A stretch of DNA of 64,000 nucleotides, from NCBI RefSeq assembly GCF_030409325.1, contig NZ_JAUFPR010000001.1, positions 930,001 through 994,000 of the forward strand, read 5' to 3'. Source of the DNA: Mucilaginibacter aquaedulcis. Lineage in GTDB: Bacteria; Bacteroidota; Bacteroidia; Sphingobacteriales; Sphingobacteriaceae. The translations under genes were made by a program, and so were the position numbers. The notes under the pieces are model-generated. The model ran no database searches and was not told the DNA's origin. It saw only the letters and a list, made by a program, of their open reading frames with translations. Shown here piece after piece: positions 1-64,000 of this stretch. Each line of letters starts with the position of its first letter. Within the stretch, counting starts at the first letter, position 1.

Positions 1-1
1 C

Positions 2-310
2 ACAACCACGGCTTACGACACTGTAAAGAAAGACTCCCTGCTTAATATAAAAATAGCAAACCCTAACACATACGCGGTAACTGGCGATACAGCTACTGTA
101 CATGCAGGCAGCAAAGGCCTTTTCCAGTATGATGGTTATAATTCACTTATTGCTTTTTATGACAGCACTTACAAAGCAGGCCCTCAGCCAAAATTTCATT
201 TGGTAGGAACCTACCGTTACGCATACAATGGTACAAGATTGCAATTCACACGGGCTAATGCCCTGCAGGATTCAATTCTGTTCTACGATCTTTATAAAAC
301 TTCAAATTAA
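2..310 (+). CDS. 3' end of an unrecognised gene (partial)
   Basis: The window begins inside this gene. The frame starting at base 2 stays open until TAA at 308-310, giving the last 102 residues. The fragment is rich in Tyr, Thr, Asn and Gly (for example LFQYDGYNSLIAFYDS) and has no motif I recognise; such composition is common in secreted or envelope proteins of this phylum, but that is inference. A GC-rich hairpin with a T tract follows 18 bp after the stop, which supports this as a real gene end. The N-terminus, start and function cannot be judged. Confidence 0.6.
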   Translation, partial: TTTAYDTVKKDSLLNIKIANPNTYAVTGDTATVHAGSKGLFQYDGYNSLIAFYDSTYKAGPQPKFHLVGTYRYAYNGTRLQFTRANALQDSILFYDLYKTSN

Positions 311-327
311 TTATGTTTTAATTTACT

Positions 328-361
328 GGTCGTCACCCTTAAAAGTGGCGGCCTTTTATTT
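328..361 (+). terminator. Intrinsic terminator of the upstream partial gene
   Basis: A 9-bp stem (GGTCGTCAC at 328-336 with GTGGCGGCC at 345-353, two G-U pairs) with an 8-nt loop is followed by TTTTATTT. Confidence 0.75.
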
Positions 362-383
362 AAAATTATCCGGTTTTTGTAAT

Positions 384-421
384 AAAAAATCAGCGGTACT
401 TAACAGTGCAGCTGATTTTTT
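384..421 (+). terminator. Second hairpin, possible back-up terminator
   Basis: AAAAAATCAGC (384-394) faces GCTGATTTTTT (411-421), an 11-bp perfect stem around a 16-nt loop, A-rich on one side and T-rich on the other, so it could stop transcription from either direction. An exact -7-type box TATTTTTG (421-428) abuts it; no gene begins just downstream, so that box may serve the sigma operon with a long leader or be fortuitous. Confidence 0.5.
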
Positions 422-469
422 ATTTTTGCACCCTCGTAATTAATTTGTTTAGTATCAACCTGCAACGGC

Positions 470-486
470 TTGGTACAGCTAATGCA
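470..486 (+). promoter_or_regulatory. Sigma-54-like -24/-12 site upstream of the ECF sigma gene
   Basis: TTGGTACAGCTAATGCA has GG and GC at the standard 10-bp separation and resembles the site before lon (43770-43786): the first 11 bases differ only by T/C at one place. It would start a transcript near base 497, about 95 nt before the sigma gene. Two departures from the TGGCAC-N5-TTGC consensus (T for C, A for T) keep confidence low. Confidence 0.35.
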
Positions 487-591
487 ATAAAAATTTATTA
501 CTTATTGTATCAATAATCGCAACCACTGCGTAAAGGCTATAAATAAATAATTAAAGAGTAACTATTATTTAAGCGGAATTAAAAATACTTA

Positions 592-1146
592 ATGCATTCA
601 CCCCCACGCATTACTGAAGAGGAGATCATCAGCCAATGCAAAACAGGCAGCCTAAAACACCAGGAAATGCTGTATAAGCTATTCTATGGCTATGCTATGG
701 GGATTAGTTTGCGTTACAGTTTAAATCGCGATGATGCCTTAGAGGTTGTAAATGATGCCTTTATAAAAGTTTTCAATGCCATTCACAGCTATAATATTGA
801 CAAACCCTTTAAAGCATGGCTGCGTACCATTGTGGTTAATACCGCTATTGATCGCAGGCGTAAAGATTTAAAATTTCAACTTAATGTTGAACTGGAGAAC
901 GCCGCTCCAATTACCAGCAACATGGGTGCGGTTGATAATTTAAATGTACAGGATATTTTAAAACTGATGAAAGAGCTGCCTGCAATTCAGCTTACCATCT
1001 TCAACTTATACGAAATAGACGGATATAATCACGATGAAATTGCAAATATGCTATCTATTCCGGTAAGCTCATCAAGGGTTTACCTGAGCAGGGCAAAAGA
1101 AAGATTAAGAAAAATGTTAAGGACCGAAACGCAAAACCATGGATGA
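592..1146 (+). CDS. ECF-family RNA polymerase sigma-70 factor
   Basis: A 184-residue extracytoplasmic-function sigma factor. Region 2 spans about residues 25-95 (AWLRTIVVNTAIDRRR is the typical end of region 2), and region 4 about 125-175 with the helix-turn-helix YNHDEIANMLSIP followed by SRVYLSRAKERLRK. Regions 1 and 3 are absent, as usual for the group. It overlaps the next gene by 8 bp (ATGG inside the final codons), so the two are translationally coupled and the downstream product is the likely cognate regulator. A possible sigma-54-like site lies about 105 bp upstream. Family assignment is secure; the regulon is unknown. Confidence 0.93.
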   Translation: MHSPPRITEEEIISQCKTGSLKHQEMLYKLFYGYAMGISLRYSLNRDDALEVVNDAFIKVFNAIHSYNIDKPFKAWLRTIVVNTAIDRRRKDLKFQLNVELENAAPITSNMGAVDNLNVQDILKLMKELPAIQLTIFNLYEIDGYNHDEIANMLSIPVSSSRVYLSRAKERLRKMLRTETQNHG

Positions 1147-2686
1147 GCAGTTGGATAACGACTTAAGCAACCGCATCAGGGAGGTGTTTGATAATTTTGA
1201 AGACCCATCCTACCCCTCTGCTGACGAAGGCTGGTTATTGCTCAGGAATAAATTTCCTGAAACGGAAAAGAAGCGTCCGGTTGCCTGGCTATGGTGGGCA
1301 AGCGCGGCGGCCGCTGTTTTACTATTTTTAGGTATTGGCCTATGGATGCTGAACCCTGCAAAACAAGCAGCCAATACTATAGCTGTAAAACATGCAAAGC
1401 AACAACCAAACGAATCAGTCGTAACGCAAGATACAAACATACAATTAGCTGCTAAACAAACACCTGTTATTAAAAACAATACTGTAGTAGCAACTGATTC
1501 ATCAACTATTAACAGCCTGGCTGCATCAAAAATACAAGCCGGCAAATCTGTCACTAAACCTTTAATACCTGCCGCTGCCAACCGCAACACAGCTGCCTAT
1601 GCAAACACAATTACAAAAACTATACAACAACCGTTAACAAAAGCAAACAACATTACTCCCGACTCCAATAGCATAAAAACAAATGCGGCACAATATGCTG
1701 CTAAGACAATTGCTCCGGTAGCCACAGGTTCAAAAACTCCGGTTAGTTCAGTTGTAGCACCTGGCAAACCAATAAACAGCAATCAACAGGCAACCGCGGT
1801 TGTTAATGCTCCGCAATACGGAGCGGTTTCGCCTGCCACTAATGCTTCAAAAACAGTAGTTACGGCCCCGGCTAATAACAGCACTGCGCCTGTAATTGTA
1901 AATACGCCGCAGGCCAAGGGCCCAACCCAACCAAAAGCCAACTCAATGGAAGCATTGTTTGCCAATGAGAGCAAAACACCAAAGGTTGATGATAAATACA
2001 CAGAGGATAAAAAAGTACGCTTTGGGGTTTATGCCGCTACATTTTTTAACTATGCAAAAGGAAGCGCCAATCAGGTTAATGCAGGGCTTGGTTTTTCATC
2101 AGATATTAAACTCAGCAAAAACATAAAACTTTCAACAGGCGTGGCCTTGGCTCAAAATACGCTGAGTTATAACAGTAATACGGTGCCGCTTAGTTACGCC
2201 AGCGCTGCGGTAGCCCGGCCACAGGCTTTAGCCAATTCTTACGATAAAGAGAATCTGTTTTCGGCCAATACATCTTTCCCGGTACTGAAAAACTACAATG
2301 CCAATTTGGTGGGTCTGGATATTCCGCTGAACCTTAAATATGAGTTTAATCCTCAAAAAAGTGATACTTATATTTCGGCTGGTTTAAGTTCAGGTACTTT
2401 CATCAACGAGGCTTATACATCAGTATATGGATATAGTCCATCCTCAATTGCGGCGGGGGCATCTCAGCAAACTACCGACGAAACCACCCGCAAAAATTTC
2501 ACCGGATTTAACTTCGCTAAAACCCTCAACGTATCGTTCGGTGTTGGTTATCCGATAGGTAAAACCAACCGGATAGTTATCGAGCCTTTTTTAAAGTATC
2601 CGCTTGATGGGCTTGGTTCACAACAACTACGTTTTGGTGCCGGGGGATTAAATCTGAAACTTAACTTCACTTCGCCCAAGAAATAA
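1139..2686 (+). CDS. Anti-sigma-like N-terminus fused to an outer-membrane beta-barrel
   Basis: 515 residues with an unusual layout. Residues 1-47 are charged and cytoplasmic-like (SYPSADEGWLLLRNKFPE, as in short anti-sigma tails of this phylum). Residues about 48-71 form one transmembrane helix (WLWWASAAAAVLLFLGIGLWML). About 72-285 is a low-complexity Ala/Thr/Asn/Pro/Lys-rich linker. About 290-515 looks like an OMP_b-brl/PorT-type beta-barrel with alternating strands and Gly/Asn turns. There is no cleavable signal peptide. Coupled to the ECF sigma gene upstream by an 8-bp overlap, it is probably the sigma factor's membrane regulator, with the linker long enough to cross the periplasm. The anti-sigma role and the trans-envelope topology are inference. 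Confidence 0.75.
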   Translation: MDEQLDNDLSNRIREVFDNFEDPSYPSADEGWLLLRNKFPETEKKRPVAWLWWASAAAAVLLFLGIGLWMLNPAKQAANTIAVKHAKQQPNESVVTQDTNIQLAAKQTPVIKNNTVVATDSSTINSLAASKIQAGKSVTKPLIPAAANRNTAAYANTITKTIQQPLTKANNITPDSNSIKTNAAQYAAKTIAPVATGSKTPVSSVVAPGKPINSNQQATAVVNAPQYGAVSPATNASKTVVTAPANNSTAPVIVNTPQAKGPTQPKANSMEALFANESKTPKVDDKYTEDKKVRFGVYAATFFNYAKGSANQVNAGLGFSSDIKLSKNIKLSTGVALAQNTLSYNSNTVPLSYASAAVARPQALANSYDKENLFSANTSFPVLKNYNANLVGLDIPLNLKYEFNPQKSDTYISAGLSSGTFINEAYTSVYGYSPSSIAAGASQQTTDETTRKNFTGFNFAKTLNVSFGVGYPIGKTNRIVIEPFLKYPLDGLGSQQLRFGAGGLNLKLNFTSPKK

Positions 2687-2755
2687 ATATTGGGGATACG
2701 GTTTTGAAAACGGCATTCATTAGCAATATGGTAGCCTTAATTTATCGATCTGATA

Positions 2756-3976
2756 TTATTTAAACCGGATAGCTTTTACAGGTGATATTTTACTCACCAG
2801 CATTGATGGCACAATGAGTACAAGCAGGCAAACAACCAGCGTCCCGATATTGAGCATCAGGATATCGCCCAGGTTAAATTCAACAGGTACAAAGGTCATA
2901 TAGTACGATGCCTGATCAAGTTTGAAAAAGTGCGTTTGCTGCTGAAAAAAGCCAAGCCCAAGGCCCAAAGCATTCCCCAGTAACAGGCCCAACCCAATGA
3001 GATAAGCGGCATTGTATAAAAATATCTTCTGGATTTTCCAGCTGGTGGCGCCCATGGCCTTAAACATGCCTATCATGGTGGTACGCTCCAATATCATGAT
3101 CAGCAATGCCGATATCATGTTGATCACGGCTACCAGGGTCATGAGCGCAAGCATTACTACCGAGTTAACATCAAGCAGTTTAAGCCATTCAAATATGGGG
3201 GGATAATCTTCTTCTACGGTGTAGGAGCGCAGCTTTACAGGTAATATATCGTCCAGTCTGTCTGCAGCATAATCAACCGCGTTAAAATCAGACACGCGTA
3301 ATTCGTACTCACCAATTTCATTAGCTTTCCAGTTGTTGAGCCTGTTAATTAATGATAAAGAACCAACCACGAAGGTTTTATCAACTTCCTCTACTCCAAT
3401 ATTAAATATTCCCTTTATTTTAAATTGTCGCTTACGCAGGGGTTCCTGAACAAAGTACATCAGCAGCTTATCGCCTACTTTTAATTTTAATCGGTTGGCT
3501 GTGGTTTGCGAAAGCATGATTTCCTTTTGTGCCTCTACCGAATCGGTAAAATCAATCACGCTACCGGCCACCATTATTTTTTTAAAATAGGTCCAGTCAT
3601 AGGTTTTATCAACCCCCTTTAATACCACACCTTCAATTTCATTATTAGCCTTAATAATACCGGGTTTGGTAGCAAAGGGCATGATGCGGGTAATGAAAGG
3701 GCTTTTTAGGGCACGTTTGGTAAAACTGGTATCGTCAACAAAAGGTGAACTTTCGTATGAGCTGTTATTATCTAATTTCACTACACGAATGTCACCGGCA
3801 AAACCGCGTATCTTCTCGCGAATCTCGTGTTTAAAGCCTTTAACAATAGCCAGCGACAGTATCATAACCCCCAAACCCAGCATAATACCAATAATGGCAA
3901 TGCGCACGATCAGTTTTGAAAAGGTGCGTTTTGACTTGAATGTTATGCGTGCTGATATAAAAGAGGCGAAACTCAA
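2756..3976 (-). CDS. ABC transporter permease, FtsX/LolC-E type
   Basis: 406 residues. An N-terminal transmembrane helix (about 20-45, IAIIGIMLGLGVMILSLAIV) is followed by a large periplasmic MacB-PCD-like domain (about 46-270), then three helices near 275-300, 320-348 and 372-398, ending in the FtsX-type tail SKISPVKAIRFK. This is the topology of LolC/LolE, which pass outer-membrane lipoproteins to the carrier LolA. No ATPase gene is adjacent, so the partner is encoded elsewhere, as is common in Bacteroidota. Lipoprotein release is the best guess; a MacB-like export role is possible. Confidence 0.85.
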   Translation of the reverse strand: MSFASFISARITFKSKRTFSKLIVRIAIIGIMLGLGVMILSLAIVKGFKHEIREKIRGFAGDIRVVKLDNNSSYESSPFVDDTSFTKRALKSPFITRIMPFATKPGIIKANNEIEGVVLKGVDKTYDWTYFKKIMVAGSVIDFTDSVEAQKEIMLSQTTANRLKLKVGDKLLMYFVQEPLRKRQFKIKGIFNIGVEEVDKTFVVGSLSLINRLNNWKANEIGEYELRVSDFNAVDYAADRLDDILPVKLRSYTVEEDYPPIFEWLKLLDVNSVVMLALMTLVAVINMISALLIMILERTTMIGMFKAMGATSWKIQKIFLYNAAYLIGLGLLLGNALGLGLGFFQQQTHFFKLDQASYYMTFVPVEFNLGDILMLNIGTLVVCLLVLIVPSMLVSKISPVKAIRFK

Positions 3977-4060
3977 TGCAGAATGATTTTTTGTACCTTC
4001 GCAAATATGCGGTTTTGCTGCTAAACCTACTACTACTAAAATTGTTTAAACATAATATTT

Positions 4061-5299
4061 ATGATAAAAACATTCCTTTTTTTCCAATGCGCGTTAATAA
4101 CAGTTTTGTGGACAAACACCGCCCGGGCCAACAGGCTTGTTAGTGTAAATCCCGACTCGGTGACAACCCAAACCGGTTCAAAAATAATTACCGGTGCCGA
4201 TCAGATTCCGCTGTATATTGACTATCTTAAAGGAAAAAATATTGGGATGGTTGTAAATCAAACTTCTGTTATCGGTCAAAACCTAACTCCCAGTGTTGAT
4301 ACGCTTTTAAAATCGGGCATAGCCATAAGAAAGATCTTCGGCCCTGAACATGGCTTTAGGGGTGATGCCAGTAATGGCGCCAGTGTAAATGATGCCACTG
4401 ATCCAAAAACAGGCCTGCCGGTTATATCATTATACGGTAATAAACACTACAAACCCACTCCTGAAGACCTGAAAGACCTCGATCTGGTTATATTTGACAT
4501 ACAGGATGTAGGCGCACGTTTTTATACCTATATATCAACCCTGCACTATGTTATGGAAGCTTGTGCCGAAAACAATATAGAACTCATGATACTGGACAGG
4601 CCCAACCCTAACGGCTACCTGATTGACGGCCCGGTGTTAGATACTACTAAAGCTCCACGTTCTTTTGTTGGCATGCATCCTATACCCATAAGCCATGGCA
4701 TGACCATTGCCGAATACGCTCAAATGATCAACGGCGAAGGTTGGTTAAAAGACGGTGTAAAATGCAAGTTAAAGATTATTGATGTAGCTAATTACAAGCA
4801 TGATATGGTTTACAAACTACCTGTAAATCCATCACCCAATTTAAATACCGATCAATCAATTTTGTTGTACCCCAGCGTATGTTTGTTTGAGGGGACAACA
4901 TTAAGCCTGGGCAGGGGCACCTTATTCCCCTTTTTGGAACTTGGGCACCCTTCATTAAAAAGTAAATATTTTTTTTCATTTACACCGGTAAGTATAGCTG
5001 GTATGAGTGAAAACCCGCCGCAAAAAGATCAGTTATGCTATGGTATCGATTTAAAAAGCTACAGTGTAGAGATGATCAGGAAAAAAGGGCGATTAGATCT
5101 GTCATTGCTTTTGCAGCTTTATAAAGCTTTTCCTGATAAAGCTCATTTTTTTAATGCTTATTTTACCAAACTGGCAGGCACCACAGAGCTAAGAAAACAA
5201 ATTGAAGCAGGTAACAGCGAAGCCCAGATACGCCGGAGTTGGGAACCTGGCTTAAATAAGTTTAAAACCATTCGCGCCAAATATTTATTATATCAATAA
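4061..5299 (+). CDS. DUF1343 protein, NamZ-type exo-beta-N-acetylmuramidase
   Basis: 412 residues with a signal peptide (about 1-23, ending near TARAN). The body matches the DUF1343 family: GMVVNQTSV near residue 65, the family hallmark FGPEHGFRGDASNGASV near 93-110, VIFDIQDVGARFYTY near 147-161 and DRPNPNG near 183-189. The characterised member, Bacillus subtilis NamZ, removes N-acetylmuramic acid from the non-reducing end of peptidoglycan fragments, so a periplasmic cell-wall recycling role is likely here. It lies 34 bp upstream of fmt on the same strand. Function is by family, not shown by this sequence. Confidence 0.88.
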   Translation: MIKTFLFFQCALITVLWTNTARANRLVSVNPDSVTTQTGSKIITGADQIPLYIDYLKGKNIGMVVNQTSVIGQNLTPSVDTLLKSGIAIRKIFGPEHGFRGDASNGASVNDATDPKTGLPVISLYGNKHYKPTPEDLKDLDLVIFDIQDVGARFYTYISTLHYVMEACAENNIELMILDRPNPNGYLIDGPVLDTTKAPRSFVGMHPIPISHGMTIAEYAQMINGEGWLKDGVKCKLKIIDVANYKHDMVYKLPVNPSPNLNTDQSILLYPSVCLFEGTTLSLGRGTLFPFLELGHPSLKSKYFFSFTPVSIAGMSENPPQKDQLCYGIDLKSYSVEMIRKKGRLDLSLLLQLYKAFPDKAHFFNAYFTKLAGTTELRKQIEAGNSEAQIRRSWEPGLNKFKTIRAKYLLYQ

Positions 5300-5333
5300 C
5301 AAGCAAAAAGCACTTTCAAACGTATATTATAGC

Positions 5334-6251
5334 ATGAGAATTGTATTTATGGGCACCCCCCAGTTTGCCGTTGCATCGTTAGATGCTTTAATTAAAGCAG
5401 GCAGTAATATTGTAGGTGTTGTTACTGCGCCTGATAAACCTGCGGGCCGTGGCCAAAAGGTGAGCGAATCGGCGGTAAAACAGTATGCGGTAGCTAACGG
5501 CCTGAAAGTGCTGCAGCCCGAAAAGCTTAAAAACTCTGATTTTTTGGCCGATTTAAAAGCTTTGAATGCCGATCTGCAGGTGGTAGTAGCTTTCCGCATG
5601 TTGCCCGAAGTTGTCTGGAATATGCCTTCAAGAGGTACCATTAATTTACATGCCTCATTGTTACCGCAATACCGTGGCGCTGCTCCCATTAACTGGGTAT
5701 TGATCAATGGTGAAAAAGAAAGCGGCGTAACCACATTTTTCCTGAAACATGAAATTGATACAGGAGATGTATTATTTACTGAAAAGATAACATTAAGCGG
5801 TCATGAAAACGCAGGCGAGTTACATGACTGGCTGATGAATAAAGGCGCTGGCCTGCTGGTAAAAACCGTAAAAGCTGTTGAGAGCGGCCGTTACCATGAA
5901 CACCCGCAAACCCAATTGCACACTGGCGAAGAGTTAAGGCATGCACCTAAAATCTTTAAAGAAGATTGCCTCATCGACTGGACCCAACCTGCCCAGCACA
6001 TCTACAATAAAATACGGGGCTTGAGCCCCATACCTACTGCCTATACTGATTTGAATGGTAAAATTTTAAAGGTTTACGCATCGGAGCTACTACCTGATGA
6101 GCCAGCTATACAACCTGGCGGCTTCCTGACCGATAATAAAACGTTCCTGAAATTTGCAGCTAAAGATGGCTTCATCAGCCTCACTGATATACAGCTGGAG
6201 GGCAAAAAACGTATGGGGATCGAAGATTTTTTGAGGGGCGTAAAACTGTAA
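5334..6251 (+). CDS. fmt: Methionyl-tRNA formyltransferase
   Basis: 305 residues, close to the usual 310-315. It transfers a formyl group from 10-formyl-tetrahydrofolate to initiator Met-tRNA in the cytoplasm. The N-terminal catalytic domain starts MRIVFMGTPQFAV and carries the catalytic Asn-His pair and loop in INLHASLLPQYRGAAPINW (about 103-121), with the catalytic Asp in EIDTGDVLF (about 139-147). The C-terminal tRNA-binding OB domain runs from about 205 (HIYNKIRGLSPIPTAYT). No def gene (peptide deformylase) is adjacent. Confidence 0.97.
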   Translation: MRIVFMGTPQFAVASLDALIKAGSNIVGVVTAPDKPAGRGQKVSESAVKQYAVANGLKVLQPEKLKNSDFLADLKALNADLQVVVAFRMLPEVVWNMPSRGTINLHASLLPQYRGAAPINWVLINGEKESGVTTFFLKHEIDTGDVLFTEKITLSGHENAGELHDWLMNKGAGLLVKTVKAVESGRYHEHPQTQLHTGEELRHAPKIFKEDCLIDWTQPAQHIYNKIRGLSPIPTAYTDLNGKILKVYASELLPDEPAIQPGGFLTDNKTFLKFAAKDGFISLTDIQLEGKKRMGIEDFLRGVKL

Positions 6252-6364
6252 ATAGTTTTCACTTTACTATATAAGGGGAAAGTTTGCTTGCTATATCGCT
6301 TTCCCTCTCCCATCAACCCAAAGTCAAAATAAATAAACACTGCCTTAATAATCACTGGGTTTAC

Positions 6365-6372
6365 TATTTTTG
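6365..6372 (+). promoter_or_regulatory. -7 box (TATTTTTG) of the DUF3050 gene
   Basis: Exact match to TAnnTTTG, 21 bp before the ATG at 6394. It covers the in-frame TTG at 6370 and so argues against that codon as the start. Confidence 0.6.
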
Positions 6373-6393
6373 CGGCCTCATAATTTTTATTCC

Positions 6394-7191
6394 ATGGCAA
6401 GCTACAGCGACAGAATTACCCTTTTAAAAAACGAGATACAACCCTTACGTGAGCAATTAATACAACACGAACTTTATAAAAACATTAACTCGCTTGATGA
6501 GCTTACCGTTTTTATGGATCATCATGTGTTTGCCGTTTGGGATTTTATGTCGCTGTTAAAATCGCTTCAGCAAAGATTAACTTGTACTGTTACACCCTGG
6601 ATGCCTACCGGTAATGCTAATACCCGCTATCTCATCAACGAAATTGTTACCGGCGAGGAAAGCGATATAGACGAAGCAGGCAACCGCACCAGCCATTTTG
6701 AGTTGTACCTGCGCGCCATGCAGCAGGCCGGCAGCGAAGCCATAGCTATCAATAACCTGTTCAATGAGCTTAACTTTGGTAAACATATTGATGAAGCCCT
6801 CATCATTGCCGAGATTCCTTTAAGCGCTCGCAACTTTGTGCAGCACACCTTTGAGGTAATTGAAAGCAGCAAAAACCACGTACAGGCAGCGGTATTTACC
6901 TTTGGCCGTGAGGATCTGATACCTGATATGTTTGTGAGCATTGTAAAAGAACTGAGCAAACAACTGCCAGGGAAGGTTGATATTTTATTATACTACCTGG
7001 AGCGCCATATTGAAGTTGATGGCGACCACCATTCACAATTGGCTTACCAAATGACTGCTGAACTTTGCGGCGACGATGACACGAAATGGCAGGAAGCAAC
7101 CAATGCGGTAAAAGAGGCCTTGCAAACACGTATTGCTTTGTGGGATGGTATACTGGCTGCTATAAAAACTCCGGTATCTTTGCACTTATAA
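6394..7191 (+). CDS. DUF3050 family protein (heme-oxygenase-like fold)
   Basis: 265 residues from the ATG at 6394. An in-frame TTG 24 bp upstream lies inside the -7 promoter box and is rejected. The protein matches DUF3050: [20 protein letters not shown] near 38-57, the all-helical body, and a paired-His segment [13 protein letters not shown] near 216-228. The family is predicted to share the heme-oxygenase/TENA helical fold, and the conserved His and Glu residues suggest metal binding, but no reaction is established. It stands alone, convergent with the PabC-like gene. Confidence 0.85.
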
Positions 7192-7263
7192 GTTTCAGGT
7201 ATTGAGTTTTGAGTTGTAAACATTGTGAACTCAAAACTCATTACTTAAAACCCAAAACTTATC
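7191..7263 (+). repeat. Heptamer array, AGTTTTG family, two facing arms
   Basis: The gap between two convergent genes is filled by 7-bp units: AGTTTCA, GGTATTG, AGTTTTG, AGTTGTA rightward (7191-7218), then complementary units ACTCAAA, ACTCATT, ACTTAAA, ACCCAAA, ACTTATC (7229-7263). The arms can pair imperfectly over about 30 bp. Same family as 37460-37554. Confidence 0.7.
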
Positions 7264-7264
7264 C

Positions 7265-8101
7265 TTACAACTTATTCAGCTCATCCATGAGCACCTTGCT
7301 GATGCGGTTAAAATAGCGCCTTACACCAAAACCCATTACCGTTTGTATGCCACGGGTGGCATTGGTTAAAAACACTTCATCGGCTTCGTAAAGAATATCG
7401 GGGTTTATCTGGGCTTCTGTTACATCAATATTGTTCTCCAGGGCCAGTTTAATGATCACCTTGCGCATTACACCTTCTACACAACCTTCGCTCAAGGCAG
7501 GAGTGTATAAATGATTTTGGTAAGATATGAATATGTTAGAGCTGCTGGCTTCGCACAGAAAACCGTTTTGATTCAGCAAAAACACATCATCAAGCTTATT
7601 TTGAGTTTTATAGATACCCGCCATTACATAAATGAGCGAATTGCAGGTTTTAATATTTGAAAGATAATTTGTTGCCTTAGGCAGTTCGTTAAATACATCC
7701 ATGATCAGGCCCTTTTCGTTCAAAAAGTACCTGGGCTCGTCAGATGGGGTAAGCTCCAGGCAATAACCCATTTTATTTTGCGATGGTGTATACAAACCCT
7801 CGGCATCACGATAAACGGTGAGGCGCAGCCTGCCATGCTTTACCTTGTTTCGTTTGGCCAGTTCCTCTACTATTTCCTTTAAAAAATAGGTGTCCATCTG
7901 CGAGTAGCCGTCAATTTTAAGGGCTTTCATACCGCGTTGCAGGCGGTCGGCATGCAGGTCGGCAAATTTTAGTTGTCCCTTCATTAAACGCATGCTTTCA
8001 AACAAACCATCGCCATACCTGAAAGCCCTGTTGGCTACGGATAGCAAGTGGCTGTTTGCCGGGTGTACCTCTCCATTAAAATTGATAAAAACAGGCGTCA
8101 T
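7265..8101 (-). CDS. Class IV aminotransferase fold PLP enzyme, PabC-like
   Basis: 278 residues of the branched-chain aminotransferase/4-amino-4-deoxychorismate lyase family. Visible marks are the N-terminal NRAFRYGDGLFESMR (about 23-37), the PLP lysine in NYLSNIKTCNSL (about 145-156), and the cofactor-binding C-terminal parts EASSSNIF and EVFLTNATRGIQTV. The size is typical of PabC or D-amino-acid transaminase rather than IlvE (over 300). A pabB gene lies at 35.4 kb, so a role as the ADC lyase of folate synthesis is plausible; D-amino-acid transaminase activity cannot be excluded. Confidence 0.82.
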   Translation of the reverse strand: MTPVFINFNGEVHPANSHLLSVANRAFRYGDGLFESMRLMKGQLKFADLHADRLQRGMKALKIDGYSQMDTYFLKEIVEELAKRNKVKHGRLRLTVYRDAEGLYTPSQNKMGYCLELTPSDEPRYFLNEKGLIMDVFNELPKATNYLSNIKTCNSLIYVMAGIYKTQNKLDDVFLLNQNGFLCEASSSNIFISYQNHLYTPALSEGCVEGVMRKVIIKLALENNIDVTEAQINPDILYEADEVFLTNATRGIQTVMGFGVRRYFNRISKVLMDELNKL

Positions 8102-8104
8102 TTG

Positions 8105-8143
8105 GATGTGCAGATTTCAAGTGTGCAAAAATGCAGATTTTTT
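8105..8143 (+). repeat. Octamer array, GTGTGCAA/TGCAGATT family
   Basis: Between the divergent-end of the PabC-like gene start and the rluD-like gene stop, units GATGTGCA, GATTTCAA, GTGTGCAA then TGCAGATT follow at 7-8 bp spacing. The words are the reverse complement of those at 26978-27017 (TCTGCACA). Confidence 0.5.
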
Positions 8144-8246
8144 ATTCGGATAAAACAGGTTAAATTGTTCATAATGCTATGGCATTGTAAATTCATGAGC
8201 GCCATATGCCTGCTCAAAAACCATGCTTATATTGGTACTAAGCATA

Positions 8247-9305
8247 TTATAATTCATCCGGAATTGTATTTGCCTGATTGCCAGCGGCAGTGTATTTACG
8301 CCATTTTTGCAGTACACCCTCAAAATCTGGCGGAAGCGGTGACTCAAATATGATTTGTTTTTTTAACGTAGGATGCAAAAAGCCGAGAATCTGTGCATGC
8401 AAAGCCTGGCGTGGCATCAGCTCAAAGCAGTTCTCCACAAACTGTTTGTATTTACTGAACACAGTACCCTTTAAAATTTTATCACCGCCGTAAGTGGCAT
8501 CGCTAAACAAAGGGTGACCGATGTGCTTCATGTGCGCCCTGATCTGATGAGTACGCCCTGTTTCCAGCTGGCATTCAATTAGGGTAACATAACCCATACG
8601 TTCCAACACCTTATAATGGGTAACAGACCATTTCCCCTTTTCAGGATCGTCATATATCGACATTACCCTCCGGTCGTTAATACTACGGCCGATATAGCCC
8701 GTAACCGTACCGTCCTCTGCCAGATCGCCCCAAACCAATGCTATGTATTTACGGGTGATGGTATGGTCAAAAAACTGCTTGGCCAGCCAATTCATAGAGC
8801 GTTCGTTCTTACTGATCAGCAGCAAACCCGATGTATCTTTATCAATGCGGTGTACCAACCCCGGCCGGCCATCATTACCCGGCAGCGTAGGCAATTGCTG
8901 AAAATGATATACCAGCGCATTAACCAGTGTACCGGTATAATTATTATACCCCGGATGTACTACCATGCCCGCAGCCTTATCAACCACCAGCACGTCATCA
9001 TCCTCATAAACAATGTTGATAGGCAGGTTCTCAGGGTAAACCTCGGTATCACGAGGCGGGTGCGGTAATACCACCGATATAACATCAAGCGGTTTTACCC
9101 GGTAGCTCGATTTGATAGGCTTATCATTCACCAGAACATTACCCAGTTCAATAGCATTCTGGATACGGTTGCGCGAGGCATTCTCCACCCGGTGCATTAA
9201 AAATTTATCAATACGTAGCAGTGACTGACCTTTGTCAACCACAACGCGTAAGTGTTCATATAAATCCTGTTCTTCCTGCTCTATAAACTCGGTATCGTCT
9301 GCCAT
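8247..9305 (-). CDS. RluA-family 23S rRNA pseudouridine synthase (RluD-like)
   Basis: 352 residues. An S4 RNA-binding domain occupies about 30-95 (LRIDKFLMHRVENASRNRIQ), followed by the pseudouridine synthase domain with the catalytic Asp in VHRIDKDTSGLLLISK (about 151-166) and the later motif LIECQLETGRTHQIRAHM (about 233-250). S4 plus RluA domain fits RluD, which modifies helix 69 of 23S rRNA; RluC-like specificity is possible. The ATG is 7 bp after an exact -7 box, giving a very short leader. Confidence 0.93.
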   Translation of the reverse strand: MADDTEFIEQEEQDLYEHLRVVVDKGQSLLRIDKFLMHRVENASRNRIQNAIELGNVLVNDKPIKSSYRVKPLDVISVVLPHPPRDTEVYPENLPINIVYEDDDVLVVDKAAGMVVHPGYNNYTGTLVNALVYHFQQLPTLPGNDGRPGLVHRIDKDTSGLLLISKNERSMNWLAKQFFDHTITRKYIALVWGDLAEDGTVTGYIGRSINDRRVMSIYDDPEKGKWSVTHYKVLERMGYVTLIECQLETGRTHQIRAHMKHIGHPLFSDATYGGDKILKGTVFSKYKQFVENCFELMPRQALHAQILGFLHPTLKKQIIFESPLPPDFEGVLQKWRKYTAAGNQANTIPDEL

Positions 9306-9312
9306 TTGAGCG

Positions 9313-9320
9313 CAAAAGTA
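9313..9320 (-). promoter_or_regulatory. -7 box (TACTTTTG on minus strand) of the RluD-like gene
   Basis: Exact TAnnTTTG ending 7 bp before the ATG at 9305; the transcript would have almost no leader. Confidence 0.6.
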
Positions 9321-9338
9321 ATCGTTTTTTGTTTTAGG

Positions 9339-9425
9339 TTAAGATAGTAGCAAGATATTAGTATCAACTATCAGGATTTTTAAATAGTTTGGCATTTCTG
9401 TAAGCTGTATTAATATCTTGCTACT
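9339..9425 (+). repeat. Heptamer array, AGTATCA family, with 16-bp perfect inverted repeat
   Basis: Units AGTAGCA, AGATATT, AGTATCA and ACTATCA follow at exact 7-bp spacing from 9346; the right arm carries AATATCT and TGCTACT. The words at 9345-9360 and 9411-9426 are perfect 16-bp inverted copies. It lies between the divergent RluD-like and ACC-deaminase-like genes. Confidence 0.7.
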
Positions 9426-9434
9426 AAATATACC

Positions 9435-10322
9435 ATGAATATTGACCTTGAAATTTTTAGTCCGGTTCAGGCAATCAGCAACCCGCTTTTTGATGAACAT
9501 GACGTAAAAGTTTTTTTAAAGCGCGACGATCTGATACACCCCATGATATCGGGCAATAAGTGGCGTAAATTAAAATACCTCCTTAAAACAGCTCAGGAAC
9601 AGCAAAAAGACCATTTGGTAACTTTCGGTGGAGCATATTCCAACCATTTGTTGGCTACAGCAGCGGCGGCGGCCCGCTTTGGCTTTAAGGCTACTGGCAT
9701 AGTGCGCGGAGAAGCGGTAGATAATGATACCCTGTTTTTATGCAAGCTGCACGGCATGCAGTTGATATTTACAGATCGGGAAAGCTACCGAGATAAACCT
9801 GCCCTGTTCGCCAACTACTTTGGTAATAACGAGGATGCCTTTTTTATTGATGAAGGCGGCGCATCTGCCGAGGGAGCTTTAGGTTGCAGCGAACTGGTTG
9901 ATGAACTTACCGAAACCTACGATCATATTTTTTGCGCCTGCGGTACAGGAACCACTGCGGCAGGCATCATCAACGGACTAACCAGGCATCAGCTTAAAAC
10001 CACATTTAATGCTATACCCGTGTTTAAGAACGGCAGTTTTATGAAAAATGAAATTGACCATTTACTAACCGCTCCCATTCATTATGATCTGCATACCGAT
10101 TACCATTTTGGCGGTTACGGAAAAGCGAATAATGAACTGATTGATTTTATAAAACAATTTGTTGCTGCTACCGGCATTGTAATTGAACCTGTTTACACCG
10201 GTAAAATGATGTATGCCCTTTATGATCTGATAGCAAAAAAACATTTTAAACCCGGCAGCAAAATACTCGCCATCCACAGCGGAGGTATATGGGGCTTATT
10301 GGGTATGAAAGATAAGTTTTAA
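9435..10322 (+). CDS. ACC deaminase / D-cysteine desulfhydrase family PLP enzyme
   Basis: 295 residues of the fold-type II PLP family. Near the N-terminus VFLKRDDLIHPMISGNKWRKLKYLL carries the PLP lysine in GNKWRK (about 35-43), followed by FGGAYSNHLLATAAAAARFG (about 63-82) that binds the cofactor phosphate. Late motifs are CGTGTTAAG and the C-terminal HSGGIWGLLG. Members deaminate 1-aminocyclopropane-1-carboxylate or release sulfide and ammonia from D-cysteine. The protein is shorter than true ACC deaminases (about 338), which favours a D-cysteine desulfhydrase-like role; the substrate is not decided by sequence alone. Confidence 0.85.
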   Translation: MNIDLEIFSPVQAISNPLFDEHDVKVFLKRDDLIHPMISGNKWRKLKYLLKTAQEQQKDHLVTFGGAYSNHLLATAAAAARFGFKATGIVRGEAVDNDTLFLCKLHGMQLIFTDRESYRDKPALFANYFGNNEDAFFIDEGGASAEGALGCSELVDELTETYDHIFCACGTGTTAAGIINGLTRHQLKTTFNAIPVFKNGSFMKNEIDHLLTAPIHYDLHTDYHFGGYGKANNELIDFIKQFVAATGIVIEPVYTGKMMYALYDLIAKKHFKPGSKILAIHSGGIWGLLGMKDKF

Positions 10323-10361
10323 AACAAAAAGAGCCGCTCTCCTTTGCGAAGAAACAGCTCT
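10321..10361 (-). terminator. Terminator of the GDSL hydrolase / FadL operon
   Basis: On the minus strand AGAGCTG (10361-10355) pairs with CGGCTCT (10336-10330) and runs into TTTTTGTTTT, 32 bp after the stop of the GDSL gene. Confidence 0.6.
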
Positions 10362-10392
10362 CAACGAGATCAGTATTTAGTTAATTTAGTTT

Positions 10393-11718
10393 TTATGGGA
10401 ACTTAACGCCGTTATAGCTCGATACGTTAGCCAACGGAATAGTGGCGCTATATTGTTTGTTGATGGCTTTTATAAATTCATTAGCTACAATGGCATATCC
10501 ACGAGGAGTTAAATGCACCCCATCCAGTGAAAATATCCCCCCGCTGATATAGGCCGAACTCAGGTTTACACCATCAACTGTAAGGCCATGTGCTTTAATG
10601 TCATTCAAAAAAGTAAAGGCATCAAAAACAGCTAAACCTTTGGATGCCGCTACAGATTTGATGGTAGTATTGTACGAACTTACATAATCCTGAGTAAGCG
10701 CAACTTCATTTTGATCAAGCACATATTGATTATCTATAGGTGTATAAGGTGTTAACCCATAAGGCAACGGGCCAGCAGGCGTATTTACCGGCTGCCCTAT
10801 CATACTTGTCGGAAACGTAAGTACAACCAGGTCGCTTGCAGTTGCAACCCGGGGGGCGTAAGCAGTACCCGAAACAAGCGCATTAACATATAAGGCTTTA
10901 GCGGCCGGGTTTGCCTTTTGTACAGCAGCAAGAATAGCACCCACAGTTACCGTATTAAAATAAGGCACAGAAGTAACATCAGGAATGGTTGCCACTGCAC
11001 CTTTTTGTCCGTTTGCGGTTAGCTTACCGATAGAAAGGGTATACAATTGCGTAAACAATGTTTTATCCGTTAGCACATCCCCTGCTCCGCCGCTTGTGGC
11101 ATATAGCAGCGCATCGTTATTACCCAGCCAATCGGTAAAAAAAGTAAATGGCTTGGCCGTTACAAAATCAAGATAAGCCGTAGTATTTGTTGGCGAATCA
11201 TTAGGCAGCAGCCTTTCAAAATAACCATTCAAATTACCGTATGGCGCATAGGTTATTTGCTGCAGTTTGATTCCCGGTACACCATAATTATTGATGTCGC
11301 CAGTATATTTGGTATACAGTATCACATTCCCAAACCCCGGAACGGCTATCTGCCCGCGTACGGCCAAATTAGTTTTAACCTGCTCTGTTTTAGGGGTTCC
11401 ATCGGCGTTAAAACCGGCCAGCCTCAAATAGCCGGAGCCATTTGATTGCTCTGCTGTGAATAAAGGCTGTGTAAACGTCCCTCCACCCACTTTTTGCATT
11501 TGCGCGGCAATAATGCTGGGGTATGAGTTTAACTGCCCTTCGCGATATAATCCTCCATCGGCATAGCCGGCTGTAAGGGAATTACCCACCGATATATACC
11601 TCGAAAAATCTGCCGTACCGCGTGACGGTTTCGGTGTATTGATGTCGGTTTTGCAGGCCGCAAAGCTCAATAAGCCCGCGGCTAAAAATATATGTAAGTA
11701 TGATTTATAAGTTTTCAT
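10393..11718 (-). CDS. GDSL/SGNH-family hydrolase, lipoprotein
   Basis: 441 residues with a lipoprotein signal peptide; the lipobox SFAAC puts the lipidated Cys at residue 22. SGNH blocks are visible: the nucleophile Ser in YISVGNSLTAGYADGG (about 41-56, GNSL for GDSL), the oxyanion Asn in WLGNNDALLY (about 197-206), and the DxxH pair in DGVHLTPRGYAIVANEF near the C-terminus (about 398-414). Such enzymes hydrolyse lipid esters or O-acyl groups. It lies 18 bp downstream of the FadL-type porin gene, so a surface or periplasmic lipase/esterase feeding fatty acids to that porin is the most coherent reading; a carbohydrate deacetylase is an alternative. Confidence 0.85.
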   Translation of the reverse strand: MKTYKSYLHIFLAAGLLSFAACKTDINTPKPSRGTADFSRYISVGNSLTAGYADGGLYREGQLNSYPSIIAAQMQKVGGGTFTQPLFTAEQSNGSGYLRLAGFNADGTPKTEQVKTNLAVRGQIAVPGFGNVILYTKYTGDINNYGVPGIKLQQITYAPYGNLNGYFERLLPNDSPTNTTAYLDFVTAKPFTFFTDWLGNNDALLYATSGGAGDVLTDKTLFTQLYTLSIGKLTANGQKGAVATIPDVTSVPYFNTVTVGAILAAVQKANPAAKALYVNALVSGTAYAPRVATASDLVVLTFPTSMIGQPVNTPAGPLPYGLTPYTPIDNQYVLDQNEVALTQDYVSSYNTTIKSVAASKGLAVFDAFTFLNDIKAHGLTVDGVNLSSAYISGGIFSLDGVHLTPRGYAIVANEFIKAINKQYSATIPLANVSSYNGVKFP

Positions 11719-11736
11719 TTGATTTGCGTTTAAATG

Positions 11737-12960
11737 TTACCAGTGATAAGCAAGTGACAAGCCGGGGATATAAACATTGGTTTTAAATGTACCTGATAAC
11801 TGCGACTCGATATTTGTTTGCGTGCGCGATATTACCCGCTCATACTCAAATGAAACATCCAGATCAAGGTGTTTGGCCAGCGCATAACCTATACCGCCGG
11901 TAAAATAGTAGCGGTTGGCATCAGGAGCCTCCGGGGTAACATAACCATCGCGCACGGCAGTAGTGGCGTAACCACCGCCTGCACGTAAAAACAACTTATC
12001 GCTGGCTTTGTACTGGGTACCGGCCCGGTAACTCCATCCGTCTTTATAATTACGGGGCGAGTAAGTATCCTGCAGCGTAGGCGTATTCTGCGCATAATCA
12101 AATCCCAGCACTTTATAAACCGACCAATGGGTAAAGTTCACATCAACAGCAATCGTCCAATCTTTTGCCGGCGAATAGCCAAAGCCGATAGACGATGTTG
12201 AAGGCAGAGGCAGCGTAGTGCTAAAAGTATTTGGCTGCGGAAAATTTGCCTGTATTGATGCAGGAACAGTAAAAATAGCATCACCGCTTTTAACCGTGGT
12301 ATTTACTTTTGAGCGATAATCAAGACCTACGGTAAGGCCTACTTCCGTCTTTAAAAACACGCCCGCGTTCCAGCCAAAGCCGTGTGCGTTCCCTTTCAAT
12401 TCAGCCTGCCCCACATCGCCCGATGCATTTACAAGCGGAATGGCCCGGGTAAGGTCAACCGTACCGTGGTTGTAAACAAAACCACCGCCTACACTTAAAA
12501 AGTCGGCCAGTTTTATACTTATGGTAGGCTGAAAATAGATGGCTTTCAGATCAAGGCTTTCCAATACATATTTACCTGTCCATTGATTGCCCCAGTCCGT
12601 TAAACCACCGAAAGGTGTATAAACGCCTAAACCAAGTTTCCACCACGAGTTTTTAGGGCCCCATACCGCGTAAGCTGTAAAGGGAGTGGCAACCTTATTT
12701 TTAGTACGAAACTGATCTGTAGTACCGCTTGGGTTAAAGTCAGATTTAAAGAATAGCGGGCTGATACCTGCCTGAACAAAATTTTCGGGCAGCATTACCA
12801 CCGCGCCCGGGTTAAACAATACAGATGAACCATCCTGCAATAAGCCGGTTCCGGTGTGCCCCATACCTATCTGTTTCTGTCCGTGAAGGTTAACCTGGAA
12901 ACCCTGGGCAAATACCATAGCAGGTAATATTGCAAACAGCAATAGTAGAAGTTTTTTCAT
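11737..12960 (-). CDS. FadL/OmpP1-family long-chain fatty acid outer-membrane transporter
   Basis: 407 residues with a signal peptide (about 1-18, cut after VFA, then QGFQVNLHG). FadL hallmarks are the N-terminal hatch segment GMGHTGTGLLQDGSSVLFNPGA (the NPGA/NPA motif at about 50-53) and a repeated beta-strand pattern to the C-terminus, which ends LSLAYHW with the aromatic last residue of outer-membrane barrels. FadL proteins take up long-chain fatty acids or other hydrophobic molecules by lateral diffusion. It is the first gene of the operon ending in the GDSL hydrolase and is divergent from the regulator and beta-oxidation genes, which supports a fatty-acid substrate. Confidence 0.9.
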   Translation of the reverse strand: MKKLLLLLFAILPAMVFAQGFQVNLHGQKQIGMGHTGTGLLQDGSSVLFNPGAVVMLPENFVQAGISPLFFKSDFNPSGTTDQFRTKNKVATPFTAYAVWGPKNSWWKLGLGVYTPFGGLTDWGNQWTGKYVLESLDLKAIYFQPTISIKLADFLSVGGGFVYNHGTVDLTRAIPLVNASGDVGQAELKGNAHGFGWNAGVFLKTEVGLTVGLDYRSKVNTTVKSGDAIFTVPASIQANFPQPNTFSTTLPLPSTSSIGFGYSPAKDWTIAVDVNFTHWSVYKVLGFDYAQNTPTLQDTYSPRNYKDGWSYRAGTQYKASDKLFLRAGGGYATTAVRDGYVTPEAPDANRYYFTGGIGYALAKHLDLDVSFEYERVISRTQTNIESQLSGTFKTNVYIPGLSLAYHW

Positions 12961-13025
12961 GATAAATATAATTGGTTTATAATAAGTGGTTTGCTGAGGG
13001 TAACAAACTGCATCTATTTAAAAAA

Positions 13026-13033
13026 TAAAATTA
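13026..13033 (-). promoter_or_regulatory. Putative -7 box (TAATTTTA) of the fadL-GDSL operon
   Basis: On the minus strand this box starts 15 bp after the T tract of the shared 43-bp element and about 66 bp before the fadL-type ATG. The other lipid promoter has TACTTTTA at 16 bp from its copy, so the spacing is kept. Last base differs from TAnnTTTG. Confidence 0.5.
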
Positions 13034-13048
13034 GGAGGCTTTGAAAGT

Positions 13049-13091
13049 AAAAAAAGGGCTATAATGCGGAGGTATTGGTCAAAAAGTCGGA
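13049..13091 (-). promoter_or_regulatory. 43-bp operator-like element, copy 1 (faces fadL)
   Basis: Read on the minus strand it begins TCCGACTTTTTGACC and ends GCCCTTTTTTT. Bases 13063-13091 match 14118-14146 perfectly (29 bp) in inverted orientation; three mismatches follow, then 11 more identical bases. It lies 88 bp upstream of the FadL-type gene. Probable binding site of the AraC-type protein encoded between the copies, which is inference. Confidence 0.7.
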
Positions 13092-13186
13092 TAAAAACTT
13101 TAATCAATACTTTATTTTTAATAAAATAGTATTAAATATTATTACTGTTTAATTAACACTTTTAATAAATTAAGGGAATAAAATTA

Positions 13187-13194
13187 TACCTTTC
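13187..13194 (+). promoter_or_regulatory. Possible -7 box (TACCTTTC) of the araC-family gene
   Basis: Matches TAnnTTTG except for the last base and ends 5 bp before the ATG at 13200, so the transcript may be leaderless. Confidence 0.35.
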
Positions 13195-13199
13195 GTTAC

Positions 13200-14108
13200 A
13201 TGAGCAAAAATCCCAGATATGTGAGCAAAAAGATCGCTCAACTGAGCCTGTCAAAATTTGCCGACCTCTATGCCGACAAACTGATAGGTCCTGATTTTTT
13301 TATAGCCGACGAAAAACAACTACTGAGTTTAAGTGAGTTTCCATACCGCTCAGACGGATATATTATAGGTATTTGCACCCGTGGCACCGCCCGCGTTGAG
13401 GCCAACTTACAGGTGTATGAAGCCAAACCCGATGCTATGCTGCTGGCAACGCCGTTCCATATTTTAAGGATCTATGAAAGCAGTGACGATTTCCTGTGCC
13501 GGTTCATTGTTTTCTCCAAGGCTTTTTTAACCGAGAACAATGTTAACAGCCACTTTCTGGAATCATTCAGTTATTTCAAAAGCGCATCGCTGCCGGTAAT
13601 ATACCCCAGTCATGAAGATGCTAAAATGCTGTTGGATATTTACCTGTTGATGCAGCAAAAGATGGCCCGGGAAACTCATCCTTATCGTATGGAAATATCC
13701 AGGAGTATGCTAATCACTATGCTTTACGAGGTAGAATCAATATACGAAAAGCAACACGTTATTGTAAAAGGCAAACAAACCCGCAAACAGGAATTGAATG
13801 TATTGTTCCAGGATCTGGTTTTTCATCATTATAAGGAACACCGCAACGTACAGTTTTATGCCGATTCATTGTACGTTTCACCCAAACACCTCACCGAAAC
13901 CATTAAGGAAGTAACCGGCCGAACCGCAGGTGAATGGATTGACGATGCCGTAGTATTGGAAGCCAAAGTACTGCTCCGTAATAAAGAAATAAGCATCGCC
14001 CATGTAGCCGAAGAGATCCATTTTCCTGATCAATCCTCTTTTGGCAAGTATTTTAAAAAGCATACCGGCATGTCTCCCTCTGATTATAGGGTGGTTACCA
14101 CGCATTGA
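13200..14108 (+). CDS. AraC-family regulator, candidate controller of the lipid locus
   Basis: 302 residues. The N-terminal half (about 1-180) is a ligand/dimerisation domain without a motif I can name. The C-terminal AraC/XylS DNA-binding domain (about 200-300) has the two helix-turn-helix units, the first around FYADSLYVSPKHLTETIKEVTG and the second around SIAHVAEEIHFPDQSSFGKYFKKHTGMSPSDYR, the family signature. The gene sits between divergent fatty-acid operons and is bracketed by two copies of a 43-bp element (13049-13091, 14118-14160), each just upstream of a conserved promoter box. Control of both operons in response to a fatty acid or acyl-CoA is the likely role; effector and sign of regulation are unknown. 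An internal GTG at 13221 is an alternative start. Confidence 0.88.
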   Translation: MSKNPRYVSKKIAQLSLSKFADLYADKLIGPDFFIADEKQLLSLSEFPYRSDGYIIGICTRGTARVEANLQVYEAKPDAMLLATPFHILRIYESSDDFLCRFIVFSKAFLTENNVNSHFLESFSYFKSASLPVIYPSHEDAKMLLDIYLLMQQKMARETHPYRMEISRSMLITMLYEVESIYEKQHVIVKGKQTRKQELNVLFQDLVFHHYKEHRNVQFYADSLYVSPKHLTETIKEVTGRTAGEWIDDAVVLEAKVLLRNKEISIAHVAEEIHFPDQSSFGKYFKKHTGMSPSDYRVVTTH

Positions 14109-14117
14109 TATTTCTTT

Positions 14118-14160
14118 TCCGACTTTTTGACCAATACCTCCGCATTGCTGCCCTTTTTTT
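14118..14160 (+). promoter_or_regulatory. 43-bp operator-like element, copy 2 (faces beta-oxidation genes)
   Basis: Begins TCCGACTTTTTGACC 9 bp after the regulator's stop and ends GCCCTTTTTTT. It matches copy 1 at 40 of 43 positions when copy 1 is read on the minus strand. Two C-plus-T-run motifs within it (C14123 and C14153) are 30 bp apart, about three helical turns, which might be paired half-sites. Confidence 0.7.
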
Positions 14161-14176
14161 CTGCCGGCGAGGCTTA

Positions 14177-14184
14177 TACTTTTA
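14177..14184 (+). promoter_or_regulatory. Putative -7 box (TACTTTTA) of the beta-oxidation operon
   Basis: Starts 16 bp after the T tract of operator copy 2, mirroring the fadL side (15 bp). It would give a leader of about 125 nt before the acyl-CoA dehydrogenase ATG at 14316. Confidence 0.5.
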
Positions 14185-14210
14185 CTCCTGATTATAAAAC
14201 TAACCAAAAC

Positions 14211-14302
14211 AGTATTAAGTAATTAGTATCAAGTATTGAGATGCCTCCATGTGTCTGAATACCATTCAAAGTCATGATACTTTATACCAATTACCTCATA
14301 CT
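14211..14302 (+). repeat. Heptamer array, AGTATCA family, in the leader of the beta-oxidation operon
   Basis: Left units AGTATTA, AGTAATT, AGTATCA, AGTATTG and AGATGCC run at exact 7-bp spacing (14211-14245). Right-arm units TGATACT, TTATACC, AATTACC and TCATACT (14275-14302) are their approximate complements. If transcription starts near 14191, this hairpin lies in the 5' leader just before the first ATG. Confidence 0.7.
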
Positions 14303-14315
14303 TAAAATTTAAATT

Positions 14316-16112
14316 ATGAGTGAGATCGAATCAATAAAAGCCATCAAAGGGGGTGAGTTTCTGATCAGGGAAACTCAGGCAGATAGTGTTTTTATTCCGG
14401 AAGAATGGAACGAGGAGCAGTTGATGATCGCAGAAACATGTACCAATTTCCTCGCTCAAAATGTGGTACCCAATTTAACCCGTATAGACGAGCAGGAAGA
14501 AGGATTGATGCCTCACCTGATGGAAGAAGCCGGCGCGCTTGGTCTGCTCAGTATCTCTATTCCCGAACAATACGGCGGCTTTGGTAAAGATTTTAAAACC
14601 TCTATGCTGGTTACCGAAAAGCTGGGTGCGGGTAATTCATTCTCTGTGGCATTTTCTGCTCACACAGGTATAGGAACCCTGCCCATTTTATATTACGGTA
14701 ACGACGCTCAGAAAGAAAAATATATCCCTAAACTGGCAAGCGGCGAATGGAAAGGCGCATACTGCCTAACCGAACCGGGAGCCGGGTCTGATGCCAACTC
14801 GGGCAAGGCCCGGGCAAAACTCTCTGCCGATGGTAAGTATTACCTGCTTACAGGTCAAAAAATGTGGATCACCAATGCAGGCTTTGCTGATGTTTTCACC
14901 GTATTTGCCAAAATAGATGATGATGAAAACCTGAGTGCTTTCATTGTTGAAAAAGATTTTGAAGGATTATCATTAAATACCGAAGAACATAAAATGGGTA
15001 TCAAAGGCAGTTCAACCCGCCAGGTATTCTTTAATGATTGCAAAGTGCCGGTAGAAAATTTACTATCTGAAAGGCAGAACGGTTTCAAAATTGCCGTCAA
15101 TATTTTAAATCTTGGCCGTATAAAATTGGGGGGCGCCACCATTGGGGCCAGCAAAGAAGTTATTACATCGGCCATTCGCTATGCCAACGAGCGCGAGCAG
15201 TTTGGCAGGCCAATTTCAAAATACGGTGCTATCCGTTATAAACTGGCGCAGCAAGCTATTCGTACTTATGCTTCGGAAGCAGCCATATACCGTGCCAGCC
15301 AAAATATGGAGGAAGCTACCGAAATGTACGAAGCATCGGGCCTCGACCCTATCAAGGCAAAATTAAAAGGGACCGAACAGTTTGCCATTGAAGCTGCCAT
15401 AATCAAAGTACATGCATCCGAAACGTTGGATTATGTGGTTGACGAAGGCGTACAGATTTACGGTGGAATGGGTTACAGCGCCGAAGCACCGATGGACCGA
15501 GCCTACCGCGACTCACGCATCAACCGGATATTTGAAGGAACTAACGAAATTAACCGGATGCTTACTGTTGATATGATGCTGAAACGTGCCCTTAAAGGCG
15601 AACTCGATTTGATGGGCCCGGCCCAAAAAGTGGCCGGTGAGCTGATGAGCGTACCCGATTTTGGCGGTGCCGATGAAGAAGGCTTATTTATCAAAGAGAA
15701 AAAATATATAGCAGGCTTCAAGAAAGCTATCCTGATGGTAGCGGGAGCAGCTGTACAAAAACTCATGACACAGTTAGGTAAGGAACAGGAAGTGCTGATG
15801 TACCTGGCCGACATGCTGATAGAGCTTTACGTGAGCGAATCATTACAACTGCGTGTAGAAAAACTCGTTGGCCTGAAAGGCGAGGAAGCCGTTAAAGAAA
15901 AGCTTGACATGATGCATGTTTACATTAACGATGCTGCCGTAAAAATTGCCAACGCGGGCCGCGAGGCTATCAATTCATTTGCCGATGGCGACGAGCGCCG
16001 TATGATGTTAATGGGCCTTAAACGCTTTACTAAAACTGAAGATATCAATACCACACAGGCCCGCAGAAACATCGCGGCCAAATTAATTGAAGCAAATAAA
16101 TACTGCTATTAA
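14316..16112 (+). CDS. Acyl-CoA dehydrogenase, long (VLCAD-like) form
   Basis: 598 residues, longer than the roughly 380 of ordinary acyl-CoA dehydrogenases because of a C-terminal extension from about 430, as in mitochondrial VLCAD/ACAD9. It oxidises acyl-CoA to trans-2-enoyl-CoA with FAD and passes electrons to ETF. Visible: the FAD/substrate signature CLTEPGAGSDANSG (about 151-164), MWITNAGFADVFTVFAKI (about 184-201), QIYGGMGYSAEAPMDRAYRD (about 378-397) and the catalytic Glu in IFEGTNEINR (about 402-411). First gene of the rightward operon, with etfB and etfA next. The long form suggests long-chain substrates. Confidence 0.94.
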   Translation: MSEIESIKAIKGGEFLIRETQADSVFIPEEWNEEQLMIAETCTNFLAQNVVPNLTRIDEQEEGLMPHLMEEAGALGLLSISIPEQYGGFGKDFKTSMLVTEKLGAGNSFSVAFSAHTGIGTLPILYYGNDAQKEKYIPKLASGEWKGAYCLTEPGAGSDANSGKARAKLSADGKYYLLTGQKMWITNAGFADVFTVFAKIDDDENLSAFIVEKDFEGLSLNTEEHKMGIKGSSTRQVFFNDCKVPVENLLSERQNGFKIAVNILNLGRIKLGGATIGASKEVITSAIRYANEREQFGRPISKYGAIRYKLAQQAIRTYASEAAIYRASQNMEEATEMYEASGLDPIKAKLKGTEQFAIEAAIIKVHASETLDYVVDEGVQIYGGMGYSAEAPMDRAYRDSRINRIFEGTNEINRMLTVDMMLKRALKGELDLMGPAQKVAGELMSVPDFGGADEEGLFIKEKKYIAGFKKAILMVAGAAVQKLMTQLGKEQEVLMYLADMLIELYVSESLQLRVEKLVGLKGEEAVKEKLDMMHVYINDAAVKIANAGREAINSFADGDERRMMLMGLKRFTKTEDINTTQARRNIAAKLIEANKYCY

Positions 16113-16119
16113 CCGATAA

Positions 16120-16230
16120 CCCCGACCCTCTTCAGAGGAAAGGGAGTGCCATGCACTCAACGCTACCCGACAAGAGGACCAGGATGCCTCCCCTACCAGG
16201 CCGGTGGGGAGGCCCGAAGGGGCTTTTCTG
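16120..16230. repeat. GC-rich intergenic element with several hairpins
   Basis: The 206-bp gap between the dehydrogenase and etfB holds a GC-rich stretch unlike its neighbours. It contains CCCTCTTCAGAGG, the palindrome GAGTGCCATGCACTC, and a strong stem GCCTCCCC (16186-16193) with GGGGAGGC (16206-16213), then CGAAGGGGCTTTT. It looks like a REP/MITE-type intergenic repeat. A 64-codon frame on the minus strand across it has no coding character. Confidence 0.5.
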
Positions 16231-16318
16231 AAAAAACAACCCGGCAATTTCTTAATCAACCAAAATTTATAAACCAAATAAAATGGTCTCTCTTTTCGGG
16301 AGATTCAGAGGGGGCTAC

Positions 16319-17062
16319 ATGAAAATATTAGTGTGTATAAGCCAGGTGCCTGACACCAGCACCAAAATTGTACTGAAAGACGACAACACCGCGATCAATA
16401 ACCAGGGTACAACTTATATTGTTAACCCATATGACGAATGGTATGCTCTGGTGTGTGCGCTTGAACTCAAAGAGAGCGGCACAGCCAGCGATATTCACCT
16501 TATAACCGTTGGTAAAGCAGATGTTGAACCAGTGATCCGCAAGGCGCTGGCCTTGGGCGGCGATGAGGCCATCCGTATAGATGCTGATAGTAATGACCCT
16601 TTCCAAACGGCCACCTATATTGCCGAATATGCTAAATCCGTAAGTTATGACCTCATTTTGTGCGGCAAGGAATCCATCGATTATAACAATGGCGCAGTAG
16701 GTGCTATGCTTGCCGGTCTGCTGGATATTGATTACATAGGTTTTGCAACTGATATTCAGATAAACGGCAGCAGCGTAATTGTAAAGCGAGAAATTGAAGG
16801 CGGCGAAGAAACAGATGCTTGTAGCCTCCCGGTAGTTATCGCCTGTCAAAAAGGTGTTGCCGAAGCCCGTATCCCTAATATGAGGGGTATCATGGCTGCG
16901 CGTACCCGCCCGCTTAAAGCGGTTACACCTGTAGCTGTTGATCCGGTAACTGAGATTTTGGCTTATGAATTACCCCCAGCAAAAGCAGGCATTAAACTGA
17001 TCGAGGCCGATAATATGGACGAATTGGTAGCCCTGCTGCATACCGAAGCCAAGGTATTATAA
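16319..17062 (+). CDS. etfB: Electron transfer flavoprotein, beta subunit
   Basis: 247 residues from the ATG at 16319, preceded by a purine-rich AGAGGGGG at 9 bp. An upstream in-frame ATG at 16283 would add 12 residues not found in the family, which begins MKILVCISQVPDT. The subunit binds AMP and holds the alpha subunit's FAD; the heterodimer carries electrons from acyl-CoA dehydrogenase to the ETF:quinone oxidoreductase (not in this window). The ETF-beta signature lies near VKREIEGGEETDACSLPVV and the following IPNMRGIMAARTRPL (about 160-200). It is followed by etfA after 31 bp. Confidence 0.95.
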   Translation: MKILVCISQVPDTSTKIVLKDDNTAINNQGTTYIVNPYDEWYALVCALELKESGTASDIHLITVGKADVEPVIRKALALGGDEAIRIDADSNDPFQTATYIAEYAKSVSYDLILCGKESIDYNNGAVGAMLAGLLDIDYIGFATDIQINGSSVIVKREIEGGEETDACSLPVVIACQKGVAEARIPNMRGIMAARTRPLKAVTPVAVDPVTEILAYELPPAKAGIKLIEADNMDELVALLHTEAKVL

Positions 17063-17093
17063 AAACCCTTTTTGTAAACTAAAACCTATAAAA

Positions 17094-18071
17094 ATGTCTG
17101 TAATAGTACTGGTAGAACATACCGAAGGAAGTATAAAAAAGAAAAGTCTGGAAGCTGTACAGTATGCTACCTCCATCGCTCAAAAAACGGGCACTACGGT
17201 AAGCGCTATTGTTTTGGGAACATTGCCCAATGATGAAATGGAAAACCTTGGCCAATACGGCGCTCATAAAGTGTTGAATGTACCCGATGCCCGTTTAAAT
17301 GAGTTACATCCCCGGGCATATACAACCGCGTTACTGACAGCGGCCCAACAGGAAGCCAGCAAGATTATCATTATGCTGCATGATATTAATGGTCGCGCAG
17401 TAGCCCCACGGGTAGCTGGAAAACTCAAAGCAGGTTTGGTAGCCGGTGCATTATCCTACCCTGACCTGGATAAGGGATTTGTAATTAAAAAGGCCGTTTT
17501 CTCGGGCAAGGCATTTGCGCATGTAAATATTACGAGCGATGTAAAAGTGATCACCCTGATACCAAATACATTTCAGCTGAATAAAGGTGAAGGCAAAGCA
17601 TCTATAGAAAAACTGGATGTAAATTTTAGCGATAATGACTTTGGCATCACGGTTAAGGAAGTAAATAAAATAAAAGGTGAGATACCATTGGCTGATGCTC
17701 AACTGGTAGTATCCGGCGGTCGCGGACTTAAAGGACCGGAAAATTGGGGTATCCTGGAAGATCTGGCAAAAGAACTCGGTGCGGCCACTGCCTGCTCGCG
17801 CCCGGTGGCCGATGCTCACTGGCGGCCGCACCATGAGCATGTTGGGCAAACTGGTGGTACCGTACGGCCCGATCTGTATATAGCAGTCGGAATATCAGGA
17901 GCCATTCAGCACTTGGCGGGTGTTAACGGTTCAAAAAATATTGTGGTGATTAATAAAGATCCTGAAGCCCCGTTTTTTAAGGCTGCCAATTACGGTGTTG
18001 TTGGCGATGCCCTGGAGGTTTTACCAAAGCTTACCGAGGCAGTAAAAAAATTCAGACAGAACCATAAATAA
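17094..18071 (+). CDS. etfA: Electron transfer flavoprotein, alpha subunit
   Basis: 325 residues. The N-terminal domain (about 1-190) packs against EtfB. The C-terminal FAD-binding domain (about 200-322) shows VVSGGRGLKGPENW, then SRPVADAHWRPHHEHVGQTG and the ETF-alpha signature LYIAVGISGAIQHLAGV (about 261-277), and VINKDPEAPFFKAANYGVVGD. With EtfB and the acyl-CoA dehydrogenase in the same operon, its role in beta-oxidation electron transfer is clear. It is followed 7 bp later by the thioesterase gene. Confidence 0.96.
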   Translation: MSVIVLVEHTEGSIKKKSLEAVQYATSIAQKTGTTVSAIVLGTLPNDEMENLGQYGAHKVLNVPDARLNELHPRAYTTALLTAAQQEASKIIIMLHDINGRAVAPRVAGKLKAGLVAGALSYPDLDKGFVIKKAVFSGKAFAHVNITSDVKVITLIPNTFQLNKGEGKASIEKLDVNFSDNDFGITVKEVNKIKGEIPLADAQLVVSGGRGLKGPENWGILEDLAKELGAATACSRPVADAHWRPHHEHVGQTGGTVRPDLYIAVGISGAIQHLAGVNGSKNIVVINKDPEAPFFKAANYGVVGDALEVLPKLTEAVKKFRQNHK

Positions 18072-18078
18072 TAAAACG

Positions 18079-18528
18079 ATGAATGTTTTTTATGAGGGAC
18101 AAGTATTATGGTCGCAGATAGATGCTAACAAGCACATGCGCCACTCGGCCTATGCTGATCTTGGCGCGCAGGCCCGTTTAAATATGCTCGAAAGTTTGGG
18201 ACTGAAACCTACCAGTCTTTTTGGATATAAAATTGGCCCGGTTCTTTTTAAAGAAGAATTGAACTATCTGCGCGAGATAGAACTTGGCGATCATGTACAA
18301 ATAACCTGTGAAGTGGCACGCTCGCGCCCCGATGGTTCACGGTGGACAATCAGGCACGAGGTGTATCGCAGCGATGGGGTAAAGGCCGCCATTATTATGG
18401 CGCATGGAGCCTGGATAGATATGGAAAAACGCAAACTTGCCATATTACCCACAGCATTGAGCCGCCTATTTATGCTGGCCCCCCGTAGTGAAGATTATAT
18501 GGAAGAACTAAAAACAATCCACAACTAA
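18079..18528 (+). CDS. Acyl-CoA thioesterase, 4HBT hotdog family
   Basis: 149 residues, a single hotdog domain. The segment WSQIDANKHMRHSAYADLGAQARLNML (about 11-37) contains the Asp-x-x-x-His-Met pattern typical of 4-hydroxybenzoyl-CoA thioesterase and YbgC-type enzymes, with Asp15 as probable catalytic residue. Placed between etfA (7 bp upstream) and the acyl-CoA-binding protein gene (7 bp downstream), it may release CoA from stalled or excess acyl-CoA intermediates. The actual substrate is not known. Confidence 0.85.
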   Translation: MNVFYEGQVLWSQIDANKHMRHSAYADLGAQARLNMLESLGLKPTSLFGYKIGPVLFKEELNYLREIELGDHVQITCEVARSRPDGSRWTIRHEVYRSDGVKAAIIMAHGAWIDMEKRKLAILPTALSRLFMLAPRSEDYMEELKTIHN

Positions 18529-18535
18529 ATTTAAA

Positions 18536-18793
18536 ATGACTGACCAGATAACAACCTTTGAAACCGCCGTTGCTCAAAGCAAGCAACTCCCTTCCCGCCC
18601 TGATAACGAAACCCTGCTGCGCCTGTACAGCTTGTTCAAGCAAGCTACAGAAGGCGATATCAACCCAGAAAACCAGCCCGCCATGTTTGATTTTGTAGCT
18701 AAGGCCAAATACGATGCATGGCTGAAGCTCAAAGGCATGCAAGCTACCGATGCCCGGCAGCAATATATTGATCTGGTACAAGGCCTGTCCTGA
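18536..18793 (+). CDS. Acyl-CoA-binding protein (ACBP)
   Basis: 85 residues, the size of a free-standing ACBP four-helix bundle. The family pattern is clear: FETAVAQSKQLPSRPDNETLLRLYSLFKQATEGD (about 6-39) matches the acyl-CoA site with its conserved LYSLFKQAT-G-D segment, and KAKYDAWLKLKGMQATDARQQYI (about 54-76) carries the conserved KYDAW-KGM-A. It buffers long-chain acyl-CoA in the cytoplasm. ACBP is universal in eukaryotes but patchy in bacteria, so its place in this operon is notable. Confidence 0.92.
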   Translation: MTDQITTFETAVAQSKQLPSRPDNETLLRLYSLFKQATEGDINPENQPAMFDFVAKAKYDAWLKLKGMQATDARQQYIDLVQGLS

Positions 18794-19122
18794 TCATGCT
18801 TTGCAAGTGAAACAAAATTATGTACATCAACGGTTGCTTCTCTTCAATGCTCCAACAAAAAATACTTATCTTTAATAAACCAACTTATAAATAATACAAA
18901 CTGAAAGTTTCCGAAATATTGACAAATGTTTCCGCCATTTTAACCTTTGTTCAGCTTCGGTAAAAAAGATATTTGTTAACTATAAACCAATACTAAATTA
19001 TTTTTCAACCTGTCGTGTAATTCTGTTTGCCCCTGCAAAGCGGTACAACTGTAGTTCATATACTGCTGGCTTGTATGTGCTAAAGGCTTATTTGAATTAT
19101 TTGGCAATAGCAAGCAAAAACC
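18794..19122. other. Non-coding gap between ACBP and the DUF2147 gene
   Basis: 329 bp, AT-rich, with no open frame of coding character and no clear hairpin. TATCTTTA near 18869 is a one-mismatch -7 box and could mark an internal promoter for the DUF2147-fadN part of the run. AACCAATAC near 18986 recalls a piece of the 43-bp operator, but nine bases is within chance. Confidence 0.4.
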
Positions 19123-19575
19123 ATGTTATCACCTAAAAAACATTTCGTTCGCTTATTATTAATAATACTTACCACATTATCTGTAAATATTACGGCAAGG
19201 GCACAAACAGATAAAATTGAAGGGGTATGGTATAATGATATTAAAAACGCCAAGATCCAGATCGCTAAAGGCGCTGATGGTAAGTTCAACGGAAAAATAA
19301 TATGGCTTAAGGAACCATTAAAAGATGGCAAACCCAAAACCGACGAGAAAAACAAAGACGAAAAACTGCGGAGCAGGCCCATTATAGGTATGGCGATCCT
19401 CTCGGGCTTTGTACCTGATGGCGAGAATAAATATACCGACGGCAAAATTTATGATCCTAAAAACGGCAAAACCTACTCCTGCAATATCACACAAAATGGC
19501 AAAACGTTATCCATTCGCGGGTATGTGGGCATATCGCTTTTAGGTCGTACCACCACCTGGGAACGGGCAGAATAA
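19123..19575 (+). CDS. DUF2147 domain protein, secreted
   Basis: 150 residues with a signal peptide (about 1-27, cut near ARAQ). The rest matches DUF2147: IEGVWYNDIKNAKIQIAK, GKFNGKIIWLKEP, and the end ILSGF-DGKIYDPKNGKTYSCNI-LSIRGYVGISLLGRTTTW. The family is a small beta-rich, lipocalin-like fold exported to the envelope, with no established reaction. Its position inside a fatty-acid operon, 39 bp before fadN, suggests a link to envelope lipids, but that is only context. Confidence 0.85.
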   Translation: MLSPKKHFVRLLLIILTTLSVNITARAQTDKIEGVWYNDIKNAKIQIAKGADGKFNGKIIWLKEPLKDGKPKTDEKNKDEKLRSRPIIGMAILSGFVPDGENKYTDGKIYDPKNGKTYSCNITQNGKTLSIRGYVGISLLGRTTTWERAE

Positions 19576-19614
19576 TATTAATGCATATAACTGATATAAA
19601 ATAAAGCACGATAT

Positions 19615-21996
19615 ATGGATGCTAAACGAATTATAAAAAAGGTAGCTGTACTTGGCTCGGGTGTAATGGGCAGCAGGATCGCGTGTCACTTTGCCAACAT
19701 CGGGGTGCAGGTATTATTACTTGATATTGTACCCAAAGATGCTCCAGCCGGCGATAAAAAAGCCCGTAATAAAATAGTCAACGATGCGCTTGATTTTGCT
19801 TTAAAATCAAACCCGTCCCCTATCTATCTTAAATCTTTCGCCCGGCGTATAGCTACCGGCAACTTTGAGGATGATATGCCTAAAATTACTGAATGCGACT
19901 GGGTGATTGAGGTGGTAGTTGAACGCCTGGAGATAAAACAACAGGTATTTGAAACAGTTGAAAAATATCGTAAACCGGGCACACTCATCACGTCAAACAC
20001 ATCTGGCATTCCCATTCATTTAATGGCAGGTGGTCGCAGTGATGATTTTAAAAAGCACTTTTGCGGCAGCCACTTCTTTAATCCACCACGTTATTTAAAA
20101 CTTTTAGAGATCATCCCCACTAATGATACCTTGCCGGAGGTAGTTGATTTCCTGATGAATTATGGCGAACAATTCTTAGGCAAAACTACCGTATTGGCTA
20201 AAGATACTCCTGCCTTTATCGGCAACCGCATCGGCGTTTTCAGCATTATGAGTGTGCTGCATTATGTTGAAAAAACCGGTATGACGGTAGAAGAAGTTGA
20301 TAAACTGACCGGACCGGTTATCGGTCACCCCAAATCGGCTACCTTCCGTACCAATGATGTGGTAGGACTGGATACCATGGTACACGTTGCCAACGGACTC
20401 AGCAAAAACGTTCCGGATGATGAAGCTAAGGAACTATTTGCCATTCCTGAATTTGTGAATGGTATGCTTAAAAATAATTGGCTGGGCAGCAAAACGGGCC
20501 AGGGTTTTTATAAGAAAGAAAAAGTTGATGGCGTAAACCAATTCTTCGCGCTCGACCTCAAAACGCTGGAATATAAGCCATCGCAAAAAGTAAAATTTCC
20601 ATCATTAGATATTACCAAAACGGTTGACAGCTTAAAGAAACGATTAAAGATCCTTTTTGCCGCCAAAGACAAAGCCGGCGATTTTTACCGCACCACGTTT
20701 TACCAGCTGTTTGCCTATGCCAGCAACTGTATCCCCGAAATTGCGGATGAGCTTTATAAAATAGATGCCGCGGTAAACGCGGGCTTCGGTTGGGAAATGG
20801 GCCCTTTTGAAAAATGGGATGCCCTTGGCGTTGCCGATACCGTAAAGGCGATGGAAGCCATGGGCAATAAACCTGCTCAATGGGTATACGATATGCTGGC
20901 CTCTGATGCCGATAGTTTTTACAAGATAACTAATGGCAAACGCCAGTATTATGATATCGTTTCCAAAACTCACAAGGTAATTCCGGGTACAGAAAATTTC
21001 ATTCTCTTAAGCAATATCCGTGAGGCAAATACCATCTGGAAAAACAGTGGTACTACCATTACCGATATTGGCGATGGCATCATTAACCTGGAGTTCCACA
21101 CCAAAATGAACACTATCGGTGGTGATGTGATTGAGGGTCTGAACAAAGCCATCAGCCTCGCCGAAAAGAGCTATAAAGGCCTGGTGATCTCCAACGAGGG
21201 AGCCAATTTCAGCGCTGGCGCCAACGTGGGCATGATATTCATGATGGCCGTTGAGCAGGAATTTGATGAACTCAACGTGGTGATCAAGGCTTTTCAAAAT
21301 GCCATGATGCGCATTCGTTATTCATCAATCCCGGTGGTGGCCGCACCCCATCAAATGGCATTGGGCGGTGGTTGCGAGCTATGCCTGCATGCCGACAAAG
21401 TAGTTGCCCATGCCGAGCTGTATATGGGCCTCGTGGAGTTTGGCGTCGGCCTCATCCCTGGCGGTGGTGGCACCAAGGAGTTTGCCCTCCGCCTGTCAGA
21501 TGAGCTGCAGGACGGTGATATTGAATTAAATAACTTCCGCGACCGGTTTTTAACCATCGGCCAGGCAAAGGTTTCCACCTCGGCTTATGAAGCGTTTGAA
21601 TATGGCTATCTCAAAAAAGGGAGAGATGTTGTGGTGGTATCACAAAACCGTTTACTTGCTGAGGCTAAACAACACTGCCTGCAATTGGCTAATGAAGGTT
21701 ATGTACAACCTGTTCAGCGTACAGATATCAGGGTGTTGGGCAAGCAGGCATTAGGCCTGGGTTATGTTGGGGCCAATACCATGTATAGTGGCAACTACAT
21801 CAGCGAGCACGATGTAAAGATCTCACAAAAATTGGCTTACGTACTTGCTGGCGGCGATTTGTCGCAACCGTCATTGGTGAGTGAAGATTATTTGCTGAGT
21901 TTGGAGCGCGAAGCCTTTGTTGCCCTTTGCACCGAACGTAAAACGCTTGAACGCATACAATCAATTATAACCGGTGGCAAGGTATTGAGGAATTAA
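19615..21996 (+). CDS. fadN: 3-hydroxyacyl-CoA dehydrogenase / enoyl-CoA hydratase, FadN type
   Basis: 793 residues catalysing hydration of 2-enoyl-CoA and NAD-linked oxidation of 3-hydroxyacyl-CoA. Domain order is dehydrogenase first: Rossmann motif AVLGSGVMGSRIACHFA (about 11-27), then GSHFFNPPRYLKLLEII (about 146-162) and the C-terminal dehydrogenase part to about 450. The crotonase domain follows, with catalytic Glu residues in LGGGCELCLHAD (about 583-594) and LVEFGVGLIPGGGGTKEF (about 604-621). This order is the reverse of E. coli FadB and matches Bacillus FadN (789 residues). A repeat hairpin separates it from fadA. Confidence 0.94.
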   Translation: MDAKRIIKKVAVLGSGVMGSRIACHFANIGVQVLLLDIVPKDAPAGDKKARNKIVNDALDFALKSNPSPIYLKSFARRIATGNFEDDMPKITECDWVIEVVVERLEIKQQVFETVEKYRKPGTLITSNTSGIPIHLMAGGRSDDFKKHFCGSHFFNPPRYLKLLEIIPTNDTLPEVVDFLMNYGEQFLGKTTVLAKDTPAFIGNRIGVFSIMSVLHYVEKTGMTVEEVDKLTGPVIGHPKSATFRTNDVVGLDTMVHVANGLSKNVPDDEAKELFAIPEFVNGMLKNNWLGSKTGQGFYKKEKVDGVNQFFALDLKTLEYKPSQKVKFPSLDITKTVDSLKKRLKILFAAKDKAGDFYRTTFYQLFAYASNCIPEIADELYKIDAAVNAGFGWEMGPFEKWDALGVADTVKAMEAMGNKPAQWVYDMLASDADSFYKITNGKRQYYDIVSKTHKVIPGTENFILLSNIREANTIWKNSGTTITDIGDGIINLEFHTKMNTIGGDVIEGLNKAISLAEKSYKGLVISNEGANFSAGANVGMIFMMAVEQEFDELNVVIKAFQNAMMRIRYSSIPVVAAPHQMALGGGCELCLHADKVVAHAELYMGLVEFGVGLIPGGGGTKEFALRLSDELQDGDIELNNFRDRFLTIGQAKVSTSAYEAFEYGYLKKGRDVVVVSQNRLLAEAKQHCLQLANEGYVQPVQRTDIRVLGKQALGLGYVGANTMYSGNYISEHDVKISQKLAYVLAGGDLSQPSLVSEDYLLSLEREAFVALCTERKTLERIQSIITGGKVLRN

Positions 21997-22000
21997 AAAG

Positions 22001-22090
22001 AGAATCAAGAAATAAGAACCAGGAAACAAGAAAATAAAAATGATTGGGAGCGCTTTCCCTCTTGATTCTTGACTCTCGGTTCTTGACTCT
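22001..22090. repeat. Heptamer array, AGARNCA family, two facing arms between fadN and fadA
   Basis: Five left units (AGAATCA, AGAAATA, AGAACCA, GGAAACA, AGAAAAT; 22001-22035) face five complementary units (TCCCTCT, TGATTCT, TGACTCT, CGGTTCT, TGACTCT; 22056-22090), all at exact 7-bp spacing. The arms can pair imperfectly over 35 bp. Same family as 33431-33530 and 63184-63239. Confidence 0.75.
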
Positions 22091-22110
22091 AATAACTAAA
22101 CATAAAAGAC

Positions 22111-23286
22111 ATGAACGCATATATAGTGGCTGGAAGCCGCAGCGCAGTGGGAAAAGCAACCCGGGGTGGTTTCAGGTTTACCCGGCCGGATACCCTTGCT
22201 GCTGATGTTATTAAACACTTGCTTACAACTGTACCCAATGTAGATAAGGAACAGATTGATGATGTAATAGTGGGCAATGCCACACCCGAGGCTGAGCAGG
22301 GTTTAAACGTAGCCCGACTTATTTCGCTCATGGCTTTAGATACTGATAAAGTACCCGGCATGACGGTGAACCGATATTGCGCATCTGGTTTGGAAACTAT
22401 AGCCATAGCGTCAGCCAAAATACACAGCGGTATTGCTGATTGTATTATTGCAGGTGGGGTAGAAAGCATGAGCCTGCTGCCTATGGGCGGCTGGCGTATA
22501 GTACCCAATGCTGATGTTGCCCTGGCCCACCCTGATTATTACTGGGGAATGGGTTTAACCGCAGAGGCAGTTGCCAAAGAATATAACATAGGCCGCGAAG
22601 AACAGGATCTGTTTGCCTATAACTCCCACCAAAAAGCTATTAATGCCATAAAAGAAGGCAAATTTAAAGATGAGATAGTTCCCGTTAGCATTACAGAAAC
22701 TTATGTTGACGAAAGCGGCAAAAAAAAGAACAGGGAATTTAAGGTTGATACCGACGAAGGCCCGCGTGCGGATACTTCGCTTGATGCTTTGGCCAAATTG
22801 AAACCGGTGTTTAATGCCAAAGGCGTGGTAACCGCAGGCAATTCATCTCAAACAAGTGATGGGGCAGCGTTTGTTATGGTAGTAAGCGAACGTTTTTTAA
22901 AGGCCAATAATCTTAAACCTATTGCCCGGTTGGTTAATTATGCCGTTGCCGGGGTGCCACCGCGTATCATGGGCATTGGCCCGCTGGTGGCTATCCCTAA
23001 GGTATTGAAACAAGCGGGCATGCAGCAACAGGATATTGACCTGATAGAGCTGAACGAGGCCTTTGCATCACAGTCATTAGCGATAATTAAAGGCCTGGAT
23101 CTTGATCCGGAACGCATCAATGTAAACGGCGGTGCCATAGCGTTGGGGCATCCACTGGGTTGTACAGGTGCCAAACTTTCTGTACAGCTTTTTAATGAAC
23201 TGCAACGCCGCGATAAAAAATACGGTATGGTAACCATGTGCGTAGGCACCGGGCAGGGCGCGGCAGGCATTTTTGAATTATTATAA
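22111..23286 (+). CDS. fadA: Acetyl-CoA C-acyltransferase (3-ketoacyl-CoA thiolase)
   Basis: 391 residues, the standard thiolase length. It cleaves 3-ketoacyl-CoA with CoA to acetyl-CoA and a shortened acyl-CoA. The active-site Cys is in [15 protein letters not shown] (about 87-101), the His in [16 protein letters not shown] (about 340-355), and the second Cys in [17 protein letters not shown] at the C-terminus. With fadN it completes the core spiral. The acyl-CoA ligase gene starts 25 bp after its stop. Confidence 0.96.
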
Positions 23287-23311
23287 CAATTTACTTTTAA
23301 ACTGTAACAAC

Positions 23312-25129
23312 ATGGAAAAAGTGACAAGATTGTTTGATTGCATGAACATTCAGGCCAAAGAGCTTAAGGCAAATTTATTAACTGCCAAGGTAAACGGCAG
23401 CTGGAAGGCCTACAGCACAGCTGAAGTTCATACTATGGTTTATCAGTTAGCTATGTCACTTTTAAACCTGGGTGTTTCGGCCGGTGACGGTACAACAGAG
23501 GGGCGGGATAAGATAGGGCTCATCAGCGCAGGCAGGCCCGAGTGGTTGATCACCGATCTGGCCGTTCAGCAAACCGGGGCCATATTAGTGCCCCTTTATC
23601 CAAATACCAATTGTAAGGAGTTGGAACAAATACTGAAAGAAGCCGAAATAAAATACCTGTTTATAAGCAATAAGGAGTTATGCGACAAAATTCATGAAAT
23701 CAGTGCCAATGTTCCATCGTTAAAAGCTATTTATACATTTGATAATGTTGAGGGCTGTACTAACTGGTCTGAATTATTTAAACCATTACCTCATGATTAT
23801 CAAACCACGTTAGCAACCATAAGCAACACTATAAAAGAAGATACCGTAGCAACCATCATTTATACTTCAGGTACAACCGGTAAGCCTAAAGGCGTAATGC
23901 TTACCCATAAAAACATTCTCAGCAACGTGCTGGCATCGGGCGAGGTGCTTAACAAGATCCCGCTTGAAGAAAAAAAGGCGTTAAGCTTTTTACCGCTCAA
24001 TCACATTTTTGAGAAAACGTGTACCTACATCTATCTTTTCTTTGGTTTCTCTATTTGTTATGCCGAAAGCATGGATACCATTGGCGCCAATATGAAAGAA
24101 ACCAAACCCGATATTTTTACAGCGGTACCGCGCCTGCTTGAAAAGGTATTTGAAAAGATCATGATAGAAGGCCAAAAATTACAGGGCTTTAAACGGAAGG
24201 TGTTCTTCTGGTCGATAAAGGTTGCGGAAGAGTTTGAGATCGGTAAAAGCAACCCCTGGTACAATATTAAACTGGCCATTGCCGATAAATTGGTTTACAG
24301 CAAATGGCGCAATGCTATTGGCGGCAATGTGAGGGCTATCGTTATAGGTAGTTCGGCCTGCCCTATTAAACTTGAAAAGATTTTTACCGCCGCTAAAATG
24401 GTGGTTCTGGAAGGTTATGGGCTTACAGAGACTTCGCCGGTGATAGCCGTTAATCGTTATGAAGAAAGCGGCAGAAAATTTGGCACCGTAGGTCAGCTAT
24501 TGAGCGGAGTAGAAGTGAAAATTGCTGATGATGGCGAAATATTAGTCAAAGGAGATAATATTATGGCGGGTTATTATAAAAACCCTGAAATGACCGCGGA
24601 AGTTATTACCGATGGAGGCTGGTTCCACACAGGCGATATTGGCGAGCTTGACGCAAATGGATTTCTTAAAATAACTGATCGTAAAAAAGAGATCTTCAAA
24701 ACATCTGGAGGAAAATATGTAGCTCCGCTACCTATCGAAAATAAAATGAAAGAGAATTATTTTATTGAACAGATGATGGTAGTTGGTGCCGAAAGAAAAT
24801 TCACCGCGGCGCTTATTGTACCTTCATACACGCATTTAAAACCCTGGTGCATCAAGAACGACATCCCGGTTAATTCGCACCGCGAGATGATAAACGACAG
24901 TAGGGTTGTTGAGCTTTACCAATCAATCATCAACGGTTTTAACCCCGAATTTAACCATGTGGAGCAGGTTAAAAAGGTTACGCTGCTGCCCGATGAATGG
25001 TCGATAGATAGCGGCGAGCTCACACCTACCGGTAAAATGAAACGTAAGGTGATCACAGAAAAATACAAAGGTCAGATTGACAAAATGTACGCCGGCGAAG
25101 AACATGAGAACCCTTCCCTTGTTCATTAA
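23312..25129 (+). CDS. Long-chain fatty acid-CoA ligase
   Basis: 605 residues from the ATG at 23312; an in-frame ATG 39 bp upstream overlaps the end of fadA and would add a non-family tail. It activates fatty acids to acyl-CoA through an acyl-adenylate. Motifs: the P-loop-like [18 protein letters not shown] (about 196-213), the linker [14 protein letters not shown] (about 367-380), [36 protein letters not shown] (about 443-478) with the Asp and Lys of the catalytic hinge. Similar to FadD15/bubblegum-like long-chain ligases in length. It probably acts vectorially on fatty acids entering through the FadL-type porin. Confidence 0.93.
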
Positions 25130-25149
25130 TTATCAATAACCATGGGAGC

Positions 25150-25182
25150 AGACTTACGAAGTTTTTAAAACTTCGTAAGTCT
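25150..25182. repeat. Perfect 16-bp palindromic hairpin between the ligase and isomerase genes
   Basis: AGACTTACGAAGTTTT (25150-25165) and its exact complement (25167-25182) flank a single T. It lacks a following T tract, so it is more like a REP-type palindrome or attenuating hairpin than a standard terminator. Confidence 0.7.
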
Positions 25183-25220
25183 TAAAATACAATGAATCTT
25201 AACAACTTACCTCTAAAGCT

Positions 25221-25997
25221 ATGAATACAACTTTTCAATTATCCGTAAGGGACAGGCTGGCTATTATTATGCTTGACAGGGGCAGGTCAAACGCCATTAA
25301 TCATCAAATGGTTAAGGAACTTACCGAGTGTATACAATCTCTTGAACTGGACGCTTCTGTAGGTGGCCTAATTATAACAGGCAAGCCGGGCTTCTTCTCC
25401 TCAGGAGTTGATCTTATTGAGGCTTATGAATATGATGCGGATCAAAGCCGCGCCTTATGGACAGATTTTTTAGCCTTACAGCGTAAATTGGTCAGCTTCA
25501 AAAAGCCTATGGTGGCAGCCATTAGCGGTCATAGTCCTGCGGGTGGTTGTGTGCTGGCTGTTTGTTCTGATTATAGGGTAATGGCAGATGGATCATTCAT
25601 TATCGGCTTAAATGAGATTCCGGTAGGCATTATTGTTCCCGATAGTATTTTTCATTTATATTCCTTTTGGCTTGGTCAGCATAAAGCCTATCAATATTTA
25701 ATGGAGGGAAAACTATTAAAGGTAAACGAGGCCCTTGATGTCGGCCTCATAGACGAGATCAGCCCTGCTGAAAGTTTGCTGACTACTGCCGAAAGAAAGA
25801 TCCGCACTTATATGCAGCTAAACCCTGTAACCTGGAGCCAAAGCAAGCTTAATCTGCGCAGCGAACTCATCGGCAAGTTAAATACCGACCAGGAAGGTGT
25901 ACTAAACCGCATGCTTGCTCAATGGTGGGCACCCGAAGTACGCAAGGGATTACAAATGCTTATCCAGAATTTAAAATCAAAAACACCTGCTGCATAA
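25221..25997 (+). CDS. Delta3,delta2-enoyl-CoA isomerase (ECI1-like crotonase)
   Basis: 258 residues, crotonase fold. The oxyanion loop is GFFSSGVDLIEAY (about 57-69). In SGHSPAGGCVLAVCSDYRVM the position of the first catalytic Glu of hydratases is Val, whereas the second is kept in IGLNEIPVGIIVP (about 133-145). This single-Glu GLNE pattern, with PAGGC before it, is that of mitochondrial ECI1, which shifts cis/trans-3 double bonds to trans-2. That fits the 2,4-dienoyl-CoA reductase gene 15 bp downstream: together they handle unsaturated fatty acids. Assignment rests on recalled family features. Confidence 0.8.
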   Translation: MNTTFQLSVRDRLAIIMLDRGRSNAINHQMVKELTECIQSLELDASVGGLIITGKPGFFSSGVDLIEAYEYDADQSRALWTDFLALQRKLVSFKKPMVAAISGHSPAGGCVLAVCSDYRVMADGSFIIGLNEIPVGIIVPDSIFHLYSFWLGQHKAYQYLMEGKLLKVNEALDVGLIDEISPAESLLTTAERKIRTYMQLNPVTWSQSKLNLRSELIGKLNTDQEGVLNRMLAQWWAPEVRKGLQMLIQNLKSKTPAA

Positions 25998-26012
25998 ATA
26001 ATAATAATTACC

Positions 26013-26906
26013 ATGAGCAATACCAGCATAAATAATACCGCGGCAACTACCGGCATGTTAAAGGATGATGCCTTAAAAGGAAAAACTATTATAGTTACCG
26101 GTGGCGGTACAGGGCTGGGGAAAGCTATGGGCACCTACTTTTTAAAACTGGGAGCCAACCTGGTAATTACCAGCCGGAAACTGGATGTGCTTGAAAAAAC
26201 TGCGGGCGAAATGGAGGCCGAAACCGGCGGCAAGGTTTTGGCCATAGCCTGCGATGTACGCAATTACGATGATGTTCAGCAAATGCTGCAGCAATCTGTT
26301 AAGGTATTTGGCCGGGTAGATGCGCTGTTAAATAACGCTGCGGGCAACTTTATTTCACCAACCGAGCGGTTATCAGCAAATGCTTTTTCGGCTGTTATTG
26401 ATATCGTTTTAAAAGGATCGGCCAATTGCTCATTAGCCTTGGGTAAATATTGGATTGCTGAGAAAATACCTGGTTCTATCCTGAATATCATTACAACATA
26501 TGCATTTACAGGCTCGGCTTATGTTGTGCCATCGGCCTGTGCCAAGGGCGGTGTACTGGCCATGACCCGCTCATTAGCCGTTGAATGGGGCAGGCATGGT
26601 ATTCGTACCAATGCTATAGCTCCCGGCCCCTTCCCTACCAAGGGTGCATGGGAACGCTTACTACCCGGAGATATGGCACAAAAATTTGATTTTAAAAACC
26701 GTGTGCCGCTTAAACGAGTGGGCGAGCATCAGGAACTGGCCAACCTCGCCGCTTTCCTGGTATCCGATTTTTCGGGATATATTAATGGCGAAGTGATCAC
26801 TATTGATGGAGGCGAATGGCTACAGGGGGCCGGGCAATTTAATGCCTTTGAAATGATACCCGGCGAAATGTGGGATAGCATAGAACAAGCCACCCGCAAG
26901 GCATAA
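26013..26906 (+). CDS. 2,4-dienoyl-CoA reductase, SDR (DECR1) type
   Basis: 297 residues of the short-chain dehydrogenase family. The NADP site is VTGGGTGLGKAMG (about 28-40) with SRKLDVL after beta-2. NNAAGNFISPTERLS (about 108-122) is the hallmark of dienoyl-CoA reductases. The active site departs from Tyr-x-x-x-Lys: Tyr in ITTYAFTGS, then Ser and Lys in PSACAKGG (about 173-180), exactly the DECR arrangement. It reduces 2,4-dienoyl-CoA to 3-enoyl-CoA with NADPH, which the adjacent isomerase then converts. This is unrelated to the flavin/iron-sulfur FadH of E. coli. Last gene of the lipid run. Confidence 0.88.
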   Translation: MSNTSINNTAATTGMLKDDALKGKTIIVTGGGTGLGKAMGTYFLKLGANLVITSRKLDVLEKTAGEMEAETGGKVLAIACDVRNYDDVQQMLQQSVKVFGRVDALLNNAAGNFISPTERLSANAFSAVIDIVLKGSANCSLALGKYWIAEKIPGSILNIITTYAFTGSAYVVPSACAKGGVLAMTRSLAVEWGRHGIRTNAIAPGPFPTKGAWERLLPGDMAQKFDFKNRVPLKRVGEHQELANLAAFLVSDFSGYINGEVITIDGGEWLQGAGQFNAFEMIPGEMWDSIEQATRKA

Positions 26907-26977
26907 ATTATTGTACAAAACGCAAGTACAAGATTAGCATACAAATCAATTAAACATAAAGCAAATTCGATTTTATT

Positions 26978-27017
26978 TGCATTATCTGCACATCAAAAAT
27001 TTGCACATCTGCACATT
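26978..27017 (+). repeat. Short array of TGCACATC words
   Basis: TGCATTATC, TGCACATC, then after a 7-bp gap TGCACATC and TGCACATT. The words are the complement of those at 8105-8143. Spacing is 8, 9 or 15 bp, less regular than the other arrays. Confidence 0.45.
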
Positions 27018-27046
27018 TATTTCGCATACCCGTTTCTGCTTTGGTA

Positions 27047-27083
27047 CAAAAAGTAACTTTAAACAATTTAAAGTTACTTTTTG
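27047..27083. terminator. Strong bidirectional terminator closing the lipid operon
   Basis: A perfect 17-bp stem, CAAAAAGTAACTTTAAA (27047-27063) with its complement (27067-27083), around the loop CAA. A-rich and T-rich flanks allow termination in either direction. It lies 140 bp after the dienoyl-CoA reductase stop. Confidence 0.7.
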
Positions 27084-27132
27084 GTCTATCGGTTCAAAAA
27101 CCGCCTTAATTTTATTTCTGAGGCCTTTTTAG

Positions 27133-27140
27133 TAAATTTG
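27133..27140 (+). promoter_or_regulatory. -7 box (TAAATTTG) of the lysine transaminase gene
   Basis: Exact TAnnTTTG ending 16 bp before the ATG at 27157. Confidence 0.6.
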
Positions 27141-27156
27141 TTAAAACCAAAATTAT

Positions 27157-28488
27157 ATGTACAACCTACTTGTTTCTCCCGAAAATGTGCAAGCCTCGTT
27201 ACAGAAGCACGTGCTTGCCGATGGCTTTGACCTAACCTTTGACATGGAAAAAAGTAAGGGTGTTTATATTTACGATGCTAAATATAACCGGACACTGCTT
27301 GATTTTTTCACCTGTTTTGCTTCGGTACCATTAGGCTATAACCATCCCAAAATGGTGAACGATGAGGAGTTTAAAAAAAACCTCATGCTGGCTGCATTAA
27401 CCAATCCTTCAAACTCGGATATATACACTACGCAATACGCCCAGTTTGTTGAAACATTTTCGCGTGTGGGCATACCCGAATATCTTCCGCACGCATTTTT
27501 TATTGCAGGGGGATCCCTTGCTATTGAAAACGCGCTGAAGGTAGCTATGGATTGGAAGGTGCAGAAAAACTTTGCCAAAGGTTATACTAAGGAAAAGGGG
27601 CACAAGGTTTTGCATTTTGAGCACGCTTTTCATGGCCGCTCAGGCTATACGTTAAGCCTCACCAATACCCAGCCTAATAAAACAAAGTGGTTTGCCAAGT
27701 TTGATTGGCCCCGTGTATCTGTACCCCAAATTAATTTCCCATACAGCGATAGCAACCATGACGATCTGGTACAGCGCGAGCAGTTTTCTATATCACAGAT
27801 CAGAACTGCCTTTGCCGAAAATAAGGATGATATATGCGCCATTATTATTGAGCCCATACAATCTGAAGGGGGGGATAATCATGTGCGGAAAGAGTTTCTT
27901 GAAAAACTGAGGGAGTTTGCCGACGAGTACGAAGCCATGCTTATTTATGACGAAGTGCAAACAGGTGTTGGCCTTACGGGCAAATTCTGGTGCCATGAGC
28001 ATTTTGGCGAAAAGGCCCGCCCCGATATTATAGCATTTGGTAAAAAGATGCAGGTATGCGGTATACTGGCCAGTAAACGGGTTGATGAAGTAGAGAACAA
28101 TGTTTTCCAGGTATCGTCGCGCATTAACTCAACCTGGGGTGGCAGTTTGGTTGATATGGTAAGATGCTCAAAAATTCTGGAAATTATTGAAGAGGATAAT
28201 TTAATCAAGAATGCAGCCGCTATGGGCGAATATTTGCAGGCCCAATTAAATGAAATAGCTTCTGAGATTTCAGCAATAAGCAACGTACGAGGCAAAGGTT
28301 TACTTACCGCTTTTGACTTCCCTGATAAAAATATGCGTGATACATTTATTAAGCAGGGACTCAACAATAATATTATGTATTTGGGCTGCGGCGAAAAAAG
28401 CATCCGTTTCAGGCCTGCTCTTATCATCGAAAAAGAGCATATAGATCAAGGACTTAATATGCTCAGGAAAATATCCAAATCTTTATAA
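27157..28488 (+). CDS. lat: L-lysine 6-transaminase
   Basis: 443 residues of class III aminotransferases. It moves the epsilon-amino group of lysine to 2-oxoglutarate, giving 2-aminoadipate 6-semialdehyde, which cyclises. The N-terminus (SPENVQASLQKHVLADGFDLTFDMEKSKG) and DFFTCFASVPLGYNHPKM are characteristic of the Lat subfamily. Later motifs are EHAFHGRSGYTLSLTNT (about 148-164), the PLP Asp in LIYDEVQTGVGLTGKFW (about 263-279) and the PLP Lys in IIAFGKKMQVCGI (about 293-305). It is a single-gene unit; no saccharopine or semialdehyde dehydrogenase gene adjoins it, so the downstream step is elsewhere. Confidence 0.93.
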   Translation: MYNLLVSPENVQASLQKHVLADGFDLTFDMEKSKGVYIYDAKYNRTLLDFFTCFASVPLGYNHPKMVNDEEFKKNLMLAALTNPSNSDIYTTQYAQFVETFSRVGIPEYLPHAFFIAGGSLAIENALKVAMDWKVQKNFAKGYTKEKGHKVLHFEHAFHGRSGYTLSLTNTQPNKTKWFAKFDWPRVSVPQINFPYSDSNHDDLVQREQFSISQIRTAFAENKDDICAIIIEPIQSEGGDNHVRKEFLEKLREFADEYEAMLIYDEVQTGVGLTGKFWCHEHFGEKARPDIIAFGKKMQVCGILASKRVDEVENNVFQVSSRINSTWGGSLVDMVRCSKILEIIEEDNLIKNAAAMGEYLQAQLNEIASEISAISNVRGKGLLTAFDFPDKNMRDTFIKQGLNNNIMYLGCGEKSIRFRPALIIEKEHIDQGLNMLRKISKSL

Positions 28489-28675
28489 AAAATTCAATAA
28501 TAATTGACGTTATGACATTTAATTATTCCACTTAAATGATAGTTAATATTTAATATGTGACCAAATTGCATTAGGAAAGGACGAAATGATTGTTTAGGAG
28601 TACGAAATTTACCAAAATATTAATATATACTATTTTTTAGCCAAAATATGCTATATATTTAATTATTATTTGGAT

Positions 28676-28683
28676 TAAATTTG
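28676..28683 (+). promoter_or_regulatory. -7 box (TAAATTTG) of the unknown 28.7-kb gene
   Basis: Exact TAnnTTTG, 47 bp before the ATG at 28731, in a very AT-rich 240-bp gap. Confidence 0.5.
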
Positions 28684-28730
28684 TACCATCCCTATTAAAT
28701 AAATTTATATCATTTCTTTTTCCTTGAGCT

Positions 28731-29168
28731 ATGAGCAAACACATAGAGAAATTAAAAAAACAACTTGTTGAGGTAGCAGAAGTTGTAAACTCGTTCCAGT
28801 CCGAAGCGGTTCAGGTACGAATCATTGATCGGTTGTTAGAAGTAATGATAGAATCCGAGAAAGTGGATGCTGATGGATCTGAATTATTCAGCAAAAAAGG
28901 GCGCAGAATGCGTTCAGATGATGAAAATACGGCTACAGCAGGCAGAAAAAAGCCTGGTGCAACCAAAATATTGAATCAGCTTTTAAATACAGATTTTTTT
29001 GACATTTCACGGTCTATATCGTCAATTGCCAATTACTGTAAAGACAATTTTGATTCTGATTTTAAAACATCAGAACTCTCAGGCATATTGTTGAAATTAG
29101 CCAATGAGCATAAATTGAGAAGGGAAAGAAGCAATGAAAACAATCGGTTTGAATATATAAAAGCCTGA
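28731..29168 (+). CDS. Unrecognised small protein
   Basis: 145 residues, no family I can name. Residues 1-45 are predicted helical (KLKKQLVEVAEVVNSFQSEAVQVRIIDRLLEVMIE), 46-80 is a charged hinge rich in Arg, Lys, Asp and Gly (SKKGRRMRSDDEN), and 80-145 is again helical, ending in LSGILLKLANEHKLRRERSNENNRFEYIKA. That tail resembles a small winged-helix domain in which a final strand reads as 'neighbour to Arg-rich recognition helix', so DNA or nucleic-acid binding is possible. It has its own -7 box and shares a bidirectional terminator with bshB1. Confidence 0.6.
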   Translation: MSKHIEKLKKQLVEVAEVVNSFQSEAVQVRIIDRLLEVMIESEKVDADGSELFSKKGRRMRSDDENTATAGRKKPGATKILNQLLNTDFFDISRSISSIANYCKDNFDSDFKTSELSGILLKLANEHKLRRERSNENNRFEYIKA

Positions 29169-29189
29169 TATTTATTTACTTGAATATTT

Positions 29190-29222
29190 ACTAAATAAGC
29201 CGCAAATTGCGGCTTATTTAGT
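29190..29222. terminator. Bidirectional terminator between the unknown gene and bshB1
   Basis: A perfect 16-bp stem: ACTAAATAAGCCGCAA (29190-29205) and its complement (29207-29222). The gene ends are convergent (stops at 29168 and 29237). Confidence 0.8.
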
Positions 29223-29236
29223 AATAGTTAAAAATA

Positions 29237-29959
29237 TTATTTTAAGTAAAATAAATTATCTACACCTAAAATTTTTCTACTGGTAAATCCTTCGGCATAT
29301 TTTACCTGGATGCTTTTACCCAATTCACTTGCACGGGCAGCCACCACATTGATAAACTGAGGCGATGAAATATAGGTTTGGGGTTCCCCCTCCCACTCAG
29401 GGTTATAAAATTGCGAACCAAAAGCATTTATGCTTTCTATCTTTTTATCCCAATAATCGGTAACGTCAATCAATATATCAGGTTTTATATAATTATCCTG
29501 TATAAAGTGCAGAACATGCTGCGGGCGCCAGGCTTCCTGTGCTACACCATCTTCAAAGGTTTCTATCTTGCGTAGGCCCGCTAAAAAAGCCGAGGTATCA
29601 ACCAGATCGCTTGAACGAGCATGATCAGGATGCCTGTCATAATAGGCATTGGTTAATATAATTTCCGGCTGATACTTGCGTATAGCAGCTATCACTTTTA
29701 ACTGATGTTCGCGCGTGTTTTCAAAAAAACCGTCAGGCAGGCCCAGGTTTTCCCTAACGGCCAACCCCAGTATTTTTGCCGAAGCTGCTGCCTCCTGCTC
29801 TCGGATCTCTACAGAACCACGGGTACCTAATTCGCCGCGGGTAAGGTCAACGATGCCTACTTTTTTACCAAGGGCAACGTGTTTTAAAATAGTTCCTGAA
29901 CAGCCCAGTTCGGCATCATCGGGATGAACCGATAAAACTAATATATCTAATTTAAGCAT
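29237..29959 (-). CDS. bshB1: Bacillithiol biosynthesis deacetylase BshB1
   Basis: 240 residues, a LmbE/PIG-L-type zinc deacetylase. It removes acetyl from GlcNAc-malate, the second step of bacillithiol synthesis. The zinc motif is in LSVHPDDAELGCSGT (about 9-23), followed by VDLTRGELGTRGS (about 37-49), and the third ligand in YYDRHPDHARSSDLV (about 105-119). TRGE-GTRGS and DRHPDH are typical of BshB1. It is the last gene of an operon DUF4294 - GPx - bshB1 (gaps 2 and 18 bp), linking thiol synthesis to peroxide removal. Confidence 0.93.
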   Translation of the reverse strand: MLKLDILVLSVHPDDAELGCSGTILKHVALGKKVGIVDLTRGELGTRGSVEIREQEAAASAKILGLAVRENLGLPDGFFENTREHQLKVIAAIRKYQPEIILTNAYYDRHPDHARSSDLVDTSAFLAGLRKIETFEDGVAQEAWRPQHVLHFIQDNYIKPDILIDVTDYWDKKIESINAFGSQFYNPEWEGEPQTYISSPQFINVVAARASELGKSIQVKYAEGFTSRKILGVDNLFYLK

Positions 29960-29977
29960 AAACTAAGTACAAATGAA

Positions 29978-30478
29978 TTAATGTGCGGCAGCCAGCAAAC
30001 GCTCAATCTTTTTCCTGATTTTCGAGGATGTTGGCTTAGTAAAAGGGTAGTAAAAGTCGGTCACATGACCGTTTCTGTCAATTAAAAATTTATGAAAGTT
30101 CCACCTCGGAACTGATTTAAGATAGCCGTTATCTTTTTTATCGGCAAAAAACTTGTATAAAGGATGCGCATATGGGCCGCGTACCCTTATTTTATCAAAT
30201 ATGGGGTAATTGGCACCTGCGTTTACACAAAAAGCACCAATAGCAGCTCCCTCCAGCGGCTCCTGCCCACCAAAGTCATTTGAAGGGAAAGCCAGTATTT
30301 CAAAATCCTGATCTTTAAATTGGTCTTTAAGTATGGCAAGATCTTTAAGCTGTGGTGTAAATCCACACTGGGAGGCGGTATTAACTATTAAGAGTACTTT
30401 ATTTTTATAGGCAGATAGGCCAATCTCTTCACCGTTTAATGTGTGAACATCAAACTTGTAGATACTATTATTATCCAT
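29978..30478 (-). CDS. Glutathione-peroxidase-family thiol peroxidase
   Basis: 166 residues. The peroxidatic Cys (in place of selenocysteine) is in LIVNTASQCGFTPQ (about 30-43), the Gln/Trp partners are in AFPSNDFGGQEP (about 65-76) and PRWNFHKFLI (about 126-135). Members usually draw electrons from thioredoxin. Here the gene is 18 bp upstream of bshB1, so a bacillithiol-linked function is possible; that is inference. It starts 2 bp after the DUF4294 gene's stop. Confidence 0.93.
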   Translation of the reverse strand: MDNNSIYKFDVHTLNGEEIGLSAYKNKVLLIVNTASQCGFTPQLKDLAILKDQFKDQDFEILAFPSNDFGGQEPLEGAAIGAFCVNAGANYPIFDKIRVRGPYAHPLYKFFADKKDNGYLKSVPRWNFHKFLIDRNGHVTDFYYPFTKPTSSKIRKKIERLLAAAH

Positions 30479-30480
30479 TA

Positions 30481-31095
30481 TTAATTGTTAGTGGAAGTAT
30501 ATCCGGCCTGTTTTAGGATAGCCTCGATATCTTTCTGTTCTTCAGGGTCGTAAGTTTCCTTTAGGTTATGACCAAACAAACTGGCGACAGATTGAAACAT
30601 GAAGGCCTTAAAACCGCCCTTAAGTTCTTTAACCATGGTGTAGCTGGTTGTGCCGGTTTCGCGGTCAATCAGCTTAATTAATACCTCACCCTGACTAATT
30701 GTCAGATTTTTTATTTCCTTGTTAAACAATGCTTTTATTTCGGTTTCACAGGTTTTTACCAACTCCTTTTGCTTTTGCTTATCGCCGGTAAGTGCCAGGT
30801 CCCGTTGCAACTGGCGGTAGCGTTGACTTGCAAAACGCGCGTACGGCAACACTTTGAACACATTATACCTCAATCTGAGGTAAGCTATCCTGTCTGCCTC
30901 GCTGGCAAATATACGTGTATCAACAATTTTTATTTCAGGGGTAACAATCCACGGAACTAATTCTCCGTCCAAATCGGTCATAGCCGTTTTGATGGTATCA
31001 TTTTTGCCTAAACTTACTGAAGCAGGTTTATCTGTTTGGGCCCTTAAAGTGCCCATTGTGCAACATAACAACAACAGAAAACCAATAAATTTCAT
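30481..31095 (-). CDS. DUF4294 domain protein, exported
   Basis: 204 residues with a signal peptide (about 1-19, cut after LRA). The family core is visible as VDTRIFASEADRIAYLRLRYNVFKVLPYARFASQRYRQL (about 57-95) and the end LIKLIDRETGTTSYTMVKELKGGFKAFMFQSVASLFG. The family is nearly confined to Bacteroidota and has no known function. Leading gene of the operon with GPx and bshB1, it may act in envelope redox or wall homeostasis, but nothing in the sequence shows this. Confidence 0.85.
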   Translation of the reverse strand: MKFIGFLLLLCCTMGTLRAQTDKPASVSLGKNDTIKTAMTDLDGELVPWIVTPEIKIVDTRIFASEADRIAYLRLRYNVFKVLPYARFASQRYRQLQRDLALTGDKQKQKELVKTCETEIKALFNKEIKNLTISQGEVLIKLIDRETGTTSYTMVKELKGGFKAFMFQSVASLFGHNLKETYDPEEQKDIEAILKQAGYTSTNN

Positions 31096-31109
31096 AATTT
31101 TACTTAATA

Positions 31110-31117
31110 CAAAATTA
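31110..31117 (-). promoter_or_regulatory. -7 box (TAATTTTG on minus strand) of the DUF4294-GPx-bshB1 operon
   Basis: Exact TAnnTTTG, 14 bp before the ATG at 31095. Confidence 0.6.
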
Positions 31118-31203
31118 AAGCAATTTTTTGTGGTATTTTAATATAATCTGTAATAATAGTTTATAATTACAAGTTTATCAAGCAATACCATTAATATCAG
31201 CAT

Positions 31204-33426
31204 ATGAAAGATTTAGTGATTGATCTGGAAGCGGAAAAAAATGAGATATTAAAAAGATATCGTGCCTTATTGCGCGCTTGTAAATCAACCCTGCAAAAGG
31301 GTGATAAGCGTATGATTCGTAAAGCCTTTGACATGGCCCTGGAAAGCCATAAAGATATGCGCCGTAAAAGCGGCGAGCCTTATATATATCATCCTATAGC
31401 CGTTGCTCAAATAGCAGCCGAAGAGATTGGTCTTGGTACCACCTCTATTGTGTGCGCATTGCTTCATGATGTGGTAGAAGATACCAACATGACGCTTGAC
31501 GATATTGAGATGGAATTTGGTAAAAAGGTAGCCAAAATTATTGACGGTCTTACCAAAATATCGGGCGTGTTTGATACCAACAGCTCATTACAGGCCGAAA
31601 ATTTCCGTAAGATGCTGCTTACCCTGGCCGATGATGTGCGGGTGATTTTGATAAAACTGGCCGACCGCCTGCATAACATGCGTACCATGGAGTTTATGCC
31701 GCGCGATAAGCAGCTTAAACTATCGTCAGAAACAGTATACCTGTATGCACCACTGGCTCACAGGCTGGGTTTGTATACTATCAAATCTGAACTGGAAGAC
31801 CTATCTATGAAATACATGGAAAGGGAAACCTATCAATTTTTGAAAGTTAAACTTAATGAGAAAAAGGCTGAACGTGAAAAGTTTATTCGTGATTTTATTG
31901 AGCCGGTAAAAAAGGTGCTTATAGGTCAGGATCTGGATGCAGATCTGTTTGGCAGGCCAAAATCCATACACTCCATCTGGAACAAGATGAAGAAGAAATC
32001 AATACCTTTTGAAGAGGTATATGATCTATTTGCCATCAGGATAATTCTGGATAGTGCCCCTGAGCATGAAAAGGCCGACTGCTGGAAGGCCTACTCCATA
32101 GTGACCGATCTTTACCGCCCCAACCCTGACAGACTGCGCGACTGGATTTCATCGCCTAAAGCTAACGGTTATGAATCATTACATACTACCGTAATGGGCC
32201 CGCGCGGACAATGGGTTGAGGTACAGATCCGCACCAAACGAATGAACGAGATTGCTGAAAAAGGCTTTGCCGCACATTGGAAATACAAAGAATCGTCAAC
32301 AGATAGCGGGCTTGATCAGTGGGTTCAAAAAGTTAGGGATATGCTCAAAAACCCCGACTCTAACGCGCTCGACTTTCTTGATGATTTCAAGATGAACCTT
32401 TTCAGCGATGAAATATTCATCTTCACCCCCAAAGGTGCGCTTATTCAACTACCTTTAAACGCTACAGCACTTGACTTCGCTTTTGAGATACATACCGATG
32501 TAGGCGCAAGCTGTATTGGCGCCAAAGTGAACCATAAATTGGTGCCCCTAAGCTACAAACTGCAAAACGGCGACCAGGTTGAGATCATTACCTCAAGCAA
32601 GCAAACTCCTAAGGAAGACTGGCTCAGCTTTGTGGTTACCGCTAAGGCCAAGGCAAAAATAAAATCGGCCCTAAAAGAAGAAAAACGCAAAATTGCAGAA
32701 GATGGTAAGGAGATACTGGAGCGCAAACTAAAATCCCTCAAGATCACCTATAATTCTGAAAACATACACAAGCTAAGTTATTTTTTCAAGCTAACATCAA
32801 CCCAGGATCTTTTTTACAATATTGCCAAAGGCATTATTGATATGAAGGACCTGAAAGATTACCAGGCTTCAGAAAAAGTAATTGAGAACAAACCACAGGA
32901 TAAAATTGAACCCGAACAGGTACACAGCATCCTGCGTAACATTAAAACCAAAGACAGCGATATACTGCTCATTGGTGAGGATATGCAAAAAATTGACTAC
33001 AAGCTGGCCAATTGCTGCAACCCAATTCCCGGCGATGATGTATTTGGCTTTGTTACCGTTAGCGATGGTATTAAAATTCACCGCACCAACTGTCCTAATG
33101 CTGCCAAGTTAATGGCCAATTACGGCTATCGTATTGTAAAAGCCCGTTGGACCAACCAGCAGGAACTTGCGTTTTTAACCGGCTTGCGCATTACAGGTAT
33201 TGACGATGTAGGCTTAATTAATAAGCTCACCACCGTAATTTCGCAGGATTTTAAGGTAAATATTCGCTCTATCACGGTTGATAGCGACAACGGTATTTTT
33301 GAAGGCTCATTAATGGTTTATGTAAATGACACCGAACACCTGGATAACCTGATCAAAAACCTTAAACTGGTGAAAGGAATAACCGCTGTAACCCGTTTTG
33401 ACTCTGCCATTGAAAAAGCATCATAA
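31204..33426 (+). CDS. Bifunctional (p)ppGpp synthetase/hydrolase, RelA/SpoT homologue
   Basis: 740 residues with the full long-RSH layout. HD hydrolase domain about 35-190 (HDVVEDTNMTLDDI near 90-103 and DRLHNMRTMEF near 156-166, the intact HD and ED residues). Synthetase domain about 240-360 (GRPKSIHSIWNKM, VYDLFAIRIIL, SPKANGYESLHTTVMGP). TGS domain about 395-460 (IFIFTPKGALIQLPLNATALDFAF). Zinc-finger-like CCNPIPGD...HRTNCPNA about 600-640, and a C-terminal ACT domain. Both activities look intact, so it sets ppGpp levels both ways. It is a single-gene unit; a repeat array follows its stop. Confidence 0.96.
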   Translation: MKDLVIDLEAEKNEILKRYRALLRACKSTLQKGDKRMIRKAFDMALESHKDMRRKSGEPYIYHPIAVAQIAAEEIGLGTTSIVCALLHDVVEDTNMTLDDIEMEFGKKVAKIIDGLTKISGVFDTNSSLQAENFRKMLLTLADDVRVILIKLADRLHNMRTMEFMPRDKQLKLSSETVYLYAPLAHRLGLYTIKSELEDLSMKYMERETYQFLKVKLNEKKAEREKFIRDFIEPVKKVLIGQDLDADLFGRPKSIHSIWNKMKKKSIPFEEVYDLFAIRIILDSAPEHEKADCWKAYSIVTDLYRPNPDRLRDWISSPKANGYESLHTTVMGPRGQWVEVQIRTKRMNEIAEKGFAAHWKYKESSTDSGLDQWVQKVRDMLKNPDSNALDFLDDFKMNLFSDEIFIFTPKGALIQLPLNATALDFAFEIHTDVGASCIGAKVNHKLVPLSYKLQNGDQVEIITSSKQTPKEDWLSFVVTAKAKAKIKSALKEEKRKIAEDGKEILERKLKSLKITYNSENIHKLSYFFKLTSTQDLFYNIAKGIIDMKDLKDYQASEKVIENKPQDKIEPEQVHSILRNIKTKDSDILLIGEDMQKIDYKLANCCNPIPGDDVFGFVTVSDGIKIHRTNCPNAAKLMANYGYRIVKARWTNQQELAFLTGLRITGIDDVGLINKLTTVISQDFKVNIRSITVDSDNGIFEGSLMVYVNDTEHLDNLIKNLKLVKGITAVTRFDSAIEKAS

Positions 33427-33430
33427 GGTT

Positions 33431-33530
33431 AGAGGCAAGACTTAAGAACCAGGAACAAGAGCTTAATTATCAGCATAAAAACATTTTCACAATTTTTATT
33501 CTTGTTTCTTGACTCTTATATCTTGATTCC
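33431..33530. repeat. Heptamer array, AGARNCA family, two facing arms after the rel gene
   Basis: Left units AGAGGCA, AGACTTA, AGAACCA, GGAACAA (33431-33458); right units TTATTCT, TGTTTCT, TGACTCT, TATATCT, TGATTCC (33496-33530) at exact 7-bp spacing. It starts 5 bp after the rel stop and could act as its terminator or as a 3'-end structure. Confidence 0.75.
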
Positions 33531-33564
33531 ATTATTCACATTTCCTGATTCTATCTTTTATTAA

Positions 33565-33572
33565 TAACTTTG
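33565..33572 (+). promoter_or_regulatory. -7 box (TAACTTTG) of the Fur-family gene
   Basis: Exact TAnnTTTG ending 18 bp before the ATG at 33591. Confidence 0.6.
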
Positions 33573-33590
33573 TTCCCTTAATAGACTATT

Positions 33591-34058
33591 ATGCCTCAAC
33601 AGGATACTATTGCGCTGGTAAAAAAAATTTTCGAGGCTTATCTTGAAAACAAAAGCCTGCGCAAAACGCCAGAGCGTTTTGCTATACTCGAAGAAATTTA
33701 CTCGCGCACCGATCACTTTGATGTGGAATCATTATACATCCACATGAAAAATAAAAAATACCGCGTAAGCCGTGCCACTGTGTACAATACACTGGAGTTG
33801 TTGGTTTCTTGCGATTTGGTGACCAAACACCAGTTTGGTAAAAACATGGCTCAATTTGAAAAATCATACGGCTATAAGCAGCATGATCATATTATCTGCA
33901 TCGACTGCGGCAAAGTGGTTGAGTTTTGCGACCCACGTATTCAGCAGATACAAAGCATGATGGGCGATATCCTGAAATTTGACATCAAACACCACTCTTT
34001 AAACCTTTACGGTAACTGCGTAAAATTAAGAGAAGGTAATTGTGACAGAAAAATTTAA
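33591..34058 (+). CDS. Fur-family transcriptional regulator
   Basis: 155 residues. The N-terminal winged helix spans about 15-90 ([48 protein letters not shown], with the typical [11 protein letters not shown] recognition helix). The C-terminal metal-binding dimer domain has [20 protein letters not shown] (about 96-115) with the first CxxC zinc pair and a second Cys pair near the end ([11 protein letters not shown]). The pattern fits Fur itself or PerR/Zur relatives; the metal sensed cannot be fixed from sequence. Its stop overlaps the purA -7 box. Confidence 0.92.
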
Positions 34059-34063
34059 CTTTG
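34056..34063 (+). promoter_or_regulatory. -7 box (TAACTTTG) of purA, overlapping the fur-family stop codon
   Basis: Exact TAnnTTTG whose first three bases are the upstream gene's TAA; 33 bp before the purA ATG. Confidence 0.55.
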
Positions 34064-34096
34064 CCTCCCTTAATATTATACTCTGAAATTACATAA

Positions 34097-35374
<1,278 letters not shown>

Positions 35375-35397
35375 TAGCAAACATTATAATATTACTT

Positions 35398-35424
35398 AAA
35401 GGCCGCGCAATGCGGCCTTTTTAT
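35398..35424 (+). terminator. purA terminator
   Basis: Stem AAAGGCCGC with GCGGCCTTT around the loop GCAAT-like turn, followed by TTATTTTT. Confidence 0.85.
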
Positions 35425-35435
35425 TTTTACTTGGT

Positions 35436-35443
35436 TATTTTTG
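35436..35443 (+). promoter_or_regulatory. -7 box (TATTTTTG) of pabB, probably leaderless
   Basis: Exact TAnnTTTG ending only 4 bp before the GTG start at 35448, the same spacing as at gpmI and arfB. Confidence 0.6.
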
Positions 35444-35447
35444 CAAT

Positions 35448-36716
35448 GTGATTATCCCGGTTACCAATTTGCCCCTGTTTAAACAAAAGGCCCTGCAATG
35501 GGCCTCGTCTTTTAACGCGGTATGCTATCTTGATTCCAATAGTTTTAGTGACCCCTATGGCAAGTTTGATACCCTTATTGCCATCGGAGTCAGTGCTGAA
35601 GTTACCGCGCAGGCAGGTAATGCCTTTGAACAACTGGAAACATTTCGCAAGGATAACCCCGGCTGGATAACCGGATTTTTTGGTTACGATCTCAAAAACG
35701 AAACAGAACATCTGTCGTCATCCAATCCGGATGGTTTGCAATTTCCTGATCTTTATTTTTTCGCGCCGCTGCATCTCATTTTAATTAAAGGAGATAAGGT
35801 TGAGATTATCAGCAATGCCTTTCAGTTTGTTTTGGATCAAATTGAACACCAGGATATAGCGAAACCTACTCCGCAAATAGCAATAACACTTCAGCCACGT
35901 TTTACCAAACAAGAATATATTGATGCGGTTACCGGCATACAGGAACATATAAACCGGGGCGATATTTACGTAACTAATTTTTGCCAGGAGTTTTTTGCCG
36001 AGCATGCGCACATTAACCCACTGGAGGTATTTACCCAGCTTAATGCTATTTCGCCTAATCCGTTCAGTACTTTTTTTAAATGGAAGGGCAACTATATACT
36101 TGGTGCATCGCCTGAGCGTTTTTTGGCCAAACGTGACAGTAAACTCATATCGCAGCCTATAAAAGGTACGGCCAAAAGGAACACCGATGCCAAGGCCGAT
36201 GAACAGATAAAACAAGAGCTCCGCAATCACCCCAAAGAACTACAGGAAAACGTAATGATAGTTGATCTTGTCAGGAATGATCTTACCCGCTCTGCCAAAC
36301 AAGGTACAGTTAAAACAGAAGAGCTTTTCGGCATCCACAGTTTTCAGTATGTGCATCAAATGATTTCAACGGTAGTGTGCGAAATAAAGGATGGGCTTTC
36401 CGCAATAGAAGCTATCAAAAACACCTTTCCCATGGGTAGCATGACTGGTGCACCCAAAATAAGCGCTATGCAATTGATGGAGCAATACGAACACAGTAAA
36501 CGTGGTGTATACTCAGGCGCGGTGGGCTATCTTAGTCCTGATAATGATTTTGATTTTAATGTAGTGATCCGCAGCTTGCTGTATAACTCGGCAAAGCAAT
36601 ACCTATCGTTCCACGCAGGCAGCGCTATTACCTACCACGCCATTGCCGAAAAAGAATATGAGGAATGCCTGCTCAAAGCCCAGGCAGTAATGGAAGTTTT
36701 AGGCGGATTGAAATAG
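35448..36716 (+). CDS. pabB: Aminodeoxychorismate synthase component I
   Basis: 422 residues starting with GTG at 35448; the ATG two bases earlier is out of frame. It aminates chorismate to 4-amino-4-deoxychorismate for folate. The chorismate-binding domain fills about 145-420: PIKGTAKRN (about 229-237, Lys as in PabB, where TrpE has Ala), DLVRNDLTR (about 264-272), FPMGSMTGAPKISAMQLME (about 325-343) and EKEYEECLLKA near the end. No pabA-like amidotransferase is adjacent. The PabC-like gene at 7.3 kb could supply the next step. The -7 box 4 bp upstream implies a leaderless mRNA. Confidence 0.88.
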   Translation: MIIPVTNLPLFKQKALQWASSFNAVCYLDSNSFSDPYGKFDTLIAIGVSAEVTAQAGNAFEQLETFRKDNPGWITGFFGYDLKNETEHLSSSNPDGLQFPDLYFFAPLHLILIKGDKVEIISNAFQFVLDQIEHQDIAKPTPQIAITLQPRFTKQEYIDAVTGIQEHINRGDIYVTNFCQEFFAEHAHINPLEVFTQLNAISPNPFSTFFKWKGNYILGASPERFLAKRDSKLISQPIKGTAKRNTDAKADEQIKQELRNHPKELQENVMIVDLVRNDLTRSAKQGTVKTEELFGIHSFQYVHQMISTVVCEIKDGLSAIEAIKNTFPMGSMTGAPKISAMQLMEQYEHSKRGVYSGAVGYLSPDNDFDFNVVIRSLLYNSAKQYLSFHAGSAITYHAIAEKEYEECLLKAQAVMEVLGGLK

Positions 36717-36719
36717 GTC

Positions 36720-37460
36720 TTAAACAATCTTGGGTTTTACCACTATCTTATCCCCCATTCGCACCGTAATATCAGATCCTACAGCAAAAAATGCTGATAC
36801 AGGTTCCCGTTTCAGGAAAGGCTCAAAGGCAACTCCATAAAGCCCCGCCACATCAGCATCAAAAACATAATCTTTAACCACCCCGGTTTGCCAGGAAACA
36901 TGCTCAACCTGATACTCCATAGTGCTGACGGAGTTAAGTTTATTATAACCCCAATAATGTTCCAGTATAAACTCTTCTGCACTCCCGGGTTTAATATCAA
37001 CGAGTTGGTTACTTACTGTGGCTCCCAACTTGTTCCATTTACCTTTAAATTTCCACTCGTATATAAAATTGGTATGGTTATCTTCACTTAAGGTAATGGA
37101 ACTGCGCATGGGTAATGCGCGGTAATGTTCTTTATATAAATTATTTGCGATAAGCGCTATCATGCTTTTAGGTACAATTTCGCTTACAAAAACGGCACCT
37201 CGTTTCCATTCGGCACCATTAAAATACCTTACATAAAAACGCAGATTCACCTCCTCAAAATTCACATGCCAGGGCCATTTAATACCAAGCACTTTAGTTT
37301 CGGCAAATAAAAAGCCAACCATGCTTACCAAAGCCTTATCCTGCCATAGTTCAAGCACAGTTCCGGGTGGTAGGTAAGCATCTAATACTTGGGGATCAAC
37401 CTCGTAATTAATCATTACCAGATTTTTCCATTGAGCTTTCAAAAACGAGGCTTTAGGCAT
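36720..37460 (-). CDS. DUF2071 (YqjF-like) protein
   Basis: 246 residues from the ATG at 37460 (MPKASFLKAQWKNLVMINYEVDP). An in-frame upstream start would translate a heptamer-repeat arm (residues like NSPTRNSLLK) and is rejected. The family pattern is LDAYLPPGTVLELWQDKALVSMVGFLF (about 28-54), WHVNFEEVNLRFYVRY and KRGAVFVSEIVPKSMIALIANNLYKEHY (about 90-117). DUF2071 proteins are soluble, related to acetoacetate decarboxylase fold, with no established reaction. Convergent with pabB, only 3 bp apart. Confidence 0.85.
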   Translation of the reverse strand: MPKASFLKAQWKNLVMINYEVDPQVLDAYLPPGTVLELWQDKALVSMVGFLFAETKVLGIKWPWHVNFEEVNLRFYVRYFNGAEWKRGAVFVSEIVPKSMIALIANNLYKEHYRALPMRSSITLSEDNHTNFIYEWKFKGKWNKLGATVSNQLVDIKPGSAEEFILEHYWGYNKLNSVSTMEYQVEHVSWQTGVVKDYVFDADVAGLYGVAFEPFLKREPVSAFFAVGSDITVRMGDKIVVKPKIV

Positions 37461-37554
37461 TTTGAGTAATGAGTTTCGAGTTGGGCTATTCAATAGTAAA
37501 AGTTGAAAGTATTTGTTCAAGATTTAACTCAAAACTCAGTACTTAAAACTCAAC
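37460..37554. repeat. Heptamer array, AGTTTTG family, upstream of the DUF2071 gene
   Basis: Left units TTTTGAG, TAATGAG, TTTCGAG, TTGGGCT (37460-37487); right units ACTCAAA, ACTCAGT, ACTTAAA, ACTCAAC (37527-37554). The arms are complementary and the words match those at 7191-7263. It fills the gap between the M48 protease stop and the DUF2071 start. Confidence 0.7.
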
Positions 37555-37560
37555 ACCACA

Positions 37561-38361
37561 TCACGGTTTGTAATATTTCATGGCTTCGGGTATCCGGTTC
37601 TGGATATCCTGGATACGGGTTGCATCGGCGGGGTGCGTGCTTAAAAGCTCGGGCGGGGCACCGCCTTTATTTTGAGCAGCCATACGTTGCCAAAAGCCAA
37701 TAGCATTATGCGGATCGTAACCGGCCATAGCCATAAAGGTAAGACCTAAACGATCGGCTTCTGATTCCTGATTACGGGAATATTTTAATAATACCAGGTT
37801 ACCGCCTACACCATACAATTGGTTGATGATACCCTGAGTAGCGGATGATTGTCCTGCGGTAGCCACACCCACAGCGCCACCAACACCCTGCACAGCCATC
37901 TGGTGAGATATACGCTCGGCCGAGTGCCTGGCTATAGCGTGACCAATTTCATGGCCCATCACCACTGCCAGGTAGGCATCGGTATTGGCTACCGGCAATA
38001 AGCCGCTATATACAGCCACTTTACCACCAGGCATACACCAGGCATTTACCTCGCTGCTTTGTATCAGGTTAAATTCCCATTGAAAATTGTATTGGTCGCC
38101 ATAACCGTTATCCTTCAAATAGCGTTCAATAGCAATGGATAGCCTGGTGCCAATTTGCTTAACACGCTGGGCATCGGTGCCGCTGCTGATAACTTTGGTT
38201 TTTGGGTCAGATAGTAATTGCTTGTAGCTTGCAGCAGCAGATTGATTTACTTCCGAGTCGCCAACCAGGCTTAATTGTTTTCTGCCGGTTAGCGGAACAG
38301 TTGAACAGGAATACAATGCAATGACGGCGATCAAAGCAAGGGCAGATTTGAATTTTCTCAT
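37561..38361 (-). CDS. M48-family metalloprotease, lipoprotein (BepA/LoiP-like)
   Basis: 266 residues. A lipoprotein signal ends at Cys19 (IALYSC), followed by a short periplasmic part. The zinc motif is HEIGHAIARHSAERIS (about 136-151) and the third ligand is the Glu in NQESEADRLGLTFMA (about 199-213). The late conserved LSTHPADATRI is also present. Periplasmic M48 lipoproteins degrade misfolded outer-membrane proteins. It follows plsY by 5 bp in one operon. Confidence 0.92.
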   Translation of the reverse strand: MRKFKSALALIAVIALYSCSTVPLTGRKQLSLVGDSEVNQSAAASYKQLLSDPKTKVISSGTDAQRVKQIGTRLSIAIERYLKDNGYGDQYNFQWEFNLIQSSEVNAWCMPGGKVAVYSGLLPVANTDAYLAVVMGHEIGHAIARHSAERISHQMAVQGVGGAVGVATAGQSSATQGIINQLYGVGGNLVLLKYSRNQESEADRLGLTFMAMAGYDPHNAIGFWQRMAAQNKGGAPPELLSTHPADATRIQDIQNRIPEAMKYYKP

Positions 38362-38366
38362 GGTGA

Positions 38367-39014
38367 TCAGGCAGTTTTCTTTTTAAAAAAATTGACTTTA
38401 GATTCTTTGCCCTTTAATAAACGTTCGATATTTTTTTGGTGCGTTACCAGGATGAGCAGGCATATACACATGCCATATATCACCACCGATCTGATCGAGG
38501 TAGGGAATATAAACGATACCCCTATAGGATAAGTAAACGCTGCTGCAATAGAGCTAAGCGATACATACCTTGTAATCAAAAGCACTACAACAAATACTAC
38601 CACGCATAATAAAGCGGCATGTAAATGAATAGCCAAAATCATTCCAAACAAAGTTGCAACACCTTTACCGCCCCTGAAACCTGCAAATATTGGGAACAGG
38701 TGCCCCATAACGGCCGCCACCCCTAAAGCCAGTGCGTAATTGGTATATGCTGTTGAATTGTAAGCGCCCGTGGTTGATACGCCTATAAAATAGGCAAGAT
38801 TGGTAGCCGTCCACCCTTTTAAAATATCGAGCAGCATAACGGGTATACCCGCCTTTTTGCCTAAAACTCTGAAGGTGTTTGTTGCCCCGGCGTTACCGCT
38901 GCCATACTCTCTTACATCAATATCGTAAAAGGCCAGCCCTATCCATACGGCCGTGGGAATAGATCCGCAGAGATAGGCCAGTATGAGTGCTGAAACTGAA
39001 TAAACGGTTATCAT
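38367..39014 (-). CDS. plsY: Glycerol-3-phosphate acyltransferase PlsY
   Basis: 215 residues, integral membrane with about five to seven helices. It moves an acyl group from acyl-phosphate to glycerol 3-phosphate, the first step of phospholipid synthesis. The three family motifs are visible: GSIPTAVWIGLAFY with YGSGNAGATNTFRVLGKKAG (about 37-56), HLFPIFAGFRGGKGVATLFG (about 106-125) and the C-terminal HQKNIERLLKGKE (about 188-200). PlsX is not in the window. It is followed by the M48 gene. Confidence 0.94.
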   Translation of the reverse strand: MITVYSVSALILAYLCGSIPTAVWIGLAFYDIDVREYGSGNAGATNTFRVLGKKAGIPVMLLDILKGWTATNLAYFIGVSTTGAYNSTAYTNYALALGVAAVMGHLFPIFAGFRGGKGVATLFGMILAIHLHAALLCVVVFVVVLLITRYVSLSSIAAAFTYPIGVSFIFPTSIRSVVIYGMCICLLILVTHQKNIERLLKGKESKVNFFKKKTA

Positions 39015-39129
39015 TTCCCTGCAATATTACAAAATTGATATGGTACTAAGTTTTTTATCATTCAATAAAACGCCAATCAATAAATTAAGTTCAAACTCTC
39101 TAATAGTGATATATATCCTTAATTAAAAG

Positions 39130-39972
39130 CTATATAGCTTTTAAACTCAGATCGAGGCTTTTAACTGAATGTGTTAATGCCCCTACAGATATATAATCAA
39201 CCCCGCACTCGGCGTACTCGCGTATGTTATCAATAGTGATACCTCCAGATGCCTCTGTTATAAACCGGCCCTGAATAATATTTACCGCCTGTCTTAAATC
39301 GGCATAGTTAAAGTTATCCAGCAATATACGGTTTACATGGCCGGTTTGCAAAACCTGGTTAAGCTCATCAAGGTTACGCACCTCAATTTCAATGGCAAGC
39401 TTTTTATCGTTATCAATAAGGTATTGATTAGCGCGTTCAATGGCCTGCCTTATACCTCCGGCATAGTCAACATGATTGTCTTTGATCAGTATCATATCAT
39501 ACAAACCAAATCTGTGGTTAACACCGCCGCCAATGCGTACGGCCCATTTTTCAAGGTAGCGTAATCCGGGAGTAGTTTTGCGGGTATCTAAAACTTTGGT
39601 GCCGGTATCTTTTAGCAGATCAACTATTTGGCGGGTTTTTGTAGCAATTCCAGACATGCGCTGCATACAATTCAGTACCAAACGCTCGGCTATTAAAATA
39701 CTCTGCGAACTACCTTCTACCTCAAATGCTACATCTTTAGGCTTTACAACAGCGCCATCATTTAAAAACAGGTTAACTTTAAGACCGGCATCTACGATTT
39801 TAAAAATCTCAACGGCCAGTTCAACGCCGGCCAGTATGCCTTCGTCTTTTACCAGAAGCTTTGCCTTACCAACGGTATCAGCCGGAATGGTTGACAGCGA
39901 GGTATGGTCGCCATCGCCTACATCTTCCTTTAAAGCTTCAATTATAAAATGGTGTATCAGTTCCTTATCCAA
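39130..39972 (-). CDS. nadC: Nicotinate-nucleotide pyrophosphorylase (carboxylating)
   Basis: 280 residues. It converts quinolinate and PRPP to nicotinate mononucleotide. Motifs: EDVGDGDHTSLSTIPA (about 15-30), RLVLNCMQRMSGIATKTR (about 97-114), TRKTTPGLRYLEKWAVRIGGGVNHRFGLYDMILIKDNH (about 136-173, with the substrate-binding Arg, Lys and His) and EASGGITIDNIREYAECGVDYISVGALTHS. The start is TTG at 39972: an in-frame TGA lies 24 bp upstream with no ATG or GTG between. A -7 box sits 19 bp before it. Confidence 0.95.
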   Translation of the reverse strand: MDKELIHHFIIEALKEDVGDGDHTSLSTIPADTVGKAKLLVKDEGILAGVELAVEIFKIVDAGLKVNLFLNDGAVVKPKDVAFEVEGSSQSILIAERLVLNCMQRMSGIATKTRQIVDLLKDTGTKVLDTRKTTPGLRYLEKWAVRIGGGVNHRFGLYDMILIKDNHVDYAGGIRQAIERANQYLIDNDKKLAIEIEVRNLDELNQVLQTGHVNRILLDNFNYADLRQAVNIIQGRFITEASGGITIDNIREYAECGVDYISVGALTHSVKSLDLSLKAI

Positions 39973-39991
39973 GTGTATTACTTTTAAGCTT

Positions 39992-39999
39992 CAAAAGTA
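39992..39999 (-). promoter_or_regulatory. -7 box (TACTTTTG on minus strand) of nadC
   Basis: Exact TAnnTTTG, 19 bp before the TTG start at 39972, consistent with that unusual start. Confidence 0.6.
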
Positions 40000-40155
40000 A
40001 CAACATTTTTTGGATGAGTAAGTTTTAGATACGCAAATGATGAATATGAGAATATGCTGATATATAATACCGGTAGTATAAATCAATAAAACCATTTGAT
40101 ACCCATAATTGCCCGTTTACAGAAAGCACAGGACAAGCGGGCCAGGGGTTGGTGG

Positions 40156-40551
40156 TTACTTTACCTTCTCATTCTCAATACGCAATTCAATGATATTCAT
40201 TTTTTCGTCGGTACCCTTCAGGGTAAAGGCAACGCGGTACAATCCGCTATCGGTAGTTAAAATAAACACACCAAAGCGATAATTGGCGCTTGAGTTTACC
40301 TTATGTAACAATTTAATGCTTTTTGGTTTGTTCTTGGTAAAAAACTTATCCAGTATCAATGTAGCCTGTGCCTGCGAATAAATATTCTCTTCGTCCATCA
40401 GGGATATTTCAATACTGGGCGCAAATAGCTTGGCCAGTTCTTTAGAATTGCCTTGCTTTAAAAGATTGGCTACGTTGTCGATAGCATCTGCAGGAGCAAA
40501 ACCAGGTAATAAAAACAAAAGTATTAATGACGGCAGGTAAATTAGCTTCAT
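40156..40551 (-). CDS. DUF4783 domain protein, exported
   Basis: 131 residues from the ATG at 40551; a GTG 24 bp further up would put extra residues before the signal peptide and is less likely. The signal peptide (MKLIYLPSLILLFLLPGFAPA) is followed by a compact NTF2/SnoaL-like domain: IDNVANLLKQGNSKELAKLFAPSIEISLMDEENIYSQAQATLIL, then the strand-rich half to LRIENEKVK. DUF4783 is common in Bacteroidota with no known role. It stands alone between nadC and gpmI. Confidence 0.82.
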   Translation of the reverse strand: MKLIYLPSLILLFLLPGFAPADAIDNVANLLKQGNSKELAKLFAPSIEISLMDEENIYSQAQATLILDKFFTKNKPKSIKLLHKVNSSANYRFGVFILTTDSGLYRVAFTLKGTDEKMNIIELRIENEKVK

Positions 40552-40733
40552 AATTACAATACGTGAAAAAATCACTTTACGTTACACTTGGCTTAAAAGC
40601 TTAACCAACGGGGCTACTGGTCTTTTAAAAAGTATATAACTGCTTTTACAAGCAATTATTATGCAAATAATAAGCCTTAAGGGCGCACTCACCTAAATTA
40701 AAAAAATAATAATATAAAGTAAGGCGCGGACTT

Positions 40734-40741
40734 TATATTTG
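40734..40741 (+). promoter_or_regulatory. -7 box (TATATTTG) of gpmI, probably leaderless
   Basis: Exact TAnnTTTG ending 4 bp before the GTG start at 40746; the layout TAnnTTTGC-nn-TGTG is the same as at pabB. Confidence 0.6.
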
Positions 40742-40745
40742 CGCT

Positions 40746-42269
40746 GTGGAAAATCAAAAAAAACTCGCATTAATTATTCTTGATGGCTGGGGCTATGGCC
40801 GCAACGATCAGTCGAACGCTATAGTTGCTGCTAATACTCCCTTTGTCGACAGTTTATTGCAGCAATATCCAAACTCTAAACTGGAGGCCTCCGGAACTGC
40901 TGTAGGCTTACCCGCAGGGCAAATGGGTAACTCAGAAGTTGGGCACATGAACCTGGGTGCAGGCCGTGTGGTTTACCAGGAGCTGGGTCGCATACACAAA
41001 GCCGTTGACGATAATGAACTGCCAACCATCCCGGTGTTGAAAGAAGCATTTGAATATGCTAAACAAAATAACCGTAATGTGCATTTAATTGGCCTGGTAT
41101 CTGATGGCGGGGTTCACTCCCACATCAGGCACGTAAAAGGTTTGTGCGATGCTGCAAAACAGCTGGATGTTAAAAATGTATTTATCCATGCCTTTTTAGA
41201 TGGCCGTGATACTGATCCAAAATCGGGATTGGGCTTTGTGGCCGATTTGGAACAACATATTACCGGTACCGATGCCCAGATAGCATCGGCCATTGGCCGC
41301 TACTATGCCATGGACCGCGATAACCGCTGGGAAAGGGTAAAACTGGCTTATGACCTGATGGTTAACGGCCAGGGCCAAGCCACACAGCACATTACTGATT
41401 CTATCAAAAAATCATATGATGAAGGCGTAACTGATGAGTTTGTACAACCAATAGTAAAGGTTGACTCGAACGGTAACCCGCTGGCTGTAATTCAAAATGG
41501 TGATGTGGTGATCTGCTTTAACTTCCGTACAGACAGAGGCCGCGAGATCAGTATTGCCTTAACCCAAAAATCATTCCCTGAATATAACCTGCACCCGCTT
41601 GATATCCGTTACATCACCATGACCCCATATGATGAAACGTTTAAAAACGTTCAGGTAGTGTTTGATAAAGAAGACCTGACCAAAACCCTGGGCGAAATTT
41701 TGCAGGATGCCGGTAAATCGCAGATAAGGATTGCCGAAACTGAAAAATACCCTCACGTAACTTTCTTCTTTTCTGGAGGTCGTGAAAAAGAATTTGATAA
41801 CGAAAAACGTTTATTAGTGCCATCGCCAAAAGTGGCCACTTATGATCTGCAACCCGAAATGAGCGCGACAGGTATTCGTGATGCTATTATTCCTGAACTG
41901 GAAAGCGGCAGGCCCGATTTTATTTGCCTCAACTTTGCCAATACCGATATGGTTGGCCATACAGGCGTGTTCAGCGCCGTAATTAAAGCTGCTGAAACTG
42001 CAGATGCTTGCACAAAGGCAGTTGTTGAAGCTGGCCTGGCAAACGGCTACTCATTCATCATTCTTGCCGACCATGGCAATGCCGATTACATGATAAACGA
42101 AGATGGATCACCTAATACTGCACACACTACAAACCTGGTGCCTTGCATTATTATTGATAAAGATGTTAAACATGTAAATGACGGCAAGCTGGGCGATGTT
42201 GCCCCAACTGTATTACACATACTGGGTGTCACTATTCCCCCGGAAATGACGGGTAATGTATTGGTGTAA
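40746..42269 (+). CDS. gpmI: 2,3-bisphosphoglycerate-independent phosphoglycerate mutase
   Basis: 507 residues with a GTG start. It interconverts 3- and 2-phosphoglycerate using two manganese ions and a phosphoserine. Metal and nucleophile motifs: LIILDGWGYG (about 8-17), the Ser in GQMGNSEVGHMNLGAGR (about 57-73), SDGGVHSHIRH (about 120-130), FLDGRDTDP (about 149-157), FRTDRGREI and LNFANTDMVGHTGV (about 397-410), ADHGNADYM (about 441-449). The alkaline-phosphatase-like and insertion domains are both present. Its end overlaps the next gene by 14 bp. Confidence 0.96.
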   Translation: MENQKKLALIILDGWGYGRNDQSNAIVAANTPFVDSLLQQYPNSKLEASGTAVGLPAGQMGNSEVGHMNLGAGRVVYQELGRIHKAVDDNELPTIPVLKEAFEYAKQNNRNVHLIGLVSDGGVHSHIRHVKGLCDAAKQLDVKNVFIHAFLDGRDTDPKSGLGFVADLEQHITGTDAQIASAIGRYYAMDRDNRWERVKLAYDLMVNGQGQATQHITDSIKKSYDEGVTDEFVQPIVKVDSNGNPLAVIQNGDVVICFNFRTDRGREISIALTQKSFPEYNLHPLDIRYITMTPYDETFKNVQVVFDKEDLTKTLGEILQDAGKSQIRIAETEKYPHVTFFFSGGREKEFDNEKRLLVPSPKVATYDLQPEMSATGIRDAIIPELESGRPDFICLNFANTDMVGHTGVFSAVIKAAETADACTKAVVEAGLANGYSFIILADHGNADYMINEDGSPNTAHTTNLVPCIIIDKDVKHVNDGKLGDVAPTVLHILGVTIPPEMTGNVLV

Positions 42270-42825
42270 ATTAAGATCATTAACTACAACCGCTTTTGTT
42301 AGCGGCATATTGCTTATATCCGGCCTGCAATCATGCAAGCCGGATATTAAGCAAACCGGTGCCGTAATGAAGTATTATGACATAAGCGGCTTTTTTAAAG
42401 CTGATACCGCAAGGCTCCGAAAACTCAACCCCGAGGTTAACAAAACTGTGACCCATAACGGTGTTACCGAAAATAAAACGGTACACATTGATAACTGGGG
42501 CCATGAACTGAACCTCTTTATCCAGTCAGATATTAACAGGCCTGCCTGGAAAAACAGCTACAAGGTTCAAAATACTGATAGCCTCATAATATACCAGGCT
42601 AAAGACCCCGACCTGAGAACCACCCGTATAGTTATTAAAAAAGACAAGGATAAAGTAAAATGGGTGCTCATTTATAACCACACCAAAAACCTGCTTTACG
42701 AAACCCGTGAAAAACTAAGCTACTTCCCCGACTCTGTTTATCTTATCGAAAAATGGCAACAGGTAAGGCTCATGGGGCGAAATAATTATCGCATACAAGG
42801 TTTCCTGAAAACACCTGAACAGTAA
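42256..42825 (+). CDS. Unrecognised lipoprotein overlapping gpmI
   Basis: 189 residues. The first 14 bp lie inside gpmI in another frame, suggesting coupled translation. Residues 1-27 form a lipoprotein signal with lipobox LQSC (Cys27). The mature part is polar, with HNGVTENKTVHIDNWGHELNLFIQSDINRPAW in the first half and TTRIVIKKDKDKVKWVLIYNHTKNLLYETREKLSYFP, a strand-rich stretch, in the second. No family is recognised. It is probably a Bacteroidota-specific envelope lipoprotein; the pairing with a glycolytic gene may be only positional. Confidence 0.72.
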   Translation: MYWCKLRSLTTTAFVSGILLISGLQSCKPDIKQTGAVMKYYDISGFFKADTARLRKLNPEVNKTVTHNGVTENKTVHIDNWGHELNLFIQSDINRPAWKNSYKVQNTDSLIIYQAKDPDLRTTRIVIKKDKDKVKWVLIYNHTKNLLYETREKLSYFPDSVYLIEKWQQVRLMGRNNYRIQGFLKTPEQ

Positions 42826-42882
42826 GCATTACTACTTTCTTACTCAAAAATAAAAGACTATTTGAATTGAATTTTGCTGTAA

Positions 42883-43530
42883 TTAGTTACGGCGGGCAAC
42901 TGTAGCAGGGCCGGCAGCTTGTTGCAACTTATCTTTTGACTGATCTATCAATGCCGAAATATCCATGCGGCCGGGGTTATCATTCAGCACTTTTTCCAGA
43001 TCGTTGATAGAAGCCTTAAGTGAATTTACCCCTCTTGCCTTATCGTAAAAATGGGTATTATTCTGAAGTTTGAATACACCATACTCGCGGTAAGCTATAC
43101 CCCTGTTCTGGTAATATTTATTATCGTTAGGATCGTTGTTGATAGATATGGCAGTGGTAAGGTCTTTAATGGCACCCAACAGGTAAAGCTCCTTATCAGC
43201 CGGCGAGGTTTGGTTATCCCTGCCTAAATAGCTTTTAGCCCTTGCCCGGTAATAATAAGCAGTAGCATCAGCAGGTTTTATGGCAATAACCCGTGTATAT
43301 GCCGCTATTGATTTTTTATAGTTATCACTGTGATAGTATGAATAACCCAGCATCCAAAGCGCATTGGCATTGGTTGAATCGGTGATACATGCTTTTTCCA
43401 AATGCGATACAGCCGACCGGAAATCGCCATCCATCAGTGCCTGCTGTCCCATTTTTACATAGGCGCTTTGGCCCTTTGCTTGTTCAAGCGAAGAGATAAT
43501 CAGAAAGGATACAATGACCGATAACTTCAT
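42883..43530 (-). CDS. Tetratricopeptide-repeat protein, exported
   Basis: 215 residues with a signal peptide (about 1-20, SSLEQAKG). Three TPR-like units are visible: about 23-56 (AYVKMGQQALMDGDFRSAVSHLEKACITDS), 57-90 (ANALWMLGYSYYHSDNYKKSIAAYTRVIAIKP) and 91-140 (ATAYYYRARAKSYLG), with a further weaker one to about 175. The rest is charged. TPR proteins are scaffolds; the partner is unknown. Single gene, convergent with the lipoprotein gene and divergent from lon. Confidence 0.82.
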   Translation of the reverse strand: MKLSVIVSFLIISSLEQAKGQSAYVKMGQQALMDGDFRSAVSHLEKACITDSTNANALWMLGYSYYHSDNYKKSIAAYTRVIAIKPADATAYYYRARAKSYLGRDNQTSPADKELYLLGAIKDLTTAISINNDPNDNKYYQNRGIAYREYGVFKLQNNTHFYDKARGVNSLKASINDLEKVLNDNPGRMDISALIDQSKDKLQQAAGPATVARRN

Positions 43531-43891
43531 CAGGGCTAATGGAAAACAATAACAGTTACTACATTTAACTAATAATGCATCAAAATATTATACAAGACGA
43601 TGCTTTTATAAATTTTTCCTGCAAAAAATTCCAGAAAGCTATAGTATGACTTTTTTTCATCTTTATCAACAAATTCTCATTTTATTACCAAATGCCGATA
43701 TTATTTGTAATAACCATTTAATCAAACTATTACACTGTTAAATTGAATGTTACTTATAATTGACATAACTTGGCACAGCTCTTGAAACATAATACCCAAC
43801 AGGTAATAACCACAATTTTACCTATATTTAATAGCCCGTTAATTTTAACAGGCTGACAACATGACGGTTTTTCTACACATAAAATATTATA
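43531..43891. other. 361-bp divergent gap between the TPR gene and lon
   Basis: Very AT-rich, with no coding frame. Near the lon side it holds a sigma-54-like -24/-12 site (43770-43786). Short inverted words AAATTTTTCC/GGAAA-type occur but no strong hairpin was found. No exact TAnnTTTG box was seen for either gene. Confidence 0.5.
43770..43786 (+). promoter_or_regulatory. Sigma-54-like -24/-12 promoter of lon
   Basis: TTGGCACAGCTCTTGAA matches TGGCAC-N5-TTGC except for A in place of the last C, with GG and GA at the right spacing. Transcription would begin near 43797, about 95 nt before the lon ATG. Confidence 0.45.
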
Positions 43892-46366
43892 ATGAGTTTT
43901 GATCCATTTGATTTCAAAAATGCTTTACCGGTTATAAACGAGGACTCTGAGTTTTTTCCTTTAATGTCTACCGAAGATGAGGAGGAAATGAACAATGAGG
44001 AGATGCCTGAGATATTATCGATACTGCCATTGCGCAACACGGTTTTATTTCCGGGGGTGGTAATACCCATAACTGTTGGCAGAGACAAATCAATTAAACT
44101 AATACGTGATGCCAACAAAGGCAACCGGATGATTGGGGTGGTTGCGCAACAGGATGTGGGGATAGAAGACCCTAATTTTGACCAGTTGAATAAGATAGGC
44201 ACTATTGCCCTTATCATAAAAATGCTGCAAATGCCCGATGGTAACACTACCGTTATCATTCAGGGTAAAAAACGTTTTGTTTTAAAAGAAGAAGTACAAA
44301 GCGAGCCTTACATTAAGGCTACGGTTGAACCTTTTAAAGAAATAAAAGCAAAAGAGGATAAAGAGTTTAAGGCGATGGTATCATCCATTAAGGATATGGC
44401 CATGAACATTATCCAGCTATCGCCCAATATTCCGAGTGAGGCTGGTATCGCTATACGCAACATCGAAAGCACTTCATTCCTGATCAACTTCATATCGTCA
44501 AACATGAATGCCGATATGACAGCCAAACAGCGTTTGCTTGAAGTAGCCAACCTCCGCGAGCGGGCTACCATGGTTCTGGAGCACCTTACTCTTGATTTGC
44601 AAATGCTGGAACTTAAAAACCAGATTCAAACCAAGGTACGGGTTGACCTGGATAAACAACAGCGCGATTACTTTTTAAATCAGCAGTTAAAAACTATCCA
44701 GGAAGAATTAGGAGGTAACTCCCCCGACCTGGAGATTGACAGCCTGCGCCAGCGCGCCGTTAAAAAGAAATGGGCAAAAGAGGTTAAAGACCATTTTGCC
44801 AAAGAGCTTGAAAAATTAACCCGCACCAACCCGGCTGCTGCCGATTATTCGGTACAGATCAATTACCTGGAGCTGTTGCTTGATTTGCCGTGGAACGAGT
44901 TTACCAAAGATAACTTTGACCTTAAACGTGCCCAAAAAGTACTGGATAAAGATCACTTTGGCTTAGATAAAGTAAAACAGCGTATTATTGAATACCTGGC
45001 CGTGCTTAAGTTAAAACATGATATGAAAGCCCCTATCCTTTGTTTGGTGGGCCCTCCCGGAGTTGGAAAAACATCTCTCGGCAAATCAATAGCCAAAGCA
45101 TTGGGCCGCAAATATGTACGTATGGCGCTGGGCGGTATTCGTGATGAAGCCGAGATCAGGGGCCATCGTAAAACATATATTGGTGCAATGCCTGGCCGTA
45201 TCATACAATCGGTAAAAAAGGCAGGAGCTGCCAATCCTGTTTTTATATTAGACGAGATTGATAAAGTAGGTAACGATTTCAGGGGCGATCCATCATCGGC
45301 TTTATTAGAGGTGCTTGACCCTGAACAGAACAGCACCTTTTATGACCACTACGTTGAAATGGATTTTGACCTTTCAAATGTGATGTTCATAGCTACCGCC
45401 AACTCATTGAGTACCATTCAACCTGCTTTGTTAGACAGGATGGAGATCATCGAGGTAAACGGTTACACCATTGAAGAAAAAATTGAGATAGCCAAACAAC
45501 ACCTGTTGCCTAAACAGCGCGAAGCACACGGCTTAAAGCTGAAGGATATCAGCCTTAAAACAGATGTAATTGAAAAGGTGATAGTTGATTATACCCGTGA
45601 ATCGGGTGTGCGCTCGCTGGAAAAAAAGATAGGCTCGGTAGTTCGCGGAGTGGCTAAAAACATAGCACTGGAAGAGGAATACAATCCTGTGGTAAGTAAA
45701 AAGGATATTGAAAAAATACTGGGAGCTCCCATATTTGATAAAGATCTTTATGAAGGTAACGATGTTGCCGGTGTGGTAACAGGCCTAGCCTGGACCTCAG
45801 TTGGCGGCGATATCCTGTTTATTGAAGCAAGTTTAAGTCCCGGTAAAGGTCGCTTAACCTTAACCGGAAGCCTTGGCGATGTGATGAAAGAATCGGTAAC
45901 TATTGCCCTTGCTTATATCAGGGCACATGCAGATTATTTCAATATCAACCCGAAACTGTTTGATCTGTGGGATATACACGTGCACGTTCCGGCAGGTGCT
46001 ACACCAAAAGATGGCCCTTCGGCAGGTATTACCATGCTTACCGCATTGGTTTCGGCTTTTACCCAACGTAAGGTAAAACCAAACCTGGCCATGACCGGCG
46101 AAATCACCCTGCGTGGCCGTGTTTTAGCCGTTGGCGGTATCAAAGAAAAAATACTGGCCGCAAAACGTGCCAACATAAAAGAGATCATTCTCTGCAAATC
46201 AAACCAGAAAGATATATTGGAAATTAAGGAAGATTATATCAAGGATCTTAAATTTCATTATATTACTGATATGCGCGACGTAATTGCACTGGCCCTTTTA
46301 GATGAAAAGGTAAAGGACCCGCTTGACCTAACGGTTAAGGAGGATGTAAAAGCAGTTGCTAATTAA
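43892..46366 (+). CDS. lon: ATP-dependent protease La (Lon)
   Basis: 824 residues. The N-terminal substrate-binding domain spans about 45-250 (ILPLRNTVLFPGVVIPITVGR), followed by a coiled-coil region to about 345. The AAA+ module has Walker A GPPGVGKTSLGK (about 386-397), Walker B VFILDEIDKVG, and sensor residues near the end of 590. The protease domain has the catalytic Ser710 in PKDGPSAGITM and the Lys in GGIKEKILAAKRA (about 753). It degrades misfolded and regulatory proteins in the cytoplasm. A sigma-54-like promoter lies upstream and a strong terminator right after the stop. Confidence 0.97.
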   Translation: MSFDPFDFKNALPVINEDSEFFPLMSTEDEEEMNNEEMPEILSILPLRNTVLFPGVVIPITVGRDKSIKLIRDANKGNRMIGVVAQQDVGIEDPNFDQLNKIGTIALIIKMLQMPDGNTTVIIQGKKRFVLKEEVQSEPYIKATVEPFKEIKAKEDKEFKAMVSSIKDMAMNIIQLSPNIPSEAGIAIRNIESTSFLINFISSNMNADMTAKQRLLEVANLRERATMVLEHLTLDLQMLELKNQIQTKVRVDLDKQQRDYFLNQQLKTIQEELGGNSPDLEIDSLRQRAVKKKWAKEVKDHFAKELEKLTRTNPAAADYSVQINYLELLLDLPWNEFTKDNFDLKRAQKVLDKDHFGLDKVKQRIIEYLAVLKLKHDMKAPILCLVGPPGVGKTSLGKSIAKALGRKYVRMALGGIRDEAEIRGHRKTYIGAMPGRIIQSVKKAGAANPVFILDEIDKVGNDFRGDPSSALLEVLDPEQNSTFYDHYVEMDFDLSNVMFIATANSLSTIQPALLDRMEIIEVNGYTIEEKIEIAKQHLLPKQREAHGLKLKDISLKTDVIEKVIVDYTRESGVRSLEKKIGSVVRGVAKNIALEEEYNPVVSKKDIEKILGAPIFDKDLYEGNDVAGVVTGLAWTSVGGDILFIEASLSPGKGRLTLTGSLGDVMKESVTIALAYIRAHADYFNINPKLFDLWDIHVHVPAGATPKDGPSAGITMLTALVSAFTQRKVKPNLAMTGEITLRGRVLAVGGIKEKILAAKRANIKEIILCKSNQKDILEIKEDYIKDLKFHYITDMRDVIALALLDEKVKDPLDLTVKEDVKAVAN

Positions 46367-46407
46367 AAAAGAGGGGTTAAAATTTTATTTTAACCCCTCT
46401 TTTTTTG
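46365..46407 (+). terminator. lon terminator
   Basis: An 18-bp stem with core GAGGGGTTAAAA (46371-46382) and TTTTAACCCCTC (46388-46399), framed by A and T tracts, starting at the stop codon. Confidence 0.85.
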
Positions 46408-46462
46408 CGGTATATAAATCAGTTCAAATTTTTATATTAGGCACTCAATATTAAAACACCTA

Positions 46463-47410
46463 ATGCTCAATAAACTATTCCTGACACTGCTGTGCCTGTT
46501 TGCTACCATCGGTTCATTTGCTCAAACACGCAGCCACGAATTTGCCATACAAACAGACAACGATTCGTACCTCGGTCAGGGTTCTGACAGGTATTACACC
46601 AACGGAATTTTCTTTTATTATCGTAAGGCCTTAAAAGCCAACAACGATCTTCAAAACAAAGTCTTAGGTTTTGAGATAGGGCAAAAAATGTACAACCCGC
46701 AATCGGGCTATGTACCCAATGCCGATTTTATCGACAGGCCATTTGCCGCATACACTTATATTGGCTCAACACTTAACTTATTGTATAAGAACGAGGGTAA
46801 TCTTAAATTAAGCGCCCAGATAGGCCTGGTTGGCCCGGCAGCAGGCGGCGAGCCTGTACAAAAGCTTATTCATAACACCTTTGGCTTTTACCACCTGAAC
46901 GGCTGGCAATACCAGATCAGGAATGATGCAGAACTTAACCTGGGTGCCGAATACAATAAATTACTGGCCAGGGCATCATGGATCGACGTCAGTTTAGCTT
47001 CTTACGCAAACCTCGGTAATGGCTTTACCGGTGCAGGAGTAGGCCCGTTGCTGCGTTTAGGAAATTTCAATCAGTTATTCAACTCGGTAAGTACGCAAAG
47101 TACTGTTTCGGCGCAAGACCAAACCGGACTGTTGCATGCACATGAAATCTTCTTTTATTACAAACCACAGGTTAACGGCGTACTTTATGATGCTACCATA
47201 CAAGGCAGCCTGTTAAGAAGCCATGACCCAAACAGCCAGGAAGTTACCTTGAATAAAAAACCGGTAATATTCAGCAATCAGCTGGGCGTGGCCTTTACCA
47301 CCAGCCGTTTTGCATTTGACATAGCAGCCATATTCCATACCAAGGATGTTGAGGAAATGATCAGATCGCACCAATGGGCCAGCATCACCGGAGCCTACAG
47401 GTTTAAATAA
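46463..47410 (+). CDS. LpxR-family lipid A 3'-O-deacylase-like outer-membrane protein
   Basis: 315 residues with a signal peptide (about 1-20, cut after SFA). The LpxR/DUF2219 pattern is clear: the N-terminal EFAIQTDNDSYLGQGSDRYYTNGIFFYY (about 25-52, with Asn, Asp and Thr of the active site in the family), GFEIGQKMYNPQ, DRPFAAYTYIG and IHNTFGFYHLNGWQYQI. Alternating strands continue to the last residues TGAYRFK. LpxR of Salmonella removes the 3'-acyloxyacyl chain from lipid A. Single gene, ending in a repeat array convergent with arfB. Confidence 0.86.
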   Translation: MLNKLFLTLLCLFATIGSFAQTRSHEFAIQTDNDSYLGQGSDRYYTNGIFFYYRKALKANNDLQNKVLGFEIGQKMYNPQSGYVPNADFIDRPFAAYTYIGSTLNLLYKNEGNLKLSAQIGLVGPAAGGEPVQKLIHNTFGFYHLNGWQYQIRNDAELNLGAEYNKLLARASWIDVSLASYANLGNGFTGAGVGPLLRLGNFNQLFNSVSTQSTVSAQDQTGLLHAHEIFFYYKPQVNGVLYDATIQGSLLRSHDPNSQEVTLNKKPVIFSNQLGVAFTTSRFAFDIAAIFHTKDVEEMIRSHQWASITGAYRFK

Positions 47411-47414
47411 GTAT

Positions 47415-47468
47415 CAGAATTTGAGAGGTATCAAAATAAACAAACAATTCTATAATTCTCAAATTCTG
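47415..47468. repeat. Octamer array, AAATTCTG family, between LpxR-like and arfB genes
   Basis: Right-arm units CAATTCTA, TAATTCTC, AAATTCTG at exact 8-bp spacing (47445-47468) face CAGAATTTGAGA (47415-47426), giving a 12-bp perfect inverted repeat. Confidence 0.65.
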
Positions 47469-47503
47469 TAAGCTTTGATTCAGATAATCTTAATCAAAGC
47501 TTA
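47469..47503 (-). terminator. arfB terminator overlapping its stop codon
   Basis: TAAGCTTTGATT (47469-47480) and its complement (47492-47503) form a 12-bp perfect stem with an 11-nt loop. The arfB stop (47490-47492) is inside the structure. The T tract is weak, so termination is only likely. Confidence 0.5.
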
Positions 47504-47897
47504 CCTTACGGTTCTCTTTTTTAGAGGCGTGTTTCTTTTTATCGTTTAAACGGGCCGCTTTGGCAGCTTTGCTTACTTTGGTGGGCCTGCGCACTTTTGG
47601 TTTCTGTAAAGCCTTTGTAAGCAGCACTACAAGCCTTTCTACAGCCTTTTCCTTGTTCAGATATTGACTTCGTTCTTCATCGCAAATAACTTGAACCAAA
47701 CCGTCTTTATTTAACCGGTTTTGAAGTTTATCGGCCAGCAGTACTTTTTCTTCATCAGTAAATAATCCCGATTCGTTAATGTTGAATAAAAGTTCAACCT
47801 TGCTCGATACCTTGTTTACGTTTTGACCTCCCTTACCCCCACTGCGCGATGTTTTATAAGTAATTTCGGTTTGAAGAGCTGATTTTGTAAGGTTCAT
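47490..47897 (-). CDS. arfB: Alternative ribosome-rescue factor (peptidyl-tRNA hydrolase)
   Basis: 135 residues. The release-factor-like domain carries the catalytic GGQ in TSRSGGKGGQNVNKVSSKVELLF (about 16-38), followed by a small alpha/beta domain and a basic C-terminal tail (RRPTKVSKAAKAARLNDKKKHASKKENRK, about 103-131) that in ArfB/YaeJ enters the empty mRNA channel of stalled ribosomes. No codon-recognition domain is present, so it is not RF1/RF2. The ATG is 4 bp from an exact -7 box, so the mRNA is probably leaderless. Confidence 0.94.
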   Translation of the reverse strand: MNLTKSALQTEITYKTSRSGGKGGQNVNKVSSKVELLFNINESGLFTDEEKVLLADKLQNRLNKDGLVQVICDEERSQYLNKEKAVERLVVLLTKALQKPKVRRPTKVSKAAKAARLNDKKKHASKKENRKVSFD

Positions 47898-47901
47898 TTT
47901 T

Positions 47902-47909
47902 CAAAAGTA
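47902..47909 (-). promoter_or_regulatory. -7 box (TACTTTTG on minus strand) of arfB, probably leaderless
   Basis: Exact TAnnTTTG ending 4 bp before the ATG at 47897. Confidence 0.6.
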
Positions 47910-47999
47910 ATCATTTTCTGCACCGCCAATCATAAATTAAGTAGCGTGGTTTAAAACAGGCTGTTCAACATAATATGCTTACCTCACCAACCATTCACA

Positions 48000-48007
48000 T
48001 AATTTTG
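48000..48007 (+). promoter_or_regulatory. -7 box (TAATTTTG) of cmk
   Basis: Exact TAnnTTTG, 16 bp before the ATG at 48024; the in-frame GTG at 48015 would be at or near the first transcribed base. Confidence 0.6.
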
Positions 48008-48023
48008 TACTTTAGTGGCGCTT

Positions 48024-48698
48024 ATGAAAAAAAATATTGTAGTAGCAATTGATGGGTATTCATCATGTGGTAAAAGTACGCTGGCCAAGGCTTTAGCCAA
48101 AAAACTTCACTTTATTTATGTAGATAGCGGGGCCATGTATCGCGCCGTTGCCCTCTACTTTTTGCGCAACAATATTGATGTACACAATCATGAGCAAATT
48201 GAGGAAGCCCTGAAAAACATCCATCTCAACTTTCACTCCCGCGACTATCAAACCCACATCACCCTTAATGATGAGGAAGTATCTGAAGAGATACGCCTGA
48301 TGCCGGTTTCTGAAAAAGTAAGCGAGGTATCGGCCCTGCGCGAGGTACGTAAAGAGATGGTGAAACAGCAGCAGCGCATGGGTCACTCTAAAAATATTGT
48401 GATGGACGGTCGCGACATCGGCACAACGGTTTTCCCTAATGCCACCGTGAAAATATTCATGACAGCCGACCCAAAAGTTCGTGCCGAACGGAGGTATAAA
48501 GAGATCATCGACAAGAATCCCGAAATTACATTAGAAGAGGTATTTGAGAACATCGCCCACCGCGATTACCAGGACACCACCAGGGAAGAAAGTCCGTTGG
48601 TAAGGGCTGCAGATGCTGTTGTTTTAGACAATACCAACCTTACCCCCGAGCAGCAATTAGATTTTGCACTGGAAAGAGTGCGCCCGTTTATTCTTTAG
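48024..48698 (+). CDS. cmk: Cytidylate kinase
   Basis: 224 residues from the ATG at 48024 (MKKNIVVAIDGYSSCGKST); an in-frame GTG three codons earlier (48015) is possible but close to the predicted transcription start. It phosphorylates CMP and dCMP. The P-loop is GYSSCGKSTLAKAL (about 9-22), followed by YVDSGAMYRAVAL (about 33-45), and the nucleotide-binding DGRDIGTTVFPNA (about 129-141) and LID region RAERRYKEI. A convergent neighbour is the dCMP deaminase gene, the two joined by an octamer array. Confidence 0.95.
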   Translation: MKKNIVVAIDGYSSCGKSTLAKALAKKLHFIYVDSGAMYRAVALYFLRNNIDVHNHEQIEEALKNIHLNFHSRDYQTHITLNDEEVSEEIRLMPVSEKVSEVSALREVRKEMVKQQQRMGHSKNIVMDGRDIGTTVFPNATVKIFMTADPKVRAERRYKEIIDKNPEITLEEVFENIAHRDYQDTTREESPLVRAADAVVLDNTNLTPEQQLDFALERVRPFIL

Positions 48699-48864
48699 GA
48701 TTATAAGACGATTGGACTTTAGGACTAATAGAAAAACAAAAAACTGATTTAACGATACTACACTTGTTCTTCAGCAACTTTTAGAGTTTAAATCCTTTGT
48801 CCAAAAGTCTTTTATCTAATAGTCCTAAAGTCTAATAATCCTAAAGTCCCATAGTCTATAAATC
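48699..48864. repeat. Octamer array, GACTTTAG family, two facing arms between cmk and dCMP deaminase
   Basis: Left units GATTATAA, GACGATTG, GACTTTAG, GACTAATA at exact 8-bp spacing (48699-48730), starting right at the cmk stop. Right-arm units TAATAGTC, CTAAAGTC, TAATAATC, CTAAAGTC, CCATAGTC, TATAAATC (48817-48864) are also 8 bp apart and run into the deaminase stop. It is the longest array seen. Confidence 0.75.
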
Positions 48865-49314
48865 GTCTTTAAATTTCTCTGCCTTAACTCCAAACTTATT
48901 CAAAAAGTCGACACCTTCATCGCTGGGTAAGCCTTTATATTCTGCGTATGATTTATCAAAGTAAACATGTTTGATGCCAGCCGAAAATATCAGGCGGGCA
49001 CAAGGCAAACACGGCGATAAGGTAATATACAGCGTTGCGCCTTCCAGTTTGGCTCCGTTTTTCACAGCGTATAAAATCGCATTTTCTTCGGCATGCAGTG
49101 CGAGTGAGCAGCTGCCTTTTGAATCTCGCGGACATCCCTCAGCCGGCCATTCCTCATCACAGTTATGCGTACCTGCAGGCGGCCCGTTATAACCTATGGA
49201 GATAATACGGGTATCACGGGTTAAAACTGCCCCCACATGGGCTTTTACGCAGTGCGAACGCTTAGCCAGATCAGTAGCCAGATTCATGAAAATATGATCG
49301 AAACTTGGTTTCAT
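48856..49314 (-). CDS. dCMP deaminase family protein (ComEB-like)
   Basis: 152 residues of the zinc cytidine/deoxycytidylate deaminase fold. The zinc ligand and catalytic Glu are in LHAEENAILYAV (about 74-85), and the Cys pair is in LSPCLPCARLIF (about 101-112). An N-terminal insertion with HNCDEEWPAEGCPRDSKGSC (about 49-68) matches the second zinc site of dCMP deaminases. It makes dUMP for thymidylate synthesis. Alone on its strand before the MFS gene's stop. Confidence 0.92.
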   Translation of the reverse strand: MKPSFDHIFMNLATDLAKRSHCVKAHVGAVLTRDTRIISIGYNGPPAGTHNCDEEWPAEGCPRDSKGSCSLALHAEENAILYAVKNGAKLEGATLYITLSPCLPCARLIFSAGIKHVYFDKSYAEYKGLPSDEGVDFLNKFGVKAEKFKDDL

Positions 49315-49341
49315 TTGCTTAATTGGTTTAAAAACAACAAT

Positions 49342-49406
49342 GGTTCATTAGTTAATTGGTATTGCTACCAAGAACCCAATGAACCATTGAAGTAATGAAC
49401 TAAATA
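49342..49406. repeat. Octamer array, GGTTCATT family
   Basis: Left units GGTTCATT, AGTTAATT (49342-49357); right units ACCAAGAA, CCCAATGA, ACCATTGA, AGTAATGA, ACTAAATA (49367-49406) at exact 8-bp spacing. The arms are complementary and the array ends at the MFS stop codon. Confidence 0.65.
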
Positions 49407-51041
49407 TTAATGTCCGCCTTTTGCTTCTACGTGGTCAAGGTCAATACCCTGGCTGCGCAGTTCGCGGCTCACCTTCCAGGCAAAATATGCCAGGTAAGCA
49501 AAGCCTATAGCAGGTACAATATATGAGAAGTGTATACCGCTCATGCCTTTAATAATATCGTTACTGCCGTCGGCAATTTTACCTTGCAGCGGTGGTATAA
49601 TAGAACCGCCCAGGATCATCATGATTAAAAATGCCGAACCCTGGCTGGTATATTTACCCAAACCTGTAATTGACAATGCAAATATAGATGGCCACATAAT
49701 AGAGCAGCATAAGCCACCGCTAATGAAAGCGAAAGTAGCTACCCTGCCGGTTGTAAACAGACCGATCAAAACAAATATTACACCTAATAAACCCAGTACC
49801 GATAGCGTACGGGTTGGCTTTTGCTGACCAATAAAGAAAGCCACAATTAGTACAGAAACACAAATTGCATAAGTATACAGGTTGCTTACATTAACACCGC
49901 TAACCACGTTGGCAAACAACACTAACCCGAATGCAACAAATGGTACAATGATGTATAAAATATATTTGGTTGTTTTTGATAAATTGAACGCGTCAATTGA
50001 TCCTGCAAAACGGCCTATCATCAAGCTACCCCAGTATAATGAAATATAGGGTGCAATATCCGACTCGTTAAATGAACCAAACTCAGGTGTTTTCAATAAC
50101 GATCCCATGTTACTTTGTAGGGTTACCTCGGTACCTACATAGGTAAAAATGGCAATCATACCTAAAATCAATTGAGGGTATTGCATAGCACCCCAGCCCT
50201 CTTTACTCTTTTTGGCGGCAAAAATGGTACCTACCAGCGTAAATATGATAATAGCCAATGAAGCGTAAACGAAATACTGGCTTGGGATATGTATAGCTAA
50301 GCTAAGCGGGTCGGCTGCTAATATGAGAAGGAATGCTATAAAAATGATGAACAATGGTTTATTAGCCTTGCTGCTTGATTCCATTTTTTCGTCGCTGGTA
50401 ACCTTAGGCAGGTTGGAGAACCAGAAGAAAATAGCTACAGCTATAAATAATGCTGCAAGCATATAGTAGAGGTTATTGATAGATGATATTTTAACCTCAG
50501 ATGCAGCAGCTTTAGCCGATGCCGAACCGAACAATACCACACTCACTACAATCGGGCCTAATAAGGCACCTATATTATTGATACTACCAGCAAAATTTAA
50601 ACGGTTTGAGCCTGTTTCTGCAGGGCCCAAAGCAACCACAAACGGGTTTGCCGCCGTTTGCTGTAATGAAAAACCTACGGCAATAATAAAAAATACCGCC
50701 AGGATAAACCCAAATGAACCTGTAGCCACCGCGGGGATCATTCCCAATGCGCCTAAGGCCGATATCACCAAACCTAATATGATACCATTTTTATAGCCCA
50801 GCTTATTCATGATATCAACCTTACTGGCTTGTGACGCAAAATAAAGTATTAACGAACCGATAAAATACCCACCATAAAACGTAAAATCTATCAGTTGCGA
50901 CTCAAATTGAGTTAAATGAAAATGCGTTTTACAAAATGGTATGAAAATACCGTTTGATGCAGCTAAAAAGCCCCAGAAGAAAAATACAGTGATCAGCGTA
51001 TACAATGCTGAGCTGTAATTCTTTTTGTCGTTTTGTTCCAT
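49407..51041 (-). CDS. MFS transporter, FucP/GluP sugar-permease type
   Basis: 544 residues with about 12-14 membrane helices, longer than E. coli FucP (438). The N-terminus [23 protein letters not shown] and [42 protein letters not shown] (about 143-184) are FucP/GluP features. A hydrophilic loop near 215-235 ([16 protein letters not shown]) and an extra helical pair around 240-285 account for the length. Conserved residues for sugar-proton symport are present in the repeat; the sugar (fucose, glucose/galactose or N-acetylglucosamine) cannot be fixed. Single gene, divergent from the LysE-type gene. Confidence 0.85.
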
Positions 51042-51211
51042 TGTAATGTTTAGTTATTCGGGATATTTTTTGAATCGCTAAACATAATCCATTTTTTGTA
51101 AAAAGTGACTATACTTTTTCAAATTAAATAAATCACAATTTTAAGTTTCGTTGTTTAAGAGATAAAATTGCATATTCGCATGGTTCAAAATTTGGAACTT
51201 AAGCCTCAATA

Positions 51212-51868
51212 ATGATAGAAGCTGTTATTTCGGGAATTGGGATTGGATTAGTGTTAACGTTTTTGACTGGCCCGGTCTTTTTTGCTCTTATTAAAACCAG
51301 CATTGAAAAAGGCTTTCATGCAGGCGTTGCCCTTGCTCTGGGTGTAGTTTGCAGCGATATTGTTTTTGTGGGTGCCATTCTGTTTGGCTCTCAGTATTTT
51401 GATATATCAAACCATGCCAAAACTGTAGCCGGTGTTGTTGGCAGTATCATATTATTTAGTGTAGGCATCCGCTACCTGTTTAAAAAAGGCGAGGTTAACT
51501 ATAATAATAAAGTTCCCTCGGGCATTAACCGCGCAGGCTATTTTTTAAAGGGCTTCTTGATGTGCATTTTTAACCCTACCCTGCTCTTTCATTGGATAAC
51601 TGTTATAGGTACCGCAAGTACCGTTTTTCACGAAGGAGTTGCCCATCGCTCCATTAAAATTGCCGTAATGTTTGCCACCGTACTTATTGTACAATTCGGC
51701 ATGGATACCACCAAAGCCTTTTACGCCAATAAACTGCGCGATAAAATATCGGTTAAATTAGTACACCGCCTTAACGAGGTAGCCGGTATAGCCCTCATTA
51801 TCGCCTCACTTATTTTAGTAGATAAACTGGTAACCCATTTTATATTCGCGGCCCCGGCGGTATCGTAA
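51212..51868 (+). CDS. LysE-family amino-acid exporter
   Basis: 218 residues, about six membrane helices. It begins MIEAVISGIGIGLVLTFLTGPVFFALIKTSIEKGF, the LysE/RhtB pattern with the conserved GPVFF...GF; the second half is FLKGFLMCIFNPTLLFHWITVIG (about 111-133). Members export lysine, arginine, threonine, homoserine or related small molecules. No regulator gene (lysG-like) adjoins it. The substrate is unknown; it does not sit with the lysine transaminase gene, about 23 kb away. Confidence 0.86.
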   Translation: MIEAVISGIGIGLVLTFLTGPVFFALIKTSIEKGFHAGVALALGVVCSDIVFVGAILFGSQYFDISNHAKTVAGVVGSIILFSVGIRYLFKKGEVNYNNKVPSGINRAGYFLKGFLMCIFNPTLLFHWITVIGTASTVFHEGVAHRSIKIAVMFATVLIVQFGMDTTKAFYANKLRDKISVKLVHRLNEVAGIALIIASLILVDKLVTHFIFAAPAVS

Positions 51869-51889
51869 ATTTCTACCTATCATTTATTT

Positions 51890-52048
51890 TGTCTGGACCA
51901 GGATTCATTTGATTACAGGATTTTCTATGCTTCGTTAATTTGTAACGGGCTGCATAAAAAACATTTGTCATATATAATAGATACAGACTTTAATCATATT
52001 GTATAGAAATCCCAATAATCCTTTAATCCTAAAAATCAGGTTCAGACA
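51890..52048. repeat. Long inverted intergenic element with 8-9 bp words
   Basis: The 296-bp gap between the LysE-type gene and purF contains arms TGTCTGGACC (51890-51899) and GGTTCAGACA (52039-52048), nearly complementary. Inside are words AATCCCAAT, AATCCTTT, AATCCTAA at 8-9 bp spacing on the right and AGGATTCAT, TTGATTAC, AGGATTTT on the left. Confidence 0.55.
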
Positions 52049-52095
52049 ATTCGCTTTGCTTCGTTTCTTCTCAACAACATAAAGCCGAATATGGC

Positions 52096-52131
52096 AAACA
52101 AAAAAGGCGATGAATCTAAATCCATCGCCTT
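52096..52131 (-). terminator. purF terminator
   Basis: On the minus strand AAGGCGATG (52131-52123) pairs with CATCGCCTT (52112-52104) and is followed by TTTTTTG, 34 bp after the purF stop. Confidence 0.8.
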
Positions 52132-52164
52132 GTATATCATGTTCCCCTTTGGGGGGTTAGGCTT

Positions 52165-54072
52165 TTACATGTAAGCTCTTTGGTTTTTACCTTCCATCCA
52201 GTTAACAAAGGCGCGGTTAACAACCTTGTTACCACCCGGAGTTGGGTAATCACCGCTAAAGTACCAGTCGCCGGTATGATCAGGACAGGCAATATGCAGG
52301 TTATCTAAAGTTTGGTATAAAACCTCCACTTTACATTTAATACCTTTTGGTGTAATGATTTGCGCTATGCGATCAGAGATCTCCTGATCTGTAAACGGCT
52401 CATAAATGGCTTTTACATAGTTCACCACCTCTTCTTTAGGCAGCTTGGCGCTATCCTTACATTTCTGGTAAACATCAAGGATAATATCCTCACGTTTCAT
52501 TTCTTTCAGCAAACTGATAGCAGCTTCAAAAGCAACAAACTCACCCATGCGCGACATATCAATGCCATAACAATCCGGGTAACGAATCTGCGGAGCCGAT
52601 GAAACTACCACTACCTTTTTAGGGCCAAGCCTGTCCAGAATTTTCAGGATACTTTGTTTCAATGTAGTACCACGCACAATAGAGTCGTCAAGAACTACTA
52701 AAGTGTCGGTATTTTTGTTGATCAGGCCGTAGGTAGTATCATACACGTGAGCCACCATTTCGCTTCGGTCGGCATCGTTGGTAATGAAAGTACGCAGCTT
52801 TACATCTTTAATGGCAATTTTTTCAACCCTTGGTGCAAGTTGCAATACTTCTGTTAACTCTTCCTCACTGATCTTATCTGCACGGTTCAGCAGCTTATCG
52901 CGCTGGTATTTTTTAACGTATTTATGTACACCTTCAACCATACCATAAAAGGCAACTTCGGCTGTGTTAGGGATGTAAGAAAATACGGTGTTTTTTATAT
53001 CATGATCAACCGCGTTCAATATTTGCGGGCAAAGCAGCCTGCCTAATTGTTTACGCTCGCGGTAGATGGAGGCATCGCTTCCTCTTGAAAAATAGATGCG
53101 TTCAAATGAACAGGCTTTCTTTTCCAGCGGCTCGCTAAACATATCCTCAGTTACTTTACCATTCTTTTTAACAATTAAAGCATGGCCTGGGCGTATCTCT
53201 TTAATTTCTTCAATAGGAATGTTAAATGCTGTCTGGATAGCCGGGCGCTCTGAGGCGGCAACAACTATTTCATCATTATAGTAATAAAACGCAGGGCGGA
53301 TACCAACCGGGTCGCGCATTACAAATGCATCGCCGTGGCCTAATATACCTGCAATGGTATAACCACCATCCCAGTTTTTGGCCGATTTACGGAGTATCTT
53401 GGCTACGTCCATATCGTTGGCAATCAACTTACTGATCTCCATGTTGTCGTCAAGTCCTTCGCGTTTATACTGATCAAACAAGCCCTGATTTTCGGTATCA
53501 ATAAAATGACCGATCTTTTCAAGCACAGTGATCGTATCTGCTTTCTCTTTCGGATGCTGACCCAAGTCGTAAAGTTGTTGTAACAGTTCATCAACATTGG
53601 TCATGTTGAAATTACCTGCTATAACCAGGTTACGGGTTTGCCAGTTGTTTTGCCTTAAAAATGGATGGCAGCTTTCAATGCTGTTTTTACCATGGGTACC
53701 ATAACGCAGGTGCCCCAGTAAAACTTCGCCTGTAAAGCTCACATGCTCTTTAAGCCATTCGGCATCTTCGAGTTTTTCGGGAGATTCTTTCTGAATATCC
53801 GCGAATTTCTTCTGGATGTATTCAAAAATATCAGCAACAGCGTTTGACGCCATTGAGCGGTGCCTGCTGATGTACCGCTTGCCAGGCTCAATATCCAGTT
53901 TAATAGTGGCAACACCTGCGCCATCCTGGCCGCGGTTATGTTGTTTCTCCATTAAAAGGTAAAGCTTGTTCAGGCCGTACAGAGCTGTTCCGTACTTTTT
54001 CTGATAATAAGATAGTGGCTTTAATAAGCGGATAAACGCCACACCGCATTCATGTTTAATCTGATCGCTCAT
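52165..54072 (-). CDS. purF: Amidophosphoribosyltransferase
   Basis: 635 residues, longer than enterobacterial PurF (505) but as found in Bacteroidota. It makes phosphoribosylamine from PRPP and glutamine. Cys9 in IKHECGVAFIRLL is the predicted N-terminal nucleophile after removal of an 8-residue propeptide. Glutaminase motifs: KQHNRGQDGAGVAT (about 43-56) and LLGHLRYGTHGKNS (about 117-130). The phosphoribosyl domain has the PRPP loop VVLDDSIVRGTTLKQSI (about 463-479). Extra length lies in helical insertions near residues 75-105 and 380-440. A -7 box lies 17 bp upstream. Confidence 0.95.
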   Translation of the reverse strand: MSDQIKHECGVAFIRLLKPLSYYQKKYGTALYGLNKLYLLMEKQHNRGQDGAGVATIKLDIEPGKRYISRHRSMASNAVADIFEYIQKKFADIQKESPEKLEDAEWLKEHVSFTGEVLLGHLRYGTHGKNSIESCHPFLRQNNWQTRNLVIAGNFNMTNVDELLQQLYDLGQHPKEKADTITVLEKIGHFIDTENQGLFDQYKREGLDDNMEISKLIANDMDVAKILRKSAKNWDGGYTIAGILGHGDAFVMRDPVGIRPAFYYYNDEIVVAASERPAIQTAFNIPIEEIKEIRPGHALIVKKNGKVTEDMFSEPLEKKACSFERIYFSRGSDASIYRERKQLGRLLCPQILNAVDHDIKNTVFSYIPNTAEVAFYGMVEGVHKYVKKYQRDKLLNRADKISEEELTEVLQLAPRVEKIAIKDVKLRTFITNDADRSEMVAHVYDTTYGLINKNTDTLVVLDDSIVRGTTLKQSILKILDRLGPKKVVVVSSAPQIRYPDCYGIDMSRMGEFVAFEAAISLLKEMKREDIILDVYQKCKDSAKLPKEEVVNYVKAIYEPFTDQEISDRIAQIITPKGIKCKVEVLYQTLDNLHIACPDHTGDWYFSGDYPTPGGNKVVNRAFVNWMEGKNQRAYM

Positions 54073-54089
54073 GATTTGGAATGAGGCTG

Positions 54090-54097
54090 CAAAGGTA
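54090..54097 (-). promoter_or_regulatory. -7 box (TACCTTTG on minus strand) of purF
   Basis: Exact TAnnTTTG, 17 bp before the ATG at 54072. No purine riboswitch or PurR box was recognised. Confidence 0.6.
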
Positions 54098-54267
54098 TCA
54101 TTTATTAGTTAACTACGGCAATACCAATTGTCATTAAACGGTAGTTTGTGGATAAGTTAGCTTAACGTTAAATTTTTGTGCAAAATATATTTGTGTTTAA
54201 ACAACTATTCTTTTCAAGTTTTACCAAAAACGACCATTCAGAACGACATAAAAACACTGTAACCCGG

Positions 54268-54900
54268 TCAGTATTTAATATCCCTGAAAGTGATATTTAT
54301 GCGCTGGCCAGCCTCTTTGCTGGTTTTGGGAACCTGGTGCAGCCAGTTATGCTGTGTTTCGCCTTGCATAACCAACAGGCTGCCATTGCTGAGCGCTACA
54401 GACACCTTCGCGTTTTTTTGCGTTTTGTGCTTAAACTGAAAAGTACGTGTGGCGCCAAATGATGCGGAAGCTATAACCGGGTTACCGCTTAATTCTTTCT
54501 CATTGTCGCTATGCCAGCCCATGCTATCGTCGCCATCACGGTAAAAGTTGAGCAGGGCGGCGTTAAATGGTTTGTCGCATTGTTGCTCGGCCGCCTTTTT
54601 TATTTTTAGCAATAACGGGGTAAATGGAATAGGCGTATTTACCACGCCCGAGTAAGTATAGGTTTTATCACCATCGGCATACCAGGAAGTGAGGCGCGGA
54701 AAACTAACCGACTTTCCGTAGATCTTCATTTTATCTTGTTTCCATAAAATGGTATGTTTCAGTTCCTCAAACAAATCGTAAACACCTTCTTCCTGGTAAA
54801 AATTAGGATACAGGAATACCTCTCCATCAAACGGTAAAAGATTTTGATGGGTGGCTTTAAAAATGTTTAACTGATTATCTGCAAAAAGGCTCATACTCAT
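54268..54900 (-). CDS. AlkB-family DNA/RNA demethylase
   Basis: 210 residues, a 2-oxoglutarate/iron(II) dioxygenase that removes alkyl damage such as 1-methyladenine. Motifs: PRLTSWYADGDKTYTYSG (about 69-86), NFYRDGDDSMGWHSDNEKEL (about 119-138, iron ligands in HSD), FGATRTFQFKHK (about 149-160), the distal His in THNWLHQVP-like QHNWLHQVPK and the 2-oxoglutarate Arg in RINITFRDI at the end. Start could be the first or third codon (both Met). It is closer to ALKBH2/3-like short forms than to E. coli AlkB. Single gene after amt. Confidence 0.92.
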   Translation of the reverse strand: MSMSLFADNQLNIFKATHQNLLPFDGEVFLYPNFYQEEGVYDLFEELKHTILWKQDKMKIYGKSVSFPRLTSWYADGDKTYTYSGVVNTPIPFTPLLLKIKKAAEQQCDKPFNAALLNFYRDGDDSMGWHSDNEKELSGNPVIASASFGATRTFQFKHKTQKNAKVSVALSNGSLLVMQGETQHNWLHQVPKTSKEAGQRINITFRDIKY

Positions 54901-54950
54901 ACTCCGACTTATAGTTAACTGTTGGACAGAAACTATGGTATATGGTTTAA

Positions 54951-54979
54951 CAAAAAAATCCGGCTTGTGGCCGGACTTT
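54951..54979 (-). terminator. amt terminator
   Basis: On the minus strand TCCGGC and GCCGGA flank CACAA-type loop bases, followed by seven T residues, 32 bp after the amt stop. Confidence 0.75.
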
Positions 54980-55011
54980 AGGTTTATTTAGATTTGGTTT
55001 GAAATTCAAAA

Positions 55012-56319
55012 CTATAGTTTTTCGCCATGCTGGCTAATATCCAACCCTACTACTTCATCCGCTGCTGATACCCTTAACGGTGATATCATATCCGTAATTT
55101 TCAATAACAATAATGAACCGAAAAACGAAAATATAGATACACCTACAAGCGCTACTAACTGAACCAGGAATAAGTGGGTTTCGCCAAAAAACAAGCCGTT
55201 ACCCGTAGTGTTACCCGCGTTTACATGCTGGTTAGCAAACACACCGGTAAGCAACATACCCACCATACCACCTACACCGTGACAAGGGAACACATCTAAA
55301 GTATCATCAATTGAAGTGCGTGTGCGCCACTCAACCACCAGGTTACTCACCACTGCCGATATAATACCAATAGCCAGTGAGTGCGGCACGGTAACAAAAC
55401 CAGCAGCCGGTGTAATAGCAACTAAACCCACAACCGCACCAATACATGTACCCATTGCCGATGGTTTGCGGCCGCGCAGCATATCAAAAAATATCCAGGT
55501 AACACCGCCAGCGGCCGATGCTGTGGTGCTGGTAGCCAAAGCGGTAACCGCCAAAGCGTTTGCCCCAAAAGCCGAACCTGCGTTAAAACCAAACCAGCCA
55601 AACCATAACAAGCCGGTACCGATCATTACGTAAGTGATACGTGCCGGTGAATGATTAGCCTCGTTACGGCGTTTTAAATACAGGGCCGATGCAAGCGCAG
55701 CCCATCCGGCCGACATGTGTACTACGGTACCGCCTGCAAAGTCAAGCACACCAAATTTGGCTAATATGCCATCAGGATGCCAGGTACAATGCGCCAGCGG
55801 CGAAAATATAAATATCGAGAACAGGCAAAGGAAAATGATATACGAATTAAAGCGGATACGCTCGGCAAAGGCGCCGGTAATAAGGGCCGGGGTTATAATA
55901 GCAAACTTAAGCTGATACATGGCAAACAACAACAGTGGAATGGTTGGTGCCGCTTTCCATGTTGCGTTGCCCAGCATCCCCTTCATCATAAAATAGGTAA
56001 GCGGATTACCAATAAAACCATGAAAGCTATCGCCGAAGGCTAAACTGAAGCCGAATATGCCCCACATCACCGTAATTATTACCATACAAACTATACTCTG
56101 CAGCATAGTTGATATTACATTCTTTTTATTAACCATTCCGCCGTAAAAAAAGGCTAATCCAGGCGTCATGATCAAAACCAGGGCTGTTGACATCAGCATC
56201 CAGGCAATATCACCGGTATTAAAGTTAGGATGACCCGAATCTTTAAAGTCTACAGATGGAAAAACAAAGGTTAATGTTAAAATAATAAGAATTATTACAA
56301 AAGGAAAGTACCGCTTCAT
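55012..56319 (-). CDS. amt: Ammonium transporter
   Basis: 435 residues, about eleven or twelve helices with an uncleaved or cleaved N-terminal hydrophobic segment. The Amt pattern is clear: MLMSTALVLIMTPGLAFFYGGMV (about 40-62), DFAGGTVVHMSAGWAALASALYLKRR (about 193-218, first pore His), VTWIFFDMLRGRKPSAMGTCIGAVVGLVAITPAAGFV (about 274-310), and FPCHGVGGMVGMLLTGVFA (about 343-361, second pore His). It conducts ammonium into the cell. No P-II (glnK) gene adjoins it. Downstream of nuoN by 104 bp on the same strand, with no terminator seen between. Confidence 0.94.
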   Translation of the reverse strand: MKRYFPFVIILIILTLTFVFPSVDFKDSGHPNFNTGDIAWMLMSTALVLIMTPGLAFFYGGMVNKKNVISTMLQSIVCMVIITVMWGIFGFSLAFGDSFHGFIGNPLTYFMMKGMLGNATWKAAPTIPLLLFAMYQLKFAIITPALITGAFAERIRFNSYIIFLCLFSIFIFSPLAHCTWHPDGILAKFGVLDFAGGTVVHMSAGWAALASALYLKRRNEANHSPARITYVMIGTGLLWFGWFGFNAGSAFGANALAVTALATSTTASAAGGVTWIFFDMLRGRKPSAMGTCIGAVVGLVAITPAAGFVTVPHSLAIGIISAVVSNLVVEWRTRTSIDDTLDVFPCHGVGGMVGMLLTGVFANQHVNAGNTTGNGLFFGETHLFLVQLVALVGVSIFSFFGSLLLLKITDMISPLRVSAADEVVGLDISQHGEKL

Positions 56320-56423
56320 GAAAATATTGAAATTGCTTTGTAAAACGGCCTGAAAGTATGATTTTAATTATAAAAAAACGAAGATTATTATGTTTTTGTT
56401 AAAAAATTGCGAAAATTGAAAAA

Positions 56424-57923
56424 TTATAGATACCGAAGCACAAAATCAGGGAAAATACCGAGCAAAATCAGCATAAAGCTTACAATGATTGATAAAATCA
56501 ATAAATTCATGGATTTTATGCCGCTTATTTCTGGCATTTCTTTCCTTTTCAAAAATAAATTCAAAGGTATTTTAAGATAGTAAAACAGCGAAACTACCGT
56601 AGTTAAGGCTCCGGTAATCATCAATAACATTAACCAAATGTTATGCGTTTGCTGATAAACCGCATAAACTGCCGAAAAAACAAACAATTTTCCGGTAAAT
56701 CCTGCAGTTACAGGTAATCCTGTTAATGATATTAAGATAATTACGAAGCAAACAGAGGCTATAGGATATTTAAGGCCAAGTCCGCGGTAATGTTCTACTT
56801 CTTCAGCACCGGTTTCGTTGGTAAAATAGCTGGCCAACGCCAAAGCGCCGATATTGGCCGCACTATATACCAATAAGTAATAAGTAATGGCCGATACTCC
56901 CTGCAATGTTAGCACAACCACCGCCATTAATGCAAAACCGGTATGCCCAATGCTGGAGTAAGCCAGCATTCGCTTCACATTGCTTTGCATAACAGCTGCA
57001 AAATTACCTGCAATCATGGTAACTATACCTACTGCGGATAGTATTATTCCTATATCAAAGCCTCTCCACGAACTGGCGAGCATAAACGGAGGCAAAAAGT
57101 TTGTTAGCAATGCAAATGCTGCAATTTTGGGTACGGTTGAAAGGTAAGCCGTTATGGGTGTACTGGCTCCCTGGTACACATCGGGCACCCAAAAGTGCAC
57201 AGGTACAAACGACAGTTTAAATCCAATGCCAATTAAAACCAGTATAACCGCAAATGATGAACTAATCGGGTTTACCTTTGATAACTGCGCAATACTGCTC
57301 TGAAAAACAATATCAAGTGAGCCACTAAAGCCATACAGCAAGGATATCCCATACAGCATAATGGCCGAAGAGGCCGCACCAAACAGCACATATTTTAACC
57401 CCGCCTCTGTACTGAAAGCATTTTCGGTACGGTATGCTACCATCAGGTATGATGCAAGAGATACCAATTCAATAGCCAGGTATATGGATAGCAGGTTTAC
57501 CGCCATCACCATTAAATGCAAACCAAGAATAGATGCTATGGTAATAGAATACAGATCAGACAATCCTTTCTGATGCGCGTTCAGCTTATTATCCCAGGTA
57601 AAGTACAGCAACAGGACAAACGACAATACATCAATACTCAATTTGAAAAATATACCGATGCGGCTTACCAGCAACATATTACTGAATATAAAATGTTCGC
57701 CATCAACCACCAAAGCTATCTGCTGCAGATCTTTAAACATGATAAGCACCAAGCCGGCACAAGCTATAGTGCGGCATAATTGAGCAGATCTTTTACCAAA
57801 TATCAGATCCGTTATCAGTACTATGATAAATAGCAGTGTAAGGTAAACTTCGGGCACAAAATACCTTATGCTGCCAAAAACATGTGACAAAGACTCAGAT
57901 ATATGCGGTAGCAGATCGTGCAT
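56424..57923 (-). CDS. nuoN: NADH-quinone oxidoreductase subunit N
   Basis: 499 residues, about 14 membrane helices, the antiporter-like subunit of complex I. Seen are the discontinuous-helix region FVPVHFWVPDVYQGASTPITAYLSTVPKIAAFALL (about 229-263, proton-path Lys) and MQSNVKRMLAYSSIGHTGFALMA (about 314-336), both family hallmarks. It is the last gene of the nuo cluster (14 bp after nuoM). N, M and L are the three proton-pumping paralogues. Confidence 0.95.
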   Translation of the reverse strand: MHDLLPHISESLSHVFGSIRYFVPEVYLTLLFIIVLITDLIFGKRSAQLCRTIACAGLVLIMFKDLQQIALVVDGEHFIFSNMLLVSRIGIFFKLSIDVLSFVLLLYFTWDNKLNAHQKGLSDLYSITIASILGLHLMVMAVNLLSIYLAIELVSLASYLMVAYRTENAFSTEAGLKYVLFGAASSAIMLYGISLLYGFSGSLDIVFQSSIAQLSKVNPISSSFAVILVLIGIGFKLSFVPVHFWVPDVYQGASTPITAYLSTVPKIAAFALLTNFLPPFMLASSWRGFDIGIILSAVGIVTMIAGNFAAVMQSNVKRMLAYSSIGHTGFALMAVVVLTLQGVSAITYYLLVYSAANIGALALASYFTNETGAEEVEHYRGLGLKYPIASVCFVIILISLTGLPVTAGFTGKLFVFSAVYAVYQQTHNIWLMLLMITGALTTVVSLFYYLKIPLNLFLKRKEMPEISGIKSMNLLILSIIVSFMLILLGIFPDFVLRYL

Positions 57924-57937
57924 TGGTTATTATTGAA

Positions 57938-59542
57938 CTATTTAAGCTGTAAAAACTGAATAAGGCTAAGTACCGAATCATTGATCTTTTCAAAAACCAG
58001 CGAAGGCATAACTCCCAGGGCTATGGCAATGATGGCCAGCGGTGCCAGGGTAAGTTTTTCGCGCAGGTTCAGATCGGTAAGGGCTATCTTCCATACATCG
58101 CCGCCTTTTAATGATTCGGGGCCGAAGAACATGCGTTGCAGCGTCCACAAAAAGTAAGCTGCGCTTAATAAAATACCCAGCGAACCGCAAACTGCCATCC
58201 AGTAAGGCACTAAACCATTTACTGACGACGATCTGAACGTACCGGCCAGCGTAAACGCCTCGGCCACAAATGCTGAAAAACCAGGTAAACCTAAGGATGC
58301 AAAAAAGGCTATCATGACAAAGGCCGTATATTTCGGCATCAATGTGCTTAGTCCGCGGAAATGGTTAATACCCCTGTCATGCACCCTGTTGTATAGCACA
58401 CCCACCAGGAAGAACAGCATAGTTGATAAAAACCCGTGGCTTACCATTTGCATCATCGCTCCGCTTATACCTTCGGCGGTTTGAGAGGCAATACCCAGCA
58501 ACACAAAACCCATATGTGATACGGAAGAATAAGCGATCATCCGTTTCAGATCCTTCTGAGCAAGAGCATTGAAAGCTCCATATAAAATAGAGATAACCCC
58601 AAGCTGGCCTAACCAAAAAGCACCTGTTGTAGCTACTTCGGGGAAAATCCCTAAACAAATTCTGATAATACCATAACCACCGATTTTTAACAGCACCCCT
58701 GCCAGTATGATGGATACAGGTGTTGGCGCTTCCACGTGTGCATCAGGCAACCATGTATGTAAAGGTACCACTGGCACCTTAATGGCAAAAGCAATAAACA
58801 GCACTACAAAACCAACGGTTCGGGCAGGCATACCTAATATGGTTTGATGCCCTGCTATAGAAAACACCGACTGCGCGCTGTAATTAGCAGGATTCATCAT
58901 TTGTATAATGTTGAAGGTATGGTTGCCGGTTGCCGGATCGGTAACGGAAAGGTACAACCCTACCATCACCAGCATCATAAATACCGAACCAAATAAGGTA
59001 TACAGGAAAAACTTGATGGCCGCATATTCCCGGCGTGCGCCACCCCACATCCCTATCAGGAAGTATAAGGGCAGTAACATCAGTTCGTAGAACAGGTAGA
59101 ACAGGAAGAAATCAAGCGCGCAGAACACCCCGATAACTGCCATATCCAGCAGCAGGAACAGCAGGAAAAACCCTTTCAGGTTACTCTTGATCTCCCATGA
59201 TGATAACGTGGCGATCACCATAACCAATGAGGTCATGACCAGCAGCGCTATCGACATGCCATCCACACCAATAAAGTAATCGATCTGCATTTTACCCGCA
59301 CTGCCCAGGTTCAGCGAGATCCATGGGAGCTTCTGCACAAACTGGTACTGATCTTCATGATTGATGCCTCCGTAAGCTGCGCCCGTTTTAAAATGCAGAT
59401 ACATCCATATACTGATGCCTAACTGTATCAGTGTAGCCAGCAGGGTAATATATTTAAAACTGGCACGCAATGATGATGGTGTCAGTATAATGATCAGGCC
59501 GAACAGTACAGGTACAAGTAAGAGTATGGTTAATATATTCAT
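57938..59542 (-). CDS. nuoM: NADH-quinone oxidoreductase subunit M
   Basis: 534 residues, about 14 helices. Typical signatures are the Glu in FFLFYLFYELMLLPLYFLIGMWGG (about 143-166), VPLHTWLPDAHVEAPTPVSIILAGVLLKIGGYGIIRI (about 256-292) and LKRMIAYSSVSHMGFVLLGI (about 343-362). A proton-translocating antiporter-like subunit of complex I. It starts 5 bp after nuoL and is followed by nuoN after 14 bp. Confidence 0.96.
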   Translation of the reverse strand: MNILTILLLVPVLFGLIIILTPSSLRASFKYITLLATLIQLGISIWMYLHFKTGAAYGGINHEDQYQFVQKLPWISLNLGSAGKMQIDYFIGVDGMSIALLVMTSLVMVIATLSSWEIKSNLKGFFLLFLLLDMAVIGVFCALDFFLFYLFYELMLLPLYFLIGMWGGARREYAAIKFFLYTLFGSVFMMLVMVGLYLSVTDPATGNHTFNIIQMMNPANYSAQSVFSIAGHQTILGMPARTVGFVVLFIAFAIKVPVVPLHTWLPDAHVEAPTPVSIILAGVLLKIGGYGIIRICLGIFPEVATTGAFWLGQLGVISILYGAFNALAQKDLKRMIAYSSVSHMGFVLLGIASQTAEGISGAMMQMVSHGFLSTMLFFLVGVLYNRVHDRGINHFRGLSTLMPKYTAFVMIAFFASLGLPGFSAFVAEAFTLAGTFRSSSVNGLVPYWMAVCGSLGILLSAAYFLWTLQRMFFGPESLKGGDVWKIALTDLNLREKLTLAPLAIIAIALGVMPSLVFEKINDSVLSLIQFLQLK

Positions 59543-59547
59543 CAGGT

Positions 59548-61602
59548 TCAGATCAGTATTTTTAAAATAAACAGCACCAACACAATCACCAACATGCTAT
59601 ACAGGTAGTATTGTATTTTACCGTTTTGAAACCTCCGAGCAAAATTGCCAATACTTTGCACTATTGATGCCATTAAATGTAAAAAGCCATCAACAATATG
59701 CTCATCAGTCCAGGCAGTAAGTTTGGCGATGTAACCACTTATCCTGGTCAGCAGGTGTAAAAAGCCGTCGATCACATTACGGTCTACCCAAAAAGTGGCG
59801 CTGCACAAACGTAATACGGGTTTCACTACAAAACGTTGGTAAATCGCATCTAAATACCATTGATTGTATGACAAGCGATATAAAAATCCGCTTTGTTGAA
59901 ATTTGAAGCCGTTGGGTTTGGTATAAATAACATAAGCCGCATACAACACCACCACACTTATGATATTAACCAATACCGGGATAATGGTATGATATATACT
60001 TTCGCCCTCATGATTACCAAGGGATGTTAAACCACTGAACAACCAGGCATGCCCGTATGAAAACGGATTGAAAGAAAACAAAGGAAACAAACAGCACACC
60101 GCCAGTAAAATTATAGGCAGTTTATATTGCAGCCCACCATCGTGCATGTGCAGTTTTGCGTTAGGGTAACTTTTTAACAGTCTAAATTCGCCAAAAAACA
60201 CTTTTACCATAAGCCGTGTCACGTAAAACGCGGTAAGCCAGCTGGTGAGCAAGGCCAATACCGGGATCAGCTTAAACAACACACTTTTGCCCTCACTCCA
60301 TTCAAAGGCTTGTATCAGGATACCATCTTTAGACAAGTAACCCGAAGTAAGCGGCAAACCAACCAGGGCCAAACTGCCAATAACCGCCACAATGAACGTG
60401 ATCGGCAGCTTTTTTCGCAAACCTCCCATTAATGAAATATCCTGAGCATCAATATCAAGGTTGTTCTCTTCCTTAACATGCTGCATTTCATGAATAACGA
60501 TACCGGCCACCAAAAACAGCAGGCATTTAAAAAACGCGTGGGTAGCCAAATGAAATAAGGACGAAGCGTAAGCACCTACCCCCATCGCCAGGATCATAAA
60601 GCCCAATTGCGATATGGTGGAATAAGCCAGGATTCGTTTCAAATCGTTTTGTGTAAGAGCGATGGTTGCTGCCATGAATGCGGTAAAACAGCCGGTAACA
60701 GCCAGTATGGTTAGCTCAGTTCCGGTGAACATGGGGTAAACCCTGCCCAATAAAAACACGCCGGCAGCTACCATAGTAGCCGCATGGATCAGCGCCGATA
60801 CGGAAGTTGGGCCCTCCATGGCATCGGGCAGCCAGGTATGCAGCGGGAACTGTGCAGATTTGGCGGCTACCGCTAAAAAGATTCCTGCGCAGGCAACATA
60901 TTGCCAAATGGCAGGCATCTGCCCGGTAGCAGCTATCCACACTCCATCTTTAATAACCGATTGAGCTACTAATCCTTTCTGCGCAAAAAGCTGAACAATA
61001 TCAAAGGTGTGATACTGGGTAAACAATATGATGATGGCACTCAAAAGGCCAATATCGCCTATGCGGTTCATGATGAAGGCCTTTTTATTGGCCTGTACCG
61101 CTTTATTTCTGGTCAACCAAAACCCTATGAGTAGGTATGATGAAAAGCCCACCAGTTCCCAAAAAGCGTAGAACAGTACGAGGCTATCAACCACAACCAA
61201 TGCCAGCATGCTGAAGCAGAAAAAGCTGAGGTAGGTAAAATAACGGCTGCGCCTGTCGTCATGCGCCATGTACGCGGTAGAGTATATATGCACAGGCAAG
61301 GCAATGAGCGACACCAGCAGCAATAGTAACACCGAAAGATTGTTTAATAGTAAGCCCGCCATCACCTCGGTTTGGCCAACGGTGAACCATACATGCTGCG
61401 CATGTACTGGATTGTTATTCCAAACCCCGGCAAATACCCTGGCCGATAGCACACAGCTTAGCAGGATAGCTATGGTAGATACCCAGCCAGCCCATTTACT
61501 TTTTACCGGCAGGCAAAAGTTTATGAAAGCAGCAAACAGTGGCAACGCTACAGCTGCCACCGTATAATTTAATAGTTGTATGGAATGTAAAAAGTCTTCC
61601 AA
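59548..61602 (-). CDS. nuoL: NADH-quinone oxidoreductase subunit L
   Basis: 684 residues, about 16 helices plus the long C-terminal lateral helix. Marks are FYAFWELVGFSSYLLIGFW (about 145-163), AQFPLHTWLPDAMEGPTSVSALIHAATMVAAGVFLLGR (about 252-289) and LKRILAYSTISQLGFMILAMG (about 322-342). The C-terminal helix and RFQNGKIQYYLYSMLVIVLVLFILKILI end follow a soluble stretch. It is separated from nuoK by an 82-bp gap filled by a heptamer array, though the cluster is otherwise tight. Confidence 0.96.
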   Translation of the reverse strand: MEDFLHSIQLLNYTVAAVALPLFAAFINFCLPVKSKWAGWVSTIAILLSCVLSARVFAGVWNNNPVHAQHVWFTVGQTEVMAGLLLNNLSVLLLLLVSLIALPVHIYSTAYMAHDDRRSRYFTYLSFFCFSMLALVVVDSLVLFYAFWELVGFSSYLLIGFWLTRNKAVQANKKAFIMNRIGDIGLLSAIIILFTQYHTFDIVQLFAQKGLVAQSVIKDGVWIAATGQMPAIWQYVACAGIFLAVAAKSAQFPLHTWLPDAMEGPTSVSALIHAATMVAAGVFLLGRVYPMFTGTELTILAVTGCFTAFMAATIALTQNDLKRILAYSTISQLGFMILAMGVGAYASSLFHLATHAFFKCLLFLVAGIVIHEMQHVKEENNLDIDAQDISLMGGLRKKLPITFIVAVIGSLALVGLPLTSGYLSKDGILIQAFEWSEGKSVLFKLIPVLALLTSWLTAFYVTRLMVKVFFGEFRLLKSYPNAKLHMHDGGLQYKLPIILLAVCCLFPLFSFNPFSYGHAWLFSGLTSLGNHEGESIYHTIIPVLVNIISVVVLYAAYVIYTKPNGFKFQQSGFLYRLSYNQWYLDAIYQRFVVKPVLRLCSATFWVDRNVIDGFLHLLTRISGYIAKLTAWTDEHIVDGFLHLMASIVQSIGNFARRFQNGKIQYYLYSMLVIVLVLFILKILI

Positions 61603-61620
61603 TTTGGTTTGTTATTTTTT

Positions 61621-61678
61621 AGTATCAGGTATCAAGACCTGTTGAAAATATTGATACCTGATACTAATATCTTGATAC
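61621..61678. repeat. Heptamer array, AGTATCA family, inside the nuo operon
   Basis: Left units AGTATCA, GGTATCA, AGACCTG (61621-61641); right units TTGATAC, CTGATAC, TAATATC, TTGATAC (61651-61678) at exact 7-bp spacing. It ends 7 bp before the nuoK stop and sits between nuoK and nuoL. Confidence 0.7.
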
Positions 61679-61684
61679 TTAATT

Positions 61685-61990
61685 TCAATCTCTCAGTTTA
61701 TTAATATCATTCGGATCAATGGTTTTATACCTGCGGTAAACATTCAGTATAATAGCCAGCGCTACCGCCGTTGTGGCTGCTGCCAGCACAATGGCAAACA
61801 AGGCAAATATCTGCCCGCTGTTGTTCACCTTATCGTATTTACCAAAGGCCACCAGGTTTAGTATGGCAGCATTCAATATCAGTTCGATACCTATCAATAT
61901 CTGGATGGCGTTTCGCTTGGTAATAACCATGTATAAGCCTATACAGAATAAGGCCGCACTTACTACCATGAAATCTGTCAGGCTGATCAT
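61685..61990 (-). CDS. nuoK: NADH-quinone oxidoreductase subunit K
   Basis: 101 residues, three membrane helices, standard length. Conserved: FCIGLYMVITKRNAIQILIGIELILNAAILNLVAFG (about 16-51) with the membrane Glu residues in IGIELILNA that take part in proton coupling, and FALFAIVLAAATTAVALAIILNVYRRYKTID. Its start overlaps the end of nuoJ by 4 bp. Confidence 0.96.
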   Translation of the reverse strand: MISLTDFMVVSAALFCIGLYMVITKRNAIQILIGIELILNAAILNLVAFGKYDKVNNSGQIFALFAIVLAAATTAVALAIILNVYRRYKTIDPNDINKLRD

Positions 61991-62535
61991 ACCTTGCCCT
62001 CCTTACGTGATAGGTGCGCCGCCCCTATTAAAGCCATCAGCAGCAAAATAGAGATAGCCTCAAAAGGCAACAGGTAACGCGTCATTAAATTGATACCAAT
62101 ATTATCGATCATCACGGCATTGGGCGTGATCTCGTTTTTAAAACTGATGGCATCCTTAACCCATTGCAGATTATCCACATCAGCCTTAAGTACTACATTG
62201 ATCAGCACAATAAAAAACACTCCCGCCAAAAGTAAAGCCGGCAGCTTTTTCAGGCTGAAAAGTTTTTCCTGCTGTTGCTGTAATATATTCAAAGTTTCTT
62301 TCCCTGAAAGCATAAAGGCAAACAGGATAAGCACCAGTATGCCTCCCACATAAATAACCACCTGGGTTACGGCCACAAAATCGGCCAGGGCCAGTACATA
62401 CAGGCCCGCGAGCGCAAACAGGGTTACAAAAAATACAAATATACTGCGCACCAGATTTTTGCTCGATGCCGCATACAGCGCCGATGCTATGGCTATAAAA
62501 CTTAAAAAGTAAAACAGTACGCGTACCAAACTCAT
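61987..62535 (-). CDS. nuoJ: NADH-quinone oxidoreductase subunit J
   Basis: 182 residues, five membrane helices. Seen are ALYAASSKNLVRSIFVFFVTLFALAGLYVLALADFVAVTQVVIYVGGILVLILFAFML (about 19-75), including the pi-bulge region VVIYVGGILVLILF. It overlaps nuoI by 4 bp and nuoK by 4 bp, so translation is coupled. A polar loop near residues 75-95 separates helices 3 and 4. Confidence 0.95.
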   Translation of the reverse strand: MSLVRVLFYFLSFIAIASALYAASSKNLVRSIFVFFVTLFALAGLYVLALADFVAVTQVVIYVGGILVLILFAFMLSGKETLNILQQQQEKLFSLKKLPALLLAGVFFIVLINVVLKADVDNLQWVKDAISFKNEITPNAVMIDNIGINLMTRYLLPFEAISILLLMALIGAAHLSRKEGKV

Positions 62536-63119
62536 GCCCCGCCCTCCTTTTTTTGCATGGCGGCAAGCTTGGCGGCTTGTTTTTCGGCCTGTTGCTTATC
62601 AAACAATGCACGCTTTTCAGCTGCGACTTCAGGCGGCATATCTGAGAACTGATAAGTAAGATCGCTCAATTCAAATACGGTTTTATCGTACTGGTTAGTC
62701 ATGGTGATGCACTCGGTTGGGCATACTATGGTACATAAACCGCAGTACATGCATTTGGCCATATCAATATCAAACTTGGCTGCATAGAGGCGTTTAATAG
62801 TACCGTCGGATGTTTGGCCAATGGCTTCGGTAGCTTTGATGGCTTCAATATCGATGCAGTTTACCGGGCATACCTTGGCGCACAGGTCGCACACAATGCA
62901 GTCGTCCATCTCCACATCCAGCTGGTACCGGCCCACTTCGGGTACGGGTAACTGCTGTTTGGGATATTGTATGGTGTTGGTACCTTCCAGCTGTTTAAAG
63001 TAATTGCTGTCACTCACGGTCGTAATCTTCCTGTCGGCATTTGACGCAAACAGGTGCTTCACAGTAAGGGTTAAACCTTTCCATGCAGTTGTAAAACCGT
63101 TTATTACTCTTTTATACAT
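62532..63119 (-). CDS. nuoI: NADH-quinone oxidoreductase subunit I (8Fe ferredoxin)
   Basis: 195 residues. Two 4Fe-4S motifs: Cys74, 77, 80, 84 (CIVCDLCAKVCP) and Cys123, 126, 129, 133 (CMYCGLCTIVCP), each with the following Cys that completes the other cluster. It holds clusters N6a and N6b. The C-terminal tail (about 165-195) is highly charged and Lys/Ala-rich (AEKQAAKLAAMQKKEGG). It overlaps nuoJ by 4 bp and is separated from nuoH by a 143-bp repeat-bearing gap. Confidence 0.96.
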   Translation of the reverse strand: MYKRVINGFTTAWKGLTLTVKHLFASNADRKITTVSDSNYFKQLEGTNTIQYPKQQLPVPEVGRYQLDVEMDDCIVCDLCAKVCPVNCIDIEAIKATEAIGQTSDGTIKRLYAAKFDIDMAKCMYCGLCTIVCPTECITMTNQYDKTVFELSDLTYQFSDMPPEVAAEKRALFDKQQAEKQAAKLAAMQKKEGGA

Positions 63120-63126
63120 TGACCGC

Positions 63127-63162
63127 TGATTTGTTTGATTACGTTGATTTCGCTGATCTTTT
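63127..63162 (+). repeat. Nonamer array (TGATTNCGN), four units, inside the nuo operon
   Basis: TGATTTGTT, TGATTACGT, TGATTTCGC, TGATCTTTT follow at exact 9-bp spacing between nuoI and nuoH. Confidence 0.65.
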
Positions 63163-63183
63163 TCTCTTTTTTGATTTATGATT

Positions 63184-63239
63184 TTTCTATCTCTTGATTC
63201 TTATCTCTTGACTCTCTCTATCGTCTTTTATCTTTTATC
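63184..63239. repeat. Heptamer array, AGARNCA family, eight units, inside the nuo operon
   Basis: Plus-strand units TTTCTAT, CTCTTGA, TTCTTAT, CTCTTGA, CTCTCTC, TATCGTC, TTTTATC, TTTTATC. The second and fourth are identical, and on the minus strand the words match AGARNCA as at 22001 and 33431. Only one arm is present here. Confidence 0.65.
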
Positions 63240-63262
63240 CCTTCGTCCTTGCCCCTTCCAAA

Positions 63263-64000
63263 CTACATTAGCCACAGGCGCCATATACCCGATATCAGCA
63301 TACATGCAAAGGCCAGAGGAGTTAGCACCTTCCAGCAAAGGTTCATGAGCTGGTCTACCCGAAAACGGGGCAGTGTCCACCTGATCCACATTTGTATGGC
63401 AACCAGGGTCAGTGTTTTCAGGGTTACCCATAAAATGCCCCAGGCCATGCCAGTTGTCCAGGTAGCCAAATGTACCGAACCTATATTTGGTAAGGGCGTG
63501 TTCCAGGCGCCTAAAAATAATATAACGCCGATCATGGATACCAGGAACATCATGGAATACTCTGCCAAAAACACCAGGGCAAACCTGATGCCTGTAAATT
63601 CGGTATGAAAGCCTGCAACCAACTCTGATTCGGCCTCAGGAATATCAAAAGGCGCGCGGTTACTTTCGGCCAGGGATGCTATAAAATAAATCACAAACGC
63701 TATGATCAGGTGCGGGGCACGAAACACGTTCCAGCTGAACAGACCACCAATTTTCGATACATCCCAAAAGCCCGCAAATTTTATTTTTTCGGTAGCCAAA
63801 ATCCCCTGCTGCATGGCTACTTCCTGCAGGTTGAGGGTTTGCGCTATCATGACTACTGCTATAATAGCAAACCCGGCAGGTATCTCGTATGAGATGATCT
63901 GCGCGGCCGAGCGCATAGCACCCAAAATAGAATATTTGTTATTCGATCCCCAACCGGCCATTAATATGCCAAGGGTTTCTACAGAGATGATGGCAAAAAT
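63263..64000 (-). CDS. nuoH: NADH-quinone oxidoreductase subunit H (partial)
   Basis: The window ends inside this gene. The frame is open to base 64000, showing the last 245 residues of a protein usually about 340-350 long. Visible are [40 protein letters not shown], then [36 protein letters not shown], the quinone-site loop of NuoH, and [25 protein letters not shown] at the end. About six of the eight helices are inside the window. It is the membrane subunit forming the quinone chamber. The first in-frame Met visible at 63961 is internal, not the start. Confidence 0.95.

Follow-up and report, generated by a model that had tools for sequence, protein, structure and literature searches.

A putative AraC-family operator shared by fatty-acid uptake and β-oxidation operons of Mucilaginibacter

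The half-sites I1 and I2 of the Escherichia coli araBAD promoter are spaced 21 bp. According to an excerpt of PMC7408454, AraC uses direct-repeat half-sites at araBAD that are centered at -52.5 and overlap the -35 region. In the fatty-acid metabolism of E. coli, FadR serves as the single regulator for fadL, fadE, fadBA, and fadD. Bacteroidota promoters have a -7 element at -12 to -5 with the consensus TANNTTTG, compared with which the -33 element is much less evident (excerpt of PMC6847099). Among the matches listed in the open-licence PMC literature (titles and abstract openings), none describes a fatty-acid regulator in Bacteroidota of the kind considered here. Our comparisons support a set of predicted AraC operators that would tie fatty-acid uptake and β-oxidation into one regulon.

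The regulator and its neighboring lipid genes

The window, a 64,000-nucleotide stretch of the Mucilaginibacter aquaedulcis genome, encodes an AraC-family regulator of 302 amino acids (13200..14108, + strand), assigned from the Pfam domains HTH_18, HTH_AraC, and AraC_binding and from its predicted fold (mean pLDDT of 82). The C-terminal AraC-type double helix-turn-helix is present (HTH_18, 2.3e-20, 73.1 bits with a cut-off of 33.6; HTH_AraC, 1.4e-11, 44.6 bits with a cut-off of 26.6), as is the N-terminal cupin-like ligand domain (AraC_binding, 22.4 bits with a cut-off of 21.1). Pfam gave three matches at E ≤ 0.001, each to an AraC-type model and none to a GntR winged-helix domain. The regulator also falls below the NCBIfam arabinose-regulator model PRK10572 (73.3 bits vs a cut-off of 208). 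When its predicted fold was searched with Foldseek, ToxT and Rns ranked first, with a query TM of 0.31-0.39 and 9-17% identity, whereas VIA-align ranked the RhaR sensor domain first. Because the two rankings disagree, they leave the ligand a guess; ours would be that the likely signal is a fatty acid or an acyl-CoA.

On one side of araC lies the gene for a FadL/TodX outer-membrane transport protein (11737..12960, - strand; Pfam Toluene_X, 3.6e-56), with the gene for a GDSL lipase-like protein (10393..11718, - strand; Pfam Lipase_GDSL, 4.9e-07) 18 bp behind it in the same direction. On the other side, all on the + strand, are genes for an acyl-CoA dehydrogenase (acad, 14316..16112; Pfam, and the NCBIfam FadE model NF058590 at 787 bits vs a cut-off of 600), the electron-transfer flavoprotein (16283..18071, with etfB at 16283-17062 and etfA at 17094-18071; Pfam), and a 4HBT thioesterase and an acyl-CoA-binding protein, ACBP (18079..18793, at 18079-18528 and 18536-18793, respectively; Pfam). 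Further along the same strand, a gene for a DUF2147 protein (19123..19575; Pfam) precedes a block spanning 19615..25129. This block comprises a fadB-like gene (19615-21996; best NCBIfam model below its cut-off), the thiolase gene fadA (22111-23286; NCBIfam thiolase subfamily TIGR01930 above its cut-off), and a fadD-like acyl-CoA ligase gene (23312-25129; best NCBIfam model below its cut-off); the assignment has a Pfam basis for fadB only and an NCBIfam basis for all three.

Element copies and promoter geometry

The araC gene is flanked by two arms of 49 nt each (13049-13097 and 14112-14160) that are 90% complementary. A preliminary description of this DNA had reported perfect 29-bp inverted copies at 13063-13091 and 14118-14146, extending to a 40/43 match (29 identical bases, then 3 mismatches, then 11 matching bases), with outward spacers of 15 bp to TAATTTTA on the fadL side and 16 bp to TACTTTTA on the dehydrogenase side. 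Re-reading the sequence confirmed each of these values. The two-copy account is exact to the base, but it is incomplete, having overlooked a third, diverged copy. As 41-mers, predicted operator copy U (13051..13091, - strand; half-sites 13091-13078 and 13070-13057) reads toward fadL, predicted copy D (14118..14158, + strand; half-sites 14118-14131 and 14139-14152) reads toward the acyl-CoA dehydrogenase operon, and the third predicted copy, T (18910..18950, + strand), which is identical to U at 27/41 bases, reads toward DUF2147-fadB-fadA-fadD. All three read outward to lipid genes, namely fadL-GDSL, acad-etfB-etfA-4HBT-ACBP, and DUF2147-fadB-fadA-fadD.

A 25-bp core allowing up to three mismatches had two matches in the window and none in 100 shuffles of it; in the whole 6,129,368-base genome, it matched at two places, both in the window. 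An 18-bp looser pattern allowing one mismatch found three places in the genome (U, D, and T; reversed control, 1), the added place being 18917-18934, within copy T. With two mismatches allowed, the same pattern gave 15 places, compared with 25 in the reversed control. Since the control gives more, matches looser than one mismatch are background, and 12 of the 15 places were dropped as such. A genome scan for the element had been proposed in the preliminary description; at the one-mismatch stringency, it revealed no copies at unrelated places. Near-identical inverted copies flanking a single gene might suggest a mobile cassette that contains araC and is bounded by the two copies. However, the genome has three copies only at that stringency; copy T is diverged, lies before another operon, and is in direct orientation to D; and no araC segment with both copies was found at unrelated places in the genome.

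Each of U, D, and T consists of two direct half-sites, CCGnnnTnnnGnC, 21 bp apart, although in the second half the G is not strict. In a comparison of 31 distinct U/D pairs with 11 distinct T copies, the bases that vary little or not at all are CCG at 2-4, TGAC at 11-14, AA at 16-17, CCG at 23-25, T at 29, and CCTT at 35-38. Overlaid at a shift of 21, the halves have CCG, T, mostly G, and C in common. Shift 21 had the top self-match z-score among shifts 8-30 in the U, D, T, and Pedobacter classes (the last described below) taken separately. Next in most classes came shifts 29-30, at which the T runs coincide. Column shuffles did as well as shift 21 in 9 (U), 1 (D), 1 (T), and 0 (Pedobacter) of 1000 cases.

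The element is followed by a -7-like box at a near-fixed offset. In the predicted fadL-GDSL promoter, TAATTTTA (13026..13033, - strand) lies 17 bp past the 41-mer U; in the predicted acad promoter, TACTTTTA (14177..14184, + strand) lies 18 bp past the 41-mer D; and GATATTTG (18968..18975, + strand) follows copy T at offset 17. A strict -7 box was found at offset 17 in 40/40 readable U copies and, among 49 D copies, at offset 18 in 44 and offset 17 in 4. Only 3/13 T copies have a strict TANNTTT[AG], at offset 18, but a box with G permitted at the first base occurs at offsets 15-20 in 13/13. If the -7 box is assumed to be at its usual place, the copy U half-sites (element bases 2-14 and 23-35) are predicted to sit at -69 to -57 and -48 to -36, with a center of about -52.5 and the second half-site ending beside the -33 region. 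Tandem direct half-sites beside the -35 region (here -33) are an AraC/XylS-type feature, which the element displays, at this predicted position, in its shift of 21 and near-fixed box offset. The U and D boxes are without the consensus G at -5, an absence that would fit activator-dependent promoters.

We propose that the 41-bp element is very probably the operator of the AraC protein encoded between U and D, and that binding would switch on fadL-GDSL, the acad operon, and fadB-fadA-fadD together. An AraC dimer would occupy both half-sites and, as an activator, contact RNA polymerase at promoters whose -7 boxes are one base off consensus. The same protein could instead bind the element and mainly repress, with release by acyl-CoA, making it FadR-like in effect. 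E. coli FadR is a repressor released by acyl-CoA (excerpt of PMC9329746), and AraC itself can repress by looping (excerpt of PMC7408454). However, the sites stop short of the -7 box on its upstream side and leave it uncovered, which is an activator position. The distances from U and D to araC given in the next section vary widely, and loop phasing is therefore not kept. We regard a mainly repressing role as unlikely and retain activation by AraC as the preferred reading.

Ortholog loci and co-occurrence across the genus

In a protein search with AraC, the best 80 of 111 relatives were kept. Fifty of these (L003-L052) are at least 70% identical, with partial matches counted by their own identity, and the other 30 are 29-37% identical. 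The 50 close loci are mostly titled Mucilaginibacter, with some titled only Bacteroidetes bacterium and four titled Flavipsychrobacter or Chitinophagaceae (L043, L044, L046, and L051). A position-weight scan detected copy U in 40/50 and copy D in 48/50 of these loci, the weak D copies of L034 and L039 being assigned by position; D is also weak in L175 and L176, and T is weak in L202 (score of 16.8). L037 has copy U only, and the 5 kb that follow its araC yielded no β-oxidation gene; the sequence of L045 stops inside araC. Loci that keep the regulator also keep the element, and the ortholog comparison called for in the preliminary description yielded no refutation.

The copies track their target genes. 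Copy U is present in 39/39 loci with fadL beside araC and in 0/5 loci with no fadL match in the 5 kb upstream; this count leaves out 6 of the 50 loci (L035, L037, L043, L049, L051, and L052), in which the region before araC is off the contig or too short, or araC is partial. Copy D precedes acad in most loci, etfB in L015, L036, L039, L042, and L049, the thioesterase gene in L013, and fadB in L043, L044, L046, and L051, its neighbor being whichever of acad, etfB, 4HBT, and fadB comes first after araC. In these last four loci, the AraC ortholog is 70-75% identical (partial in L051), the gene order is araC-fadB-fadA-acad, and the element is kept; they may reflect horizontal transfer. In L009, L010, L022, L032, and L034, 0.7-1.4 kb separates araC from copy D, which stays with acad.

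Distances were compared in the window and in the 33 loci that have fadL and both copies and in which acad comes next, taking the ends of tblastn matches as gene ends. U lies 86-126 bp from fadL (sd of 11) vs 61-352 bp from araC (sd of 49), and D lies 53-222 bp from acad (sd of 53) vs 13-1432 bp from araC (sd of 366). The copies thus hold their position to the targets and not to araC, from which D can be up to 1.4 kb away, and conservation among the ortholog loci extends to the flanking genes. Together with the three genome copies, this leaves the mobile cassette raised in the preliminary description unsupported and, in our judgment, extremely improbable. That description had also suggested that U and D are recombination sites inverting the araC segment, as perfect 29-bp inverted repeats 1 kb apart could be. 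Yet fadL and araC diverge in 39/39 loci with fadL beside araC, the gene read after araC is co-directional with it in all 38 of those loci where one was read, and loci without fadL lack a copy on one side. With gene orientation constant across these loci, inversion is likewise unsupported, and we give it hardly any credence.

Copy T was present in 27 of the 34 gaps scored before DUF2147/fadB (scores of 16.8 to 54; gaps of 172-700 bp) and missing from 7 (best scores of -22 to -57; gaps of 47-175 bp). Across the scored gaps, copy T looks all-or-none on these sequence scores. Four of the 34 gaps come from genomes already counted (L177 = L016, L178 = L017, L198 = L039, and L200 = L042), leaving 25 with T and 5 without. 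The weight matrix used here includes T copies and so leans toward them; an earlier matrix without T missed several.

Spacer bases 15-21 are equal in U and D in 33/44 loci (the window, 38 named loci, and 5 further loci; L198, L200, L201, and L202 are left out). Among distinct pairs, they are equal in 21/31 vs 11.6 expected by shuffling, a figure that ignores relatedness. Within pairs, base 30 differs in 29/31 and base 31 in 22/31. Given these differing bases, U/D near-identity is not explained by gene conversion acting on the element as a whole; conversion of the core alone may lie behind it.

Among 100 Mucilaginibacter genomes, including that of the window, 41 have an AraC ortholog (at least 74% identity; two relatives at 41-43% were not counted). 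The two-half-site pattern (up to one mismatch) occurs in 44 of the 100, comprising 41/41 genomes with araC and 3/59 without it (Fisher p of about 7e-25, uncorrected for relatedness; related genomes share history, which makes the counts non-independent). In total, 109/113 matches lie within 8 kb of araC, and the reversed pattern gave 4 matches in the 100 genomes. Of the three exceptions, G054 has an araC fragment on its motif-bearing contig; in G066, the contig starts 163 bp ahead of the element, and araC would fall outside it; and G094 has a single match, within 12 kb of which no queried gene occurs. The 18-bp looser pattern matches 63/100 genomes, and its reversed control also matches many. 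Because 22 of the 59 AraC-less genomes are among the 63, only the two-half-site pattern discriminates.

These counts bear on whether the element is the operator of another transcription factor encoded elsewhere, with araC a mere passenger in the cluster. An acad ortholog (69%) adjoining fadA occurs in 3 of the 20 AraC-less genomes examined (of 59), so fadA-acad genes can exist without the AraC regulator. However, none of these three genomes has the two-half-site motif (G064, one of them, has two matches to the 18-bp pattern elsewhere in its genome), and the motif follows araC in the proportions given above. In addition, tandem direct half-sites are of the AraC type (excerpt of PMC7408454), and in another genus, a related AraC adjoins a related element in 19/19 cases. 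A separate factor is therefore improbable. Control of both divergent lipid operons by one AraC regulator through the element, as the preliminary description had suggested, is supported at the sequence level: the element is conserved with the regulator, is present only before target operons, and has a fixed promoter geometry, all three as predicted. The predicted regulon of fadL-GDSL and the β-oxidation operon is extended here by a third operator-like copy and by the tandem 21-bp direct repeat.

Pedobacter relatives and comparison with known systems

Three Pedobacter AraC loci (L077, L078, and L080), whose regulators are 29-31% identical to that of the window, have a related element on the divergent side. 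The L077 element, at 4499-4539, precedes a gene whose product scores above the cut-off of the NCBIfam model for serine palmitoyltransferase (733 vs 640 bits). The Pedobacter-type element was found in 19 of 301 family genomes, one per genome and all in one genus (control, 0), and is absent from the genome of the window. In 19/19 cases, it lies between the AraC gene and serine palmitoyltransferase, the two proteins being 53-100% and 88-100% identical, respectively, to those of L077. It is followed at offset 18 by TAAAATTG, a box one base off the -7 consensus.

AraC paralogs (39-44% identical) were also seen at G000:C3:327435-328184 (L163) and at L169, beside a gene that looks nitroreductase-like by eye. 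After the regulator gene of L169, at 6590-6630, comes a weak element-like sequence (score of 17.3) in which a 21-bp repeat, along with a -7-like box, can be discerned by eye.

A tentative reading, possible rather than probable, is that Bacteroidota have, in one AraC subfamily, a lipid switch of their own. Its sister regulators would share a 21-bp tandem operator grammar, one serving fatty-acid uptake and β-oxidation (Mucilaginibacter and some Chitinophagaceae) and the other serving sphingolipid synthesis (Pedobacter), with acyl-CoA or fatty acid as the signal for both. The prediction for the window names the regulator, the sequence of its operator, the spacing of the half-sites, their position at the promoter, and a regulon of three operons. 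The carry-over of the layout to serine palmitoyltransferase offers a handle on the control of bacterial sphingolipid synthesis.

The Pedobacter AraC system (L077 and L205-L223) shares with that of the window the 41-bp layout, the 21-bp direct repeat, and the -7-like box, but differs in that a single site was found per genome, before a sphingolipid-type operon. ToxT and Rns, two AraC-family proteins whose solved structures contain fatty acids, have the same two-domain fold and rank first in Foldseek; however, they are 9-17% identical to the window's regulator and control other genes. E. coli AraC at araBAD is alike in family, in its two direct half-sites, and in the placement of the pair (predicted for the window), which is centered at about -52.5 and touches the -35/-33 region. 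In contrast, the window system concerns lipid genes and a Bacteroidota promoter type, its regulator is not an arabinose regulator by NCBIfam, and no distant O2-like site was identified in it. FadR belongs to the GntR family and is a repressor with a palindromic operator overlapping -10/+1 (excerpt of PMC9329746), unlike the system predicted here, which nevertheless resembles it in assigning fadL and the β-oxidation genes to a single regulator.
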